Part shown: one piece after another, positions 1 through 64,000 of the stretch
How positions within the stretch are numbered: position 1 is the first letter of the stretch
Layout of the letters: each line of letters starts with the position of its first letter
Position numbers and translations under genes: made by a program
Assembly (NCBI GenBank): GCA_014192425.1
Contig: BJHK01000013.1
Coordinates: 1 to 64,000, forward strand
DNA from: Planctomycetia bacterium
GTDB lineage: Bacteria > Planctomycetota > Planctomycetia > Pirellulales > UBA1268
DNA length: 64,000 nt
Direction of reading: 5' to 3'
The notes under the pieces: model-generated
Seen by the model: the letters and a program-made list of their open reading frames with translations, nothing else
Databases searched by the model: none
What the model was told of the DNA's origin: nothing

Positions 1-335
1 AACATCGTTCTGAACCGCTGTTTCCGGCCTCCAGGTTTTTCTGGCGTGCCGCCGGCTTTCTGGGACTTTCGGCCGCAGTCATCGGCCTGGCTCTCGGCAT
101 CGGGGTATTGGGCTACCACTACCTCGGCGGGCTGCCTTGGTTCGACGCTCTTGTGAACGCCTCGATGATCCTCGGGGGAATGGGACCGGTCGACCTGATC
201 ACGAGTCATGCAGGCAAGCTCTTCGTTTCGGCCTCCGCCCTTTTCTCTGGGCTGCTGTTCATCGGGGCCGCATCCCTCGTGATGACACCCTTCGTGCACC
301 GCATCATGCACAAAATGCACATCGAGGACGATTGA
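1..335 (+). CDS. C-terminal part of a small membrane protein (5' end outside window)
   Basis: The frame is open from base 3 and stops at 335, so the start lies before the window; about 110 residues are visible. Two hydrophobic stretches are present, roughly residues 14-38 and 75-97 of the visible part, joined by a loop containing GGMGPVDLITSHAGK. The tail HRIMHKMHIEDD is short, charged and histidine-rich, and is likely cytoplasmic. I do not recognise the family. The loop and the two-helix layout recall small bacterial membrane proteins of unknown function. A 386-bp gap separates it from the next gene on the same strand. Confidence 0.6.
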   Translation, partial: HRSEPLFPASRFFWRAAGFLGLSAAVIGLALGIGVLGYHYLGGLPWFDALVNASMILGGMGPVDLITSHAGKLFVSASALFSGLLFIGAASLVMTPFVHRIMHKMHIEDD

Positions 336-721
336 CTGACACCAAGCCGCCTGCGGTTCGGGGTGGCGGGATGGAATGCTCCGGAGCAAGGGGTAGGCTG
401 ACCACCGCGCCAGGGAGATCCCAGGTTCGACGGGAGCAAGACAGGGCATCATCGATCCTCCACGAAGATCGCAGCCCGACCGATCGCCGAAGTACTTTCG
501 GAGCCCTCACGGACGCGACTGCCCAATCGTGCCAGGCTGCCCATCGTGGCGCAATCGCCATGCGGCTTTCCTGCACGTTTTTCCCTGCCGCGGGAGTCGT
601 TTTGACACGGCCTCGCCCCTCCCATAGCCTCTTCGCAGAATTCCAGCGACGCACTGCCGTGCGTGAACAAGGGCACTGGTCTTTTACGGTCAGTGCCTCG
701 TGCATGCTGGAAGGTTTTCTC
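336..721. other. Non-coding gap upstream of the PEP-CTERM gene
   Basis: This stretch of 386 bases has no convincing gene. Open frames cross it on both strands, but their translations are arginine- and proline-rich shadows without family motifs. The only signals I can support are a sigma-70-like promoter at 602-630 and the ribosome-binding site just before 722. Confidence 0.5.
602..630 (+). promoter_or_regulatory. Candidate sigma-70 promoter for the PEP-CTERM gene
   Basis: A perfect -35 hexamer TTGACA (602-607) is followed after 17 bp by TAGCCT (625-630), which shares three or four positions with the -10 consensus. It would give a leader of roughly 85 nt before the start at 722. The assignment is by consensus only. 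Confidence 0.4.
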
Positions 722-2893
722 ATGCGACTCGCTTCTTCGGCCGCGCTCTTCACCTGGAAAGGTGCCGTCCCGAAATCCCCGTGGGCACTCGGCTTGGCGC
801 TCGCCGGGTTGCTTGTCGTGGGATTGCCCACACGGTCTGTCCGTGCCGACACGATCCTCAACAGCGGCACGACGACGGTCAGCACCGGGACGTTCTTCGG
901 CCCGAACCTTTACGTCGCAACGACTGGCACCGCCACGCTCAACGTGACAGGCGGAAGCGCGGATGCCGTGAACGGCTACGTTGGCCATGGTGCCGGCAGC
1001 AGTGGCACCGTGATGGTCTCGGGCGGCACGTGGACGAACATGCAGACCTACGTGGGGTATGACGGCACCGGCGTTCTCAGCGTGGCCGGAGGAAATGTCA
1101 CCAACACAGGCTACGGCTACGTGGGCTATGGGGCCGGCAGCAGCGGCACCGCGACGGTCTCGAGCGGCACGTGGACGAACACCAGCGAACTGTTCGTCGG
1201 CTTCAGAGGCACCGGCGCCGTTCAGGTGACCGGAGGCACCCTCGTCAGCATCGCCGACAGCACGCTGGGCGCGATCGGAGGCAGTCGCGGCACCGTGGAT
1301 GTCAGCAGCGGCGGCTGGCAGATTGGCGGCATGCTGACGATCGGCAATGCGGGCACCGGCGTACTGAACATCTCAGGTGGCAGCGTCAGCAACATCTCCG
1401 GCAACAGCATGTTGGGCACGAACGGCGGTGGCGGCACGGTGACGGTCTCGGGCGGCGTCTGGCAGGGTGGCGGGATGTCTATCGGCGAAAACGGCAGCGG
1501 CACGCTGCTGGTATCCGGCGGCGTCGTCGAATCCTCGGGGGCGACTCTTGGCGTCCAGTACGGCAGCAGCGGCACGGCGACAATCAGCAGCGGCACGTGG
1601 ATGAACTACGCTCCGCTCATTGTCGGCGGCACCGGCTCCGGAGTGCTCAACGTGAACGGCGGCTACGTTGGAAACTCCAACGGCATCATCGCCCGAGAGT
1701 CCGGCAGTGTCGGCAGCGTGACGGTGAGCAGCGGAACATGGGCCAACTCATCGACACTCGACGTGGGTGGGTTTGGCAACGGCACCCTGACCGTCACCGG
1801 TGGCAGCGTGACCAGCGCCGATCTGCACGTTGGAGCAGTTGGGAGTGCGACCGGCACGCTGGCCATCTCGGCCGGTAGCATCGCGAATACGAATGCTACC
1901 CTCGGCTCCAGTGCCGGAACCCTCGGCAGGGCGACCGTCACGGGTGGCACGTGGGCCAGTAGCGGCAATCTCACCGTCGGCGATAGCGGCACCGCCACGC
2001 TCACCATGTCGGGCGGACTCGTGACCGTTGGCGGCACGCTCGCGCAGGGCACCTTCGGCACCATCAACCTCAATTCCGGCGGCACGCTCCAGATCGGCGT
2101 CGGTGGCACGACCGGCATGCTCGGTGTGTCGACGCTCACGAACAACGGCACGCTCATCTTCAATCGCTCCGATGCTTCCACCTACTCGGGCATCATCAGC
2201 GGCACGGGCACAGTCACGAAGCAGGGCGGCGGCGCGCTGACTCTCGACAACGCCAACTCCTACGCTGGCGTCACCGCGATCGCCGGCGGCGTGCTGGCCC
2301 TCTCGGGAACGGGCTCAATCGGCACCGGCGGCCTGAATCTTGGTCATGGCGGCGGGTTTGACCTGACCGCCCTCGCGTCGGGCACCTACTCGCTGCCCTC
2401 GACCGGAGACTTGATCGGGTCAGGAACGCTCTCGGGGAACGGGCACACACTGGCCGTTCTGGGGTCGTTTCTGCCGGGCAACAGCCCCGGCACGGTGACG
2501 CTCGGCTCCGGCTTCACGCTCGACCTTGTGCAGTCGGGGACGAGCCTCTTCGAGATCACGAGCCCGCTTTACACGCCCGGCACGTTTGACCTCGTGAATG
2601 GAGACGGCAGCGTGACCTTTGGCGGCGTGCTCAAACTCGCCTTCAGCGGCGGGAACTACGCCGACGGCACGAGTGTGCTGGAGATCTTCGCCAACACCGG
2701 CGGCTTCTCCGGAAACTTCAGTTCGGTGGTCTGGAGTGGCCTTGTGGAAGGCCAGTCGGCGAGCTTCGACGCCAGCACGGGCTTTGTCTCGATCACTGCC
2801 GTCCCCGAGCCCTCCACCTACGCCATGGCTCTCGCCGGTCTGGCCTACGGTGGGTTCTCGATGTGGCGACGGCGGCGGCGCAAGCGGGCCTGA
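722..2893 (+). CDS. PEP-CTERM sorted surface protein with autotransporter-like beta-strand repeats
   Basis: Secreted protein of 723 residues. The start ATG at 722 has GGAAGG seven bases upstream and opens a signal peptide with a hydrophobic core (ALGLALAGLLVVGLP) and an SVRAD cleavage region. The open frame extends further upstream to 137, but that part is not protein-like. The body is a long Gly/Ser/Thr-rich array of degenerate repeats of about 20-25 residues (types such as GTATVSSGTWTN and GVLNVSGGSV), as in the passenger beta-helices of autotransporter-associated repeat proteins. The C-terminus carries VPEPSTYAMALAGLAYGG, then a membrane helix and an arginine tail (RRRRRKRA), the PEP-CTERM signal recognised by exosortase in the inner membrane. 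Expected role: cell-surface or matrix protein; ligand unknown. No exosortase lies in the window. Confidence 0.88.
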   Translation: MRLASSAALFTWKGAVPKSPWALGLALAGLLVVGLPTRSVRADTILNSGTTTVSTGTFFGPNLYVATTGTATLNVTGGSADAVNGYVGHGAGSSGTVMVSGGTWTNMQTYVGYDGTGVLSVAGGNVTNTGYGYVGYGAGSSGTATVSSGTWTNTSELFVGFRGTGAVQVTGGTLVSIADSTLGAIGGSRGTVDVSSGGWQIGGMLTIGNAGTGVLNISGGSVSNISGNSMLGTNGGGGTVTVSGGVWQGGGMSIGENGSGTLLVSGGVVESSGATLGVQYGSSGTATISSGTWMNYAPLIVGGTGSGVLNVNGGYVGNSNGIIARESGSVGSVTVSSGTWANSSTLDVGGFGNGTLTVTGGSVTSADLHVGAVGSATGTLAISAGSIANTNATLGSSAGTLGRATVTGGTWASSGNLTVGDSGTATLTMSGGLVTVGGTLAQGTFGTINLNSGGTLQIGVGGTTGMLGVSTLTNNGTLIFNRSDASTYSGIISGTGTVTKQGGGALTLDNANSYAGVTAIAGGVLALSGTGSIGTGGLNLGHGGGFDLTALASGTYSLPSTGDLIGSGTLSGNGHTLAVLGSFLPGNSPGTVTLGSGFTLDLVQSGTSLFEITSPLYTPGTFDLVNGDGSVTFGGVLKLAFSGGNYADGTSVLEIFANTGGFSGNFSSVVWSGLVEGQSASFDASTGFVSITAVPEPSTYAMALAGLAYGGFSMWRRRRRKRA

Positions 2894-3185
2894 CCAGAGC
2901 CATTGCCCGCTTCGTTCGCGACGAGCGTATCGAGCATCGGGGTGACGTCGTCCATCTGCCGCCAGAAGGCCTCGCCGTGTCAGTCCGCCGGTCGGGCGAA
3001 CCCGGGTGTCCTCGTGGTGTCTTCGTGGTGTCTTGGTTCAGCGTGAACTGGAATCGCGTGGACTGGACAGAGGCGATCCGAGTGCGGCTCCATGCCGCTG
3101 GAGTCGTGGCCTCCGGCCGCGAAGGTGTATCGCAAAGACACCGATCCCGGAGGGAAGTTCGCGCCGTGCCGTAGAGGAGCATCGA

Positions 3186-3452
3186 TCACGAGCGCTGGCT
3201 TGGACGGCCCCGTGTGTCTGGCCTGGGTGAGGGTATCAGGTCCAGTTCGGCCCGCCGCGGGAGCCGCTTGATCGCCGCCTGCCGCTTCAAGGCCCGGGCC
3301 TTGGTCGGCAGGGGCTCCTCGTAAGCCAGTTCACCGGGGAGCCGGCTTGTGGTGTATCTGGAGGCCGTGCCGGCGGCATGGGCCTTCAGCCGCTTGGGCA
3401 GGTCGTTCGTGATGCCCGTGTAGAGAGAACCGTCGCGGCAACGCAGCAGGGT
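3186..3452 (-). pseudogene. GIY-YIG endonuclease domain, N-terminally truncated
   Basis: On the minus strand this frame reads LLRCRDGSLYTGITNDLPKR, then KAHAAGTASRYTTSRLP, later KARALKRQAAIKRLPRRAEL, and stops at 3186. This is the small GIY-YIG nuclease family (YhbQ/UPF0213-like): the YTGIT segment, the catalytic-type Arg-containing helix and the AIKRL segment are all present. The family normally starts about eight residues earlier with a YVYLL-type strand containing the first tyrosine. Here that strand is missing and no ATG, GTG or TTG occurs in frame. The break lies 16 bp beyond the end of the ferritin-like gene upstream on the same strand. Most likely a remnant, though a non-standard start cannot be excluded. 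The 2894-3185 stretch beyond it shows no gene. Confidence 0.6.
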
Positions 3453-3468
3453 GTCATTTCCCGCTCGT

Positions 3469-4050
3469 CTACCTGCGCTGCCTGCAATATCCCTTCGAGC
3501 CCTCTCCTGGCGATGTGTTCTCGAGGTCCACGTCGTTGTAACTGTGCCTGGTTCCCCAGCCGAAGATCCTCTCGAACCAAGGCAGCAGCCAGTTGCTCTC
3601 GAGCAACTTCTGAAAATAGACCTCGTGCTCCTTCTCCTTGATCCCCATCTCGTACAGATCCCTGTCGTAAGCCGTGATCCCCAGGTCGTTGAAGTAGCGC
3701 ATCATGATGAAATACTCGCAGACGTTCCCGCTCTCCAGTCGCCCGGCAAAGTAGTAGGGCATGAACCAGCCGATGACGTGGCAGCCCAGGGCAAGCACCT
3801 TGCCGATGATGTGATACTTGATCTCGTTGGAGCGTGAGGGCTTGATCCCGCACTGCTGCATGATCGAGAGGACCACCGCGCGGTGATGCCACTCGTCGTT
3901 CTCGATCTGCTTGATGGCCCGCTTCTCGTCGGGATTCCGCACCGATCCCGCGTGGCCGATGTAGGCAAAGGCCGCCGCCTTCTCGGCGGAGTAGGCCATC
4001 TGCAGGAGCTTGACGAGCCGGGGATGGTCGATGGTCGGTGGTGTGCTCAC
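3469..4050 (-). CDS. Ferritin-like (COQ7-type) diiron protein
   Basis: Protein of 193 residues, almost all helical. Likely diiron ligands can be placed on the four-helix ferritin-like plan: E23 in helix 1 (SAEKAAAFAY), E53 and H56 in helix 2 (ENDEWHHR), E112 or E106 in helix 3 (RLESGNVCEYF), and E139 and H142 in helix 4 (KEKEHEVYF). The two ExxH pairs plus single Glu residues resemble demethoxyubiquinone hydroxylase (COQ7) and related ferritin-like proteins. A hydrophobic patch around IGWFMPYYFAG could sit on the membrane, as in COQ7. The substrate is unknown and no quinone genes are nearby. It lies upstream of the truncated GIY-YIG remnant and downstream of the EamA-type gene, all on the minus strand. 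Confidence 0.65.
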   Translation of the reverse strand: MSTPPTIDHPRLVKLLQMAYSAEKAAAFAYIGHAGSVRNPDEKRAIKQIENDEWHHRAVVLSIMQQCGIKPSRSNEIKYHIIGKVLALGCHVIGWFMPYYFAGRLESGNVCEYFIMMRYFNDLGITAYDRDLYEMGIKEKEHEVYFQKLLESNWLLPWFERIFGWGTRHSYNDVDLENTSPGEGSKGYCRQRR

Positions 4051-4092
4051 GACAGTTCTCTCAGCGCGGTGTCGGCGGCAGGGGGGCAGCGA

Positions 4093-4530
4093 TCATTTGG
4101 CGAGCACGATGATCGCAGATCCGATGAAAACGAACACGCCGCCAAGCACCACCTGCGGGTGCAACTGGCCCTTGAAGAGCAGGACCGAGAACAGGGCAAC
4201 GAAGAGCGGGTAGGAGATCTCCAGTACCGCCGACTTGCCCGCCCCGAGGAGCTGGATCGACCCGAGGATGGAGAGAGCTGCCGCCGTCGCCGTGATGAGC
4301 GTCAGGCCGACCAACGGAAGACTCGCCTTGGCCGTGTCGAACGAGAACAGGGCGGCCGGCGCGGTGCCCTGGATGAGCATGATCAGGCCAGCCACGAGCA
4401 CGCCACACAGACAGTGCAGGAAATACAGCTTGAAGATCGACAGGCTCGCCAAGACCCGTTCGTCGAGGCAGTAGGTCAGGCCCCACAGGACCGATGCCAG
4501 GACAGCCAGGATGAGACCCAGGGAGTTCAT
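4093..4530 (-). CDS. EamA/DMT-family half-size membrane transporter
   Basis: About 145 residues starting at MNSLG; the open frame goes further to 4578, but the added residues are not hydrophobic. Four or five membrane helices are visible (LGLILAVLASVLWGLTY, YFLHCLCGVLVAGLIML, a central helix, then VLGGVFVFIGSAIIVLAK at the end). The pattern of an N-terminal SVLWG helix and a final VLGGVFVFIGSAII helix is that of one EamA repeat of the drug/metabolite transporter superfamily. Standard members have two repeats of about 290 residues; this one has a single repeat, like small multidrug-resistance-type proteins that work as dimers. Substrate unknown. It sits 42 bp upstream of the diiron gene and 81 bp downstream of the CIA30 gene, all on the minus strand. 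Confidence 0.7.
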   Translation of the reverse strand: MNSLGLILAVLASVLWGLTYCLDERVLASLSIFKLYFLHCLCGVLVAGLIMLIQGTAPAALFSFDTAKASLPLVGLTLITATAAALSILGSIQLLGAGKSAVLEISYPLFVALFSVLLFKGQLHPQVVLGGVFVFIGSAIIVLAK

Positions 4531-4611
4531 AAAGTGCTTTCTGGTTTCTGCGCCGGCGACGGATCCGCGCGGGCTCACGGCCCCTCGCGCGTTACCGACT
4601 ACCCGCCGCGG

Positions 4612-5184
4612 CTATTTCTTCGCTCGGATCACCTTCACCCACTCGACCTGCATCCGGAACCGGCCCGGCTGCTTGTCGCTGAGCATGAAGCCCAGCCCGT
4701 TGACCTGGTCCGGCTCGACCGGCCCCATGCCCTGGACCCGCCTGCCGAACGCCGTGGGGATCAAGTCTGCAAGCGGGATCTCGACCTCGGTCCACTGGTC
4801 CTGCACGGTCGGCAGCGGGGCCCGGTACGAGAACGCCATGCGCCGGCTCTTCGTGTAGATGTTGAGCACGTACTCGCGCCCGTCACCCTTCACCCGGACG
4901 ACGAGCGTGTCGCCGGCTGTGATGCCGAGTGCCGTGGGTGTGGTTCGGACCGACGCGAAGCCACCGTTGTTCTCCAGCGACAGCGTGCCGAAGAACTCCA
5001 GGGTCTTGTCTGCGGTGAGCCTGAACCGGCCGTCCGAAACGCCGCCCATCACGCCGTCATTCACGGCCTGCCACTGTTCGGCGGCCGCGGGGCCGGCGAA
5101 GTCCAGCAGCGGCGTGAGGGCCCGTTCCGTGACCGCCTGCATGAGCAGCAGGGACAGCAGCAGGGGGAGTGTGATCGCTTTCAT
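4612..5184 (-). CDS. CIA30-family protein (NADH:ubiquinone oxidoreductase intermediate-associated protein 30)
   Basis: Protein of 190 residues with an N-terminal hydrophobic segment (AITLPLLLSLLLMQAV) that should act as a signal or anchor. The CIA30 galactose-binding-like fold is recognisable from WQAVNDGVMGGVSDGRF, the following FFGTLSLENNGGFASVR, a central VVRVKGDGREYVLNIYT strand pair, and the terminal FMLSDKQPGRFRMQVEWVKV. In mitochondria CIA30 assists complex I assembly. Bacterial members are mostly uncharacterised and are often carbohydrate-binding-like, so a complex I role should not be assumed. The start is the first ATG, which fits the signal peptide. Confidence 0.85.
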   Translation of the reverse strand: MKAITLPLLLSLLLMQAVTERALTPLLDFAGPAAAEQWQAVNDGVMGGVSDGRFRLTADKTLEFFGTLSLENNGGFASVRTTPTALGITAGDTLVVRVKGDGREYVLNIYTKSRRMAFSYRAPLPTVQDQWTEVEIPLADLIPTAFGRRVQGMGPVEPDQVNGLGFMLSDKQPGRFRMQVEWVKVIRAKK

Positions 5185-5492
5185 GGTTGAGTCCTTTTAT
5201 GAATCCTACGCCCGGAGCGATCTGGGGAGGAGTGTCCGCCCACGTCAGCGGCTCTTGCGGCCCCCGTAGAAGAGTTCGAACAGGCGGCCGCGCACGGTGT
5301 GCTGCAACAATCCCGGGCCGGTAAAGAGCTCGTCTCGCGAATCGAACACGCCGGGCTCCCCGACCACGTACCCCCGCTAGTCGCAGCCGCCCGCCCCGCA
5401 CCCCGCGGTCGTGCCAGCCGATCGGCTCACGCCCACGCGCGTGGGTACACTGAAACCGCGAACGTGACATTCACCCTCCGGCCCCGGCGGTC
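5185..5492. other. Gap with one possible short minus-strand reading frame
   Basis: This stretch of 308 bases lies between the divergent CIA30 and yjbQ genes. On the minus strand a 40-codon frame (5245-5367, GTG start) translates to a protein-like tail containing GVFDSRDELFTGPGLLQHTV and ending FELFYGGRKSR. It is closed upstream by an in-frame TAG, so it is either a tiny gene or the end of a decayed one. The right part holds the palindrome and -10-like box before yjbQ. Confidence 0.3.
5432..5451 (+). promoter_or_regulatory. 14-bp palindrome abutting a -10-like box before yjbQ
   Basis: A perfect palindrome CCCACGCGCGTGGG (5432-5445) runs directly into TACACT (5446-5451), a plausible -10 hexamer 41 bases before the yjbQ start. 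The arrangement suggests an operator overlapping a promoter, but no good -35 is visible and no regulator is known. Confidence 0.3.
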
Positions 5493-5915
5493 ATGAAGTC
5501 TCTCACCGAGTATCTGTCGTTCAATCTCCCGACGCGGATGGCCTTTCTCAACATCACGCCCCAGATCGAGGCGCTCGTGGCCCGGTCCGGCATCCAGGAG
5601 GGACTGTGCCTCGTCAATGCGATGCACATCACGGCCAGCGTGTTCATCAACGACGATGAGTCCGGCCTTCATGAAGACTATGCCCGCTGGCTGGAGAAAC
5701 TTGCCCCCTTCGACGCCGACCCGACGGTGTATCGGCACAACCGAACCGGTGAGGACAACGCCGATGCGCACCTCAAACGGCAGGTGATGGGGCGTGAGGT
5801 CGTGGTGGCCGTCACCGCCGGCAAACTCGACTTCGGTCCCTGGGAGCAGATGTTCTACGGTGAGTTCGACGGCCGCCGCCCGAAGCGCGTGCTGGTGAAG
5901 GTGATCGGCGAGTAG
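5493..5915 (+). CDS. yjbQ: YjbQ/UPF0047 family protein
   Basis: Protein of 140 residues, the full family length. Diagnostic segments are present: an N-terminal [20 protein letters not shown], the metal/phosphate-site region [20 protein letters not shown], then [20 protein letters not shown] and the terminal [20 protein letters not shown]. Family members form small barrel trimers; some have weak thiamine-phosphate synthase activity and the physiological role is unsettled. In many relatives the segment after the metal site is GLxxD with a nearby HxH; here H47 and H112 correspond. It is transcribed away from the CIA30 gene and toward cheB. Confidence 0.9.
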
Positions 5916-5943
5916 CAGGGCGCGTGCTGGGGCGTGCGGCAGA

Positions 5944-7011
5944 CTAGATTCGCGGCACGGCGCGGGCGACCGCCTTCATGATCGCCGCCGGGATGTCGGG
6001 GAGCGGCACCGACTGGTCGACCACGCCGAGCTCGACGGCGGCCCGGGGCATTCCGTAAACCACGCAGGTCGAAGCGTGCTCGGCGATCGTCACGCCCCCG
6101 GCCCGCTGGATGGCCTGCATGCCCAGCGCGCCGTCGCTTCCCATGCCGGTGAGCAACGCGGCCACGGCATGCGGGCCGGCCGCCTCCGCCGCCGAGCGGA
6201 AGAGCACGTCGACGGCCGGTCGGCAGTGGTGGATGGGGGGCGTCTTGAGGAGCTTCGCGCGGTATGCCCCGCCGACGAACTCGACGGCGAGGTGGGAATC
6301 GCCGGGGGCGATCACGCACGTGCCGGACCGGAGGATGCCGCCGTTCGTGGCCTCGCGGACCTCGAGGCCGCAGAGAGCGTCGAGCCGCTCCGCCACGACC
6401 CGGGAGAAGTAGGCCGAGATGTGCTGCACCACCGCGATCGGCGGCACGACCTGCGGGAATCGTGGCAGAAGCCGGCGCAGCGCCTCGACGCCACCCGTCG
6501 AGCCGCCGATGACGATCATCTGCCGGCTGTCGAGCGGCCCGCCGGGGGCGGCCAGCGCGGCCGTGGCCGCCCCCGGCTCGGGCTGCTGCCCGCGGCCCAC
6601 GTCGGCCGCCGCCGCAGCCTTGACATGGAAGGCGAGCCGGTCGGCGAGCCCGCCGATCGACATCGTGCCGTCGGGCTTGGCGAGCACGTCCACCGCACCG
6701 GCCTCGATGGCGTCCATGGCAGCCTGCGAGCCCTGCTGGGCCAGTGAACTGACGACGACCACGGGCAGCGGATGATGTTTCATCAGGATGCGCAGGAACG
6801 TGAGGCCGTCCATGCGCGGCATCTCGAGGTCGAGCGTGAGCACGTCGGGTGCGAGCTGCTCGATCTTCTCGCGGGCCACGTAGGGGTCACAGGCGGAGCC
6901 CACGACCTCGATCTCCGGATCGCGGCCGAGGGCCTCGGTGATGGCGTGGCGGACGAGCGCCGAGTCGTCGACGACGAGGACGCGGATCCGGCGGCGGGGC
7001 TGGGTGTTCAT
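5944..7011 (-). CDS. cheB: Chemotaxis response regulator protein-glutamate methylesterase CheB
   Basis: About 355 residues. The start is placed at MNTQPRRR because the preceding 30 codons are not protein-like and overlap cheR. The N-terminal receiver domain has VVDDSALVR and the phosphoacceptor D61 in LTLDLEMPRMDG. The C-terminal methylesterase domain has the catalytic serine in IGGSTGG, the histidine in AVVQHISAYF and the aspartate in LLTGMGSDGALGM. CheB removes methyl groups from, or deamidates, glutamates on chemoreceptors when phosphorylated by CheA, giving adaptation. It is the last gene of the minus-strand block cheA-cheW-mcp-cheR-cheB and begins 16 bp after cheR ends. Confidence 0.95.
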   Translation of the reverse strand: MNTQPRRRIRVLVVDDSALVRHAITEALGRDPEIEVVGSACDPYVAREKIEQLAPDVLTLDLEMPRMDGLTFLRILMKHHPLPVVVVSSLAQQGSQAAMDAIEAGAVDVLAKPDGTMSIGGLADRLAFHVKAAAAADVGRGQQPEPGAATAALAAPGGPLDSRQMIVIGGSTGGVEALRRLLPRFPQVVPPIAVVQHISAYFSRVVAERLDALCGLEVREATNGGILRSGTCVIAPGDSHLAVEFVGGAYRAKLLKTPPIHHCRPAVDVLFRSAAEAAGPHAVAALLTGMGSDGALGMQAIQRAGGVTIAEHASTCVVYGMPRAAVELGVVDQSVPLPDIPAAIMKAVARAVPRI

Positions 7012-7027
7012 GGTGTCGTGCTTCGCC

Positions 7028-7870
7028 TCACGCCGGCCGCCGGTAGACGCCCGGCCGCCTGGTTTCGAAACGGTGGGAGAGGCCGAGCAGGCTCTCGGCA
7101 TGCCCCACGAACAGGTAGCCGCCCGGGGCGAGCTGGTCGAACAGCCGCCCGACGAGCTCCTGCCGCGACTCGACGTCGAAGTAGATCATGACGTTGCGGC
7201 AGAACACCACGTCGAGTCCGCGCGGCAGCGGATAGGCGGGCTGGAAGAGGTTGACGTGCTCCACCCGCACGTGTCGGCGGATCTCGGGCTTGAGCCGCAC
7301 GCATCCTTCCCGGCGGCCGAAGCCCTTGCGGAAGTAGCGGGGCAGCAGGCCGGGATCCGGCAGCCGCGCCTTGTCGGCGTCGTAGATGCCGAGCCGGCAG
7401 CGGTCGAGCATGCGTTGGGAGATGTCGGAGGCGTGCACCTCCCAGGCGCAGCCCGGCTGCCGGCGGGCCTGCTCCGCCATCACGATGGCCAGCGAATAGG
7501 GCTCCTCGCCAGAGGCCGCCGCGGCCGACCAGAGCCGAAGCGGCCGGGAGGCCGCGATCGCCCGGGCGGCCAGCGCGGGGAGAAGCTCGCGGGCGAGGAT
7601 CTCGAAGTGGGCCGGCTCGCGGAAGAACTGCGTGTGGTTGGTGGTGATCAGGTCGATGAGGGTGCCGATCTCGTCCTCGGCGCCGGGACCGCGGAGCAGG
7701 TCGCAGTAGTCGGCGAACGATCGGCAGCCGCGGTTCTCGAGGTGGCGGGCCAGCCGGCTGGCGACGAGGGACCGCTTGTCGACGCCGAGCCGGATGCGGC
7801 TCCGGTCATAGATGAGCCCCGCCAGGAAGGCGAAGGTCGCGGCCGGGAGTTCCGCCTCGGAGAGTGGCAT
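7028..7870 (-). CDS. cheR: Chemotaxis protein methyltransferase CheR
   Basis: Protein of 280 residues that methylates receptor glutamates with S-adenosylmethionine. The N-terminal helical domain (to about residue 75) contains the LIDLITTNHTQFFREPAHFE signature that binds the receptor. The SAM site is seen at LWSAAAASGEEPYSLAI, where the usual CSTGEEPYS is varied, and at VHASDISQRML and VVFCRNVMIYFD. The beta-subdomain that tethers CheR to receptor tails in some species lies within the C-terminal half. The neighbouring receptor ends in an aromatic pentapeptide that could be its docking site. Full length for the family. Confidence 0.95.
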   Translation of the reverse strand: MPLSEAELPAATFAFLAGLIYDRSRIRLGVDKRSLVASRLARHLENRGCRSFADYCDLLRGPGAEDEIGTLIDLITTNHTQFFREPAHFEILARELLPALAARAIAASRPLRLWSAAAASGEEPYSLAIVMAEQARRQPGCAWEVHASDISQRMLDRCRLGIYDADKARLPDPGLLPRYFRKGFGRREGCVRLKPEIRRHVRVEHVNLFQPAYPLPRGLDVVFCRNVMIYFDVESRQELVGRLFDQLAPGGYLFVGHAESLLGLSHRFETRRPGVYRRPA

Positions 7871-7918
7871 GGCGTCGTCGTCGGATCGCCCCGGCCCCGG
7901 ACGGGGCGCGGGAGCCGG

Positions 7919-9547
7919 TCAGAAGTCCTTGAAGTTCCGCTCCTCGGCATCGGCGGCCGAGTCGCCGGGCATCGGGATGCGGGGGGGGGCAGTTTGGTGG
8001 ACGGGACGGGCCGCGACGGCGGGTCGCCGGCGCGGGGCGGGGCGTGGCCCGACGCCGGGGCGCTGGGCCGCGGCCGGCGGCCTTGCCCGCGCCGCACCGG
8101 GCTGCTTCTGGGCCGCCGCGGAGACGAGCGACCGCAGCCACTCGACGTGATCCCGCATAGACTGCGCCTGGCTGGTGAGCTCGGCGGCGGCGCTGGCGCC
8201 CTCCGCGGCCCGGGCCGCGTTGTCCTGGGTGACCTTGTCGAGGTCGGCCATGGCGGAGCCGATCTGGCCGATGCCCTGCGCCTGCTCGCGGGCGGCAGTG
8301 GCGATCTCGGCCACCAGCGTGTCGGCCGCCGTGATCGTGGTCGCGATCTCGTCGAGCGAGTCGCCGACGCGGGCGCAGCGCTCGCCGCCGAGGCGGCTGC
8401 TGGCGATCGCGGCCTCGATCTTGGCGGCGGTCTCGCGGGCGGCCGCCGCGCTCCGCTGGGCCAGCGACCGGACCTCGTCGGCCACGACCGCGAAGCCGGC
8501 CCCGGCCGCGCCGGCCCGGGCCGCCTCGACGGCGGCGTTGAGCGCCAGGATGTTGGTCTGGAAGGCGATCTCGTCGATGCCCTTGACGATCTTCGCCACC
8601 TCGGCGCTCGAGTCCTCGATGGCCCGCATGGCGGCGTTCATGTCGACCATCGTGCGGGCGCCGGTCTCGGCCGCGGAGCGGGCCCGCTCCGCCAAATCCT
8701 TGGCCTGGGCGGCGTTGCCCGCCGTGCTGCGGATCATCGCCGACATCTGCTCCAGCGCGGTGCTCGTCTCGGCGACGCTCGAGCCCTGCGCGCCGCAGCC
8801 GGCGGCCACGGTCTGGCTGATCGTGGCCAGTTGCCCCGACGCCGTGGCGGCCTGGCCCGCGTTCTCCCCGAGGGTGGTGGAGATCGTCCGCAGGACGCGC
8901 GTGGTCGAGCGGATCACGACCGTGCCGAGGAGCAGTCCGAGCAGCGACGCCGCGCCGATCATCGCGCCGATGACGAAGCCGCTGGTTCGCACCGAGTTGC
9001 CGGCGGCCGCCAGCGCGCGGTCGGCCAGCCGCACGTTGTGGTCGATGTCGGCCTTGAACAGATCGACAGAGGCCCGGGCGGCTTTCTCCACGTCGCCGCG
9101 CATCTTCGCCAGGGCTGCCCCGTCGTCGCCGGCGGCGACGAGGTCGAGCGTCTGCCGGGCCGCGCCGAGGAACGTGTCGCGGGCGACCCGCGCGGCGCCG
9201 AAGATCCGGCCATCCTCCTCGTCGCTGATGAACTTCAGGTATTCATCGCACAGCGCGGCGCCGTCGGCCGTCGCCCGGTCGAACGTGGCCCGGGCGGCCG
9301 TCGCGCCGGAGTCGTCCGCGGCGGCGGCGGCGAGCAGGGCGGACTGGACGGACGTCAGTGCCGCGGAGTTGCTCTCGATGATCCGGCTGAGCGTGACCAC
9401 GGATGGGAGCGAGTTGCTCGAGATCGTGACCACGTGCCGGTTGATGCCGGCGATCCGCCACAGCGACACGACCCCGAGCAGGACGCCGACGAGCACGAGG
9501 GCGGCGAGGCCGAGGGCGATGCGGCGCGGGATGGTGAGCGTGTTCAT
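7919..9547 (-). CDS. Methyl-accepting chemotaxis protein with C-terminal CheR-docking-like pentapeptide
   Basis: Receptor of about 542 residues from MNTLTIPRR; the longer frame to 9586 overlaps cheW. Two membrane helices bracket a four-helix-bundle-like sensor: [20 protein letters not shown] near residues 11-30 and [20 protein letters not shown] near 190-210. The signalling hairpin [18 protein letters not shown] is intact, followed by [15 protein letters not shown]. After the hairpin comes a proline/alanine/arginine-rich linker of about 60 residues ending in the pentapeptide NFKDF. Receptors that tether CheR end in an aromatic-x-x-aromatic pentapeptide (NWETF in enteric bacteria), so this tail fits that role. 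It starts 10 bp after cheW stops. Confidence 0.92.
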
Positions 9548-9557
9548 GGAAGGTTTC

Positions 9558-10052
9558 TCAGGCGGGCTCGCGGTCGGCCCGGGCAAAGGCTTCGAGGTCG
9601 ATCAGCGTGGTGACGCCGCCGTCTCGGCGCGCCATGCCGGTGATGAATCGCGTGTCGACGACGCTGCCGAAGTCGGGAGGGGGCACGAGGTCCTCCGCGG
9701 CATACGCGGCGACCTCCTCGACGCCGTCGACGATCACGCCGTAGGGACGGGTGCCGCCGGCGGCGGCCGCGACCTGCATCACGACGATGCAGGACCGGTC
9801 GTGATCGACCACGTCGGAGAGCCCGAGGCGGATGCGGAGATCGACGACGGGAATCACCCGGCCCCTGAGGTTGATAACGCCGCGCACGTGCGGCGGCATC
9901 GAGGCCACGGGCGTGATCGGACAGAGCCGGATGATCTCGCGCACCGCCAGCACAGGGACGGCGTACGACTCGCGGCCGAGCGTGAACGCGAGGTACTTTC
10001 CCGGCAGGGCGGTCGACGGGGAGGCGGGCAGGGGAGGGGATGGCGCGTCCAT
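9558..10052 (-). CDS. cheW: Chemotaxis coupling protein CheW
   Basis: Protein of 164 residues linking receptors to CheA. It is a single CheW/SH3-like domain: [20 protein letters not shown], then [20 protein letters not shown] with the conserved NLRG, then [10 protein letters not shown], and a later [12 protein letters not shown] with the VD pair. About 18 residues of proline-rich leader precede the domain. It lies 25 bp after the end of cheA and 10 bp before the receptor gene, in keeping with one transcript. Confidence 0.95.
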
Positions 10053-10077
10053 GATGGTCGATCGGGTTCTGGGGTTC

Positions 10078-12204
10078 TCAGGCGGCGGAGCCCGCAGCGG
10101 CCGGCCTGAGGCGGACGAGGGCGTTGGTGTCGAGAATCAGGCCGACGCGGCCATCGCCGAGGATGGCGGCGCCGGCGAAGCCGCGGCGGCCGGCGAACGT
10201 CTCGCCGAGGCTCTTGATGACGACTTCTTGCTTGCCCAGCAGGTCGTCGACGAGCAGGCCGCGGCACTCCTGCCCCGCCTCCACGACGACGACGATGCCG
10301 TCGGCCGGCGTGGTCGCACGCGTCGCCACCCCGACATGGGGCCCGAGCCTGAGCAGGGGGACGAGCCGGCCGCGGACGTTCACCAGTTCCCCCCGGCCCT
10401 GCACGGTCGAGACGTCGGCGGGCAGCGGGCGGAGCGACTCGCGGACGGAGAGCGTGGGGACGACGAACCGCTGCTCGCCGACGGCCACGATCAGGCCCTC
10501 GATGATCGCCAGCGTCAGCGGCATGAAGATCGTGAACGTCGTGCCGCCCCCGACCGTGGACTCGATCTCGATCTTGCCGCGGATGCCCTCGATGTTGCGC
10601 CGCACGACGTCCATGCCCACGCCGCGGCCCGAGAGTCCCGTCACCTGCTCGGCCATGGAGAAGCCGGCGGCGAAGATCAGCTCGAGGGTGTCGCGGTCAT
10701 CGAGGACGGCATCGACGCCCAGCAGGCCGCGTTCCACGGCCTTGGCCCGGATTCTCGCGGGGTCGAGGCCGCGGCCGTCGTCGGCGATGCGAACGACCAC
10801 GAATCCCCCCTGGTGAAAGGCCGACAGGCGGATCGTGCCGGCGCGGGGCTTGCCGGCCGCCGCCCGGACCGCCGGCGGCTCGATGCCGTGATCGATCGCA
10901 TTGCGGATCATGTGCACGAGCGGATCGCCGATCTGCTCGATGACGGTGCGGTCAAGCTCGGTCTCCTCGCCGTCGAGCACGAGCTTCACGTCCTTGCCGA
11001 GTTCCGCGGCGGCGTCCCGCACGAGGCGTGTCATCTTCTGAAACGTGCCCCGGATCGGCACCATGCGCAGGGACATCGCGGTCCGCTGCAGGTCGGACGT
11101 GATGCCGCGCAGCCGGCCGAGCGCGCGGGCGAGGTGATCGTCGGTCGGCTCGTCGGCCTGGGTGCCCTGCACGACCATCGACTGGGCGATGACGAGTTCG
11201 CCGACGAGGTCGATGAGGCCGTCGAGTTTGTGCGTGTCGACGCGGATCGATGCCCCGGCAGCGGCCACGGCGGGGACAGGCACGGCGGGGACAGGCACGG
11301 CGGGGACAGGCACGGCGGGGACAGGGCTGTGGGTCGAACCCGGTGGGGAGGCGAGGATCGTGGCAACGGCCGCGAGAATCGCGGGCACGGGCAGGCTCAA
11401 GGAGCGGCCCGCGCCGCTCCCCTCGACCTGCCGTGCCATCTCGGCCACGAACCGGTCGAATGCATCCGCGGCAGCGAGGATGACGTCGATCGCCTCGCGA
11501 TCGAGGATGCGGTCGCCGCGGCGGGCCGCGTCGAGCAGCGACTCGACGTCGTGGGCGAGCCGCTGCACCGCCGCGAGCTTCAGGATCCCGGCGTTGCCCT
11601 TGAACGTGTGGAAGGCCCGAAACACGGTGGCGAGCGTGTCGGGATCGCCGGGATTCGTCTCCAGCACGAGCACGCCCTGCTCGATGCCACGGAGCAGATC
11701 CTGCGCATCCTCGCAGAACAACCGCACGAGCTCGGGGTCGGCCTGAGCCGGGAGCACGGCGACATCCTGGCAGCCGGCGGGATCGGTGCAGTCGAGCCGG
11801 CGCGGTGCCGGCGCCGGTCCGGCCGGCGTGGACGCGGCCGGACCGGGCGCGGCGGCGGCCGGACCGGCGGCGACAGCTGGCGGCACCTCGGGCAGCGGCT
11901 GCCCGCGGTCCCAGGCCGTGACGGCGTCCTCCATCCAGGCATGCCAGCCAGCGAGCCAGTCGACGCATCCAGCGAGGGCGGCGGGCGATCCGGTCATGGC
12001 CGTCGTCGCGCCGTCGCGAGCCTGTGCGATCAGGCTGCGAATCGACTCCGGTGCGCTGTCGCAGGCCGTGAGAAGTTCGGCGAGCAGACCGACGAGCATC
12101 GTCCCTGCCGCACCGCCGCCGGCGGCTGCCGGGTCGAGGAACGCCATCTCCAGACCGACCTGCTGGAGGAGCCGGCGGGCGGTCGCGGTGGATTGGGGGG
12201 CCAT
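10078..12204 (-). CDS. cheA: Chemotaxis histidine kinase CheA
   Basis: Protein of 708 residues. The phosphotransfer (HPt) domain carries H199 in AFHTFKGNAGIL. The dimerisation domain begins near VDTHKLDGLIDLVGELVIAQ. The ATP-binding domain has the N box MIRNAIDHGIE, the G1 box IADDGRGLD and the G2 box GLSGRGVGMDVV. The CheW-like regulatory domain ends the protein (from about VAVGEQRFVVPTLSVRESLR). Before the HPt lie about 150 residues of unassigned, Ala/Pro-rich N-terminus. The linker between HPt and dimerisation domain carries a tandem VPAVP repeat encoded by 15-bp DNA repeats. No separate CheY-binding P2 domain is obvious. AGGA seven bases before the ATG supports the start. First gene of the minus-strand chemotaxis block. 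Confidence 0.95.
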   Translation of the reverse strand: MAPQSTATARRLLQQVGLEMAFLDPAAAGGGAAGTMLVGLLAELLTACDSAPESIRSLIAQARDGATTAMTGSPAALAGCVDWLAGWHAWMEDAVTAWDRGQPLPEVPPAVAAGPAAAAPGPAASTPAGPAPAPRRLDCTDPAGCQDVAVLPAQADPELVRLFCEDAQDLLRGIEQGVLVLETNPGDPDTLATVFRAFHTFKGNAGILKLAAVQRLAHDVESLLDAARRGDRILDREAIDVILAAADAFDRFVAEMARQVEGSGAGRSLSLPVPAILAAVATILASPPGSTHSPVPAVPVPAVPVPAVPVPAVAAAGASIRVDTHKLDGLIDLVGELVIAQSMVVQGTQADEPTDDHLARALGRLRGITSDLQRTAMSLRMVPIRGTFQKMTRLVRDAAAELGKDVKLVLDGEETELDRTVIEQIGDPLVHMIRNAIDHGIEPPAVRAAAGKPRAGTIRLSAFHQGGFVVVRIADDGRGLDPARIRAKAVERGLLGVDAVLDDRDTLELIFAAGFSMAEQVTGLSGRGVGMDVVRRNIEGIRGKIEIESTVGGGTTFTIFMPLTLAIIEGLIVAVGEQRFVVPTLSVRESLRPLPADVSTVQGRGELVNVRGRLVPLLRLGPHVGVATRATTPADGIVVVVEAGQECRGLLVDDLLGKQEVVIKSLGETFAGRRGFAGAAILGDGRVGLILDTNALVRLRPAAAGSAA
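11268..11327. repeat. 15-bp tandem repeat inside cheA
   Basis: About four head-to-tail copies of a 15-bp unit (GGGGACAGGCACGGC on the plus strand) encode the VPAVP repeats of the CheA inter-domain linker. The unit length is a multiple of three, so copy-number change would alter linker length without a frameshift. Confidence 0.8.
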
Positions 12205-12280
12205 GACCCCATCCTAGCTCCGAAATCGCTCTGCTGCGGCCGGTCGAGGGGCGCAAGGAGGCCGATTCCGGGCCGGTTTT

Positions 12281-12302
12281 CGGGGCGGGCCGACCCGCCC
12301 CG
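12281..12302. other. GC-rich hairpin between the divergent cheA and mcp genes
   Basis: Arms CGGGGCGGG (12281-12289) and CCCGCCCCG (12294-12302) pair perfectly around a 4-base loop. It lies in the 138-bp divergent region between cheA (minus) and the second receptor gene (plus), so a regulatory role is more likely than termination. No T-tract follows. Confidence 0.45.
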
Positions 12303-12342
12303 GAACGCGACCTAGACTTGCCGCATCCTGCGGGAGCGGTCC

Positions 12343-13815
12343 ATGAACACGATGCACAAACTGAAACTGATGACCCTCGGGCCGGTGCTGGGGCTCGTGG
12401 CGCTGGCGATCCTGGCCTTCGTCAACCAGGCGGGGCTCAACCGGGCGCACCTCGATCGCTACGAGTCGTACCGGCTGGCCAACGAGCTGCGCCGCAGTTC
12501 CGACGAGCTCACGAGGCTGGCCCGGACCTACGTGGTGACGGCGGACCCGGCCTACGAGCGGCAGTTTTGGCAGGTGCTCGCGGTGCGCAACGGCACCGAG
12601 CCGCGGGCGGACGGCCGCCGCGAGCCACTGCGGACACTCATGGAACGGCAGGGGTTCACGGCCGACGAGTTCGCCTGCCTGAAGCGGGCCGAGGACAACT
12701 CCAACGCGCTGGTCACCACCGAGACGATCGCGATGAACGCCGTCAAGGGGCTGTTCGCCGACGGCCAGGGAGGCTACACGACCCGCGGCGAGCCGGATCG
12801 CGACATGGCCCGCCGGATCATGCACGACGAGAAGTACCACGCCGACAAGGACACGATCATGCGGCCGATCGGCGAGTTCGAGCAGCTGCTCGATCGCCGG
12901 ACGGCGGGCGCCGTGACGACCGCCCGGCGCCGGAGCGACCTCCTCACCGCGCTGGTCGTGGGACTGGCATCCCTGTCGGCGGCGATGATCTGGCTGGCGA
13001 TCCGCAACCATGCCGGCGCCGTGCGGCGGGCCATCGACGAACTGTCGACGACGGCCGCCAACGTCAGCGCCGGTGCATCGCAGGTGGCCTCGGCCAGCCT
13101 GTCCCTTGCCCAGGGCACGGCCGAGCAGCTCGCCGCCGTGGAGGACAGCTCCCGCGCCGCCCGGACCACCAGCGGCATGGCCACCGACAACGCCCGCCGG
13201 GCGCGGGAGGCGAGCGAGCTGGTGGGCCACGAGCAGGAACAGTTCCGCGCGGCCGTCGGCCTGCTGGCCGAGATGGTCGCGGCGATCGGCGAAATCGACT
13301 CCGCGGCCACGCGCATCTCGTCGATCAACAAGGTCATCGACGAGATCGCTTTCCAGACCAACATCCTCGCCCTCAACGCCGCCGTCGAGGCGGCCCGGGC
13401 GGGAGAGGCCGGGGCCGGTTTCGCGGTCGTGGCCGACGAGGTGCGAAGCCTCGCCCAGCGGTCCGGGCAGGCCGCCCGCGAGACGGCGGCCCTGATCGGC
13501 GAGTCGCTGGCCCGGTCGCAGGCGGGCCGCCGCAAGATGACGGAGGTCACGGCGGCGATCGACAGCCTGGCCGAGCGGTCGGCCGCCGTGCGCGTGCTCG
13601 TCGACGAGGTCCATGCCGGCAGCCGCGAGCAAAACCGGGCGATCGATCGGATCGGGACGGCGCTGGAGCAGATCGAGCAGGTCACGCAGCAGGCCGCCTC
13701 GGGCGCGGAGGAGGGCTCGGCCGCGGCCGAGGAACTCTCCGCGCAGGCGGGCAGCCTGCTCGACATCGTCGACGTCCTGCGCCGGATGGTGGGGGGCGGG
13801 GCCACGGCGGCGTGA
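12343..13815 (+). CDS. Methyl-accepting chemotaxis protein
   Basis: Receptor of 490 residues transcribed away from cheA. Helix 1 is [20 protein letters not shown] (about 13-32) and helix 2 [20 protein letters not shown] (about 204-223). The sensor region between them is helical and contains [20 protein letters not shown], a phrase common in planctomycete and proteobacterial four-helix sensors. There is no clear HAMP domain: the signalling helices follow the second membrane helix almost directly. The tip [18 protein letters not shown] is intact. Unlike the other receptor in this cluster it ends soon after the bundle (MVGGGATAA) with no CheR-docking tail. Start ATG at 12343; an upstream plus-strand frame in another phase is a shadow. 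Confidence 0.92.
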
Positions 13816-13854
13816 CGAGTCGCGTGCCGCTCCGGCGACTGGGTGCTGACCGTC

Positions 13855-13886
13855 AGGACAACGGGCTGACAGGACAACGGGCTGAC
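13855..13886. repeat. 16-bp perfect tandem duplication
   Basis: Two adjacent copies of AGGACAACGGGCTGAC (13855-13870 and 13871-13886) lie 39 bp past the receptor stop codon, in the 196-bp gap before the H-NOX-kinase gene. No gene overlaps them. A regulatory role is possible but unsupported. Confidence 0.6.
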
Positions 13887-14011
13887 GGCGGTCCGCGGAC
13901 CTCGGCGAGCGCGGCTATGAAGGCAGCCTGCGGTACGGTATACCCGGAGAGTCGCTGGGGTGGGGTTGGTCTGGTCGCCGTCCCGCCCACGCTCCGCCAC
14001 CATGGTCCACC

Positions 14012-15481
14012 GTGCACGGACTGATTTTCTTCTACATCCGCAAGTTCGCGGAGACGCTGGCCCGGGGCAGCGGGGTGTCGAGCACGTCCCGATCGGGCGT
14101 CACGACGGCCACGACGCGACACCTGCCTTCGGGCGTCTATCCGGACGGGGAGGCGGTGGAACTCATCCAGTCGCTCGCGGACCAGGTCGGCCGGCCGCTG
14201 GCCGAGGTGCTGGAGCGGTTCGGCCGCTTTCTCGCCCCGCACCTCGTCAAGATCGCCGGGCAGAACGTCGAGCCGGACTGGCGCACGCTCGACCTCATCG
14301 AGCACACCGAGTCGATCATCCACGCGATGATTCGCACGACGAATCCCGGTACCGCGCCGCCGGTGCTGGAGGCGATGCGGCCCGCCGCGGACGAACTGCA
14401 GCTCGTGTACGGGTCGCGGCGGCAGTTGTGCGACCTCGCCCGCGGGCTGATGCAGGGCATCGCGGACCACTACCACGAGCGGATCGAGATCGCCGAGCAC
14501 TCGTGCATGCACCGCGGCGACCCATTCTGCTCGTTCGTGGTCCGCCTCGTCGCGCACGACACGCAGGCCGCGGCCGCGACGCTCGCCAAGACGATCGCCT
14601 CCCGACCGGGGGACGCGCCGGCGATGGACGCCAGGGCCGACGACCCGCTGCCGGCGTCGATCGGCGGCTATCCCGTGCTCGGGCTGCTCGGCCAGGGGGG
14701 CATGGGCCGCGTCTACCGGGCCCGCGACGAGCGGCTGCACCGCGACGTGGCGATCAAGGTCATGCACACCTCGAAGGCCCGCGACCCGGATGCCCAGCGC
14801 AGGTTCCTCCGCGAGGGCCGTGGGCTGGCCGCGGTCGAGCATCCCCACGTCATGACGGTCCACCAGGTCGGTGAGCATCAGGGCCTGCCGTACATCGTGA
14901 TGCAGCGGCTCGTCGGCCGGACTCTGAAGCAGGCAATGCAAACAGCCGGCCGACTGCCGCTCGATGAGATTCTCAGAATCGCGAGAGAGACGGCCGACGG
15001 GCTGGCGGCCGCCCACCGGCAGGGAGTCGTGCACCGCGACATCAAGCCCGACAATATCTTCCTCCAGGATCCGGACGGCGGGGTGCGGATCATCGACTTC
15101 GGCCTCGCCCGACCGGATGCGGCCGAGGCGGGCGACGTGACGATCGACGGTGCCGTGGTCGGCACGCCGGCTTACATGTCGCCCGAAGGGGTGGAGGGCG
15201 GTTTGCTCGACGCGCGGAGCGATCTCTTCAGCCTGGGGGTGATCCTCTACGAGTTACTCGCGGACAGGCTTCCCTTCGAGGGGACCTCGCTACTCACGAA
15301 GCTGGCGGCGATTTCCCGCGGACAGCCGACCGACATCCACAGCCTCGTCCCGGACCTGCCGGGGCCGCTGGCGAGCCTCGTGATGCGGCTCATCGCCCAC
15401 GACCGCACCGCCCGCCCGGCCGACGCAGCGACCGTGGCCCACGAATTGGCGGCCATCGAACGCGACCTGAAGGCGGTCTGA
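14012..15481 (+). CDS. Ser/Thr protein kinase with N-terminal H-NOX (haem NO/O2-binding) domain
   Basis: Protein of 489 residues. Residues 1 to about 180 look like an H-NOX domain: it opens MHGLIFFYIRKFAE, has a histidine (H104, SIIHAMI) where the proximal haem ligand is expected, followed by NPGTAPP, and carries the Y-x-S-x-R haem-propionate motif as Y133-G-S135-R-R137. It ends CMHRGDPFCSFVVRL. From about 218 a Hanks-type kinase follows: glycine loop GQGGMGRVY at 227, lysine K249 in AIKVMH, HRDIKPDN at 341 with D343, DFG at 362, and an activation segment ending GTPAYMSPEG. No membrane helix is present, so it should be cytoplasmic. H-NOX proteins usually signal through separate histidine kinases or cyclases; a direct fusion to a Ser/Thr kinase would couple gas or redox sensing to phosphorylation. 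It follows the chemotaxis block on the plus strand. Confidence 0.82.
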   Translation: MHGLIFFYIRKFAETLARGSGVSSTSRSGVTTATTRHLPSGVYPDGEAVELIQSLADQVGRPLAEVLERFGRFLAPHLVKIAGQNVEPDWRTLDLIEHTESIIHAMIRTTNPGTAPPVLEAMRPAADELQLVYGSRRQLCDLARGLMQGIADHYHERIEIAEHSCMHRGDPFCSFVVRLVAHDTQAAAATLAKTIASRPGDAPAMDARADDPLPASIGGYPVLGLLGQGGMGRVYRARDERLHRDVAIKVMHTSKARDPDAQRRFLREGRGLAAVEHPHVMTVHQVGEHQGLPYIVMQRLVGRTLKQAMQTAGRLPLDEILRIARETADGLAAAHRQGVVHRDIKPDNIFLQDPDGGVRIIDFGLARPDAAEAGDVTIDGAVVGTPAYMSPEGVEGGLLDARSDLFSLGVILYELLADRLPFEGTSLLTKLAAISRGQPTDIHSLVPDLPGPLASLVMRLIAHDRTARPADAATVAHELAAIERDLKAV

Positions 15482-15547
15482 GGCGGCATCGTCCGGAATG
15501 GTGGAACGCCCGCTAGCCCTTGCAGGCCGTCTTCAGTGCCGCCCCGA

Positions 15548-15566
15548 CTCCGGCCGGCGGCCGGAG
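15548..15566. terminator. Hairpin between convergent kinase and DUF72 genes
   Basis: CTCCGGCC (15548-15555) and GGCCGGAG (15559-15566) pair around a 3-base loop in the 119-bp gap where two genes converge. A bidirectional terminator is plausible by position, but no T-run is present. Confidence 0.4.
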
Positions 15567-15600
15567 AGCTGCCGGCCAGCGGGCTCTCCGCAGACCGGTC

Positions 15601-16632
15601 TCACGAGCCGACGATCGCCTCGGCCAACCGTATGACCGACCTCGGCGCGGAGCCCTCGGCCTTGTTGTTGATCGTGATGAAGACCCCGCGGCTGCGGGCG
15701 GCGGCCCGGGCGGCGAGCCGGGCGAGCGCCGCGCGGGTCGGCTCGTCCTCCTCGACGAGCCGGTCAAAGGGAAAATAGTCGGCCCGCGCCTCCTCGTAGC
15801 CGCGGCCGGCATGGAGGTTCCAGCGGGCGACGACGGGCCACGGGGAGTCGGCGGCATCGAGCCCGAACGTGGCGGCCTGCTCGGCGACCGGCGGCATGCG
15901 GGCATGGATGGCGAGGCAAGGCACGGCCCCGGCGTCGCGGAGCGCCGCGGCGAGCGCGGCCGTGCAGAGGTGGGGATCGCGCACCTCGACGGCCAGTGGC
16001 GGCCCGCCGGCGCAGCCGCGGCGGGCGAGGGCGGTCATGAAGGCGGCGATCCGCGCGATCGTGCGCGGCAGGTCGGCGAGGAGCCGATGGCCAAGGGGCG
16101 GAAACTGGAACACGAGCGGCCCGCAACGCGTGCCGAGGCCGGCGACAGCGGGCTGGACGAAACTCGTCGCGGCGGCGGCGCCGTCGAGGAACGTGGGGTT
16201 GTCGCCGCCGACCTGTCCGGAACCGTGCACGCGCAGGAACGGATCGGTGAACGCGGCCGGCGCCTTGACCACGAACCGGAAGTCGTCGGGCGCCTGCCCG
16301 GCATAGCGGGCAAATGCGTCCTCGGGCAAGGCCGCGTAGAACGTCCGGTCGAGGCTCACGGTGCGCAGCAGCGGATGCGATGCATAGGCCGGCAGGCCCG
16401 CCTTGGCGAGCGTCGCTTCCGCGTGCGGCTTGCCGGTGCGTGCGGACGGGGCGTAGACGAGGCCCGTCCAGCCGGGAAACGACCAGCTGCTCGTGCCGAG
16501 CCGGATCGCGGCCGGCAGCGCGGCCGCGACGTCCTTGACATGCGGGTTGATCTCCGCGGGTGCGACCGCATGCCGGTCGGCGGCGGAAGGGCCCGGTTCG
16601 TCACCGAACAGGGAAAGTTGACCGCGGGGCAT
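15601..16632 (-). CDS. DUF72 (YecE-family) protein
   Basis: Protein of 343 residues with the TIM-barrel-like DUF72 signatures: RLGTSSWSFPGWTGLVY near the start, then YASHPLLRTVSLDRTFYAAL, FRFVVKAPAAFT, CGPLVFQFPP, LAVEVRDPHL and, at the end, RGVFITINNKAEGSAP. The family has no proven activity; YecE-type proteins are common in bacteria and archaea. The last block usually reads YxYFNNxxxGxA and here has ITINNKAEGSAP, a planctomycete-type variant. It stands alone, converging on the kinase gene, with the ABC permease gene ending 89 bp beyond its start. Confidence 0.88.
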   Translation of the reverse strand: MPRGQLSLFGDEPGPSAADRHAVAPAEINPHVKDVAAALPAAIRLGTSSWSFPGWTGLVYAPSARTGKPHAEATLAKAGLPAYASHPLLRTVSLDRTFYAALPEDAFARYAGQAPDDFRFVVKAPAAFTDPFLRVHGSGQVGGDNPTFLDGAAAATSFVQPAVAGLGTRCGPLVFQFPPLGHRLLADLPRTIARIAAFMTALARRGCAGGPPLAVEVRDPHLCTAALAAALRDAGAVPCLAIHARMPPVAEQAATFGLDAADSPWPVVARWNLHAGRGYEEARADYFPFDRLVEEDEPTRAALARLAARAAARSRGVFITINNKAEGSAPRSVIRLAEAIVGS

Positions 16633-16721
16633 GCACGACCTCGGGCGGCGAACGGGGCAGCGTTCATGCCGCCGTCATGGTAGCCGCCGGAGGGGACCGC
16701 GGCCTCCGTCAGGCCGCCTCG

Positions 16722-17900
16722 TCAAAAGTCCCGCCGGCAGAAGAGCCAGGCCGCCAGCCCGAAGATCGCGGCCTCGGCCAGGCACGAGGTGCCGAGGACC
16801 CAGCCCAGCGACCGGCTGCGGACGGCCTTCTCCACGCGGTCCATCACCTCCCGGTCGACGGCGCCGAATGGCAGTGGCGCATCGTGCGCCGGGGCATCGT
16901 CGCCGCCGAAGGGCCGCTTGTCGGCGGCGGTGAGCATCCAGCGGTCGAGGAGTGCGATCGTCTCCTGGGTCTTGGGCAGCGCCCCCTTGATCACGTCCAC
17001 GATCGTCGTCCCGCGGCGCCAGCTGGCGAGCGACGCGGCCGCCTCACGGGCGTCCGCCCGCGCCTTGCCGAGAGCGGGCACCATGGCCTCGAGGGCATCA
17101 GCCGCCCCGGCCGGAAGGGGTGTGTCGGCGATGCCCGGCACGGGCTCCTTGCCCGCCTCCATTTCGGCCACCCGCCGCCGGCCCGACTCCTCGAGCCGCG
17201 TCACCTTGCGGGCCGTCCGCTCGGCGCTCACCGTCGCCGACTCGCGGAGCGTGAGGAACACGTTGCCGGTCGTGTTCACGCCCCACAGCGTCAGCCAGAC
17301 GAGAAGCGTGAGCAGGATCGACGCGATCGTCGATCGGGTGAGGACGCCGAACAGCGTGCAGAAGGAGAACAGGTAGCTGAAGAACAGGACGACCACTGGC
17401 ACCGCGAGAAACATCCGCGGTTCCCAGCTGCCGCCGCGGATGCCGACGACGACGAAGCAGGCCAGCGAGAACAGCGCCACCTGGAGGGCGACGAACAGCA
17501 GGCCGCAGGCGTACTTGACGGCGAACAGCCGGAGCCGCGAGATCGGCCGGGCGAGCGAAAGCTCGATCGCCCCACCGGCGAGGAAGTCGGGAAAGATGCT
17601 GGCGGTCGAGATCAGGGCGAGGATGCTCGCCAGCCACGTCAACCAGATCGGAACGGCGAAGTTGGCGAACAGGAACAGGTAGAACCGCGCCGGCGAGAGC
17701 AGCTGCGCCGTGAACGGTGCGGTGTCGAACTCCCAGCCGAGGACGGTCAGGCCCTTGTCGTTGAGCCCGATGGCACCGAAGGCGATGACCACGAGGAGCG
17801 AGATGGCGAGCGTCACCCAGAAGAGTTTCCTGCTGTTGAGCTCCCGGTAGGCGTCGACGAGCAGGGCCCAGGACTGGGTGACGAAAGCGCCGGCATTCAT
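16722..17900 (-). CDS. ABC transporter permease (ABC-2 type)
   Basis: Membrane protein of 392 residues. The first helix (FWVTLAISLLVVIAFGAIGL) is followed by an extracytoplasmic segment, then helices around ARFYLFLFANFAVPIWLTWL, ACGLLFVALQVALFSLACF, FLAVPVVVLFFSYLFSF and ASILLTLLVWLTLWGV, then a charged 150-residue hydrophilic loop and a last helix near the C-terminus (CLAEAAIFGLAAWLF). The DFLAGGAIELSLARPISR phrase between helices is typical of ABC-2 permeases that interact with the ATPase. Its start overlaps the ATPase stop by four bases, so the two are translationally coupled. Substrate unknown; such pairs often export drugs, lipids or peptides. Confidence 0.88.
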   Translation of the reverse strand: MNAGAFVTQSWALLVDAYRELNSRKLFWVTLAISLLVVIAFGAIGLNDKGLTVLGWEFDTAPFTAQLLSPARFYLFLFANFAVPIWLTWLASILALISTASIFPDFLAGGAIELSLARPISRLRLFAVKYACGLLFVALQVALFSLACFVVVGIRGGSWEPRMFLAVPVVVLFFSYLFSFCTLFGVLTRSTIASILLTLLVWLTLWGVNTTGNVFLTLRESATVSAERTARKVTRLEESGRRRVAEMEAGKEPVPGIADTPLPAGAADALEAMVPALGKARADAREAAASLASWRRGTTIVDVIKGALPKTQETIALLDRWMLTAADKRPFGGDDAPAHDAPLPFGAVDREVMDRVEKAVRSRSLGWVLGTSCLAEAAIFGLAAWLFCRRDF

Positions 17901-18883
17901 GGAGCCGCCTCCCGGCCGGTGAGCCCGTCACCGTTGCCGGTGCCGACCGCCCGCATGAACAGGTCCTCCAGCGACTCGCGGACGGGAATGACGGAGACGA
18001 TCGTCCGCCCCTCGGCCCGGAGCCGGTCGATCACCGGCTGCAGGGGCTCCGGCTCGTCGGCCGCGACCGTGAACCGGGTGGAATCCTCGGCGCCGGGGAC
18101 GCAGCGGCCGGCCTCCACCCAGCCGGGCGGGCCGCCGCGAACCGTGACCTCGTAGCGGCTCGAGTCGCGGGTCAGCGCGGCGATCGTCCCCTGGCGGACG
18201 ACGCGGCCGCGGACGAGGATCGCGACGCGGTCGCAGATCAGCTCCAACTCGCCGAGGAGGTGGGAATTGAGGAGCACGGTCTTGCCCTGCTCCTTGAGCC
18301 GCTGGACGAGCCAGCGGATGCCGCGCCGGCCGACCGGATCGACGCCGTCGGTGGGCTCGTCGAGGATCACGAGGTCGGGGTCGTTCATCAGCGCCTGCGC
18401 GATGCCGATCCGCTGCCGCATCCCCTTGCTGTACTGCCGCACCGGTTTGCCGGCCCATTCCCGCATGCCGACGAGGTCGAGGAGTTCGGCCTGCCGGGCG
18501 CGGCGGGTCGCCCGCGGCACGCCGGACAGGGCGGCGAAGTGGTCGAGCACCTGGCTGCCGGTGAGATAGTCGGGAAAGCGATGGTGCTCGGGGAGGTAGC
18601 CGACCCGGGCCAGCGTCGGCTTGTGGCCCACCGGCATGCCGAGGACGGTTCCCTCGGCATGGGTTGCGGCCACGATCGAGGTCAGGATCTTCACGAGCGT
18701 GCTCTTGCCGGCGCCGTTGGGGCCGAGGAGTCCGAAGATCTCACCGCGGTCGACCTGCAAGTCGACCCCCTGCAGGGCGCGGATCCGGCCGCGGCCGCGA
18801 AACACCTTCTCCACGCCGCGGATGTCGATCGCCGCGCCGGCCGCGGGGGCGGCGGCGCGGGAGGACTGGACGGTGCCGGCCAT
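17897..18883 (-). CDS. ABC transporter ATP-binding protein
   Basis: ATPase of about 328 residues from MAGTVQSS; the upstream extension of the frame has no motif. Walker A is GPNGAGKSTLVK, the Q-loop lies near YLPEHHRFPDYLTG, the signature is YSKGMRQRIGIAQAL, Walker B is LVILDEPTDGVDP, and the switch histidine is in LLNSHLLGELE. The C-terminal 100 residues form the extra domain common in ATPases of ABC-2 exporters. Forms one transporter with the downstream permease. Confidence 0.93.
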   Translation of the reverse strand: MAGTVQSSRAAAPAAGAAIDIRGVEKVFRGRGRIRALQGVDLQVDRGEIFGLLGPNGAGKSTLVKILTSIVAATHAEGTVLGMPVGHKPTLARVGYLPEHHRFPDYLTGSQVLDHFAALSGVPRATRRARQAELLDLVGMREWAGKPVRQYSKGMRQRIGIAQALMNDPDLVILDEPTDGVDPVGRRGIRWLVQRLKEQGKTVLLNSHLLGELELICDRVAILVRGRVVRQGTIAALTRDSSRYEVTVRGGPPGWVEAGRCVPGAEDSTRFTVAADEPEPLQPVIDRLRAEGRTIVSVIPVRESLEDLFMRAVGTGNGDGLTGREAAP

Positions 18884-19466
18884 GAAGCGAACGCTCGACG
18901 AAGCAGAAAGCCTGTCTCGGATATAGCCGATCCCGCAGGCCGCGTCCAGAAATCGGGCTGCGGGCGCGTCTTCGCGGAGCCCCCCGAGGGGAGGAAAAAG
19001 TGCCGAGCGTTCGCACCCGACGGGCAGGGAGAAAAGCATCCGGCGTACCAAAGCACGCTTCATCTTCGGACGGGGAGGTCGCTCCTGTTCTGCTCCGAAG
19101 TTTCAGCGGCGGCGTTGCAGCTGCGCTGGAGGCGGGCATCACAATGCACATCGCCGTCACCATCTGCCTGGTGCCCGAGGCCCGCGCGGGGCGACGAGGC
19201 CTTCCCGATCCTCCTCGTGCCGGAGAGAGGCGTCATCAAGGCCGTCGTAACGCTCGACTGACCGGCGGTCGCGGGCCCCGAGAGACCCGGTGCGGCGGCG
19301 ACTTGCATTCGCCGGAAGTCGAAGCATCATTGTCGCCGTCGTCCGGCAGGACGCCTCAGACGCGGCAGGCTCCGGAGGCGATGCCTCCGGGGGAGCAGCC
19401 CATGCAGGCACGTCGGGCTGCGGACGCCGCGGAATGCATCAGGGAGTCCCTCGCGGAACCTCACAG
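18884..19466. other. Long non-coding gap
   Basis: This stretch of 583 bases lies between the divergent ABC ATPase and epimerase genes. Open frames exist on both strands, but their composition is that of shadows and none shows a known motif. One small inverted repeat (CTTCGGA at 19064-19070 with TCCGAAG at 19094-19100) is visible. The length suggests regulatory sequence or a decayed gene, but nothing more can be supported. Confidence 0.4.
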
Positions 19467-20492
19467 ATGGTCGTCCGCACCGTGTTTCTCACCGGAGCCT
19501 CGGGGTTCGTCGGCACGCACGTCGCCGAAGAACTGCTGCGCCGGGGCTGCGAGGTCCGCTGCCTGATCCGGCCCGGGGCGTCCGCGGCCCATCTCGACCG
19601 TCCCGGCGTCGTCCGTATCACCGGCACGCTCGAAGACCCGGACGGTTACCGCGACGCGATCCGAGGCTGCGACACCGTGCTGCATCTGGCCGGTGCCGTC
19701 GCCGCCCGGACCAAGCGAGCGATGCTGCGGACCAACGGCCGCGGCACCGCCCGGCTCGCCGACGCCTGCGCGGCGGTCGAGACGCCGCCGCGGCTCGTCG
19801 CCGTGTCGAGCCTCGCCGCCGCCGGCCCGCCGTGCCGCGACCGGGCCATCCGCGACGAGGCGGATTCGCCGGCGCCGGTCTCGATCTACGGCCGCAGCAA
19901 GCGGGCGGGCGAAACGGCGCTCGAGCGCCGCGCCGGCCGGCTCCCCGTGACGATCGTCAGGCCGGGCATCGTCTTCGGTCCGCGGGACAGGCAGGGAGCG
20001 GCGGTGTTCCGGGCGATCCAGCGGACCGGGCTGCACGTCGTCGTCGGCTTCAGGACGCCGCGGCTGTCGCTGATCCACGTCGACGACCTCGTCGACCTGC
20101 TCCTGCGCGCGGCCGAAAATGGAGAGACGCTCACGCCGCCCGGTGCCGGTGCCAGCACCGGGCGGGGCATGTACTTCGCCTGCGACGACCGGGAGCATCC
20201 CACCTACTGGCAGTTCGGCCAGCGGGTGGCCGGCGCCCTCGGCAAACGCGTGCTGGTCTGGCCGCTGTGGCGGTGCGTCGGCCGCATGGTGGGGGCCGGC
20301 GCTGACCTGGTGTCGACGGCGACGGGCACCGTGCAGCTTTTGTCGCTCGACAAGGTTCGCGAGGCGACCGCCTGGAGCTGGGCCTGCTCGGCGGCCAAGG
20401 CCCGCACGCAGCTCGGCTTCGCCCCCGCGCTGCCCCTCGACGACCGGCTGCGGCAGACCGCGAACTGGTTCCGGGAGCAGGGCTGGCTGTGA
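19467..20492 (+). CDS. NAD-dependent epimerase/dehydratase (extended SDR)
   Basis: About 341 residues from MVVRT. The nucleotide-binding fold opens with TGASGFVGTHVAEEL (the GxxGxxG fingerprint), followed by DTVLHLAGAVA, SSLAAAGP and the catalytic pair in YGRSKRAGE, then TIVRPGIVFGPRD. The C-terminal half (LSLIHVDDLVDLLLRA onward) is the substrate domain. The closest general type is the 3-beta-hydroxysteroid/flavanone-reductase-like SDR group found next to lipid or sugar pathways, but no pathway neighbour is evident. The open frame extends to 19290; that part lacks motifs and the Rossmann fold starts exactly at MVVRT. Confidence 0.85.
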   Translation: MVVRTVFLTGASGFVGTHVAEELLRRGCEVRCLIRPGASAAHLDRPGVVRITGTLEDPDGYRDAIRGCDTVLHLAGAVAARTKRAMLRTNGRGTARLADACAAVETPPRLVAVSSLAAAGPPCRDRAIRDEADSPAPVSIYGRSKRAGETALERRAGRLPVTIVRPGIVFGPRDRQGAAVFRAIQRTGLHVVVGFRTPRLSLIHVDDLVDLLLRAAENGETLTPPGAGASTGRGMYFACDDREHPTYWQFGQRVAGALGKRVLVWPLWRCVGRMVGAGADLVSTATGTVQLLSLDKVREATAWSWACSAAKARTQLGFAPALPLDDRLRQTANWFREQGWL

Positions 20493-20507
20493 CGAAAACG
20501 AAAACGA

Positions 20508-20590
20508 AAAGGTGCCAGCCACCAAAAATGGGCAAGGTGGCCGGCGCCCTTCTTCGCGCAAATTACCCAGATTTGGTGGCTGGCACCTTT
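20508..20590. repeat. 19-bp perfect inverted repeat between convergent genes (terminator or REP-like element)
   Basis: The arm AAAGGTGCCAGCCACCAAA (20508-20526) is exactly complementary to 20572-20590, with a 45-base loop. It fills the 106-bp gap between the convergent epimerase and PQQ-propeller genes. The AAA/TTT ends and position allow bidirectional termination. The perfect arms with a separate spacer also resemble dispersed palindromic elements. Confidence 0.7.
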
Positions 20591-20598
20591 CTTCGCGG

Positions 20599-21921
20599 TC
20601 AGGGGGCCTTGATCGCGTACAGGGCGGCTGCCGAGCGGATGAGGAGCCGGCCGTCGGAGACGACGAGCGAGGCCGCGATCGACTCGCCGCCGAAGTCGAT
20701 CGAGTCGAGGAGCTGGAACGTGCGGCCCGCCTTGACGATCGACACCTGGCCGTCGTTGGAGGCGAAGCAGATCCGGCCGCCGACGAGGACCGGGCTCGTG
20801 CGGTGCTGGGCGGTGTGGGTCCGCTCGTTGTACAGATCCTTGCCCGTCTCCAACTCGACGCACTGCAGCTTGCCGTCCTTGTGGAGCATGTAGACGAGGC
20901 CGTCGGCCACCAGCGGCGTGCTCACGTCGGGTGTGAGCGGGTTGATCCAGCGGACGACCTCTTTGACGTTCGAGCAGTCGCCGGCGAGGGCGTCGCCGAC
21001 GCGGAGCGCGACCGTCGGGCCCGCCTTGCAGGTCGGGACGATGATCGTGCCTGGGGCTGCGCAGGGGGAGGAGACGAACCGCCAGAACTGGTCGGCGGGC
21101 TTGGGATTGGTGGCCGACGGGCCGTTGAGGCCGCCGAACCGCCAGACCTCGCGGCCGTCGGCGAGGGCATGGCCGGTGACGCAGTCGGCGCCGTGCACGA
21201 CGAGAAACTCCCGGCCCCCCTCGCGGTACACGAAGGGGGAGGCGTAGGACTGCTTGCACTCGAACTGGGCGTTCGTGACCCGGTCCACCTCCCAGACGGT
21301 CCTGCCGGTCGCCTTGTCGAGGCGGATCACCTTGCCGGTGCGGGTTTGGTCGTCGAGCTTCATCGGGCCGTGGATCAGCTGCAGGTAGAGCGAGTTGCCG
21401 TCGAGGACGGGCGTGCTCGTCATGCCGAACTGGATGTCGAGCTTGCCGAACCGCTCCCCGACATCGAACGCCCAGACCTCGTCGCCGCCGACCGTGTAGC
21501 AGGCCAGCCTGCCGGTGCTGAAGAACACCCACACGTGCCTGCCGTCGGTGGATGGCGACGGGGAGGCGGAGTTGCCCTCACCCGAGCGGGCGTCGACGTT
21601 GCCGGTGCCGACCGTGCGCTTCCAGACGATCGCGCCGTCGGCGGCGGCGATGCAGAGGAGCACGAGGTCCTTCTCCTCGTTGCTCGTCACGTAGATGCGG
21701 CCGTCCCAGACGCAGGGCGTCGCGCCGCCGCGGCCGGGGAGCGGCGTCCGCCAGGCGACGTTCTTGGTCTGCGACCAGGATTCGGGGATCGACGCGTCGG
21801 TGGAGATGCCGTCGTGCCGCGGGCCGCGCCACTGCGGCCAGGACTCGGCCCGAGCCGGGCCGATGGCGAACGCGACAACGAGGGCGAGGGACGCCGGGCG
21901 GGCGATAACGCGATTGATCAT
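20599..21921 (-). CDS. Secreted PQQ-type beta-propeller protein
   Basis: Protein of 440 residues with a signal peptide (PASLALVVAFAIGPARAES) and then the planctomycete opening SWPQWRGPRHDGISTDASIP. The rest is an eight-bladed PQQ-like propeller: blades are marked by repeated phrases such as GRIYVTSNEEKDLVLLCI, AADGAIVWKRTVG, KATGRTVWEV, ADGREVWRFGG and DGKLQCVELETGKDLY. Members of this family are usually periplasmic and have no proven enzymatic role; no catalytic residues can be named. Its first 60 residues closely resemble the start of the PQQ module of the kinase encoded at 57501-61970. Confidence 0.88.
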   Translation of the reverse strand: MINRVIARPASLALVVAFAIGPARAESWPQWRGPRHDGISTDASIPESWSQTKNVAWRTPLPGRGGATPCVWDGRIYVTSNEEKDLVLLCIAAADGAIVWKRTVGTGNVDARSGEGNSASPSPSTDGRHVWVFFSTGRLACYTVGGDEVWAFDVGERFGKLDIQFGMTSTPVLDGNSLYLQLIHGPMKLDDQTRTGKVIRLDKATGRTVWEVDRVTNAQFECKQSYASPFVYREGGREFLVVHGADCVTGHALADGREVWRFGGLNGPSATNPKPADQFWRFVSSPCAAPGTIIVPTCKAGPTVALRVGDALAGDCSNVKEVVRWINPLTPDVSTPLVADGLVYMLHKDGKLQCVELETGKDLYNERTHTAQHRTSPVLVGGRICFASNDGQVSIVKAGRTFQLLDSIDFGGESIAASLVVSDGRLLIRSAAALYAIKAP

Positions 21922-22069
21922 GGCCGGAGTCTAGCAAATCACGGCGGGGGACGAATGCTGCCGGGCATGGCGAAGTGCGAGCCTGGGAGGTCTGCGTCGC
22001 CGCTGGCGCTGCTGTGGCTCGGCCGCATTCCAGGGGGCCGCGCGACCCGATCCATTGGGGGGGGCGAGA

Positions 22070-22954
22070 ATGATTGGAACCCTGTTCGGATCGTCGTGTG
22101 GGCGCCAGCCGCTGGTCATCGGCGGCATGCACCGCTCGGGAACCTCGTTGACCGCGTCGCTCTTCGCGCACGCGGGGCTGCACGTCGGCGACGACCTGCT
22201 GGGGAGCCACAACGGCAACTCCCTCGGGCACTACGAGGACATCGGGTTCCTCAGGTTCCACGAGCGGGCGCTCGTGGCGCTCGGCCTGGGGAGCGAGGGG
22301 TACACCACGCGGAGTTGCCCCGTCGCGACGCCGCAGCTGCAGCGCACGGCACGGCGGCTCGTCGCGCAGCGACTGGCGTCGCGACGACCATGGGGCTGGA
22401 AGGAGCCGCGGACGGTGCTGTTCCTCGACTTCTGGCGGCAACTGCTCCCCGAGGCCCGGTACCTGTTCGTGTTTCGCAGCCCGTGGGAGGTCGCCGACTC
22501 GCTGTATCGCCGCGGCGATCCGCTGTTCGCGGCCGACCCGGTGTTCGCGCTGCACGTCTGGCAGGGCTATAACCGGCTGATCGTGGACTTCATGCGGGCC
22601 CATCCGGCCTGCTGTCTGCTCGTGGAAATCGGGCAGGTGATCGATGACCCGGCCGCCGTCTTCGCGGCGGTCGAGTCGCGGTTCGATCTTCCGGTCGGCG
22701 ACGTCCGACCGCTGTATCGGGAGGAGCACTTCGTCCGCGGCGCCCGCGGCACCGAGGCTGCGCTCGTCCGCGCGGTCCTGCCCGAGGCCTGCGAGCTGTA
22801 CCTGGAAATGCGCCGGATCGCCGGCTCGACGTCGGCACTCCCGGTCGCGGTGGGGATTCATCGCGCTGACGGCGACGCGGAGGATGACGTCCGCGTCTGG
22901 GCACGCCGGAGCCGGGCCGTGGCGCTGGTGCGGCCGCGGTCGGCGGCGGCCTGA
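22070..22954 (+). CDS. Sulfotransferase-family protein
   Basis: About 294 residues from the ATG at 22070, which is preceded by a run of guanines that serves as ribosome-binding site. The PAPS 5'-phosphosulfate loop is GGMHRSGTSLTASLF (RSGTS at 22-26) and the 3'-phosphate region is YLFVFRSPWEVADSLYRRG. Such proteins transfer sulfate to carbohydrates or peptides; planctomycete genomes carry many, and this one has no pathway neighbours. No signal peptide or membrane helix. The last 40 residues (from about HRADGDAEDD) are variable. Confidence 0.85.
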   Translation: MIGTLFGSSCGRQPLVIGGMHRSGTSLTASLFAHAGLHVGDDLLGSHNGNSLGHYEDIGFLRFHERALVALGLGSEGYTTRSCPVATPQLQRTARRLVAQRLASRRPWGWKEPRTVLFLDFWRQLLPEARYLFVFRSPWEVADSLYRRGDPLFAADPVFALHVWQGYNRLIVDFMRAHPACCLLVEIGQVIDDPAAVFAAVESRFDLPVGDVRPLYREEHFVRGARGTEAALVRAVLPEACELYLEMRRIAGSTSALPVAVGIHRADGDAEDDVRVWARRSRAVALVRPRSAAA

Positions 22955-23056
22955 TACGGCTGACACGTGAACCGCGCGCGGCTGGCTGGGCGGGACTGCC
23001 CGCGCCCCATCGCCGGACGTCCGCTGCGGGCTGACCAATCCGATTTCCCGGCGCAG

Positions 23057-23794
23057 TCAGTCGTCCGGCAGGCCGGCGACGACCGCCGAACCGAGCCGGA
23101 CGAGCGTCGCCCCCTCGAGGATCGCCTCCTCGTAGTCGCCGCTCATGCCCATCGACAGGTCGCGCAGCCGGTCCGCGCCGCCGACCGTGCCGGCGAGCCG
23201 GTCGCGGAACTCGCGCAGCCGGGCGAAATCGCGTCGGGCCGCGTTGGGGTCGCCGTCCGGCACGCTCGCCATGCCCATCAGGCCGCGGACGATCACGTGC
23301 CGCAGACCGGCCGCCGTCGTCACGATCCGCTCCGCCTCCGCCTCGTCGGCGCCGGTGCGGTTCGGGTCGGCGCCGAGATTCACCTCCACGAGCGCCTCCT
23401 GCACCTTCCCCACCGCCGCCGCCTCGGCGTCGAGGGCCGTGAGCAGCCGCAGGCTGTCGAGCGAATGGATGAGGGCGAGGTGGGGCAGCGTGCGCCGGAT
23501 CTTGTTGCGCTGCAGGTGGCCGATCAGATGCCAGCGGACCGGCGGCTCGAGGTCGGCCGCGGCCGCCGCCTTCGCCCACAGGGCCTGCGGCCGGCTCTCG
23601 GCCAGGTCGCGGCAGCCGGTCTCGTGGAGCAGGGCCACGGCCGTGGCGCCGACCGACTTCGTGGCCACGACGAGGGTCACGCTGCGCGGGTCGCGGCCGG
23701 CCCGACCGCAGGCCGCCGCGATCCGCTCCCGGATCTGCGCGAGGTTGTCGCGGCAGCGGGCCCGGGCCTCGGCCAGCGGATCGGGACCGGTCAT
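23057..23794 (-). CDS. yggS: YggS-family pyridoxal-phosphate homeostasis protein
   Basis: Protein of 245 residues, full length for the family. PLP should bind K46 in VTLVVATKSVGA. Other hallmarks are ESRPQALWAKAA, WHLIGHLQRNKIR, VEVNLGADPNRTG, RGLMGMASVPDGDP, and LSMGMSGDYEEAILEG with VRLGSAVVAG at the end. These single-domain TIM-barrel proteins manage the free PLP pool and have no known enzymatic reaction. The start ATG overlaps the stop of the preceding gene by four bases (ATGA), indicating coupled translation. The open frame continuing upstream to 25723 is a shadow of that neighbour. Confidence 0.95.
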   Translation of the reverse strand: MTGPDPLAEARARCRDNLAQIRERIAAACGRAGRDPRSVTLVVATKSVGATAVALLHETGCRDLAESRPQALWAKAAAAADLEPPVRWHLIGHLQRNKIRRTLPHLALIHSLDSLRLLTALDAEAAAVGKVQEALVEVNLGADPNRTGADEAEAERIVTTAAGLRHVIVRGLMGMASVPDGDPNAARRDFARLREFRDRLAGTVGGADRLRDLSMGMSGDYEEAILEGATLVRLGSAVVAGLPDD

Positions 23795-25599
23795 TGGATC
23801 TCGAGCCGCCGGGCGACCTCGCCCGACCGCTTGATCCGCCCGACGAGAAACTCCGCCGAGACGTTGCAGCCGAGGAGCGTCCGATTGCGGGGGGCGTCGA
23901 GCGCCCGGTAGACGAGCCACTGCGCGAGCCCCGCCTGGATGCGGAAGCCGGTGGCCTGGTGGGGCGGAAGGATCAACCGCGTGTCGGCGACGGTCAGCTG
24001 CCGCCAGGTCAGCGGCCGGCCGATGCGGCGCGGGTCGAGGTCGAGCCACAGCGGGGCGTAGAGCCGGCGGGCGCCCACCTGCTCGAGCAGCAGTTCGCCC
24101 GCCTGCGTCGCGGTGAACGCGCCTCGCCCCGGCGTGCGCCACTCCGGCAGCGCCAGCGGCAGGGCCATAAACCGCATCGCCGTGTCGAAGCCGAGGATTT
24201 CCCTGGTCTCGGCGGCGGGCTCCGTCTCCAGGCCGGGCACGAGGGGGAGCGAGCCACGGTAGCCGAGGGCGTCGGCATCGTGCCCGGCGCCGTCGCCGTT
24301 CGTGCCGGCATGCGGGCGCGGGCCGCCCGGTCGGGGCACGAGGGCGTCGGCGAGCAGCACGATCCGGTCGTCGGGCAGGACGACGATCTGGCGCTCGAGC
24401 TGCATGCCGCCGGCGAGGGGCGCGACGATCTCCAGAAACGACGCCTTGTCGTCCGACTCCCAGCAGGATGCGGTCCACGGTCCCTCGGCATCGAGCGGCC
24501 GGCCGCCGAGGCTCGCGGTCCAGCCCCACGGTCCCTCGACGAGCATCCGGTCGCCGACGGCGATCTCCAGTCGGGGCAGGGCCGCGCGGTATTCGACAAG
24601 CAGGCGCAGGTCGCGCCGGCCCCAACCGGTGCGGATCATCGCCACGCAGGCGGCGGGATCGTGGAGGTCGCGGGGCAGGAGCCGGGAGTCGGCGTCGCGG
24701 CTCCCCGTAGCCAGCCGGCGGGCCGTGCGTCGGGCCGGCTTGGCGAGGCCGCCGGCGGCGGCCTCGAGCAGGAGGGCCGAAAAGCATCTGGGAAGCAGCC
24801 CCGGCCCGGCGACGATCCGCCCCTCGCGGCCGAGCAGCCGGAGCGTCGACGTCGCGGCCGCGGCCCACAGCGACTCGGTCGCGTCGCTCCACGGCAGGCT
24901 CCCCGTGCTGCGGGCGACGTCGCGGACGCCGGTCCAGCGCATGACCCGTTCGACCATTGCGGCGGAGCTGGAGATGCCGACCGTACCGCCGGCCGACACG
25001 AGCCTGGCGATCTCCTCCTCGACCGCTGCCGCTGCCGCGGGCTCCAGGCACCGGCAGGCCTCGATGTCCGCGAACAGGCGGGCGAGCGTGAGCACGAACC
25101 GGGCCGAGAGCGTGTCGCGGTCCTTGCACGCCTCCGCGGCCGACCGGGCTTCGCGGACGAGCCGCTCGAGGAGGCTCCCCGCCGAGCCGCCGGCGCGCCT
25201 GGTGCGGGCCATCCACGCCAGGGCCCAGGTGCAGGCCTCGCAGATCAGCCAGCGTTCCCGAGGCGGGGCTGCGGCGGCCTCGTCGAGGCAGGCGCCGAGC
25301 GCCGTCTCGATGAACGTCATCCGCTGCACGTCGCGACCGCCGCGGGCGACCTGCCGGGCGAGCCGGCGCAGTTGCTGCCGGGTGTCGAGCCGTTCGCTCG
25401 TGTCGGCGATGGCACGGATCCGCGCCGCCGCGGCCCGGGCCGCCACCTTCGGCGCCGCCGGCCGCGGGGCAGGTGGGCGCCGGTCGCGAGGGGGCGCACC
25501 GGGATCGGCCGCGGCGTCGTGAGAGGCCTTGACGGCGGCCGCGCGGCCGCGGCGTTTCGGCTTCGTGTCGGCCCTGCCGCCCTGGTTGGTCGCGACCAT
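23791..25599 (-). CDS. Uncharacterised protein coupled to yggS
   Basis: About 602 residues; of two adjacent ATGs the second (25599) has GGAG at the better spacing. The N-terminus is basic and Ala/Pro-rich (to about residue 70). Next comes a mainly helical region with several arginine-rich segments. From about 330 on the sequence turns beta-rich, with phrases such as VEGPWGWTASLGGRP and QLERQIVVLPDDRIVLLADA that recall the beta-sandwich part of heparinase II/III-like proteins; I cannot place a catalytic domain. No signal peptide or membrane helix. It shares four bases with yggS and is divergent from the YdjY gene. Function unknown. Confidence 0.7.
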   Translation of the reverse strand: MVATNQGGRADTKPKRRGRAAAVKASHDAAADPGAPPRDRRPPAPRPAAPKVAARAAAARIRAIADTSERLDTRQQLRRLARQVARGGRDVQRMTFIETALGACLDEAAAAPPRERWLICEACTWALAWMARTRRAGGSAGSLLERLVREARSAAEACKDRDTLSARFVLTLARLFADIEACRCLEPAAAAAVEEEIARLVSAGGTVGISSSAAMVERVMRWTGVRDVARSTGSLPWSDATESLWAAAATSTLRLLGREGRIVAGPGLLPRCFSALLLEAAAGGLAKPARRTARRLATGSRDADSRLLPRDLHDPAACVAMIRTGWGRRDLRLLVEYRAALPRLEIAVGDRMLVEGPWGWTASLGGRPLDAEGPWTASCWESDDKASFLEIVAPLAGGMQLERQIVVLPDDRIVLLADALVPRPGGPRPHAGTNGDGAGHDADALGYRGSLPLVPGLETEPAAETREILGFDTAMRFMALPLALPEWRTPGRGAFTATQAGELLLEQVGARRLYAPLWLDLDPRRIGRPLTWRQLTVADTRLILPPHQATGFRIQAGLAQWLVYRALDAPRNRTLLGCNVSAEFLVGRIKRSGEVARRLEIQ

Positions 25600-25692
25600 C
25601 ATGGCTCCGAGAAAACGTGTGGGAACGGATGCGGGGATCTTTTCCAGGCTGCCGGGGAATCTTTTCGGCGCCGGCGCCGGCCTGCGGTGCCG

Positions 25693-25698
25693 TATGAT
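25693..25698 (+). promoter_or_regulatory. Possible -10 box upstream of the YdjY gene
   Basis: TATGAT matches five of six -10 consensus positions, 50 bases before the start codon. No recognisable -35 lies 16-18 bp upstream, so the call is weak. Confidence 0.25.
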
Positions 25699-25747
25699 AA
25701 TGGTCGGGATACGACCTCTCCACGCTTTCCCCATCAGGAGCCTGCCG

Positions 25748-26527
25748 ATGTCATCCAGACCAGCGTTTTTTGGCCGATCGAACGCCGTGCCTGCCTGGCT
25801 GTCGGGGGCCGGCTTCGCCGTGGTCGTCCTGGTCGGCGTCAGCGGCATCCGGGCGGCCGACGGCCCGGCGACGGCTCCGACCGAACAGCCCGCTGCCGCC
25901 GGAAAGCCCGACCGGCATCCCGAACTCAAGCGGCTCTCGAAGACGGAGGAGGTGTGGGTGGACAGGGACCGCAAGGAGGTCGTGGTCGGCGCCAAGGTGG
26001 TGCTCGACGACGGGCCGATCGAGGTCTTCGCCTGCCTGGAAAACACCAAGGAGCACGAGGCGGTGATCGCCGCCCGGTCGACCGCGCGGCTCGTGCATGC
26101 GGCCCTGCTCGCCGTGGGGCTCGACCCGGGGCGGCCGGTGTCCTTCGATCCCGAGTATCGCCCGGCCCAGGGCCCGGTGGTCCGCGTGATGCTGCGCTGG
26201 CGGGACGCCGCGGGGAAGCCGCAGGAGGTCCGGGCCCAGGAGTGGATCCGCAATGCGCAGACGGGAAAACCGCTCGACAGCGACTGGGTGTTCGCCGGGA
26301 GTGTGTTCTGGAAGGATCCGCAGAGGGGCGACGAGTACTACCAGGCCGACGGCGGCGATTTGATCTGCGTCTCGAACTTCCCCACGGCGACGCTCGACCT
26401 GCCGATCCAGAGTTCGCAGTCGAACGAGGCGCTGCTGTTCGAGGTCTTCAAGGGGCGCGTGCCGCCGAAAGGCACCGTGGTCGACATCGTCCTCTCCGCC
26501 GCGCCGGGCAAGCCCGCCGGCAAATGA
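25748..26527 (+). CDS. YdjY-domain secreted protein
   Basis: About 259 residues. AGGAG seven bases before the ATG at 25748 fixes the start. A signal peptide follows (WLSGAGFAVVVLVGVSGIRAAD), then the YdjY domain: KTEEVWVDRDRKEVVVGAKV, EVFACLENTKEHEAV, HAALLAVGLDPGRPVSF, VRVMLRWRDAAGKPQEVRAQ and DWVFAGSVFWKDP, ending in SNFPTATLDLPIQSS. The domain is named after an Escherichia coli protein of unknown function and is frequent in planctomycetes. A -10-like TATGAT lies at 25693-25698. Its end converges on hemQ across a strong hairpin. Confidence 0.82.
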   Translation: MSSRPAFFGRSNAVPAWLSGAGFAVVVLVGVSGIRAADGPATAPTEQPAAAGKPDRHPELKRLSKTEEVWVDRDRKEVVVGAKVVLDDGPIEVFACLENTKEHEAVIAARSTARLVHAALLAVGLDPGRPVSFDPEYRPAQGPVVRVMLRWRDAAGKPQEVRAQEWIRNAQTGKPLDSDWVFAGSVFWKDPQRGDEYYQADGGDLICVSNFPTATLDLPIQSSQSNEALLFEVFKGRVPPKGTVVDIVLSAAPGKPAGK

Positions 26528-26552
26528 CGGCCGCGGTGCAGGGGAGAAATCC

Positions 26553-26595
26553 GGGACGGGAGCGGATTGCCCCGGTGGGAATCCGCTCCCGTCCC
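26553..26595. terminator. 16-bp hairpin between convergent YdjY and hemQ genes
   Basis: Arms GGGACGGGAGCGGATT (26553-26568) and AATCCGCTCCCGTCCC (26580-26595) pair perfectly around an 11-base loop that can itself pair partly. It lies in a 92-bp gap between two gene ends, so a bidirectional terminator is the natural reading, although no U-tract follows. Confidence 0.7.
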
Positions 26596-26619
26596 TGAAT
26601 GTCCCAATGTCGCATGCCG

Positions 26620-27522
26620 TCAGCCGGCGCGGACGCGGCAGTGGTCGAGGACGTTGTCCGCCGTGGCGACGTAGCCTGTGTAGAAGGGGCCGAACTCGGC
26701 GTAGCGGGCGCTCGCCTCGTCGAACCGCATCGTGTACACGATCTCCTTCAGCCAGTCGGGCCGGCGGGCCCAGAGCGTCACGCCCCACTCCCAGTCGTCG
26801 AGCCCCACCGACACGGTGATCAGCTGCGTGACACGGCCGCCGAACGACATGCCGGTGCGGCCATGCTCAGCCATCAGCCGGCTGCGCTCGGAGAACGGCA
26901 GCGTGAACCAGTTCTCCCCCACCTCGCGCTTCTTGTTCATCGGGTAGAAGCAGGCGTTGGGCCAGGGGGGGAGTTCGGGCTCGAGCCTGGCGAGCCGCAT
27001 CTGGTCTTCGCGGGCGGCGTAGCCCTGCACCTTGGCCCGGTAGGAGGGGCTGTCGAGAACCTCTCCCTCGGCCACGAGCCGCTGGCCATACTGCTCGACC
27101 GTGGGCACGTACTCGCTGACTTCGGTGAGGCTGACGAACGAATAGGTGGGCCGCAGCGCCTCCCCGAGCGGGCCGGCAAGGAGCCGCTGGTGGACCGCAT
27201 CGACGCGGAGCGGGGCCGGGTCCATCGCCATGATGCCGAAGTCGGCCTTGTGGCCGGGGACGAGCCAGGTCTGAAGCCGGGTCGGAGCCCCGGGGTCGGT
27301 CGGGTCGAGGGCGGCGGCGAACTGCCGGGCCCCCTCGGCCCGGGCGGCCGGCGAGAGGGTCGCGAGCCGGCCGCGGTCGAACGCATAAAAGGAGTGCGTG
27401 ACGTGCCAGCCGGTGCAGGGCTGCGTGGCCGTCTCCACGGCCTGGTGGGCGGCGGCGCGATCGGCATGGCCGGGGCGACCGGGGGCCAGGGGGGCGGACG
27501 GACGGGCGACGGTCTCGGACAC
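26620..27522 (-). CDS. hemQ: Coproheme decarboxylase HemQ/ChdC (chlorite-dismutase family)
   Basis: About 300 residues; GTG start at 27522 with GGAGAA six to seven bases upstream. The family core is clear: GWHVTHSFYAFDR, DFGIMAMDPAPLRVD, the YSFVSLTEVSEY tyrosine strand, NACFYPMNKKREVGENWFTL, the proximal haem histidine region RLMAEHGRTGMSFGGRV, then VGLDDWEWGVTLWA and KEIVYTMRFDEASARYAEFG. The enzyme oxidatively decarboxylates coproheme III to haem b in the coproporphyrin-dependent pathway. Other haem genes are not in the window. It is divergent from the type VII-like operon. Confidence 0.93.
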   Translation of the reverse strand: MSETVARPSAPLAPGRPGHADRAAAHQAVETATQPCTGWHVTHSFYAFDRGRLATLSPAARAEGARQFAAALDPTDPGAPTRLQTWLVPGHKADFGIMAMDPAPLRVDAVHQRLLAGPLGEALRPTYSFVSLTEVSEYVPTVEQYGQRLVAEGEVLDSPSYRAKVQGYAAREDQMRLARLEPELPPWPNACFYPMNKKREVGENWFTLPFSERSRLMAEHGRTGMSFGGRVTQLITVSVGLDDWEWGVTLWARRPDWLKEIVYTMRFDEASARYAEFGPFYTGYVATADNVLDHCRVRAG

Positions 27523-27642
27523 GGTCGGTTCTCCGGCAGGGGGCAGGGAGCGCGGCGGGCACGGGCCGCCAGCGGTCCGGAGTCTACGCCGATTCCTGCC
27601 CGGTTCCCAGCGGACCGCTGTCCGGCGGCGACCGGTTCGCGA

Positions 27643-27648
27643 TAGGAT
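27643..27648 (+). promoter_or_regulatory. Possible -10 box for the type VII-like operon
   Basis: TAGGAT lies 68 bases before the first WXG100-like gene, in the divergent gap with hemQ. The matching -35 region (TGTCCG, 18 bp upstream) is poor, so this is tentative. Confidence 0.25.
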
Positions 27649-27715
27649 GAAGCAACCGGTAGAGGACGCGTCCGGCGGCGCGGCGGGCCGGGAGCCTCGC
27701 AGGGGAGATGCAGCG

Positions 27716-27988
27716 ATGGGACAGGCGATCGTCGATCCGGAAGAGCTGCGCAAGTTCGCCAACGCCCTGCGCAGGTTCAGCGACGAGGTGGTGGCGCAGA
27801 TGCAGATGGTGCACCGGCAGCTCGGCGGCCTCAGCGCCACCTGGCGGGACCAGGAGCAGAAGAAGTTCTCCGAGGAGTTCGAGCAGCAGTTGATCATGTT
27901 CCGGCGGTTCGCCGAGTCGACCGGCGAGTACGTCCCGTACCTGATCCGCAAGGCCGAGCGGGCCGAGGAATACCAGCAGCAGCGCTGA
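27716..27988 (+). CDS. WXG100/ESAT-6-like small helical protein
   Basis: Protein of 90 residues with no signal peptide, predicted as two helices joined at a short turn containing LGGLSATWRDQEQKKF. W43-x-D replaces the classical WXG, and a phenylalanine (F51, F55) follows at helix-2 positions seen in WXG100 proteins. The N-terminus has an IVDPEELRKFANALRRF heptad pattern and the tail EEYQQQR is polar. Such proteins form dimers and are substrates or components of type VII secretion. AGGGGAG eight bases upstream sets the start. First gene of the operon; the next gene starts 22 bp after its stop. Confidence 0.72.
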   Translation: MGQAIVDPEELRKFANALRRFSDEVVAQMQMVHRQLGGLSATWRDQEQKKFSEEFEQQLIMFRRFAESTGEYVPYLIRKAERAEEYQQQR

Positions 27989-28010
27989 CACTCTGGCGAG
28001 GGAGGCGGCC

Positions 28011-28616
28011 ATGGCCGAACAGGTTGATGTCAGGTCGATCGACACCCTGGCCTTCGTCAAGGGGGCGCTGGCGGCGTTCGCGCACGAGGCCGGCCAGGCG
28101 ATCTCCGAGATGGAGCTCCAGGGGCAGCGCGGCATCGACTGGGTGACCGTGGAGCGGGCGGCCTACTGGAAGGCGGAGATCCGGCGCCGCAGTGACGTCG
28201 TCAACCAGGCGATGAAGGACCTGGAGCACTGCCGAACCTTCAAGAAGGTGGGCGACAACACGCCCTCCTGCGTCGAGGAGAAGAAGGTCCTGGCCAAGGC
28301 CCGGCGCAGGCTGGAGATCGCGGAGGAGAAGGCCCAGCTCGTCCGGCGTTGGACGCCGGTGGTGCTGCAGCAGTTTCGCGAGACCTGCGTCCGCCTGACC
28401 CGGTTTCGCGAGGTCATCGATCTCGACTGCCCGCGGGCGCTGGCCGAACTGGAGCGGATGCTGCGGGCGCTCGACGCCTACCAGAATGTGGCGGCGGTCC
28501 GCGACGAGCCGGCGCCGGAAGGAGGAGTCGGCACGGCGAGCGTCACGCGGCAGGATGTCGAGTCGTCCCCCGCGGCCCCGGCTCCCGCGGCTCCCGCCAG
28601 CGGAGGCGGGTCATGA
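28011..28616 (+). CDS. Coiled-coil protein of type VII-like operon, unknown function
   Basis: Protein of 201 residues. Residues 1-150 are helical and rich in charged heptads (EEKKVLAKARRRLEIAEEKA, RALAELERMLRALDA), and the last 40 are low-complexity Ala/Pro/Gly/Ser (SPAAPAPAAPASGGGS). No signal peptide or membrane helix. I recognise no domain. Its place between two WXG100-like genes, with GGAGG before its ATG and a four-base overlap into the next gene, argues for a part in the same machine, perhaps a chaperone or an LXG-like substrate-binding partner. Confidence 0.72.
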   Translation: MAEQVDVRSIDTLAFVKGALAAFAHEAGQAISEMELQGQRGIDWVTVERAAYWKAEIRRRSDVVNQAMKDLEHCRTFKKVGDNTPSCVEEKKVLAKARRRLEIAEEKAQLVRRWTPVVLQQFRETCVRLTRFREVIDLDCPRALAELERMLRALDAYQNVAAVRDEPAPEGGVGTASVTRQDVESSPAAPAPAAPASGGGS

Positions 28617-28852
28617 GGGTCGCCGACCTGTCCGGCGGCGCCGCGAAACTCGCCAATGCGCTCAAGCAGTTGCACATTAAGTGGGATGTGGCCAAGGACA
28701 CCTGGGACGACGCCCGCAGCCGGTCCTTCCACGAGACCCACATCGAGCCGCTGATGCCCGATGTCAAGGACATGCTCGACGCGCTCGGCCGCCTCGCTGA
28801 GGTGCTCGACAGGGCCTGTCGCGACGTGGCCGACGACCGCGACGGCGGCTGA
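28613..28852 (+). CDS. Second WXG100-like small helical protein
   Basis: Protein of 79 residues. ATG at 28613 overlaps the previous stop (ATGA) and is preceded by GGAGGCGGG, a strong ribosome-binding site. It forms two helices around KWDVAKDTWDDARSRSFHET: W31-D-D sits at the expected turn and a phenylalanine (F39) follows, as in WXG100 proteins. The C-terminus is acidic (VADDRDGG). Sequence similarity to the first small protein is only in pattern. Likely pairs with it or with the coiled-coil protein as a secreted or structural subunit. Confidence 0.68.
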   Translation: MRVADLSGGAAKLANALKQLHIKWDVAKDTWDDARSRSFHETHIEPLMPDVKDMLDALGRLAEVLDRACRDVADDRDGG

Positions 28853-28942
28853 TCCGCACCGTGCGGCGGCCCGTGCGGCCGGCCCGACTTCCCGCACTCC
28901 CAACCCGCCCCTCCCCTCGAAGTCACTCCGGCAGGACCGACC

Positions 28943-31900
28943 GTGAACAGCACCGCGACCGAACCGACCGACGACACCCCGCTCCCCGAATCCAGCGCCG
29001 CGGCGACGGCGTATGACCGTGACCTGCTCCGCGAGCAGATGGAGATCCTGCGGCGCGAGTCGGTCGTCCGGGCCGGGCTCGAGAAGGAGATTCGCACCGA
29101 GCACGAGACGGTCACGGTGAAGGTTCGCACCGAGTCGGAGCAGGCCATCACCGCCGCCCGCAGCCGCTACGGCGGCGAGATCGAGGCGGCGCGTCGGGAG
29201 CATGCGGCGCTCCTGCACAAGGCTGAGGCGTACGAGAAGGCGGAGCGGAAGAAAGCGGACGACCGGCTGAAGACGGACTCTGTCGCGGTCAAGCGTCGGT
29301 TCGAGCAGGCCATGCGCCAGGCGGACGAGGAAGATTCCTTCGAGGAGAGTTCCCTCACCGAGGTGCATCGCGACAAGCGCAAGGACCCGCAGCGGCTGTT
29401 CGTCAAGGCGGGGCGGGACGCGGCCGCCAGCCTGACGCAGATCGGGGATGCCGAGGGACGGATCAGGATGCAGCTGGCCGGCTGGCGGGTCCCGGGTGCT
29501 CCCACGCCGACCGATGAGGGGACGGAGCCGGCCGCGTCGGCCGAGGCCGCGTCGGCCGAGGCCGCGTCGGAGGAGACCGGCGATGAGGCTATTCCCCCCG
29601 CGGCTGCCGCGCCGCGTCCCGCAGACCCGTTGCCGCCGGATCCGCTGCCGCAGCTCGAATCGCTGCGGGCGGCGGTCGTCGCCCAGGAGCAGGAGCTGGC
29701 CGGTTTGCCGGCCGCCCGGCTGGCATTCGCCGGCGGCCTGCTCGGCGGCTCGATCGCCGTGCCGGTCATCCTCGCGATCGCGGCGGCCGCGGCCGCGTTC
29801 TTCCTGCGCGACGGAGAGACGGCCGACCGGGCACGGCTCGCGGCCAGCGCCGGCGGGATCGTCGCCGTGATCGGACTCGGGGTCGGGCTGTGGATCGTGG
29901 GCAGCCTGCGTCGCTCGGCCCGCGGCCGGCTCGCCGCGGCTCAGGTCCGGTTCTTCGAGGCCTGCCGACAGGCGCGGGACCTGGAGCCATCCTGCCAGGC
30001 GTACCTGGCGGCCCGTCGGGACGATCAACTGCGCCGGGTCGACGAGAAGTTCACCCGCGAAAAGGAGGCCCGCCGGCAGTCGGCGGCCGAGAAGCGGACC
30101 ACGCGGGCCGCCAAGCGGGACAAGGACGCAGCCGACATCACGGCCCGGCATGCGGCGGAGATCCAGGCGGTCGTCGACAAGGTCGGTGCCGCCCGGGCGG
30201 CGGCCGAGGCGAAGTATCCGGCCCGGATCGTGGCGCTGGAGACGAGCTGCCGCGAGGAGGTGGCTCGGCTGGAGCAGGCGCGGAACGATGCCCTGGCGCA
30301 GGCGGACCGCAACCGCGACGAGCGCTATGCCGCCCTCACAGCCCGCTGGAAGTCGGTCCGCGAGGGGACGGCGGCGATCTGCGCCACGGCCGCAGCGATC
30401 GACGCCGAGGCGTTCCGCCCCTGGCACGAATTGAGCCGTGAGGACGTGCCGCTGCCGACGGAGGCGCCGCCCGGACTGCGGTTCGGCACGCAGGAACTGA
30501 CCCTCGAGAAGGTGCCGGGAGGCGTGTCGGCCGATCCGGCGCTCAACGCCTTCGGGCCGGTGGCCTGGACACAGCCGGCGATCCTCCCCTATCCGGTCGA
30601 CGCGTCGCTGGTGGTGGAGACGACGGCCGAAGACAAGGAGACGGCGTCGGCCTTCATGCAGGGGCTGATGCTGCGCATCGCGACCGGCATCCCCGCGGGG
30701 CAGAGCCGGTTCACGATCATCGACCCGCTCGGCCTCGGCAAGCAGTTCGCCGGGTTCATGCACCTCGCCGACTACGACGAGCTGCTTGTCACCAGCCGGA
30801 TCTGGACCGAGCCACAGCTCGTCGAGCAGCGGCTCGCCGACATCACCGAGCAGATGGAGGTGGTGATCCAGAAGTACCTGCGCAACGAATATCCCTCCAT
30901 CGGCGCCTACAACGCGGTGGCGGAGGTTCCCGAACCCTACCGGTTCGTGGTCGTGGCCAACTTTCCGGCCAACTTCAACGAGACGAGCGCCCGGCGGCTG
31001 GCGAGCATCGCCGCATCGGGGCCGCGCTGCGGCGTGTACACGATCGTCTCGGTGGATGTGAACGCACAGATGCCCGCCGGCTTCGACCTCGCCGACCTGA
31101 CGAAGTACGCCACCGTGCTCGGCCTCGAGAAGGGCGTGTTCGAGTGGCGCGATCCGGAGTTCTCGCGCTGGCCGCTGACAGTGGAGCAGGCCCCCGCCGA
31201 CGACGTGTTCACGGCGATCATCCAGCGGGTCGGCCGGGCGGCGAAGGCGGCCAAGCGGGTCGAGGTGCCGTTCGACCGGGTCGCGCCCGCCGAGGCCGAC
31301 TGGTGGAAGGGGAGCACGGCCAGCGAGGTGCTGGCGCCGCTGGGACCGGCGGGCGCCAAGAAGCTCCAGTTTCTGAAGCTCGGCCGGGGCACGAGCCAGC
31401 ACTGCCTGATCGCCGGCAAGACCGGTTCAGGCAAGTCGACTCTGATGCACGCCATGATCACCAGCCTGGCGTTGCAGTACAGCCCGAGCGAGATCCAGTT
31501 CTACCTCATCGACTTCAAGAAGGGCGTCGAGTTCAAGCTCTACGACCACTACCGGCTGCCGCACGCCCGGGTGATCGCCATCGAGAGCGAGCGCGAGTTC
31601 GGCCTCTCGGTGCTGGAGCAGCTCGACCGCGAGCTGAAGCGTCGCGGCGACCTGTTCCGCGACATGTCGGTGCAGGACGTGGCGGGGTTTCGCAAGACCG
31701 GGCATCCCGACCCGATGCCGCGCATCCTCCTCCTCATCGACGAGTTCCAGGAGATCTTCGTCGAGGACGACAAGGTCGCCCAGGACGCCGCCCTGATTCT
31801 CGACCGGCTCGTCCGCCAGGGGCGGGCCTTCGGGATGCATGTCCTGCTCGGCTCGCAGACGCTGGGCGGCTCCTACAGCCTGCCCCGGGCGACGATGGGG

Positions 31901-33202
31901 CAGATGGCCGTGCGGATCGCGCTGCAGTGCAACGAGGCCGACTCCAGCCTGATCCTCTCCGAGGACAACACGGCGGCCCGACTGCTGACGCGGCCCGGCG
32001 AGGCGATCTACAACGACGCCAACGGCATGGTCGAGGGGAACAACCCGTTCCAGGTCGTGTTCCTCAACGACGAGCGCCGCGAGCGGTATCTCGGCGCGCT
32101 GCGGGCGCTCGCCGATCGGCGGTCCGACATTCCGCAGCTGCCGCGGATCGTCTTCGACGGCAACCAGGCGGCCGAACCGGCCGGGAACCCCCTGCTCAGC
32201 GAACTCCTCGATTCGGGCACGGTCCGCGGCCGGGAGCCGGGGCCGCCGCTGGCCTGGCTCGGCGACGCGATCGCGATCAAGGATCCGACCGCGGCGGTGT
32301 TCCGCCGCCAGGGGGGCGCCAACCTGCTCGTGGTCGGGCAGCGCGAGGACCTGGGCACGAGCCTTCTTGCCCTGGCGATCGTCAGCCTGGCGGCGGGGCA
32401 CGACCCGCATCCGGGCGGCGGGCTGGGCCGAGCGGCCCGGTTCGTCGTCTTCGAGCCGGCGATCGCCGAGGAGAAGCCCGACACCATGCTGGCCCGGCTC
32501 GCCGACCACCTGCCGCACGAGATCGAGGCCGCCGGCCGGCTGGGAGTGGCGGCGGCGATCGAGGGAGTGGCCAACGAGGTCAAGCGCCGGCTCGACGAGC
32601 AGGTGCTCGACGGGGAGTCGGTGTTCGTCGTGATCCGCGATCTCGGCCGGTTCCGCGAGCTGCGGAAGAACGACGGTGATTTCGGCTATTCGTTCGGCGA
32701 CAAGAAGGCCGGCCCGGCTGACCACCTGCTGACAATCCTCAAGGACGGGCCGGCGGTCGGGGTGCATGCGATCATCTGGTGCGACTCGCTGACGAACCTG
32801 CAGCGGACGTTCGACCGCAACGCGGTCAAGGAATTCGAGCTCCGCGTCCTGTTCCAGATGAGCGGCAACGACTCCAGCCAGCTCGTCGACAGCCCGGTGG
32901 CGGCCCGGCTCGGCCCACAGCGGGCCCTGTTCATCCACGAGGAGACCGGGACGTTGGAGAAGTTCCGTCCCTACTCGTTCCCGACGCCCGAATGGCTTGC
33001 CGGAGTGGCCGCGCGGATGCGGGCCCGCCCGCAGGGGACGCCGCGACCGCGGCCGGCGGCAGCCGGCGCCGCGCGTAACGCGACCGCGTCAGGACACGAG
33101 GACAAGCCGGCGGAGCTGGGGAGTTTCTCCGGCTTCGGCGCCGGAGAGTTCAACTTCACGAAGCTCCTCGACGACGCCCCCGACGACACTGCCGGCGGCT
33201 GA
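28943..33202 (+). CDS. FtsK/SpoIIIE-type membrane ATPase, EssC/EccC-like
   Basis: Protein of 1419 residues starting at GTG with AGGA upstream. Residues 1-250 are highly charged coiled coil, ending in a Pro/Ala-rich linker. Two membrane helices follow at about 260-285 and 299-322, then another coiled-coil stretch to about 500. The first ATPase domain has Walker A GKTGSGKST at 825-833 and Walker B ILLLIDEFQEIF with D933-E934. The next P-loop, around 1131 (VVGQREDLGTSLLALAI), is degenerate. This layout (membrane helices plus FtsK domains of decreasing fidelity) is that of EssC/EccC, the motor of type VII secretion, but the N-terminal FHA domains of firmicute EssC are absent. It ends GFGAGEFNFTKLLDDAPDD, and the stop is followed by the 187-bp repeats. 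Confidence 0.88.
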   Translation: MNSTATEPTDDTPLPESSAAATAYDRDLLREQMEILRRESVVRAGLEKEIRTEHETVTVKVRTESEQAITAARSRYGGEIEAARREHAALLHKAEAYEKAERKKADDRLKTDSVAVKRRFEQAMRQADEEDSFEESSLTEVHRDKRKDPQRLFVKAGRDAAASLTQIGDAEGRIRMQLAGWRVPGAPTPTDEGTEPAASAEAASAEAASEETGDEAIPPAAAAPRPADPLPPDPLPQLESLRAAVVAQEQELAGLPAARLAFAGGLLGGSIAVPVILAIAAAAAAFFLRDGETADRARLAASAGGIVAVIGLGVGLWIVGSLRRSARGRLAAAQVRFFEACRQARDLEPSCQAYLAARRDDQLRRVDEKFTREKEARRQSAAEKRTTRAAKRDKDAADITARHAAEIQAVVDKVGAARAAAEAKYPARIVALETSCREEVARLEQARNDALAQADRNRDERYAALTARWKSVREGTAAICATAAAIDAEAFRPWHELSREDVPLPTEAPPGLRFGTQELTLEKVPGGVSADPALNAFGPVAWTQPAILPYPVDASLVVETTAEDKETASAFMQGLMLRIATGIPAGQSRFTIIDPLGLGKQFAGFMHLADYDELLVTSRIWTEPQLVEQRLADITEQMEVVIQKYLRNEYPSIGAYNAVAEVPEPYRFVVVANFPANFNETSARRLASIAASGPRCGVYTIVSVDVNAQMPAGFDLADLTKYATVLGLEKGVFEWRDPEFSRWPLTVEQAPADDVFTAIIQRVGRAAKAAKRVEVPFDRVAPAEADWWKGSTASEVLAPLGPAGAKKLQFLKLGRGTSQHCLIAGKTGSGKSTLMHAMITSLALQYSPSEIQFYLIDFKKGVEFKLYDHYRLPHARVIAIESEREFGLSVLEQLDRELKRRGDLFRDMSVQDVAGFRKTGHPDPMPRILLLIDEFQEIFVEDDKVAQDAALILDRLVRQGRAFGMHVLLGSQTLGGSYSLPRATMGQMAVRIALQCNEADSSLILSEDNTAARLLTRPGEAIYNDANGMVEGNNPFQVVFLNDERRERYLGALRALADRRSDIPQLPRIVFDGNQAAEPAGNPLLSELLDSGTVRGREPGPPLAWLGDAIAIKDPTAAVFRRQGGANLLVVGQREDLGTSLLALAIVSLAAGHDPHPGGGLGRAARFVVFEPAIAEEKPDTMLARLADHLPHEIEAAGRLGVAAAIEGVANEVKRRLDEQVLDGESVFVVIRDLGRFRELRKNDGDFGYSFGDKKAGPADHLLTILKDGPAVGVHAIIWCDSLTNLQRTFDRNAVKEFELRVLFQMSGNDSSQLVDSPVAARLGPQRALFIHEETGTLEKFRPYSFPTPEWLAGVAARMRARPQGTPRPRPAAAGAARNATASGHEDKPAELGSFSGFGAGEFNFTKLLDDAPDDTAGG

Positions 33203-33342
33203 GGTGCCGGCGGCGTGTGTCGCGCCGTCGCCGCCGACATAGCGTCTGACCTTCGCGCCGTCGCAGCCGACACGGCGGCTGCGACGGCGTACGGTCGCCG
33301 GGCGGAGCCCGGCTTGGCGTGCTGCACGCGTCGTGTGACGGA

Positions 33343-33417
33343 GCAGGAAGAACGGCAGCAGGACGCGGAGCGTGAGGCTATCCTGCCTCAGCGACGCGAC
33401 TGCTGCCGTCTTCCTGC
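33343..33417 (+). ncRNA. Structured hairpin, copy 1 of 3
   Basis: The left arm GCAGGAAGAACGGCAGCAG pairs with CTGCTGCCGTCTTCCTGC at the right end with one bulged A. Inside, CGCG pairs with CGCG, a tandem A-G/G-A mismatch follows, and TGAGGC pairs with GCCTCA around the loop TATCCT. About 30 base pairs in 75 nt. The feature could be a transcribed RNA element or a DNA palindrome; strand given by wobble evidence in copy 3. Confidence 0.55.
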
Positions 33418-33558
33418 GGCTTGGGCGATTGGCCCGGCTGATTCGCGGCGTGCCTATCGCGCTGCATTCGCGCCGTCGCAGCCGACACGGCGGCTGCTCC
33501 GGCTTACGGTCGCCGGGCGGAGCCTGGCTTTGGCATGCTGCACGCGTCATGTGACGGA

Positions 33559-33633
33559 GCAGGAAGAACGGCAGCAGGACGCGGAGCGTGAGGCTATCCT
33601 GCCTCAGCGACGCGACTGCTGCCGTCTTCCTGC
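33559..33633 (+). ncRNA. Structured hairpin, copy 2 of 3
   Basis: Identical in sequence to copy 1 across all 75 bases, although the flanking halves of the 187-bp units have diverged more. This suggests the hairpin is the conserved part of the unit. Confidence 0.55.
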
Positions 33634-33760
33634 GGCTTGGGCGATTGGCCCGGCTGGCTTGCGTGTGTGTCGCGCCGTCGCAGCCGACACGGCGGCTGCT
33701 CCGGCTTACGGTCGCCGGGCGGAGCCCGGCTTTGGCATGCTCCACGCGTCATGTGACGGA

Positions 33761-33835
33761 GCAGGAAGAACGGCAGTAGGACGCGGAGCGTGAGGCTATC
33801 CTGCCTCAGCGACGCGACTGCTGTCGTCTTCCTGC
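33761..33835 (+). ncRNA. Structured hairpin, copy 3 of 3
   Basis: Two substitutions relative to the other copies, one in each arm (left CAGCAG to CAGTAG, right CTGCTGCC to CTGCTGTC). Each turns a G-C pair into a G-T, which as plus-strand RNA is a G-U wobble, so the fold is kept. Confidence 0.55.
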
Positions 33836-33884
33836 GGCTTGGGCGATGGGCCCGGCTGCCGGGCTGAGCCGCGCGAAGACGGCA

Positions 33885-34598
33885 CTAGGAGACGAGCGCC
33901 TTCATCTCGCGGACAGCCTGCGAGAAGCCGACGAACACGGCCCGGGCAACGATCGAATGGCCGATGTTCAGCTCCCCCATGCCGGCGAGCCGGGCCACCG
34001 GGACGACGTTGCGGTAGGTGAGCCCGTGGCCGGCGTTGAGAACGAGACCGGCCAGACGGACGCTCGCCGCCGCCCGTGACAGCTCCACGAGCCGCTCGTG
34101 CCGGGTGGCGTCGTCCGGGGCGTCGGCGTAGCGGCCGGTGTGCAACTCGACCGCCTCGACGCCGAGGGCGACGGCGGCGTCGATCTGCCGTGGGCAGGGA
34201 TCGATGAACAGCGACACGAGAATGCCCGCATCGCGCAGCCGGGCCACGGCCGTGGCCGTCGCCTCCCGGTGGGCGACGACGTCGAGGCCCCCCTCGGTGG
34301 TCACCTCCTCGCGCCGCTCCGGCACGAGCGTCGCCTGGCAGGGGTGAACGCGGCAGGCGATGGCGATCATCTCCGGGGCGATCGCGCACTCCAGGTTCAA
34401 TTTTACCTGGACCGTCTGTTTGAGCAGGTCGAGGTCACGGTCCTGGATGTGCCGCCGGTCCTCGCGCAGGTGGACGGTGATCGCGTCGGCGCCCCCGAGT
34501 TCGGCCAGCGCCGCGGCCCAGACCGGGTCAGGCTCGACCGTGCGCCGGGCTTGGCGGACGGTGGCGACGTGGTCGATGTTGACGCCGAGCGTGGCCAT
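33885..34598 (-). CDS. pdxJ: Pyridoxine 5'-phosphate synthase PdxJ
   Basis: Protein of 237 residues, full length. PdxJ condenses 1-deoxyxylulose 5-phosphate with 3-amino-2-oxopropyl phosphate to pyridoxine 5'-phosphate, the last ring-forming step of DXP-dependent vitamin B6 synthesis. Signature segments: [16 protein letters not shown] at the start, [81 protein letters not shown] and [15 protein letters not shown]. Catalytic histidine, glutamate and arginine positions are all present. It lies alone on the minus strand between the repeat array and the HtrA gene. Confidence 0.96.
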
Positions 34599-34683
34599 GG
34601 GCCTGCGGTCCCCGGGTGTGGCGGCCGCGGTCGTGCCGCGGCGCGGCCGTGGGGCTGCACGCCCCGCGGCCGGCCGCGAGAGT

Positions 34684-36258
<1,575 letters not shown>

Positions 36259-36435
36259 CGGTATGGTCCAACCTTTCTTGGGCACAGCGGCCCGACATTG
36301 TATGCGCGCCGCCGCATCCGGCCGATCGGGGAACAGGCCGAGGCGGCGGGCGCGCTTGGCCGTTCTACGGCGGGCGGGGGCAGGTGGTTCGCAGCCGGCC
36401 GCCGGGCGCGGGGTGCGGCGGACGTCCCCGTCGCG

Positions 36436-36465
36436 TTGACAGCCGCCGCGCCGGCTTCGTAGGCT
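36436..36465 (+). promoter_or_regulatory. Candidate sigma-70 promoter for rnc
   Basis: TTGACA (36436-36441), 18-bp spacer, TAGGCT (36460-36465). Transcription would start about 30 bases before the ATG at 36502. The -35 matches the consensus fully; the -10 is moderate. Confidence 0.45.
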
Positions 36466-36501
36466 CCCAAACAGCGGTGAAAAATGGTTCGAGGGTCGAG
36501 G

Positions 36502-37227
36502 ATGGCACGCAAGGAACGACAGGAGCCTCCCGCCCCGACCATCGACGTGGCCGAGTGCCAGCGGCGGATCGGCTACGAGTTTCGCGACCCGGCGGTCCTG
36601 CTCGCCGCTCTGACCCACGCCTCCGGTGCCCGGCACCGGCTCGCCTCCAACGAGCGGCTCGAGTTTCTCGGCGACGCGATCCTCGGGTTTCTCGTCTGCG
36701 AGACGCTCTACCACCTGTTCCCCGAGTCGCTGGAGGGGGACCTGACGCGGATCAAGTCGGTGGTCGTGAGCCGGGAGACGTGCAGCCGGATCAGCGAGCG
36801 TCTCGGGCTCGTCGATTTCCTGATCGTGGGCAAGGGGCTGTCGGCCGGCCGGCCGGTGCCCGAGTCGGTCCTCTCCGACCTCTTCGAGTCGCTGGTGGCG
36901 GCCCTGTACCTCGACGGCGGCATGGAGGCGGTGCGGCCATTCATCGCCCGGCTCGTCGGACCGGAGATCGAGCAGGTGGCGTCGGGGGCGCAGGGCTGCA
37001 ATCACAAGTCACTCCTCCAGCAGTGGTCGCAGCGCGACTTCGGGATCACGCCGACCTACGAGGTGCTGGCGGAGTCGGGGCCCGACCACAGCAAGAAGTT
37101 CCACGTCTCGGCCCAAATCGGCGGCCGGCGCTACTCCCCGGCCTGGGGCCGCAACAAGAAGGAGGCGGAGCAGGGGGCCGCCGCCAACGCCCTTGGCGAA
37201 CTGCGGGCCGAGGCGACGGGCACCTGA
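36502..37227 (+). CDS. rnc: Ribonuclease III
   Basis: About 241 residues. The ATG at 36502 is preferred over 36484 because GAGGG lies six bases before it and the promoter sits just upstream. The endonuclease domain has the signature NERLEFLGDAILGF with its acidic residues, and the second acidic site SDLFESLVAALYLDGG. The double-stranded RNA-binding domain follows (NHKSLLQQWSQRDFG to RNKKEAEQGAAANALGELR). The enzyme cleaves structured RNA in rRNA processing and mRNA decay. Its stop codon lies inside an 18-bp palindrome. Confidence 0.95.
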   Translation: MARKERQEPPAPTIDVAECQRRIGYEFRDPAVLLAALTHASGARHRLASNERLEFLGDAILGFLVCETLYHLFPESLEGDLTRIKSVVVSRETCSRISERLGLVDFLIVGKGLSAGRPVPESVLSDLFESLVAALYLDGGMEAVRPFIARLVGPEIEQVASGAQGCNHKSLLQQWSQRDFGITPTYEVLAESGPDHSKKFHVSAQIGGRRYSPAWGRNKKEAEQGAAANALGELRAEATGT

Positions 37228-37241
37228 GCGGGCCCGCTCAG
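37224..37241. terminator. 18-bp perfect palindrome at the rnc stop codon
   Basis: CTGAGCGGGCCCGCTCAG includes the rnc stop codon and lies where rnc and greA converge with only 46 bp between them. As RNA it would form a hairpin with almost no loop, so termination in both directions is plausible but not proven. Confidence 0.5.
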
Positions 37242-37273
37242 TGCCAGTGCCATGCCTGGCCGTGGCCCGCTCG

Positions 37274-37753
37274 TCAGTCGTCGAAGCGGACCTCGAGGAT
37301 CTCGAACTTCTGCGTGCCGATGGGCACCTCGATGGCGACCCGCTCCCCCACCTTGCGACCGAGCAGCCCCTGGGCGAGCGGGCTGGTGACGTTGATTCGG
37401 CCGCGATCGTAGTCCTCCTCGCCAGCGCCGACGAGCACGAACACCTCCTCGTCGCCGAACGTCAGGTCCTTGACGACGACCGTGGCGCCGAACACCACCT
37501 CGTCACCCGCCTCCTTGGCCCGTTCCACGATCACCGCCCGGGCGAGCTTGTCGCGCAGGAGATTGATTTTCGCCTGGAGGAGACCCTGGCTCTCCCGGGC
37601 ACCGTGGTATTCGGCGTTTTCGCTCAGGTCCCCCTCGCTGCGGGCGGCGGCGACGCGGGCCGAGAGCTTCGGCATCTCGACGTTCTCCAACTCGTCGGCC
37701 TCGGCCTTGAGCTTGTCGTAGCCGGCGCGGGTCATGGGAATGCGATCGGACAT
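37274..37753 (-). CDS. greA: Transcription elongation factor GreA
   Basis: Protein of 159 residues, family length. The N-terminal antiparallel coiled coil reaches into the RNA polymerase secondary channel; its tip GDLSENAEYHGARESQ carries the acidic pair that holds the catalytic magnesium for transcript cleavage. The C-terminal FKBP-like domain spans VVFGATVVVKDLTFGDEEV to SPLAQGLLGRKVGERV. Starts at MSDRIPMTRAGYDKL; the longer frame upstream overlaps the zinc-ribbon gene. It lies 61 bp after that gene on the same strand. Confidence 0.95.
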   Translation of the reverse strand: MSDRIPMTRAGYDKLKAEADELENVEMPKLSARVAAARSEGDLSENAEYHGARESQGLLQAKINLLRDKLARAVIVERAKEAGDEVVFGATVVVKDLTFGDEEVFVLVGAGEEDYDRGRINVTSPLAQGLLGRKVGERVAIEVPIGTQKFEILEVRFDD

Positions 37754-37814
37754 GGCGTGGGTCTCCAGCCAACGGGAAAGCGGGCCGCTCGGCCGGGCCC
37801 GCGGGTGGCGCCGC

Positions 37815-38537
37815 TCAGGCCGGCGCGGATGACTCGGGTGAATAGAGCAGCCGGCCGCAGCTGCGGCAGACGATGATCCGGCCCATGAGCAGGTCGGAGA
37901 GCATGTTGCCGGTGAGCGACTGGAAGCAACCGCCGCAGCTCTGCCCCTCCACGGCGGCGAGGCCGTCGGCGCCCTTCTGCTTGACGATCCTCTCGTAACG
38001 GTCGCGGACGTCGGCTGGCAGGTCACGCTCCACCGTCTCCAGTTCGCCACGGACGCGGGCCACCTCGTCGGCGAGCCGGCCGGCCTCGGCCTCGACGGCC
38101 GCCGTGGCGGAGGCGAGCATTTTTCGCGACTCCTCGACCTCCTTCTCAGCCGCCGGCACGGTCGGCTTGAGGGCGTCGATCCGTTCCAGGGCCTCGAGGA
38201 TCTCGTCCTCGAGCACCTTCGTCGCCATGGCGTCGGCGGCGAGCTGCTCCTTGAGCGCCTGGTATTCGCGGTTGGTCTTGCAGGCGTTGAGTTTGCCCTC
38301 GAGGTCGCGGTGCTTGGCTTCGGCCGACTTGAGCTGCAATTGCTTCTGGTCGGCGGCCATCCGCGCCTTCTTGACGTCGTCCTGGGCCGCGGCCTTGCGG
38401 GCCTCGGCGGCCTCCAGCTGCCGCGTGCCGGCGGCGACCTTGCGTGGACCGGCAGTCTGCCTGTCGCGCAGGTCGGCGAGTTGCCGGTGGATGCGGTGCA
38501 GGGTGCGAAGGGTGGCGGCGGAGACGGCGACGGCCAT
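37815..38537 (-). CDS. Coiled-coil protein with C4 zinc ribbon (DUF164-like)
   Basis: About 240 residues from MAVAVSAATLRTLH. Residues 5-190 form a long alpha-helical coiled coil (RLEAAEARKAAAQDD-type heptads, KTNREYQALKEQLAADA). The C-terminal zinc ribbon has CxxC pairs in QSCGGCFQSL and VCRSCGRLL. Proteins of this build (formerly DUF164, including chlamydial CdsZ and the archaeal/bacterial HsdR-less zinc-ribbon family) are thought to bind nucleic acid or protein partners. Role here unknown; location between rpoD and greA suggests a link to transcription or translation. Confidence 0.85.
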   Translation of the reverse strand: MAVAVSAATLRTLHRIHRQLADLRDRQTAGPRKVAAGTRQLEAAEARKAAAQDDVKKARMAADQKQLQLKSAEAKHRDLEGKLNACKTNREYQALKEQLAADAMATKVLEDEILEALERIDALKPTVPAAEKEVEESRKMLASATAAVEAEAGRLADEVARVRGELETVERDLPADVRDRYERIVKQKGADGLAAVEGQSCGGCFQSLTGNMLSDLLMGRIIVCRSCGRLLYSPESSAPA

Positions 38538-38725
38538 GCGGCGGACCTGCTGCGGGACGGGAGACACGTACCGAAACAGTCTAGCAGACTCTGGAAGCAA
38601 TTTTGCCGGGCCGTTCTCGGCGCGGAACGGGCGCAGGTCTTTGCGCAGAAGCGATGCCGCGCCGTCCCCCGGCCGGGCGGGCCGGCCGGGGAACGCGGGC
38701 GGGTTGCCGACGGTCGCGGGGCGGC

Positions 38726-40471
38726 TCAGTTGACCGAGCCGGCGGCGCCCTCGAGGAAGTTTTCCAGTTGCCGAGACCGGACCGGGTGCTGGAGCTTCTT
38801 CACCGCCTTGGCCTCGATCTGCCGGACACGCTCGCGGGTCACGCGGAAGATCCGCCCCACCTCCTCGAGCGTGTAGGTGTAGCCGTCGGTGAGGCCGTAC
38901 CGCAGCCGGATGATCTCCCGCTCCCGGTACGTGAGCGTCTTGAGGAGTGTCTCGATCCGGTCGCGAAGCAGGCCGTGGGTCGTGGAGTGCGTCGGGCTGG
39001 CCACGCTGGCATCCTCGACGAACTCGCTGAAGCTGGCGTCCTCGCTCTCCCCGACCGGCCGGTCGAGGCTCATCGGCTGCCGCCCCATGTCGAGCACCCG
39101 CCTGGCCTCTTCCACCGGAACCCCGGCCGCATGGGCGATCTCCTCCGGCGCCGGCTCACGGCCGAGCTCGTGGAGGAGCTTCTTGGCGGTCGTCCGCAGC
39201 TTGGAGAGGACGTCGATCATGTGCACCGGGATGCGGATCGTCCGCGCCTGGTCGGCGATCGCCCGCGTGATCGCCTGGCGGATCCACCACGTGGCGTAGG
39301 TCGAGAACTTGAACCCGCGCCGGTACTCGTACTTGTCCACCGCCCGCATCAGCCCCGTGTTCCCCTCCTGGATGAGGTCGAGGAAGGAAAGGCCGCGGTT
39401 GCGGTACTTCTTGGCGATCGAGACCACGAGCCGGAGGTTCGACGCCGACAGGTTCCGCTTCGCCGCCTCGTACTCGGTCCGCAGCTTCTCCAGCATCTGC
39501 ACCCGGGTGCGGAGCGACCGCGGGCTCTCCAGCGTGGTGAGCATCAGGTCGCGCAGCTCCTTCCGCATGTCGTCGCGGTCGGCGGGGGCGATCGTGCCCG
39601 CCTTCATGAGTCGGAGGTCCTCCTGGAGCCTGTCCATGCGGGCCGACATCCCGCGCAGGATCTTCACCAGCGGCTGGACGCGACGGGTCCGCAGGCTGAG
39701 CTCCTCGACGAGCACGAGCGACTTGGCACGCGCACGTCGAAAGCGGAGCCGGGCGTCCCGGGCGTCGGCGGCCGAGGTCCGCTTGCTGACGAGGAGGCGG
39801 AAGTCGGCCCGGCTCGCCTCCATGAGGTGGTCGAGCGTCGCCAGGTTGTGCGGCATCCGCGACTGGATCTGCTCCTTCGTGAGCCGCTCGGTGAGCGACA
39901 CCTTGATGGTGCGGTCGAAGGGGAGCTGCCCCTCGTGGACGCGGCGCAGCGTGTCGACCGTCGTCCGCAGCGAGTAGGCGCTGCCGAGGACCGCACGGCG
40001 GAACCGCTTCCGCGTGACCTCGATCCGCTTGGCGAGCGAGATCTCCTCGCGCCGGGTGAGGAGCGGAATCTCCGCCATCTGGGCGAGGTACATGCGGATC
40101 GGGTCGTTGCCGGCGTTGGACGGAGGCGTGGTGATCGCCTCGTCGCGCCGGGGCTTGGCCGGAACGGGGGCGGGAGCCGCGGCAGCGGCCGGCGCTGCCG
40201 GCTCAGCCTCGGGCTCCGGGGGCGTGTCGACGAGTTCGATCCCCTGCTCCTCGAGGGCCACGAGGAGGGCGTCGATCTTCTCCGGATCAACCGCTTCGTC
40301 CGGGAGGTAGGCGTTGACCTGGTCGAACGTCAGATAGCCCTGAGACCGGCCAGCGGCGATGAGCTGCGACAGGTCGCCCTCGGCGTGCGGCCCGGCTGCC
40401 GGAACATGGTCGGGCAGTCGGTTGACCGCCGTGTGATGCTGCTGGTTTTGACCGCGGGAAACGCTCGTCAT
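38726..40471 (-). CDS. rpoD: RNA polymerase primary sigma factor RpoD
   Basis: Protein of 581 residues. Region 1.1 spans about 33-85 ([17 protein letters not shown]), followed by an Ala/Pro-rich linker. Region 1.2 starts at [18 protein letters not shown] non-conserved insert of about 180 residues lies before region 2 ([54 protein letters not shown]). Region 3 starts near [14 protein letters not shown], and region 4 holds the helix-turn-helix [20 protein letters not shown] that reads the -35 element. AAGGAG nine bases before the ATG confirms the start. It follows dnaG by 103 bp on the same strand, the classical dnaG-rpoD order. Confidence 0.96.
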
Positions 40472-40574
40472 ACTCGGTTCTCCTTCACCATCGTACCGTC
40501 AACTCGCACCGCCCCCCGACCCGTCCGGAGGCAAAGCCCAGGACCGGCCGATCGCAGCGACGAGACGGGCACCC

Positions 40575-42425
40575 TTACCCATCCTTGGGCTCGGACATGC
40601 CCTGGACGGCCCGCCGCTCCGCGACGAGCCGTTCCAGAAGTTCAGCCTCCGACCGGGAATCCAGCCGGGATGTTTTCAGCGCCCGGGCGCTCACGTGCGC
40701 CTGCCGCTCCGCGGAGCGGCGACGCAGGGCGTCCTCGAGGTGCCGGAGCCGCTCGCCGGGGGCGAGCGGGCCGCGTGAAGCGGCCGACTCGTCGGCCGCG
40801 ACCAGCAAGCTCTGCAGCGCCGGGTCGCCGATCTCGAGCAGGAGAGCGGGCAGGGCGACGGGCCGCCCCTCCTGGTGGAGCCGCTCGGCGGCGGCCAGCA
40901 CCGTCCGCGCCTCCGCGGTCTCGAGTTCCGAACCGCCGGACTGGCGCACGATGAGGCCGATGCTGTCGGGCACACCGACGAGGACCTCGATCACCTCCCG
41001 GTCCCAGGCGGGGAGTCTGGGCAGGGCGGTCGTGCGCAGCGCGGCGCCGGCTGCGTCCGCAGCGGCGGGAGCCGGCCCAGTGGAGCCACGGAGGTCCAGG
41101 ACCCGGCTGCGCAGGACGTCACGCGAGATCCCGAACCGACGCGAGAGTCGGCCGAGCACCTGGTCCTCGCGGAGACGACGCTGCGACGGCGAGAGCGGGG
41201 ACCGGGGCGAGACGCGGGCCAACGCGCCGAGCACGCTCTCAAGCGCCGTCAGGGCGGCGTCGTCGCCGGCGTCCGGGGCCAGAGACGCGATCGCCTCCTC
41301 CATGCGGTAGTCGAGCGGGTCGATCGCTGCGGCGACGAGCGCCTCGAAGGCCTCGCGACCCCGCTCGAGGACGAACTCGCAGGGATCGACGCCAGCGGGC
41401 ATCCGCGCGATCCGCACGTCGATCGGCTCGGCGAGGAGGACGTCGAGGATTTCGTTGGCCCGCCTGCGACCGGCGTCGTCGCCGTCGAGGAGGAGCACGA
41501 TCCGGTCCGCATAGCGGCGGATGAGTTTGGCGTGCCGCTCGCCGAGGGCCGTGCCGAGGACGGCGACCACATCGCCGATCCCGGCCTGCCGGGCGGCGAG
41601 GCAGTCGGTGTAGCCCTCGACCACGATCGCCCGGCGCGAGGCCGCCATCGCCTCGCGGGCCGTGTCGAGGCCGTAGAGCATCGAACTCTTGGAGAACAGC
41701 GGCGTCTCGGGGGAGTTGATGTACTTCGCCGGATCGTCCGAGCCGGGGAGGACGCGGCCGCCGAAGGCGATGCAACGGCCCTGCGGATCGCGGATCGGGA
41801 ACATCGCCCGGCCGCGGAAGCGGTCGTAGTGGCCGCCGCGTTCCTGGCGCTCGACGACGAGGCCGGCCCGGGCAAGATCCTGCGGCTGGAAGCCGGCGGC
41901 CGACGCCTGCCGGAGAAGCCAGTCCCACGCTTGCGGCGCGAACCCGAGTTGGAAGTGGCCGATCGTGCGCTGGTCGAGGCCGCGGCCGGCGAGGTAGTCG
42001 CGGGCCGGGCCCGCCTCGGGAGCCGAGAGCAGGCAGGCATGAAACCGCTCGGCAGCCCACGTGCAGATGCGGACGAGGGCGGCCTTGTCGTCGGTGGGGA
42101 GGCCGGCCCGGCCGCGGGGCATCTCGATTCCGGCCCGGTCGGCCAGTTGCTCGATGGCCTCGCGAAACTCGAGTTTCTCCATGCGCATGACGAAGTTGAA
42201 GACGTCACCGCCGATGTCGCAGACCCAGCAGCGGAACGTCTGCCGCTCAGGGTTGACCTGCAGGCTGGGGCGGGAGTCGTCGTGCCACGGGCAAAGGCCG
42301 ACAAGCCCGCGGCCCGATCGCTTCAGCGAGATGTAGCCCCCCACGAGGTCGACGATGTCGATCGCGTCACGGACCCGCTCCTTGAGGTCGTCTCGGGACG
42401 GCGGCGGGGCATGCTGCTGGGCCAC
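40575..42425 (-). CDS. dnaG: DNA primase DnaG
   Basis: About 616 residues. A GTG at 42425 preceded by ACAGG is preferred over the upstream GTG at 42476, because the promoter's start site would fall at or near 42476. The zinc domain has C45 and H48 (CPWH) with C66 and C69 (CWVC). The TOPRIM catalytic core has RAIVVEGYTDCLAARQ with the glutamate and IVLLLDGDDAGRR with the DxD. The C-terminal helicase-binding part is divergent. Synthesises RNA primers at the fork. First gene of dnaG-rpoD. Confidence 0.95.
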   Translation of the reverse strand: MAQQHAPPPSRDDLKERVRDAIDIVDLVGGYISLKRSGRGLVGLCPWHDDSRPSLQVNPERQTFRCWVCDIGGDVFNFVMRMEKLEFREAIEQLADRAGIEMPRGRAGLPTDDKAALVRICTWAAERFHACLLSAPEAGPARDYLAGRGLDQRTIGHFQLGFAPQAWDWLLRQASAAGFQPQDLARAGLVVERQERGGHYDRFRGRAMFPIRDPQGRCIAFGGRVLPGSDDPAKYINSPETPLFSKSSMLYGLDTAREAMAASRRAIVVEGYTDCLAARQAGIGDVVAVLGTALGERHAKLIRRYADRIVLLLDGDDAGRRRANEILDVLLAEPIDVRIARMPAGVDPCEFVLERGREAFEALVAAAIDPLDYRMEEAIASLAPDAGDDAALTALESVLGALARVSPRSPLSPSQRRLREDQVLGRLSRRFGISRDVLRSRVLDLRGSTGPAPAAADAAGAALRTTALPRLPAWDREVIEVLVGVPDSIGLIVRQSGGSELETAEARTVLAAAERLHQEGRPVALPALLLEIGDPALQSLLVAADESAASRGPLAPGERLRHLEDALRRRSAERQAHVSARALKTSRLDSRSEAELLERLVAERRAVQGMSEPKDG

Positions 42426-42482
42426 GGTGAAACCTGTCACGTGGATACGGGGGCGATCAGCACCGAAACGAATCACCGTTCG

Positions 42483-42511
42483 AATCTAGAACCTCCCCGA
42501 GAACGGGTCAA
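42483..42511 (-). promoter_or_regulatory. Candidate sigma-70 promoter for dnaG
   Basis: On the minus strand TTGACC (42506-42511), 17-bp spacer, TAGATT (42483-42488). The start of transcription would lie near 42476, about 50 nt before the GTG at 42425. Confidence 0.5.
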
Positions 42512-42667
42512 CGCCAAGAAACTGCGGCGCATTTCGCCTAGATTGCCAGGCCGCTGCGGCGGCGGGAACACGATCAAAGCCGCGTCCTCACGCGTCGCCG
42601 CGTTGTCGCGCTCGGTGTGCTCGGTGTGCCAGGAAACGGCGTCGTGGCGGTCGGCGCCGCCGCCGCA

Positions 42668-43123
42668 TCAGGACATGAGCCGATCGACGCTGTCGAGGAG
42701 CCGGTCCATCGGAAACGGCTTGCGGATGTAGTCGTCCACGCCGAGCATCTCCGCGTAGGCCTTGTGGCGGGCCCCTTCGTTGGCCGTGATCATGATCACG
42801 CGAACCGGATCGGGCTTTGTCCGCCGCAGCCACTCGAGGACGATGAAGCCGCTCCGCTTCGGCATCATCATGTCGAGAATCACCAGGTCGGGGGCGTCGC
42901 GCTCCGCCAGCACCGCCCCCTGGTTCCCGTCCCGGGCCACGAGGATCACGTAGCCGCGGGATTCGAGCACGGTCCGCATCGACTCGACGATCTCGGGGTC
43001 GTCGTCCACGAGGAGGATTCGCTTTCCCGTCCCGGCGGCGGAATCCGCGGGGATCGAGGACTCCCCGGGCAACGCCGGATCGCGCGGCGCGGAGGTTTTT
43101 CTGGGCTTCTTGAGGGCTGTCAT
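42668..43123 (-). CDS. Response regulator receiver protein (single domain)
   Basis: Protein of 151 residues with a 33-residue basic, Pro/Ser-rich leader before one CheY-like receiver domain. The acidic pocket is D41/D42 in LLVDDDPEI, the phosphoacceptor D84 in VILDMMMPKRSG, the switch threonine in IMITANEG and the lysine in IRKPFPMDRL. No output domain. Since the chemotaxis block lacks cheY, such stand-alone regulators are candidates to be its target, but nothing in position (30 kb away) supports this directly. No histidine kinase gene is adjacent. Confidence 0.88.
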   Translation of the reverse strand: MTALKKPRKTSAPRDPALPGESSIPADSAAGTGKRILLVDDDPEIVESMRTVLESRGYVILVARDGNQGAVLAERDAPDLVILDMMMPKRSGFIVLEWLRRTKPDPVRVIMITANEGARHKAYAEMLGVDDYIRKPFPMDRLLDSVDRLMS

Positions 43124-43210
43124 GAGGGTGCGAACACAGGGTGTATGAGCCGGTGGGAAGCCACGGAAAGCCCACGATTGGAGGAGCGGAGTTTAGCCGC
43201 GCCAGGCTCA

Positions 43211-43933
43211 TCAATCCATCCCGGACCCCGCTCTGGGCCGGGGACCGCAGGACAGGCACACGGCCGCCATGACAAGTCCGAGCGCCGCGCCACAGCAGAC
43301 ATCGCTCGGATAGTGGGCCAGCGAGACGACCCGTTGCATGGCGGCAAGGGCGGCGATGGCGGCGAAGAACCACGTCGCCTGCGGATAGCGCCAGGAGAGG
43401 GCTGCGGCGAGTCCGGCCGCCGTCGCGGCATGCCCCGATGGAAAACTCGCCAAATCGGACGATCCAGGGTCGGTCAGCGCCAGCGCCCCGTCACCGAACG
43501 TGGCCAGAGCGCTTGGCAGGTCGGCAAGATCGGCCGCCCGAGGCCTGACCCGGGCGATCGTCGCCTTGATCAGATTCGCCGCCAGGCCGCCGGCATACGT
43601 GGCGGCCACCATCCGCGCGAAGTCGCTCCAGCCGGCGTTTCCCGAGCGGCCCCGGCGGAGCGTGGGATCGAGCGCGAGTACGGCGGCGAGGAGAACGGCC
43701 ACCCCGGTGCCGTGGGCGAACGCCTCGCTGAAGTTGAGGAGCCGGACGATCTCCCTCTCGACTCCCCGGAAGTCCTTGAAGGAGGTGAGTCGCGGACGGT
43801 GGGAGCGCAGCCACGTGGCGACGGGCAGGTCGACCGCCAGGGAGGCGAGGCCAAGGCAGGTGAGGACCGCTGCCACGGCGAGCAGCCGCTGCCAGTGACG
43901 GGTGGTTTCGCGACGGAAAAGCAATCCGGCCAT
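43211..43933 (-). CDS. PAP2-superfamily membrane phosphatase
   Basis: About 240 residues. Start at MAGLLFRRE; the frame continues upstream in non-protein-like sequence. Five to six membrane helices. The three phosphatase motifs of the PAP2 family are present: KATIARVRPR, the central FPSGHAATAAGLAAAL, and RVVSLAHYPSDVCCG with the catalytic histidine. Substrate is likely a lipid phosphate such as phosphatidic acid or undecaprenyl pyrophosphate. Between motifs 1 and 2 the loop DLADLPSALATFGDGALALT is longer than usual. It follows comM on the minus strand. Confidence 0.88.
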   Translation of the reverse strand: MAGLLFRRETTRHWQRLLAVAAVLTCLGLASLAVDLPVATWLRSHRPRLTSFKDFRGVEREIVRLLNFSEAFAHGTGVAVLLAAVLALDPTLRRGRSGNAGWSDFARMVAATYAGGLAANLIKATIARVRPRAADLADLPSALATFGDGALALTDPGSSDLASFPSGHAATAAGLAAALSWRYPQATWFFAAIAALAAMQRVVSLAHYPSDVCCGAALGLVMAAVCLSCGPRPRAGSGMD

Positions 43934-44004
43934 CGGGCCGAGTGTCGCAAAGCCGTGGCGGCCGGTCGAGAGGAAATCCCGCTTGGCGGGACGCGGGCCG
44001 GGCG

Positions 44005-45567
44005 TCAGTGCCAGAGACCGCGGTCGAGCAGCCGGTAGTTGATCGCCTCGCTGACGTGCTGGCAGGCAATCGTGTCGGCGGCGTCGAGGTCGGCGATCGT
44101 GCGGGCCACGCGCAGCACCTTGTCGTGAGCCCGGGCCGAGAGGCCGAGGTCGGCAACGGCGGCCCGCAGCAGTTCGGCCGCCGGCGGATCGAGTCGGCAG
44201 AATTCCCGGACCTCGCGACTGTTCATCCGGGCATTGGACCGGGTGCCCCGGCCTTCGAAACGGCGTGCCTGGCGCAGGCGGGCGGCGAGTACGGCCTCGC
44301 GCATCTGGGCGCTCGACGTGCCGGGGCGGCTGGCCGAAAGCTCGCGGAACGGCACCGCCGGCACCTCGAGATGGATGTCGATCCGGTCGACCAGCGGCCC
44401 GGAGATCTTGCCCATATATCGCTCGACCTGCGGCAACGCGCACTGGCACTCGCGCCGCGGGTCGCCCCGGTAGCCGCAGGGGCAGGGATTGAGGGCCGCC
44501 ACGAGCATGAAGTCGGCGGGAAACGATGTCGTCGATCTGGCGCGGCTGATCGTGATCCTTCCATCCTCGAGCGGCTGCCGGAGCACCTCGAGCGTGCGCC
44601 GATTGAACTCGGGGAGTTCGTCGAGAAACAGCACGCCGTTGTGGGCCAGCGATATCTCCCCGGGCATCGGAATGGAGCGGCCGCCGATCAGGCCGGCCTC
44701 GCTGATCGTGTGGTGCGGCGCGCGGAACGGCCGCGTCGCCAGCAGCGGCTGCCCCGGCTGCAGGAGTCCGAGCGCACTGTAGATGCGCGTGGTCTCGATC
44801 GACTCGGCGGCGGAGAGCTGGGGCAGGATCGTCGGCACGCGCTTGGCGAGCATCGTCTTGCCCCCGCCAGGCGGGCCGACCATCAGACAGTTGTGCTGCC
44901 CGGCCGCGGCGACACACAACGCCCGCTTCGCAGCCTCCTGGCCGCGGACGTCGGCGAAGTCGACGTCATAGGACGCGAACCGGTCGAACCACTCGTCGAC
45001 CCGCGGGGGCGCCGGTGGGATCGTGATGTCGCCGGCGAAGAACTGCACCGCCTCCGTCAGCGACGACACCGGAATGACGTCAATCCCCTCGACGACCGCC
45101 GCCTCGGTGGCGCTGGCCGTCGGCACGACGACGCCCTTGAGCGGGCGGCCCGATGCGGAGGGGCACCGGGCCTGAACAGCCGCGGCCATCGCGATCGACA
45201 GAGCGCCGCGGGCCGGCCGCGTCGAGCCCTCCAGTGACAGTTCGCCGACCACCGCGTAGTCGAGGAGCCGGTCGGAGGAGAACTGACCGCTGCCGGCGAG
45301 GATGCCGAGCGTGATCGGCAGGTCGAAGGTGGCTGCCTGCTTCGGCAACTCCGCCGGGGCAAGGTTGACCACGATCCGGTCGTTGGGGCGATTGAAGCCG
45401 GAGTTGACTATCGCCCGGGCGACCCGGTGCGTGCTCTCGCGGATCGCCGCGTCGGGCATCCCGACGAGCACCGTCGCCGGCAGGGCGCCTGCCGACACAT
45501 CGACCTCCACGTCGACGGGAACCGCGTCGATGCCGAGCAGGGAAAACGTCTGCAGCCGGGCAAGCAT
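44005..45567 (-). CDS. comM: YifB/ComM-family Mg-chelatase-like AAA+ ATPase
   Basis: About 520 residues; AAGGA seven bases before the ATG at 45567. The N-terminal Lon-protease-like domain carries LPATVLVGMPDAAIREST and VVNLAPAELPKQAATFDL. The AAA+ domain has Walker A GPPGGGKTMLAKR, Walker B GVLFLDELPEF and the sensor stretch LVAALNPCPCGYRGDP followed by a Cys-rich CQC. The C-terminal helical domain has LSARAHDKVLRVARTIADL. ComM is a helicase that promotes branch migration in natural transformation. A good promoter with a leader of about 75 nt lies upstream. Confidence 0.93.
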   Translation of the reverse strand: MLARLQTFSLLGIDAVPVDVEVDVSAGALPATVLVGMPDAAIRESTHRVARAIVNSGFNRPNDRIVVNLAPAELPKQAATFDLPITLGILAGSGQFSSDRLLDYAVVGELSLEGSTRPARGALSIAMAAAVQARCPSASGRPLKGVVVPTASATEAAVVEGIDVIPVSSLTEAVQFFAGDITIPPAPPRVDEWFDRFASYDVDFADVRGQEAAKRALCVAAAGQHNCLMVGPPGGGKTMLAKRVPTILPQLSAAESIETTRIYSALGLLQPGQPLLATRPFRAPHHTISEAGLIGGRSIPMPGEISLAHNGVLFLDELPEFNRRTLEVLRQPLEDGRITISRARSTTSFPADFMLVAALNPCPCGYRGDPRRECQCALPQVERYMGKISGPLVDRIDIHLEVPAVPFRELSASRPGTSSAQMREAVLAARLRQARRFEGRGTRSNARMNSREVREFCRLDPPAAELLRAAVADLGLSARAHDKVLRVARTIADLDAADTIACQHVSEAINYRLLDRGLWH

Positions 45568-45580
45568 GAAAGGGTCCTTT

Positions 45581-45618
45581 CGCCTGAAGAGTGTCGCGTC
45601 GCCTGAAGCGTGTCGCGG
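45581..45618. repeat. 19-bp tandem duplication in the comM leader
   Basis: CGCCTGAAGAGTGTCGCGT (45581-45599) is followed directly by a copy differing at two positions (45600-45618). Both lie in the untranslated leader of comM. Confidence 0.6.
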
Positions 45619-45649
45619 TGATGGCCGCCAGTGTGTGATACGTGCGTGC

Positions 45650-45679
45650 ACTATAAACACATGTATAGTATTGTGTCAA
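45650..45679 (-). promoter_or_regulatory. Promoter of comM with an overlapping inverted repeat
   Basis: On the minus strand TTGACA (45674-45679), 18-bp spacer and TATAGT (45650-45655). The hexamer ACTATA and its complement TATAGT at 45664-45669 form an inverted repeat across the spacer and -10, a plausible operator. This is the most AT-rich spot in the window. Confidence 0.6.
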
Positions 45680-45756
45680 GAGGGTGTGCCGACGACCCGC
45701 AATTCGGTTAGGATCTGACAGTCGTCTCTCCCACCACCTCGAGCCTCGCAAACGCC

Positions 45757-48573
45757 ATGCGCCCCTTTCCGATCATCCCGCTCTCGCGGTGCCAGCCGCC
45801 GGCATTCGTCAGGCTCCTCGTCGCCGTCGTCTCGGTCGGCGTGGCCGCCGCCGTCGTGCGGCCGGCCGGGGCCGACGAGGGGATGTGGCTCTTCAACCAG
45901 CCGCCGCTGGAGGCCCTCGAGAAACAACACGGAGCCACGCTCTCAGCCGAATGGCTCGCGCACGTGCAGCAGGCCGCGGTGCGGTTCAGCTCCGGCGGCT
46001 CCGGCTCGTTCGTCTCGGCCGACGGCCTCGTCCTCACCAACCATCACGTCGGTGCCGACGCCATTGCCAAGCTGGGGGACGAGACGCATGACTACATGCG
46101 CGACGGCTTCGAGGCGGCGACCCGCGGCGACGAGCTCAAGTGCCACGACCTCGAGCTCAACGTGCTCGTGTCGATCGAGGACGTGACGGCACGCGTGCAG
46201 GGGGCGGTGGCGCCGAGCATGGCGGCCGACGAGGCTGCCGCGGCCCGGCGCCGGGTGATGGCGGAGATCGAGAAGGAGTCGCTGGCGGCGACGGGGCTGC
46301 GAAGCGACGTCGTCACGCTCTACCAGGGAGGCGCCTATCACCTCTACCGGGCCCGCAAGTACACCGACGTGCGGCTGGTGTTCGCCCCTGAGAAGCAGAT
46401 CGCCTTCTTCGGCGGCGACGCCGACAACTTCGAGTTTCCCAGGTACAACCTCGACGTCTGCTTCTTCCGTGCCTACGAGAATGGCAAGCCGGCCCGCGTG
46501 CCGCACCACCTACGCTGGGCTGCCAGGCCGGTGGGCGCGGATGACCTCGTCTTCGTGGCGGGGCACCCAGGCCGCACCGATCGGGCAAACACGCTGGCCG
46601 AATTGCTCGCCATGCGCGATCGTAGCGTGCCCGCAACCATCCAGACCCTGGAGCGGCTGGAGACGACGCTCGGCTCGTATGCCACCGAGGGCCCGGAGCA
46701 GGCGCGGCAGGCGAACGACGATCTGTTTGGCGTGCAGAACAACCGCAAGCGGCAGCGCGGCATGCTCGCCGGGCTCCTCGACCCGGCGGTCATGGCGGCG
46801 AAGCAGCGGGCCGAGACGAAGGCCCGGGGGCGCTACGAGGAGCGCATTCGCCACGAGGAGCGCATTCGCTCCGAGGCCGGCCCCGACGGCCGCCGCTCCG
46901 CCTACGCGCGGATCGAGGAGGCGGAGATCGAGGTGGCGAAGATCGCGCTTCGCTACCGGATGCTGGAGGCCGGGCAGGGGTTCAACTCGGCGTTCTTCTC
47001 GAACGCCCGCACGCTCCTCCGGGCGGCCGAGGAGCGGGCCAAGCCGAATGGCGAGCGCCTCCGGGAGCACCGCGATTCCAACCGCGAGTCGCTCGAACTG
47101 CGGCTGCTGTCCGCCGAACCGCTGTACGACGACTTCGAGATCGTCAAGCTCGCCGACTCGCTCACGGCCCTCGTCGTCGCGCTGGGAACCGACGACGAGC
47201 TCGTTCGGGCCGCGCTCGGGGGAGAGTCGCCGCGCGAGCGGGCGGCGGAGCTCGTCCGCGGCACCACGCTCGGCGCCCGGCCGGCCGCCGCCGGTCGGCC
47301 CGACACCCGGCGCGACCTGCTCGCGGGTGGCGCGGCGGCCGTGGCGGCGTCGACCGATCCGATGCTCGGGCTGGCGCGGACGGTCGATGCCGAGTCGCGT
47401 CGGCTGCGGAAGATCGTCGAGGCCGCGCAGGAGGTGAAGCAACAGGCCCACGCCGAGATCACCCGCGACCGCTTCGCGTCGGAGGGGGCAGCCATGTATC
47501 CCGACGCCACGTTCACGCTTCGGCTGGCCTATGGCACGGTGAGGGGCTACGAGGAGGACGGCCGCACGGTGGCGCCGATCACGACCTACGGGGGGCTCTT
47601 CGCCCGGGCCAGGGAAAAGCGGGACACTCCGCCCTTCGACCTCCCGCCGCGCTGGAGCCGGCTGCGGCCGCGGCTCGAGGCCGACCCCGACTTCCTCGCC
47701 ACGCCGTTCAACTTCGTCTGCACGGCCGACATCATCGGAGGCAACTCGGGGAGCCCGGTGGTGAACCGGGCCGGTGAGCTCGTGGGGCTGATCTTCGACG
47801 GCAACATCCATTCGCTGGTGACGGGCATCACCTACGACGCCGTCCGCTCGCGGGCCGTGTCGGTCGATGCCACCGGGATCCGGACCGCACTGCGGACCGT
47901 GTACGGGGCGGGAGAGCTGCTCGCCGAGATCGATGCCGCGGCGGCCGCCGGCAACGCGGCGCCTGGCTCGCCGGCGGGCGGCGCGACCGCTGCCCACGCC
48001 GACTGGCGGCCGCTGTTCGACGGCAAGGCGCTCGGCACGTGGAAGCCGAGCGATTTCGGCGGCGGGGGCGAAGTGAGCGTCGTCGACGGAGCGATCCGGA
48101 TCGAGATGGGGGCCGACCTGAGCGGCATCACGTGGTCGGGCGACTTTCCCCGTGACGATTACGAGATCGAGCTCGAGGCCCGGCGGGTCGAGGGCGGGGA
48201 CTTCTTCTGCGGGCTCACCTTCCCGGTCGGCAAGGACCCGTGCAGCTTCATCGTCGGCGGCTGGGGCGGAGGCGTGGTCGGCCTGTCGAGCATCGACGGC
48301 GAGGACGCGGCGAACAACGCCACGACGAGTGTGCAGGAGTTCAAGTCCGGCCGCTGGTACGCTGTGCGGGTGCGGGTCACCGCGGAGCGGATCGTCTGCT
48401 TTCTCGACGGCCGGATGGTGGTCGACCAGCGCCGCGCGGGACGCACGATCTCGATCCGGGATTCGGTGGCCCCCTCGAAGCCGCTCGGGATCGCCACCTA
48501 CGCCACCGTCGGGGAGCTGAAAAACATTCGCTGGCGGCCGGTCGAGAAGGCCGACGCTGCGAAGCCGCGCTGA
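45757..48573 (+). CDS. S46-family peptidase fused to a DUF1080 domain
   Basis: Protein of 938 residues. A signal segment (LLVAVVSVGVAAAVVRPAGAD) precedes the S46 (dipeptidyl-peptidase 7/11-like) domain: it opens EGMWLFNQPPLEALE and has the catalytic histidine in LVLTNHHVGAD (H96/H97), the conserved FFGGDADNFEFPRYNLDVCF block, and the nucleophile S664 in IIGGNSGSPVVN. From about 747 (HADWRPLFDGKALGTWKPSD) a DUF1080 domain follows, a jelly-roll fold related to laminarinase-like lectins and common in planctomycetes. S46 enzymes release dipeptides in the periplasm; the extra domain may bind polysaccharide. Divergent from comM. Confidence 0.88.
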   Translation: MRPFPIIPLSRCQPPAFVRLLVAVVSVGVAAAVVRPAGADEGMWLFNQPPLEALEKQHGATLSAEWLAHVQQAAVRFSSGGSGSFVSADGLVLTNHHVGADAIAKLGDETHDYMRDGFEAATRGDELKCHDLELNVLVSIEDVTARVQGAVAPSMAADEAAAARRRVMAEIEKESLAATGLRSDVVTLYQGGAYHLYRARKYTDVRLVFAPEKQIAFFGGDADNFEFPRYNLDVCFFRAYENGKPARVPHHLRWAARPVGADDLVFVAGHPGRTDRANTLAELLAMRDRSVPATIQTLERLETTLGSYATEGPEQARQANDDLFGVQNNRKRQRGMLAGLLDPAVMAAKQRAETKARGRYEERIRHEERIRSEAGPDGRRSAYARIEEAEIEVAKIALRYRMLEAGQGFNSAFFSNARTLLRAAEERAKPNGERLREHRDSNRESLELRLLSAEPLYDDFEIVKLADSLTALVVALGTDDELVRAALGGESPRERAAELVRGTTLGARPAAAGRPDTRRDLLAGGAAAVAASTDPMLGLARTVDAESRRLRKIVEAAQEVKQQAHAEITRDRFASEGAAMYPDATFTLRLAYGTVRGYEEDGRTVAPITTYGGLFARAREKRDTPPFDLPPRWSRLRPRLEADPDFLATPFNFVCTADIIGGNSGSPVVNRAGELVGLIFDGNIHSLVTGITYDAVRSRAVSVDATGIRTALRTVYGAGELLAEIDAAAAAGNAAPGSPAGGATAAHADWRPLFDGKALGTWKPSDFGGGGEVSVVDGAIRIEMGADLSGITWSGDFPRDDYEIELEARRVEGGDFFCGLTFPVGKDPCSFIVGGWGGGVVGLSSIDGEDAANNATTSVQEFKSGRWYAVRVRVTAERIVCFLDGRMVVDQRRAGRTISIRDSVAPSKPLGIATYATVGELKNIRWRPVEKADAAKPR

Positions 48574-48617
48574 CCCGCGCCGCGACCGTCACCCTGAACC
48601 CGAGCCCGAGCCCGAGC

Positions 48618-49298
48618 ATGAATCCCGACCCGGCTGACAAGATGCGGCGCAGGATCACCGCCGCGGCGGCCCGCGGCGTGGGCGGCGGCAGCGATGCCAC
48701 GCGGGCAACGTTTCGCGCGGCCCGCCGGCTGGCTCGCGGCTGGGTGCCGGCCGAGCATCTGCCTTCGCCGCTCGAAGTCCACGGCGCCGCAGCCCGGAGC
48801 ATCGCTCCCGGGGCGGCACACGGGGACCGGCTGGCGCGGATCGCCGCGATCGTGGGGGTGCTCGAGCGCGTCAGTCCCGAGCCCGTCGGTGCAACGCGGG
48901 AAGACATGCTCGACCAGTCGCTGCGCGTCTTCGGGATCGTGCACGCCGAGCGGCCGTTCGACGAGGAGCTGCTCACGGCCGCGCTCGTCCACGACGTCGG
49001 CATGGCGATCGACCGTACCGATCCGGTGACGCGGGGCATCGAGGCCCTCGGCGACCTGATCACGCCCCGGACCCGCTGGTTCGTCGAGACGCTTCCCGTG
49101 GCCCGGGCCTACGACGAACGGACGCTCGGCCAGCGGGCCCGGCAGCGGCTCGAGTCGCAACCCGATTTCCTCGACATCCTGCTGCTCGCCGAGGCGGGCC
49201 GCCACGCCCGGGCCGGCGGCCCGGATGGCCCGTCGCTCGAGGCGGCGATCGCGATCCTGCGTGAACTGGACCGGCGCGATGCGGCCTGCGACAATTGA
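48618..49298 (+). CDS. HD-like protein of unknown function
   Basis: About 226 residues from MNPDPADKM. The central segment ELLTAALVHDVGMAIDRTDP resembles the metal-binding HD pair of phosphohydrolases, and ERPFDEE before it and FVETLPVARAYD after it fit a helical HD fold. The remaining histidine ligands of a full HD domain cannot be placed with confidence. The N-terminus is basic (MRRRITAAAARG). No signal peptide. It follows the S46 peptidase gene by 44 bp, so the two may be co-transcribed. Confidence 0.6.
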   Translation: MNPDPADKMRRRITAAAARGVGGGSDATRATFRAARRLARGWVPAEHLPSPLEVHGAAARSIAPGAAHGDRLARIAAIVGVLERVSPEPVGATREDMLDQSLRVFGIVHAERPFDEELLTAALVHDVGMAIDRTDPVTRGIEALGDLITPRTRWFVETLPVARAYDERTLGQRARQRLESQPDFLDILLLAEAGRHARAGGPDGPSLEAAIAILRELDRRDAACDN

Positions 49299-49369
49299 CG
49301 ATCAGTCGCCACACACACGTGGACGACACGTTCTGCACGACCCGCCGGGAGCCTCTATTCGTGGAGACG

Positions 49370-50308
49370 ATGAACATGAAGACGACGACGCGTAGCGCCC
49401 CTATGGTTATGACAGGTGTTCTTTCCGTGGCCGTGGTCATGGTGACGGCCGCGTTCGCGTTGGCCGCCGAACCCAAGGGGCCCCCTCCGGCCGGCCTGCG
49501 GGTCGGCTTCATGGCCTATTACACGCCGGAGACCGAGCTCGTCATCAAGGCGGCCGGCATCGAGAACCATCGGCGCGTCGAGGCCGCCTGCGCGAGCCTG
49601 CATCCGCTCTCCTTCACCCAGGGAGGGGCGGCGGCGGTGCCGGAGCGGGCCCGGGTGGCGCTCGAGAAGGGGGAGGTCGATGCCCTGCTGATCTGCACGT
49701 GGGCGAGTTATCCGCCCCGCTGGTACGCCCGCGTTGGCGAGACGTCGAGCCTCTCGGAACTGGCCGCGCTCGGGTCGACCAACAACAAGGACTTTCGGAT
49801 CCTTTGGCACGCCTTCATGATGCCGCGGTTCGACAAGCCGGCCAGTGCGGATGCGAAGCCGGCCATGAATCTCGAGCAGTCGCGGCAGGGGCTCGCCGCC
49901 GAACGGAAGCAGCTCGAGGCGGAGGTGGACGGCGTCAACCAGCGGCTCGGCAGGAGGGTGGCCTGCATCGTGCCCGTGGCGGATGCGGGGCTCGCGTTCA
50001 TGGACGAGGTCGTGGCGGGCAAGGTGCCCGGCGTCACCGATCCCGCCGAGCTCTTCGACAGCCCCGGCAGTTGGGGGCCGGGACGGCACCTGATCGCGCT
50101 GGCGGCCTACTGCCACTACGCCACGCTCTACCGGGCATCTCCCGAGGGGCTCGCCGTGCCGTTCCCGGAGTTCAAGTCCAAGCCCAAGGGGGCGCCGGCG
50201 GAGATCGTCCTCGGCGTGCTCACGCCCGCCGAGGACGCGATCCTGCAGCGGGTCGCGTGGGAAACGGTGTCGAAGTATCCGTATGCCGGCGTCGCCGCAG
50301 AGAAGTAA
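49370..50308 (+). CDS. Secreted SGNH-hydrolase-like protein, paralogue 1
   Basis: About 312 residues with a signal peptide (VLSVAVVMVTAAFALAAEP). The core has no GDS motif: where the sister protein has LYSGDSWH, this one has GFMAYYTPETE, so if it is a hydrolase it is probably not a classical SGNH one. It shares with the sister a long helix-rich centre, a GRRVACIVPVADAG segment, a HLIALAAYCHYATLYRASPE block and the tail AWETVSKYPYAGV. Two ATGs (49370 and 49376) compete for the GGAG at 49363. Function unknown. Confidence 0.65.
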   Translation: MNMKTTTRSAPMVMTGVLSVAVVMVTAAFALAAEPKGPPPAGLRVGFMAYYTPETELVIKAAGIENHRRVEAACASLHPLSFTQGGAAAVPERARVALEKGEVDALLICTWASYPPRWYARVGETSSLSELAALGSTNNKDFRILWHAFMMPRFDKPASADAKPAMNLEQSRQGLAAERKQLEAEVDGVNQRLGRRVACIVPVADAGLAFMDEVVAGKVPGVTDPAELFDSPGSWGPGRHLIALAAYCHYATLYRASPEGLAVPFPEFKSKPKGAPAEIVLGVLTPAEDAILQRVAWETVSKYPYAGVAAEK

Positions 50309-50342
50309 CAGTCGGTTCTCACCCCGGGGGAGGGAATTCACG

Positions 50343-51176
50343 ATGACCCGATCTCGCGTCATTCACACGCTGACGGCCAGTCTCCTGTTCGTCGCCCTGC
50401 CACTGATCGCGGTCGCCGCGGAGCCGGCGGCGGCTCCGCCTGGCCTGCGGATCCTGTACAGCGGCGACAGCTGGCATCGCTTCATGCCGAGCCTCATGGA
50501 GCGGATCGGGGCCGCCGCGGGCATCACCGATCAGAAGTTGACCGTGGGTTGGGCACTGAACACGGGGGGCTACGGCAAACTCGGCACGGTGCTCGACGAG
50601 GGAACGTTCGACGCCATGAGCTGGGGGCGGCCCGGTTGGGACCAGGGTGGGCTGCAGCAGTTCCTCGGCCAGGGAGTCATCGACAAGGGGCTGAAGAACA
50701 ACCGGCAGTTCCGCTTCTACGTGCAGATGGCGTGGAACGTCTCCGATGGCCGCGGCGGTATCAAGACGGTCGCAGACTACGACGCCTCGAATCTGGCCGA
50801 CGTGCAGGCGGCCTACGACCGCGGCCGCAAGGGGGTGGAGGCGCTGGCGGACGAGATCAACGGTAAGCAGGGCCGGCGAGTCATGTTTCTCGTCCCCGTC
50901 GGCGAGGCGGTGACGAAGCTGCGGGGCATGATCGTGGAGGGCAAGGTGCCGGGCGTGGAGAGGCAGTCGCAGGTGTTTACCGATGCCATGCCGCACGCCG
51001 GGCCGCTGGCCGCGGAACTGGCCGCCTACTGCAACTACGCTGCCATCTACCGGTCGTCGCCGGAGGGCCTGGCGATCAAGGACGGCGTGCCCGCGGAGCA
51101 GCGGGCCATCATCCAGGCGATTGCCTGGGAGACGGTCTCGAAGTATGCCTACGCCGGAGTCAGCGACGCGAAGTGA
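50343..51176 (+). CDS. Secreted SGNH-hydrolase-like protein, paralogue 2
   Basis: Protein of 277 residues with a signal peptide (LTASLLFVALPLIAVAAEPA) and GGGGGAGGG before its ATG. RILYSGDSWHRFMPSL places a GDS block I serine as in SGNH esterases; later glycine/asparagine blocks are not sharp. It shares the block AAELAAYCNYAAIYRSSPEG and the tail AWETVSKYAYAGV with the gene just upstream, which stops 34 bp before it. Likely secreted, acting on cell-surface or environmental esters, but that is inferred from the motif only. Confidence 0.7.
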   Translation: MTRSRVIHTLTASLLFVALPLIAVAAEPAAAPPGLRILYSGDSWHRFMPSLMERIGAAAGITDQKLTVGWALNTGGYGKLGTVLDEGTFDAMSWGRPGWDQGGLQQFLGQGVIDKGLKNNRQFRFYVQMAWNVSDGRGGIKTVADYDASNLADVQAAYDRGRKGVEALADEINGKQGRRVMFLVPVGEAVTKLRGMIVEGKVPGVERQSQVFTDAMPHAGPLAAELAAYCNYAAIYRSSPEGLAIKDGVPAEQRAIIQAIAWETVSKYAYAGVSDAK

Positions 51177-51217
51177 CGGCGGCCGACAGCATCAGCGGCC
51201 GGTACCCCGGCACGGCG

Positions 51218-52249
51218 TCAGCGCGGGGCCGGCGGGGTGGCGCTCTTCAGGAGCCGGAATAGGTCGCTGTCGGTGGTGAGGATCAGCGTGCTGTCGCGGC
51301 CGAGCGTCTCGCGGTAGGTGTCGAGTGTTTTCATGAAGGTGTAGAACTCCGCTGCCCGCGGGCCGGCGGTGTAGGCACGGGCGTAGATCTCCGACGCCCG
51401 GGCGTCGGCCTTGCCGCGGATCTCCTGGACCGTGCGGTACGATCCGGACTGGATCTCCTGTAGGTCGCGGTCGCGGCGGCCGGCGATCTTGGCCGCCTCG
51501 CCCGCCCCCTCGGAGCGGAACCGATCCGCGATCTGCAGCCGTTCCGACATCATCCGGTCGTAGATCTTCTCGATCACCCCCGGCTTGTAGTTGATCCGCT
51601 TGACGCGGACGTCGAGGAGCTCGATCCCCCAGATGCCGACCTTCTCGCGGGCGGCGGCGAGGATCTCCTGCTCGAGCGCGTGACGGCCGAAGCGGATCGG
51701 CGGCAACGGGGCCGCCGCCTCGCCGGGCGCGGCTGCCTCGCCGGCGGCGCCGCGAACCTTGTCGGAACGGACGAGTTCGATGAGCGCGTGACGGGCGACG
51801 ACGTTGCGGGTCTCGCTGCCGATGATGTCGTCGAGCCGGGAGACGGCACTCCGCTCGTCCCGCAGGCTCTGCAGGTAGGTGAGCGGATCCTTGATCCGCC
51901 AGCGGGCGAAGGTGTCCACCACCACGTAGAGCTTGTCGAGGGTCGTCATCTCGGCGGCGGCGCCGTCCCATTCGAGGATTCGCTTCTCGAACCGGTTGGC
52001 GGACTGCATGAAGGGGATCTTGAAGTGCAGGCCCGGGCCCGAAGCGGAGCCGTCGGCGTTGATCGGGGCGCCGATGGGGCGGCCGAACTGGGTGATCACC
52101 ACCTGCTCCGCCTGGTCCACGGTGTAGGCGCAGCCGAGGATGGCGACGGCGGCCAGCAGGGCGAGCACCAGCCCGGCCGGCGAGACGACGACGTCGCCGA
52201 GGCTGCGAAGCGCCCGGAGGAGCGGATGATTGATCGGCAACGGGCTCAT
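51218..52249 (-). CDS. hflC: HflC, modulator of FtsH protease
   Basis: Protein of 343 residues with one N-terminal membrane helix (LVLALLAAVAILGCAYTVD) and a band-7/SPFH domain: VDQAEQVVITQFGRPIG, KIPFMQSANRFEKRILEWD and WGIELLDVRVKRINYKP. A long Ala/Glu-rich helix follows (RGKADARASEIYARAYTA). With HflK it forms the large cage around FtsH in the periplasm. It starts inside the hflK stop (four-base overlap). An Ala/Gly insert (VRGAAGEAAAPGEAAAPLPP) is longer than in enterobacterial HflC. Confidence 0.93.
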   Translation of the reverse strand: MSPLPINHPLLRALRSLGDVVVSPAGLVLALLAAVAILGCAYTVDQAEQVVITQFGRPIGAPINADGSASGPGLHFKIPFMQSANRFEKRILEWDGAAAEMTTLDKLYVVVDTFARWRIKDPLTYLQSLRDERSAVSRLDDIIGSETRNVVARHALIELVRSDKVRGAAGEAAAPGEAAAPLPPIRFGRHALEQEILAAAREKVGIWGIELLDVRVKRINYKPGVIEKIYDRMMSERLQIADRFRSEGAGEAAKIAGRRDRDLQEIQSGSYRTVQEIRGKADARASEIYARAYTAGPRAAEFYTFMKTLDTYRETLGRDSTLILTTDSDLFRLLKSATPPAPR

Positions 52250-53268
52250 TTGCGGGGGGCTCCGGGCTGGTCCGTGACTGGGGGCTGGAGGTTCATGAGG
52301 GGGAGAAACTGCTTGGCATCGGCGTCGAGGATCACCTTATTGCCGAGTTTCGGCAGCACGGCGCCGATCGTCTCCAGGTACAGCCGCTGCCGGGTCACGT
52401 CCGGTGCCTTGTCGTACTGCTCGAGGAGTGCCGAGAACCGGGCCACGTCCCCCTCGGCTTCGTTGACCCGCTTCAGCGCGTAGCCGTCGGCGTCGCGGAT
52501 CGCCCGCTCGGCCTCGCCGCGGGCCCGGGGGACGACCTTGTTGTATTCGCCGTTGGCCTGGTTGATCATCTGCTCACGCTCCTGCTGGGCCCGGTTCACC
52601 TCGTCGAAGGACCGCTGCACGGGGGCGGGCGGGTGGACGTTCTTGAGCTGCACCTGCTGGACCCGCATGCCCATGTTGAGTTCGCGGACGAGCCCCGTGA
52701 GCTTGGCGATCGCCTCGTTCTCGATCTCCTGGCGGCCGACCGTCAGCACCTCGTCCACCGTGCGGTCCCCGACGACCTCACGCATCACGCTCTCGGCGAG
52801 GTCGCGGAAGGTGGGCCCCGGCTCGCGGTGATTGAACAGGTAGCGCTCCGGATCGTCGATCTCGTACTGCACGACCCACTCGACGTGGGCCGCATTGAGG
52901 TCACCGGTGACCATGTCGCTCTCCCGTTCCGACTCATTCGACGCTTGGTCGGGATTGAGCGCGCCCGGAGTGCCGAAGCCGAACTCCATCTTCAGCTGCC
53001 GTTTGACCGGGATGACGGTCACCGTGTCGATGCCGAAAGGCAGCTTGAAACGCAGGCCGGGGCCGACCGTGCCGATCAGCCGGCCGAACCGCTGCACCAC
53101 GCCCACGCTCTCCGGGCCGACGGTGTAGATGCCGCGCGAGAGGCCGGCGATCAGGGCGGCGGCGAGCGCGGCGGCGACGAACAGCCGGAGTGACGCCGCC
53201 GACGGGACGCCGGGAGTGGCGGGGGTGCCGGGACGGCGTGGGAAGCCCGAGGAGCCTGGAGAGGACAT
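52246..53268 (-). CDS. hflK: HflK, modulator of FtsH protease
   Basis: About 340 residues from MSSPGSSGF; the longer open frame is a shadow of the upstream cytochrome gene. After a Pro/Gly-rich leader comes one membrane helix (LRLFVAAALAAALIAGLSRG), then the SPFH domain (VGPESVGVVQRFGRLIGTVG, KLPFGIDTVTVIPVKR) and the segment MGMRVQQVQLKNVHPPAPVQ typical of HflK. It forms with HflC the FtsH-regulating complex and is translated just before it. No ftsH is adjacent. Confidence 0.93.
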   Translation of the reverse strand: MSSPGSSGFPRRPGTPATPGVPSAASLRLFVAAALAAALIAGLSRGIYTVGPESVGVVQRFGRLIGTVGPGLRFKLPFGIDTVTVIPVKRQLKMEFGFGTPGALNPDQASNESERESDMVTGDLNAAHVEWVVQYEIDDPERYLFNHREPGPTFRDLAESVMREVVGDRTVDEVLTVGRQEIENEAIAKLTGLVRELNMGMRVQQVQLKNVHPPAPVQRSFDEVNRAQQEREQMINQANGEYNKVVPRARGEAERAIRDADGYALKRVNEAEGDVARFSALLEQYDKAPDVTRQRLYLETIGAVLPKLGNKVILDADAKQFLPLMNLQPPVTDQPGAPRK

Positions 53269-53402
53269 AGGTGGGTACCGAGGGACGGGGATGACAAACA
53301 GTGATACCCAGAAAAAGAACGGTCGTCGAATCGGGACGTGCGTGATTTTTCCACCGCCCGTTCCCGGGCGTCCCGGGCCTGCCGGCCGGGTTGCGCCGGC
53401 AG

Positions 53403-56400
53403 TCAGCGCAGGCCGGCGAGAAACGCCACGAGGTCGCGGAGTTCCTGCTTCGACAGCAGCCGGACCAGATCCTCCGGCATCGCCGACTTCGCGGGGCGTC
53501 GATCCTCGATCGAGTCGACGGGAATCGTCACCGTCCGCCCCTCGGCCGTCAGCAGTTCGAGCGTCGTCGCATCCTCGCGGCGGACGACCCCCACGTGCCG
53601 CAGGCCGTCGTCGGTGACGAGCTGCAGCGACTCGAAGTTGCGGGCGATCGCCTTGTTGGGGACGACGATCGACTCCAGGAGATACTCGCGGCTCTTGTCG
53701 GCGCCGATGCGGGCCAGGTCCGGGCCCACGTCGCCGCCGGCGGCCCCGGCCTTGTGGCAACGGACGCAGGACACCTCGACCTTTTCGTGGAAGATCCTGC
53801 GGCCGCGTTCGGCGTCGCCGCCGGCGAGCGTCTCCAGGTAGTCGGCCAGCGGCCCGTGTGCGGACTTCGCCTTCGCGTAGGCGGCGAGTTTCTCCTTCAT
53901 CGGGCCGTCGGCCTGCCGGCCTGCCGCCTCGACGAGTTCCAGCCGCGCCTCGGCGGGAAAGTCGTCGGCCTGCAGCCGGTCGAGCGCCGCGGAGACGATC
54001 TCCCGCGCGCCGGGCAGTTTCGCCGGGCCGAGGAGCACGAGCGCCTGCTGCCGCTCGATCGGCGCGCCCCGCTCCACCGCCTCCGCGAGCAGCGGCAGGG
54101 CCTCCGCCGGATTCTTCGCGAACAGCAGTTCCCGGCCCGCGGCACGGACGGGCCCCTCCCGATCGGCGAGCGAGGCCGTGATCGCGGTTTCGATCCCCCG
54201 GCTGTCGACCGCGGCCAGCGCCCGCAGGGCGTCGGCTCGGGCCGCGGCGGGCTGGTCCGCGTCGGCAATCGTGGCCCGGAGCGCCGGCGCGACCTCGGCG
54301 ATGCCCATCTTCGCGGCGAGCTGCGCCGCTGCCTGCGCGACCTGCGGTGAGCCCCGGAGCACGCCGGGCATCACGGCCCGCAGCGCCGCCAACGCCGGGT
54401 CCGCGGACCGCGCCGGCAGGGGCCGATGAATATTGACCACCCGGTCGCGTGGACCGGGAGCGGCCCACTCCCCGAGCATCGCCAGCGCCTCGAGCCGCAT
54501 CGGCTCGGGGGCTGCGGGATCGGCGGCGAACTGGGCCAGCGCGACGGCGGATTCGGGGGTGCCGACGCGAAAGGTGGCATTGAGCACACGGCGCAGGAGC
54601 GGGTCGCTGGCGGACCGGCGTCCGATCAGGGCCGCGAGGTTGGGAGACGCCGCCTCGATGGGGGTGTCGTTGATCGCCCGCGCGGCCTCGAGAACGACGC
54701 GGGGCTCGGCATCGTCGAGGAAGACCGCGACCTGCGGCGCGTTGCGGCGACGGAGGGCGACGACGGCCGCCAGCCGCACCTCCGGCGACTCGTGGGCGGC
54801 GAGGCCCAGCAGGCCGGGAACGTCGCCGGCGCCGGCCAGCGCCATGATCCCCGCATGGCGGAGAATCGGATCGGCACCCGCGTCGGCGGCGAGCATCCGC
54901 ACGACGGCGGGCAGGGCCTCACGGGCCGCCAGTTTTCCCAGGCCCATGGCCGCGAACGCCCGCACCCGCGGGCTGGCGTCGCCGAGTGTCGCGATCAGGC
55001 CGGCCGTGGCCGACGCGATGCCGCAGTCGCCGAGCAGTCGCGCGGTCTGTGCCCGGACCTCGGCATCGTCGTCGTCGAGGAGGCCGTCGACGCCGCCGAC
55101 CGCCGCGGTGTCGCCGCGCCGGGCGATCTGGCCGAGGCCCCACAGGGCGTGCAGACGGGCGAGCCGGCTGGCGGCACCGCGGGCGATCTCGGTCAATCCG
55201 GCCACGTCCTTCCTGTCGGCGAGCGCGAATTGGGCGTCCCGGCGGATGCGACGATCGGCATGGGTGAGGAGCGACCGCAGTTCGGCCGTGGGCCGCGACG
55301 CGAATCCGGCGGCGAGGAGGGCCGCGACCTGCTTGACCGGCGCGGAGTCGCGGCTCGCCGGATCGAAGAACTTGTAGATCCGTCCCTTGCCCGTTCCGTC
55401 CCAGCCCTGCACCCAGTCGCTGACATAGATCGCGCCGTCGGGGCCGAAGTCGACGTCGGTGGCGAGCACGTTGCCGAGGACCTCCTTCTGGTCCTCCACC
55501 CTGAAGAACGCCCCCTGCGGCTGGATGCGGAACGACCGGACCGCGCTCCGGTCGGAACCGCCGCGGAAATCGCAGAGGAGGAACCGGCCGGCGAACGACT
55601 CGGGCAGCCCCGTGCCCGGGTAGGCGGCGAAGCCCGACGGGCCGGCGCAGATGCCGACGTGGACCGGGGGCACGATCGACGCGGGCGTCGCCCCCTTGTC
55701 ATAGGCATGCCAGATTTTCTCGCGATTGAAGGGGCCGCGGTCGCCGAGGTACTGGTAGGCCATCCGCCAGCCCGAGTCGCCCCCCTCGACGACGTGCACC
55801 AGCCGGGCCTGGTCGCCACTGTCGCTGTTGTTGTCGCCGGTGAACAGGTTGCCGTGGTCGTCGAAGGCCAGTTCCTGCGGATTGCGCAGGCCGGTGGCGA
55901 AGATTTCCAGGTTCGAGCCGTCGAGTTCACACCGCAACACGGCGCCGCTCTCGGGATTGGCGAGGTGCCGGTCGCCCTGGCGGACGTCGAGGCCGCGGTC
56001 GCCGATGCTGAAGTACAGCCGGGCGTCGGGGCCGATGACGAGGCCGTGCATGTCGTGGCCGCGGTAGGCGAACCGTACGCCGTACCCTTCACTGAGCACG
56101 GCCCGGTCGTCGCTGCGGCCGTCGCCGTCGCCGTCCTTGAGGGCGTAGAGCCGGGGGATGTTCGTGTAATAGACCGTGTCGCGGTGGGCGAGCACGCCGG
56201 CCCCCGTGCCGTCGAGGATGCCGTTGAACCGATCGGCGAACACGCGTGAGTCGTCGGCCGTGCCGTCGCCATCGGCGTCGACGAGCAGCCGGATCCGGTC
56301 GTCACGCAGCGTGTAGGCGTCGATCTTGGTCCCGAGGTGCTTCTTCATGTAGGCCAGCCGGTCGGCGAGCGTCCGCGCGGCGATGTCGTCCGCCACCCAG

Positions 56401-56717
56401 CCGCCGTGGCTGCGGTTGTCCTCGACGCCTTGGCCTTGGCGAAAGGTCTCGCAGACGTAGATGCGTCCCCGGCCGTCGACGAAGAAGGCGACGATGTTGG
56501 CGACGAGCGGCTCGGCGGCGACGACCTGACCGGCGAGGCCGAGCGGATTGCGGATCGCAGCCAGCGAGCGCTGCGGCTCGTCGGAGGCGGCGGCGACCAC
56601 CGGCTCCTGCGGCGCGGTCGGGGCTGGAGCGAGTGATTCGGGGGGCACGGCTCCGGCCGGAATGGCCAGGCCGAGCAGCAGGCAGCCGGCCGCCGCCACC
56701 GGAAAACGTCCGTGCAT
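53403..56717 (-). CDS. PVC-type c-type cytochrome with propeller and HEAT repeats
   Basis: Protein of 1104 residues from the ATG at 56717. Signal peptide (AAAGCLLLGLAIPAGAV), then a beta-propeller of the glucose/sorbosone-dehydrogenase-like type (VAFFVDGRGRIYVCETF, RLLVDADGDGTADDS, FATGLRNPQELAFDDHGN, YVSDWVQGW). From about 480 to 880 HEAT-like helical repeats follow (AVRALAALG-type units such as VRAFAAMGLGKLAAREALP). The C-terminal cytochrome c domain has CVRCH at 984-988 as haem site. Such proteins are specific to the planctomycete/verrucomicrobial lineage; electron donor and acceptor are unknown, and sugar oxidation has been proposed. Confidence 0.93.
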   Translation of the reverse strand: MHGRFPVAAAGCLLLGLAIPAGAVPPESLAPAPTAPQEPVVAAASDEPQRSLAAIRNPLGLAGQVVAAEPLVANIVAFFVDGRGRIYVCETFRQGQGVEDNRSHGGWVADDIAARTLADRLAYMKKHLGTKIDAYTLRDDRIRLLVDADGDGTADDSRVFADRFNGILDGTGAGVLAHRDTVYYTNIPRLYALKDGDGDGRSDDRAVLSEGYGVRFAYRGHDMHGLVIGPDARLYFSIGDRGLDVRQGDRHLANPESGAVLRCELDGSNLEIFATGLRNPQELAFDDHGNLFTGDNNSDSGDQARLVHVVEGGDSGWRMAYQYLGDRGPFNREKIWHAYDKGATPASIVPPVHVGICAGPSGFAAYPGTGLPESFAGRFLLCDFRGGSDRSAVRSFRIQPQGAFFRVEDQKEVLGNVLATDVDFGPDGAIYVSDWVQGWDGTGKGRIYKFFDPASRDSAPVKQVAALLAAGFASRPTAELRSLLTHADRRIRRDAQFALADRKDVAGLTEIARGAASRLARLHALWGLGQIARRGDTAAVGGVDGLLDDDDAEVRAQTARLLGDCGIASATAGLIATLGDASPRVRAFAAMGLGKLAAREALPAVVRMLAADAGADPILRHAGIMALAGAGDVPGLLGLAAHESPEVRLAAVVALRRRNAPQVAVFLDDAEPRVVLEAARAINDTPIEAASPNLAALIGRRSASDPLLRRVLNATFRVGTPESAVALAQFAADPAAPEPMRLEALAMLGEWAAPGPRDRVVNIHRPLPARSADPALAALRAVMPGVLRGSPQVAQAAAQLAAKMGIAEVAPALRATIADADQPAAARADALRALAAVDSRGIETAITASLADREGPVRAAGRELLFAKNPAEALPLLAEAVERGAPIERQQALVLLGPAKLPGAREIVSAALDRLQADDFPAEARLELVEAAGRQADGPMKEKLAAYAKAKSAHGPLADYLETLAGGDAERGRRIFHEKVEVSCVRCHKAGAAGGDVGPDLARIGADKSREYLLESIVVPNKAIARNFESLQLVTDDGLRHVGVVRREDATTLELLTAEGRTVTIPVDSIEDRRPAKSAMPEDLVRLLSKQELRDLVAFLAGLR

Positions 56718-56819
56718 GGTCAAGGTCCTGCTGCTCCGGTGGAAAGGGGCTGGCCGCCGGCAGTGAGTCCGAACCGGGAATAATAGCCGCCCCGGCGCTG
56801 GGCGTCGCTCCCGGGCGGG

Positions 56820-57434
56820 TCAGGGAGTTTCTTCGTCGAGGGCTGCCCGCAGGGCGTTGCGTGCGTTCCGCCAGCGGCTCTTCACGGTGCGTTCGGAACA
56901 GGCCAGCAGTCGGGCCGCGGTCTTCTGGTTGCAGCCCATGTACCAGACACAGTCGAACACCTCGCGGTCCGCGGCCGGCAGGCTGCTCACGGCATCGTGA
57001 AACGCCGTCCAGCGGTCGATCCCCTCGTCCGGCGTGGCGGCCAGCTCGACGTGCTGCCGAGGAAACGACCGGTCCTCTCCCGGGGCGACGTTCGTGCCAT
57101 GGTTGCCGCCGTAGGCCCGCGGCCCGGCATGCTTGCGGGCCAGGTCGATCAGCTCGCGATGGATCTGGCGGGCTGCCAGCGCGAGCAGGTCCCGCGCGGA
57201 GCCGGGGTGAACCTCTGCCAACGCGCGATGCAGACGGAGCGACGCATTCTGGAGCACGTCGTCGGTCTCCTCCCAGCGACGTACCTGCGGAAACTGGTGC
57301 AGCAGCCGATGGGCGAGAACGCGCAGCCGTGCCTGGGTGAGCTCGAGAATCCGGTCGCGGGCTGCGGCATCGCCGGCGGCGAGACGATCGAGGCAGTCCG
57401 CCAGGTCGCTGGCCAGCGTGTCGTCGGTATCCAT
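56820..57434 (-). CDS. ECF-type RNA polymerase sigma factor
   Basis: Protein of 204 residues from MDTDDTLAS. Region 2 shows LRVLAHRLLHQFPQVRRWEE and TDDVLQNASLRLHRALAE, and region 4 has the helix-turn-helix TAARLLACSERTVKSRWRNA. No region 1 or 3. The 66-bp divergent gap to the kinase-propeller gene suggests paired regulation; in planctomycetes ECF factors next to large Ser/Thr kinases are common and may be phosphorylation-controlled. No anti-sigma factor gene is adjacent. The frame extending far upstream is a shadow of the kinase gene. Confidence 0.9.
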   Translation of the reverse strand: MDTDDTLASDLADCLDRLAAGDAAARDRILELTQARLRVLAHRLLHQFPQVRRWEETDDVLQNASLRLHRALAEVHPGSARDLLALAARQIHRELIDLARKHAGPRAYGGNHGTNVAPGEDRSFPRQHVELAATPDEGIDRWTAFHDAVSSLPAADREVFDCVWYMGCNQKTAARLLACSERTVKSRWRNARNALRAALDEETP

Positions 57435-57500
57435 GCCGCCAATCCGGATGTCGGAGCCGAGGAGGGGGCATCCCCCGATCCTCCATGTATAACGTCCGTC

Positions 57501-60500
57501 ATGGCAGGAACGACGGGAGCGGGCGAACGGCCGGATGATCCTCGGGCAGACGGCCCGGCCGGCACCGGGCATGCCGCGGGGCGGGGGGGACCGTGGACGG
57601 GGATCGGGCTCTCCGGCGCCGACGACGACTTCGGCCTCGGCGTTGACCGGCGCCACGTTCCGCAGGGCGTCGCCATCGGTGCCGACCTCGGGGGCGTGAC
57701 GCTCCTGCGGCTGATCGGGGAAGGGGGGATGGGGCGGGTCTACGAGGGCCGGCAGCGGTCGCCCGACCGGGCGGTGGCCGTGAAAGTGATGCGCGACGTG
57801 TTCGCCAGCACCGCGACACTGCGCCGGTTCGAACACGAGGCTGCCGTCCTGGCCCGCCTGCGGCATCCGCACATCGCGCAGATCCACACCTTCGGCACCT
57901 GGGACGCGGCCCACGGACCCGTGCCCTACTTCGTGATGGAGCTGGTCGATGCGGCCCGGCCGATCACCCGGTTCGTCGCCGAGACGCGGCTCCCGATCCG
58001 GGACCGCGTCCGGCTCGTCCGCGATGTCTGCGCCGCGGTGGCCCACGGGCATCAGCGCGGCGTGATCCACCGTGACCTGAAGCCGGGCAACATCCTCGTG
58101 GACGCCGCCGGTGAGCCGAAGGTGATCGACTTCGGCGTCGCCCGTTCGACCGATCGCGACCGGGACGGTGGTCCCGCCACGATCGTTGGGGATCTCGTGG
58201 GCACACTGGGCTACATGAGCCCCGAACAACTGGCCGGCGATCCCGACGCGATCGACGCCCGGACCGACGTGCATGCCCTGGGCCTCGTGCTCCACGAGGT
58301 CGTCACCGGCCGCCTGCCCCACGACATCGCCGGCATGACGCCGGTGGCGGCGGTGCGCATGCTGGAGAGCCGGATCCGGCCCCCCACGGCCGAGGTCGAG
58401 CGGGCGGTGGCGGAAGAAGGCCGGCTGCCGGGGGGCGACGGCCGGTCGCTGGCGGCGATCGCGGCGCGGTGCCTGGAACTGCGGCCTGCGGATCGCTACG
58501 CGACCGCCGCGGAGCTGGCGCAGGAGCTCGACCGCTGGCTCGCCAGGGAGCCGGTGACCGCGCGGCCGCAGGGACCGGGCGAGACGCTGCTGCGGCTGGC
58601 GCGGCGGCATCGGGCGTGGACGGCGGCCGTGGCTGTCGGGCTGGCGGCGGTCGTGCTCGCGATGGCCGGCATCGGCGCGAGCTGGGTGCGGGCCGAGCGC
58701 GAGCGGCGGATCGCCGAGCAGTCGCGGGCGGAGGCGGACAGCCGGGGCCGCGAGGCCGAGCGGCAGGCGGCGGCGGCGCGGGCGGAACTCGCCGTCTCCA
58801 ACGTGCTGCTCGCGGCCGAGGCCCGCGACCGGGGCAACGTGGCCGAGGCGCGGCGGCTGCTCGACGCGGCCCGCGGTGCGGCGGCCTGGGATCGTGCGCC
58901 GATCGAGGTCGCGGCGATCGCGGCGTCGCTCGACGACGCGTCGGCCACGCTCGACGGCCACGCGGGATCGGTGACGGCCGTCGCCTGGTCTGCCGACGGC
59001 GGACGGCTGGCCACGGGGGACGGCGCCGGCATGGTCCGCGTCGAGCGTGTCGGCCGCAGCGGACGCGGTACCGGCGACGGCGTGCGGTGCGACCACGGTG
59101 GGCGCGTCTGGGCGGTCGCGTTCGCGCCAGACGATCGCCGGCTCGCCAGCGCGTCTTCAGACGGCACGGTCCGCATCTGGGATTCAACCAGTGGGGCGGG
59201 CGTCGCGACGCTCGACGGGCATCGTGGTCCCGTCTACGCCGTGGACTTCTCCGCCGATGGCACGCGGCTGGCGACCGCTGCGCGGGACGGCACGGTGCGG
59301 GTGTGGGAGACGGCGTCGTGGACGGAGACCGCCAGCCTGCGCGGCGACTGGGGGACGGCCTACGCGGTCCGCTTCGCACCACGCGGGATGCTGCTGGCGA
59401 GCGGCTGGCAGGACGGCGGGCTGCGACTCTGGAGCCCGGGCGCGGAGGCGCCGCAACGCACGGTCAGCGGGCATCGCGACCGGATCTTCGACGTCGCCTT
59501 CTCCCCCGACGGGGCCCTGCTCGCATCGGCGTCGGAGGATGGCACGGCCCGGCTTTGGGAGACCGATGGACGGTCCGAGCCGCTCGTTCTCCGGCATCCG
59601 GTGCGCGTCAATCGGGTCGCCTTCGCCGCGGCGGGACGCCGGCTGGTCACGGCGGCCGGCGACGCGGTCGCCCGGATCTGGGACGTGACAAGCGGTGACG
59701 AGGTCGCGCGGCTCCGCGGTCACGGTGCCGCCGTGTGGTCGGTCGCGTCAGGGCCCGGGGGTGATGTCATCGCCACCGGTGCCGCCGACGGCACCGCACG
59801 AATCTGGGACTGTTCGTCGTTGGACCTCGACGTCGCCGGTGGGGCACGATTCTCCACCGCTGCCCGGGTGCATGCCGTGGCCTGGTCCCCCGACGGCCGG
59901 ACGATCGCCGCGGGCCTGGCCGACGGGACGCTGGAGATCCGCGCTGCGGGGCCGATGATCGTGCGCGAGCGGCTGGCGGCCGGGGATGGTCGCATCAACG
60001 GCGTGACGTTCGCCGCCGATGGCCGCTCGGTCGCCGCCGCGTGCGACGATGGCGGGGTCCGCATCCATGCCGTCGATGGCAGCGTGCCCCCGCGCACGCT
60101 CATGGCCCACGAGAATCGCGTGTTCTGCGCCGCCCTCTCGCCGGGCGGCGACCTCCTCGCCACGGCGTCGGAGGATCGCACCGCGCGGCTCTGGGACGTC
60201 GCTGCCGGGACCGCGGTCGGCCCGGCGCTCGAGCACCCGCGCCGGGTCTACTCCGTGGTGTTTTCGGCCGATGGCCGGACGCTGGCCAGCGCCTGCGAGG
60301 ACCGCATGGTGCGGCTCTGGAGCGTGGCCACGGGCGCGGAGATCGCACGGTTCGCCGGCCACGAGGGGCCGGTGAACTGGGTCACGTTCTCCCCCGATTC
60401 ACGCCGGCTGGCGTCTGCGTCATCCGACGGCACGGTGCGGCTGTGGCCGGTGGACGGCGCCGGCGAACCGCTCGTCCTCGCCGGTCCGGCTCGGCAGATC

Positions 60501-61970
60501 TGGAAAGTCGTCTTTTCGCCCGATGGAGCGCGGCTGGCGGCGGCCGCAGCCGACGGCACGGTGCAGGTCTGGGATGCGACGACGGGGCGGGCCTGCCCCG
60601 TGCTTCGCGGTCATGCAGACCAGGTCTGGGGCGTGGCCTTCGCACCGGACGGCCGCGGGCTGGCGAGCGGTTCCTGGGACGGCACGCTAAGGCTCTGGGG
60701 CGTGTCGGCTGCGGAGATCGCGGCGGCCCGCGCGGCCGCAACGGCGGACGACCGCCCGGCCGCGGCGCCGGTCGCCCAGCAGGCCGCGGAGTGGAACCAG
60801 TTCCGCGGACCTTCGGCGGACGGTCATGCTGCCGGTCGGCCGCCGACCGAGTGGAGTGAACAGAACAACGTCCGCTGGAAGACGCCGATTCCGGGCAAGG
60901 CATGGGCGTCGCCCGTCGTCGCCGACGGCCGGATCTGGCTGGCCAACGCCACGCCGGACGGCAGCCGTTTGTCCGCCATTGCCGTCGATGCCACGACCGG
61001 CCGCATCGAGCGGGACGTGACCGTCCTCGAGGTCGACAAGCCGATGTTCTGCCACGAGTACAACAGCCATGCGAGTCCGACGCCGGTGGTCGTCGACGGC
61101 CACGTGTACGTCCACTTCGGCAGTGCCGGCAGCGCCTGCCTCGATGCCCGGACGGGCGACATCCTCTGGAAGCGGCAGGACCTGCCCTGCGACCATCACC
61201 GCGGCCCCGGCTCGTCGCCGATCCCGTTCGACGATCTTTTGATCCTGACCTTCGACGGCTTCGACCGGCAGTACGTGACGGCCCTCGAGCGGGCCACGGG
61301 CCGCACCGCGTGGAGCACGGACCGGCACATCGACTACGGCACGACCGACGGCGACCTGAAGAAGGCCTACGGCACACCGCTCATCATCGAGCACGCCGGC
61401 CGGCTGGAACTGGTCAGCCCCTCGGCAGCGGCGACGGTCGCCTACGACCCCCGAACCGGCAAGGAGTTGTGGCGGGTCAGGCATGGCGGCTACAACGCCG
61501 CCGCGCGGCCGCTGTTTGCACACGGCCTCGTGATCGTGAACACGTACGACGGCGATCGGCTGCTGGCGATCCGCCCCGGCGGAAGCGGCGACGTCACGGC
61601 GACCCACGTCGCCTGGCGGTTCGGAAAATCGACCCCCACGCGGCCATCCCAGGTCGTCGTCGGCGACCACCTCTACATGGTGAGCGACAACGGCGTGTTC
61701 ACCTGCCTCGACGTGCGGTCGGGCGCGATCCGCTGGCAGGAACGCAGGACGGGCCGGCATTCGGCGGCGGTCGTCGCGGCCGGCGGCCGGATCTATGCCT
61801 GCGACGAGGATGGCACGACCAGCGTGGTGGAGCCGACACCGGAGCGGTTGACGGTGATCGGCGAAAACCGGCTGGAAAGCGGCTGCATGGCGTCGCCGGC
61901 GGTCGTCGGCGACGACCTCGTCATCCGCACGAAGACCCACCTCTACCGGATCGGTGCCGGCGGGCGCTGA
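57501..61970 (+). CDS. Ser/Thr kinase - WD40 (14 repeats) - PQQ propeller fusion
   Basis: Protein of 1489 residues. The kinase spans about 66-350: glycine loop GEGGMGRVYEG, K95 (AVAVKVMR), HRDLKPGN from H190 with D192, DFG at 210, GTLGYMSPEQ. One membrane helix follows at about 373-397 (AVAVGLAAVVLAMAGIGASW), then a coiled-coil stretch and from 487 fourteen WD40 repeats of about 41 residues (units such as GRRLASASSDGTVRLW), enough for two seven-bladed propellers. From about 1096 (WNQFRGPSADGHAAG) a PQQ-like propeller completes the protein. Predicted topology: kinase inside, three propellers outside. Divergent from the ECF sigma gene. Confidence 0.93.
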   Translation: MAGTTGAGERPDDPRADGPAGTGHAAGRGGPWTGIGLSGADDDFGLGVDRRHVPQGVAIGADLGGVTLLRLIGEGGMGRVYEGRQRSPDRAVAVKVMRDVFASTATLRRFEHEAAVLARLRHPHIAQIHTFGTWDAAHGPVPYFVMELVDAARPITRFVAETRLPIRDRVRLVRDVCAAVAHGHQRGVIHRDLKPGNILVDAAGEPKVIDFGVARSTDRDRDGGPATIVGDLVGTLGYMSPEQLAGDPDAIDARTDVHALGLVLHEVVTGRLPHDIAGMTPVAAVRMLESRIRPPTAEVERAVAEEGRLPGGDGRSLAAIAARCLELRPADRYATAAELAQELDRWLAREPVTARPQGPGETLLRLARRHRAWTAAVAVGLAAVVLAMAGIGASWVRAERERRIAEQSRAEADSRGREAERQAAAARAELAVSNVLLAAEARDRGNVAEARRLLDAARGAAAWDRAPIEVAAIAASLDDASATLDGHAGSVTAVAWSADGGRLATGDGAGMVRVERVGRSGRGTGDGVRCDHGGRVWAVAFAPDDRRLASASSDGTVRIWDSTSGAGVATLDGHRGPVYAVDFSADGTRLATAARDGTVRVWETASWTETASLRGDWGTAYAVRFAPRGMLLASGWQDGGLRLWSPGAEAPQRTVSGHRDRIFDVAFSPDGALLASASEDGTARLWETDGRSEPLVLRHPVRVNRVAFAAAGRRLVTAAGDAVARIWDVTSGDEVARLRGHGAAVWSVASGPGGDVIATGAADGTARIWDCSSLDLDVAGGARFSTAARVHAVAWSPDGRTIAAGLADGTLEIRAAGPMIVRERLAAGDGRINGVTFAADGRSVAAACDDGGVRIHAVDGSVPPRTLMAHENRVFCAALSPGGDLLATASEDRTARLWDVAAGTAVGPALEHPRRVYSVVFSADGRTLASACEDRMVRLWSVATGAEIARFAGHEGPVNWVTFSPDSRRLASASSDGTVRLWPVDGAGEPLVLAGPARQIWKVVFSPDGARLAAAAADGTVQVWDATTGRACPVLRGHADQVWGVAFAPDGRGLASGSWDGTLRLWGVSAAEIAAARAAATADDRPAAAPVAQQAAEWNQFRGPSADGHAAGRPPTEWSEQNNVRWKTPIPGKAWASPVVADGRIWLANATPDGSRLSAIAVDATTGRIERDVTVLEVDKPMFCHEYNSHASPTPVVVDGHVYVHFGSAGSACLDARTGDILWKRQDLPCDHHRGPGSSPIPFDDLLILTFDGFDRQYVTALERATGRTAWSTDRHIDYGTTDGDLKKAYGTPLIIEHAGRLELVSPSAAATVAYDPRTGKELWRVRHGGYNAAARPLFAHGLVIVNTYDGDRLLAIRPGGSGDVTATHVAWRFGKSTPTRPSQVVVGDHLYMVSDNGVFTCLDVRSGAIRWQERRTGRHSAAVVAAGGRIYACDEDGTTSVVEPTPERLTVIGENRLESGCMASPAVVGDDLVIRTKTHLYRIGAGGR

Positions 61971-61982
61971 GCCGCCACCGCG

Positions 61983-62714
61983 TCAGCGCGGCGCGGCCGG
62001 CAGTTCGCGGATGAACAGGTTGCGGACGTGGATCGGCGCGCCGTGGACCTGGATCTGGATCGGGCCCCTCTCCGGCAAGGGCTCGCCGCGGTGGAAGAGG
62101 TTCGCCATCGGCTGGTCGTCCACGACCGTCTTCCCGTTGAGCACGACGCTGACCTTCTCGCCGCGCATCGTGATCTTCATCGTGTTCCATTCGCCGACGG
62201 GCTTGTCGGCCTTGACGAGCGGAAACCGGGCGGCCGCGTGCTCTGGCGAGGCGGCGGGGTTGTTCCACAGGCCCCCCGAGCCCTTCTCGCAGCCGTGCTT
62301 GAGGTCGCGCTCGCAGGCTGGATCCCAGATCTGCACCTGGGGGATGCCGCGCAGGTAGACGCCGCTGTCGACGCACGGTTCGGGGAGCCGCCAGTCGAGG
62401 AGGAACTCGAAGTCGCCGTAGTCGCGGTCGGTGGTCAGGTAGACGCCCTTGCCGTCATTGGCGATGACGCCGTCCGTGACGCTCCAGTGCATCGCGAGGT
62501 CACGGTTCCACTCCTCCTGAAGCCGGCTGCGCTCGTCGGCCGGCGTGGCGGCCTCCTTCTGCGGATCGAGTTGCGGCCGGCCGCGCCAGCCGGCGAGATC
62601 GCGGCCGTTGAAGAGCGCCCTGAAGCCCTGCGGCGGCTCGTCGGCGACGGCGGCAGCGGCGAGGAGGAGGGAAGCGAGGACGAGGCGACCGACCAGGCAC
62701 GAAACGTGTCTCAT
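61983..62714 (-). CDS. Secreted DUF1080 protein
   Basis: About 243 residues from MRHVSCLVG, with signal peptide GRLVLASLLLAAAAVADEPP. The DUF1080 fold is seen in GFRALFNGRDLAGWRG, then HWSVTDGVIANDGKGVYL, DYGDFEFLLDWRLPEPCVDS, GVYLRGIPQVQIWDP, the block KADKPVGEWNTMKITM and a C-terminal IQVHGAPIHVRNLFIREL. The family (3-keto-disaccharide hydrolase domain in some databases) is abundant in planctomycetes; activity of this member is unproven. It converges on the kinase-propeller gene with only 12 bp between the stops. Confidence 0.92.
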   Translation of the reverse strand: MRHVSCLVGRLVLASLLLAAAAVADEPPQGFRALFNGRDLAGWRGRPQLDPQKEAATPADERSRLQEEWNRDLAMHWSVTDGVIANDGKGVYLTTDRDYGDFEFLLDWRLPEPCVDSGVYLRGIPQVQIWDPACERDLKHGCEKGSGGLWNNPAASPEHAAARFPLVKADKPVGEWNTMKITMRGEKVSVVLNGKTVVDDQPMANLFHRGEPLPERGPIQIQVHGAPIHVRNLFIRELPAAPR

Positions 62715-62789
62715 GATTCGAACGGACTCCATGCGGCAATGAAGGGGGTTCAACGAGGTGCAGGATACTCTGTGGGGCATGCCCGGTCT

Positions 62790-63551
62790 TCAGTTCCCCC
62801 CTGTCTGGCGACGATAGTCCCCGCGGCTAAAGTACTTCTCCAGCCACACATAGGCGACGATGAAGAAGTAGCGGCTCCCCATCTCGCGGATTTTCAGCTT
62901 GGCGACCCCGGAACGCCGGTTCCGCCAGGTGATCGGAATCACGCTCCAACTGTACCCGCGCACGATCGCCTTCAGCGGCAGTTCGACCGTGATGTTGAAG
63001 TGCGGGGAGAGGATCGGCCTGCAGCCCTCGATCACCTCGCGGCTGTAGGCCTTGAACGCGTTGGTGGTGTCGTTCAAGCCATGCCTGAAAAGCACGCGCA
63101 CGAACAGGTTGGCGAGCCTGTTGAACACATACTTCACCCGCGGATAGTCGATCACGCCTCCACCGGGCATGAAACGACTTCCAAACACACAGTCGACCCC
63201 CGTGTGGAGCTCCTCCCAGTAGCGTGAAACGTCGCGACAGTCATCGGACTCATCGGCCATCATGATCACCACGGCATCGCCCGTGAAGGCATCGAGCCCC
63301 TTCTGGATCGCGCGGCCGAAGCCGTGCGGGCCGGCGTTGTGAATCGGCTTCAGCGCCGGGATGTCGCGGGCGACGTCGGCAAGAATCTCGCCGGTGCGAT
63401 CCGTGGAACCATCGTCGACCACGATGATTTCATGGTCGATGCCCCGGAGCGAGAGTTCGAGATGAAGATGCCGCACCGTCGATGCGATGCAGCCCTCCTC
63501 GTCACGGGCGGGAATGACGACGCTCAGCTTGTGAAGCCCGTGGCGATTCAT
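62790..63551 (-). CDS. Glycosyltransferase family 2 (dolichol-phosphate-mannosyltransferase-like)
   Basis: About 253 residues from MNRHGLHKL. The GT-A core shows LSVVIPARDEEGCIASTV, EIIVVDDGSTDRTGEI, the acceptor/metal loop MADESDDCRDV and GSRFMPGGGVID. The C-terminal part (LPLKAIVRGYSWSVIPI and KLKIREMGSRYFFIVAYVWL) is amphipathic with at most one membrane-associated segment and no long channel domain, as in DPM1/polyprenol-phosphate sugar synthases. Presumed to move a sugar from a nucleotide donor to a polyprenyl phosphate. It sits next to an epimerase gene, so both may serve surface polysaccharide or glycan assembly. Confidence 0.88.
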   Translation of the reverse strand: MNRHGLHKLSVVIPARDEEGCIASTVRHLHLELSLRGIDHEIIVVDDGSTDRTGEILADVARDIPALKPIHNAGPHGFGRAIQKGLDAFTGDAVVIMMADESDDCRDVSRYWEELHTGVDCVFGSRFMPGGGVIDYPRVKYVFNRLANLFVRVLFRHGLNDTTNAFKAYSREVIEGCRPILSPHFNITVELPLKAIVRGYSWSVIPITWRNRRSGVAKLKIREMGSRYFFIVAYVWLEKYFSRGDYRRQTGGN

Positions 63552-63674
63552 GGTATTTGCATGACGACCAGACACTGCGTGCCGGAAAACGGCCAGACGA
63601 TCGGCTGCCGGAAGGACACCCGTACTCAGGCATTGGACGGAGCCCACCACGGGCTCATGGAGCCGGCCGCCTGC

Positions 63675-64000
63675 TCATGAGGTGGCGATCTCCTCGAAAA
63701 TCGTGGTCAGCTTCGTGTACGGCAGCCAGTCCCATGTGGCACGGGCTCGAGATGCATCGAGCACGACCCACGGCAGGTCGTACGGTCTCGGCTCCGGCCG
63801 CGATGCTACCGCACGCGGACCGAACCGGTCACGGCACCAGGCCGACAGGTCGGCCAGGGAGCAGGAATTGTCGATGCCGCCCGCGAAATTACGGATCCGC
63901 GGGTCGCAGTCCCCCGCCGCGGTCTCCGCCGCACCCGGCGAAGACGAGGTCACCATTTGCCGCAGCAGGACAGGAACGAGATCCAGTGGATGGAGGCAGT
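63675..64000 (-). CDS. NAD-dependent epimerase/dehydratase, C-terminal part (start beyond window)
   Basis: The frame is open to the right edge and about 108 residues are visible. The end matches sugar-nucleotide epimerases: NFAGGIDNSCSLADLSAWC, then RPYDLPWVVLDASRARATW and YTKLTTIFEEIATS. CDP-paratose/tyvelose-type or related NDP-sugar epimerases share this C-terminal layout; the Rossmann fold with the cofactor site lies outside the window. 123 bp upstream of the GT2 gene on the same strand, probably one pathway. Confidence 0.75.
   Translation of the reverse strand, partial: CLHPLDLVPVLLRQMVTSSSPGAAETAAGDCDPRIRNFAGGIDNSCSLADLSAWCRDRFGPRAVASRPEPRPYDLPWVVLDASRARATWDWLPYTKLTTIFEEIATS

What the first reader, a model, noticed from the sequence alone, without database searches (positions are those of the whole stretch)
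27716..33202. Type VII-like secretion operon: two WXG100-like proteins, a coiled-coil protein and an EssC-like ATPase
Four genes lie in a tight plus-strand run with overlaps or short gaps. Two encode helical proteins of 79-90 residues with a Trp at the turn and no signal peptide; the last encodes a 1419-residue membrane FtsK/SpoIIIE ATPase with one perfect Walker A/B set and a degenerate second P-loop. This is the diagnostic pairing of type VII secretion, known mainly from actinobacteria and firmicutes. Here the usual partners (EccB/D/E, mycosin, EsaA/EssA/EssB) are absent and the ATPase has a long coiled-coil N-terminus in place of FHA domains. A planctomycete minimal system of this design may be undescribed.
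Basis: partly seen in the sequence, partly recalled or inferred. Interest (0 to 1): 0.85.

Follow-up and report, generated by a model that had tools for sequence, protein, structure and literature searches.

The report
Minimal type VII-like secretion operon, planctomycetes
A four-gene operon in a planctomycete encodes a slimmed-down relative of the type VII protein export machine best known from tuberculosis bacteria; it is a stable core feature of this bacterial family, so it probably exports something important across the membrane of a Gram-negative cell, although export itself has not been shown.

Summary
Four plus-strand genes encode a WXG100 protein (g1), a long helical-hairpin protein (g2), a second WXG100-like protein (g3) and a 1419-aa FtsK/SpoIIIE ATPase (g4). 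Of 79 related planctomycete loci, 61 hold all four genes, always in this order. Across 392 planctomycete genomes g1, g2 and g4 occur together in 57 and apart in very few. In the window's own family g1 is core: 30 of 32 good genomes, all 12 genera, one copy each. g4 has three ATPase-like domains with only the middle one intact; multi-domain structural matches are to EccC/EssC alone. No other type VII component tested was found.

The kind is not new: a 2012 footnote (PMC3482391) notes planctomycete solo WXG proteins with such an ATPase, and H. pylori HP0062/HP0066 is called a minimal type VII set (PMC4978471). What looks new is the four-gene form, g2 and g3, the W-x-D signature in both small proteins, and vertical core inheritance, against the 2012 'mobile' reading. 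A plasmid relative carries a WHH nuclease and SUKH immunity gene between its small genes, favouring protein export. Export is unproven: a quarter of close relatives lack the ATPase's transmembrane helices.

The parts
27716..27988 (+). g1: 90-aa WXG100-family helical hairpin, W-R-D at the turn
   Evidence: Pfam WXG100 29.9 bits > 27.3; profile of 29 relatives hits H. pylori HP0062 (E 2.9e-10), B. anthracis EsxB and S. aureus EsxA structures
27842..27850 (+). W43-R44-D45 of g1, invariant in 29 relatives
   Evidence: alignment A1, motif count
28011..28616 (+). g2: 201-aa long antiparallel helical hairpin (residues 8-77 and 88-164) with a Pro/Ala-rich disordered tail; candidate substrate or trafficking module
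   Evidence: AlphaFold model pLDDT 84; no Pfam/NCBIfam family; generic coiled-coil PDB matches only
28230..28301 (+). Cys motif C74-x12-C87-x2-E-x3-L-x2-A at the tip of the g2 hairpin
   Evidence: motif scan; shared with coiled-coil proteins beside distant ATPases; pattern chosen after seeing them
28613..28852 (+). g3: 79-aa second WXG100-like protein (W-x-D), overlaps the g2 stop by ATGA
   Evidence: Pfam WXG100 21.9 bits, below cut-off; W31 and D33 invariant in 29 relatives
28943..33202 (+). g4: 1419-aa FtsK/SpoIIIE-type ATPase, coiled-coil N-terminus, two TM helices, three ATPase-like domains
29750..29899 (+). two transmembrane helices of g4 (residues 270-288, 301-319)
   Evidence: hydropathy; absent from 17 of 68 close relatives
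30563..31147 (+). ATPase-like domain 1 of g4, P-loop lost in all 68 relatives checked
31328..32017 (+). ATPase domain 2 of g4, the only intact one
31415..31438 (+). Walker A GKTGSGKS (825-832); Lys831 conserved 68/68
31724..31744 (+). Walker B ILLLIDE (928-934); Asp933 and Glu934 conserved 68/68
32249..32977 (+). ATPase-like domain 3 of g4, degenerate
26620..27582 (-). conserved neighbour, not a member: chlorite dismutase-family gene, divergent from g1
   Evidence: Pfam Chlor_dismutase 175 bits; next to g1 in 39 of 55 loci with room

Best explanation
The operon encodes a minimal type VII-like (WXG100/FtsK-family) protein export system fixed as a core chromosomal function in this planctomycete family. 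Proposed working: g1 and g3 form W-x-D helical-hairpin dimers; one or both dock on the g4 ATPase together with the g2 hairpin; g4 assembles into a ring at the inner membrane and its single active middle domain drives the small proteins and g2, as substrate or as carrier, across the membrane. Shown: gene identities, intact and lost ATPase sites, conserved order, co-occurrence, vertical inheritance, kinship to EccC/EssC and to WXG100 proteins. Inferred: dimer formation, ring assembly, and that protein rather than DNA is moved and leaves the cytoplasm.
For: WXG100 membership and solved relatives HP0062, EsxB, EsxA. Multi-domain structural matches only to EccC/EssC (4lya 496 aa, 4n1a 503 aa, 4nh0 744 aa); best sequence matches EccC/YukB. 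Order g1-g2-g3-g4 in 61 loci. Co-occurrence in 57 of 392 genomes with 1-4 discordant per direction, kept even where the genes are scattered, e.g. single-contig genome G105 with g4 at 0.23, g1 0.71, g3 1.94, g2 2.66 Mb. Distant relatives on plasmids put g1 homologues (73.9, 48.7, 35.6, 23.5 bits) beside the ATPase; the Helicobacter plasmid holds a WHH nuclease (44.6 > 25.1 bits) and a SUKH-1 immunity protein (29.1 > 25.4) between the small genes. A separate true FtsK with 4TM, alpha and gamma domains exists in the same genome.
Against: No secretion experiment. TM helices absent in 17 of 68 close relatives. YukC, YukD and EsaA not found; EccB not found but its control was silent. No YxxxD/E export motif in g1, g2 or g3. 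The active domain taken alone scores highest against FtsK motors (Z 31). No toxin or dedicated effector at the planctomycete loci. No outer-membrane component known for a diderm.
Confidence: 0.58

Rival explanations
1. An internal machine: g4 with g1-g3 acts in the cytoplasm or at the division site on DNA or envelope proteins (chromosome or stress role), having lost secretion. The WXG proteins serve as adaptors only.
For: Core, single-copy, vertically inherited; no effectors nearby; TM helices lost in a quarter of close relatives; active domain individually nearest FtsK; distant WXG-FtsK modules sit in TerY-P/Ter stress clusters (PMC4978471).
Against: Multi-domain layout is shared with EccC/EssC only; a plasmid relative carries a nuclease-immunity pair in the operon; the cell has its own FtsK.
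Confidence: 0.27
2. A polymorphic-toxin delivery system: g2 is a toxin trafficking module that carries variable C-terminal toxins.
For: Cys-tip motif shared by g2 and the coiled-coil parts of Caballeronia 436-aa, Rhodococcus 314-aa and Deinococcus 326-aa proteins, 0 hits outside g2 in 1.02 million background residues (pattern post hoc); g2 of G368, G384 and G325 carries an Imm33-like domain (30.6-32.6 > 27 bits); W-x-D domain joined to an HExxH region beside the L091 ATPase.
Against: In the window and nearly all planctomycetes the g2 tail is short and disordered; one g2 per genome; profile-profile comparison of g2 with the Rhodococcus protein gives only 19.5% probability, with the Caballeronia protein 2.4%.
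Confidence: 0.1
3. A mobile element-borne module recently acquired, as proposed for this kind in 2012.
For: Zhang et al. 2012 footnote; plasmid-borne relatives.
Against: Family labels need 8 changes on the g4 tree, the least possible; shuffled mean 29.8; g1 core in the own family; same neighbour gene in 39 of 55 loci; the 80 viral loci examined held no g1, g2 or g3 homologue.
Confidence: 0.05

Closest known systems
Minimal WXG-FtsK modules of Gram-negatives (Zhang et al. 2012, PMC3482391, table footnote 6)
   Same: Solo WXG proteins; [quoted passage not shown] planctomycetes named
   Different: Footnote gives no operon, no g2 or g3 and calls them mobile; here a four-gene core operon with vertical inheritance
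H. pylori HP0062/HP0066 (HP0062 PDB 3fx7, 2gts; PMC3397514, PMC4978471)
   Same: Helical-hairpin homodimer with WRD in the bend, gene cluster with an FtsK/SpoIIIE protein; best PDB match of g1
   Different: Called a minimal WxG plus FtsK set; no g2-like hairpin or second WXG-like protein is mentioned in the passages read
EccC (T7SSa) / EssC-YukB (T7SSb)
   Same: Tandem FtsK-type domains, TM pair before the ATPase part, WXG100 partner
   Different: NCBIfam EccC/EssC models score far below cut-off; only one of three domains active, the middle one; no FHA; coiled-coil N-terminus; other components not found
FtsK DNA translocase
   Same: Fold of the active domain (Z 31)
   Different: No gamma or 4TM domain, three tandem domains, WXG100 partners; the genome has a separate FtsK

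Membership tests
WXG100 superfamily (g1) | About 100-aa helical hairpin matching the curated WXG100 profile | tested here: met
   29.9 bits > 27.3; 29/29 relatives match at E<=0.1; PDB EsxA/EsxB/HP0062
WXG100 superfamily (g1, g3) | W-x-G at the turn | tested here: not met
   W-x-D in 29/29 of both; W-x-G in 0 of 29 g1
WXG100 superfamily (g3) | Match to the curated profile | tested here: inconclusive
   21.9 bits, below 27.3; 9/29 relatives match at E<=0.1
Canonical type VII secretion (T7SSa/T7SSb) | EccC/EssC ATPase by curated models | tested here: not met
   109.8 vs 509 and 94.8 vs 778 bits
Canonical type VII secretion (T7SSb) | EssB/YukC, EsaB/YukD, EsaA present | tested here: not met
   none in 5 genomes; B. 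subtilis control rings
Canonical type VII secretion (T7SSa) | EccB present | tested here: inconclusive
   no hit, but the control was silent
Canonical type VII secretion (T7SSa) | YxxxD/E export motif on a substrate | tested here: not met
   0 of 29, 29 and 27 sequences
Type VII-like secretion, any | Export of the WXG100 protein by the ATPase | not testable with these tools
   needs experiment
Minimal WXG-FtsK module (Zhang 2012) | Three HerA/FtsK domains, only the middle active | tested here: met
   Walker K/D/E 68/68 in domain 2; P-loop 0/68 in domains 1 and 3; fold
Minimal WXG-FtsK module (Zhang 2012) | Mobile | tested here: not met
FtsK DNA translocase | FtsK alpha, gamma and 4TM domains | tested here: not met
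   not in g4; found in the separate FtsK

The most novel reading that the evidence does not exclude
A core, vertically inherited type VII-like exporter in a diderm phylum that uses only four proteins and moves a stand-alone coiled-coil carrier (g2), the same module that in plasmid relatives delivers nuclease toxins; it would be a physiological type VII system of Gram-negative bacteria working without any known accessory membrane or outer-membrane component.
Probability: 0.3. Interest if true: 0.85.

Novelty: new variant of a known kind. Interest (0 to 1): 0.6.

Why it matters
Type VII secretion is treated as a Gram-positive trait, and a recent review states that the Gram-negative WXG100/FtsK pairs are unconfirmed as secretion systems (PMC10765036). 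A four-gene core version, with a single active ATPase domain and a solved homologue of one small protein (HP0062), is a small testable system for asking what the irreducible export engine is and how substrates would cross a diderm envelope. It also separates a stable planctomycete branch from plasmid-borne relatives that carry toxins.

Tried and rejected
DNA translocase FtsK: rejected, separate FtsK present. Phage origin: 80 viral loci gave no g1, g2 or g3 homologue and one weak g4 hit. Membrane partner gene replacing the lost TM helices: clustering of flanking ORFs showed no conserved TM protein beside the TM-less loci. g2 homology to toxin N-domains by profile-profile comparison: too weak; the Cys motif is specific but was chosen after seeing the sequences, and no further plasmid systems were found for an independent test. 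g1 versus g3 profile comparison: weak (7.4% probability), so duplication is not shown. g2 structure search: generic coiled coils only. PADLOC hits to g4 are P-loop-domain matches only. A dimer model of g1 with g3 could not be run. Search for g1-like paralogues in the own genome: no significant ones. The first family-wide genome search failed and was done with g1 at the end.

Full report
WHAT IS THERE. Four plus-strand genes: g1 27716-27988 (90 aa), g2 28011-28616 (201 aa), g3 28613-28852 (79 aa, overlapping the g2 stop by ATGA) and g4 28943-33202 (1419 aa). g1 passes the curated Pfam WXG100 cut-off, g3 matches the same model below it, g2 matches no family, g4 is FtsK_SpoIIIE. NCBIfam's best models for g4 are EccCa and EssC, far below cut-off.

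CONSERVATION. A scan of 84,980 species genomes with g4 returned 79 loci, all planctomycete by record title except one labelled only 'bacterium'. 62 hold g1, 63 g2 and 67 g3; 61 hold all four, always in the same order and strand. Most of the rest are short contigs that start inside the operon; L079 (read) and L073 have some upstream sequence without detected small genes. g1 is 89-91 codons long in all 62.

CENSUS. In 392 planctomycete genomes drawn evenly over the phylum, g1 is in about 60, g2 in 59 and full-length or partial g4 in 62; 57 have all three, with 1-4 discordant genomes per direction (Fisher p about 1e-63 to 1e-66, not corrected for phylogeny). g3 is in 24 of 25 carriers tested. In several genomes the genes are scattered yet all present, for example G105 (one 6.76-Mb contig). 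In the window's own family, g1 is in 50 of 60 genomes, 30 of 32 good ones, all 12 genera, one copy each.

INHERITANCE. On a tree of g4, nine families need 8 label changes, the least possible for the set, against a shuffled mean of 29.8 (a quick tree with some open forks). The divergent chlorite dismutase-family gene sits beside g1 in 39 of 55 loci with room. Both speak for mainly vertical descent in planctomycetes.

ANATOMY. g1 and g3 carry W-x-D in all 29 aligned relatives each; W-x-G is absent from g1. The g1 profile's best solved relative is H. pylori HP0062, also WRD, then EsxB and EsxA. g2 is modelled as one long helical hairpin (residues 8-77, 88-164; pLDDT 84) with a disordered tail. 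g4 has coiled coil, two TM helices (270-288, 301-319), more coiled coil, then three ATPase-like domains (pLDDT 82). The middle one keeps Walker A Lys and Walker B Asp and Glu in 68/68; the outer two have no P-loop in any of 68. Structural comparison: the single active domain is nearest FtsK (Z 31.1), but matches spanning two or three domains are only to EccC/EssC. The TM pair is missing in 17 of 68 close relatives, and in the compact plasmid ATPases, two of which have a separate coiled-coil TM gene next door.

DISTANT RELATIVES. Five plasmid systems and one gut contig carry ATPases of this type. g1 homologues lie beside four of them. In the Helicobacter plasmid the order is g1-like, WHH nuclease, SUKH-1 immunity protein, 77-aa gene, ATPase. 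In Caballeronia it is WXG100, 436-aa coiled-coil protein, 113-aa gene, 76-aa gene, ATPase, next to VWA, PP2C and kinase genes. The Helicobacter operon thus has a toxin-immunity pair where planctomycetes have g2. A Cys motif at the g2 hairpin tip recurs in three of the coiled-coil proteins and in nothing else among 1.02 million background residues, but the pattern was defined after seeing them and profile comparison is weak, so common descent of g2 and these proteins is a lead only. In three planctomycete genomes g2 ends in an Imm33-like domain above cut-off.

WHAT IS MISSING. YukC, YukD and EsaA were not found in five carriers while B. subtilis rang; EccB was not found but its control was silent. 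No YxxxD/E motif. The genome has its own complete FtsK.

HOW IT MOST LIKELY WORKS. By analogy with EccC/EssC (established for that family, inferred here): WXG-like dimers bind the ATPase and signal it; one active domain powers transport; g2, long and rigid with a free tail, is either the cargo or the carrier. Membrane anchoring is by the TM pair here, and by something else in the relatives that lack it. The weak points are that anchoring variation, the absence of any known envelope partner, and the lack of any export data.

PRIOR ART. Zhang et al. [quoted passage not shown] PMC3397514 notes HP0062's WRD and its FtsK neighbour; PMC4978471 calls WxG plus FtsK a minimal type VII set, with a TerY-P association. 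PMC10765036 says such Gram-negative pairs are unconfirmed functionally. T7SSc-T7SSj (PMC11217815) are Gram-positive. Library searches found no paper on a planctomycete four-gene system; most subscription papers are not covered.

VERDICT. A real, conserved, minimal type VII-like operon; a new variant of a known but scarcely described kind. Protein export is the likeliest function (0.58); an internal role is the main rival (0.27).

Noticed in passing
window 33215-33858: Downstream of g4: three copies of a 189-nt repeat (73-97% alike, spacing 216 and 202) and four of a 34-nt unit, before pdxJ.
   Followed up: partly
window 26620-27582 (-): Chlorite dismutase-family gene divergent from g1, next to the operon in 39 of 55 loci with room; functional link unknown.
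   Followed up: partly
L088:5761-10163 (Helicobacter plasmid): WXG-like gene, WHH nuclease, SUKH-1 immunity gene and ATPase in one operon on an epsilonproteobacterial plasmid; [quoted passage not shown]
   Followed up: partly
L087:4915-17737 (Caballeronia plasmid); L086:12555-15664 (Rhodococcus plasmid): WXG-FtsK module next to VWA, PP2C and kinase genes (TerY-P-like), and next to TerD-family genes, respectively.
   Followed up: no
L091:2037-7371: Gut contig filed as phage, with recombinase: ATPase relative followed by a W-x-D helical domain joined to a HELGH metalloprotease-like region.
   Followed up: partly
L225, L226, L234: g2 with a C-terminal Imm33-like domain in place of the disordered tail.
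   Followed up: partly
L017, L020, L023, L024, L026, L034-L040, L042, L051, L055, L068, L069: Close g4 relatives without the TM pair, replaced by a short hydrophilic linker; no substitute membrane gene seen.
   Followed up: partly
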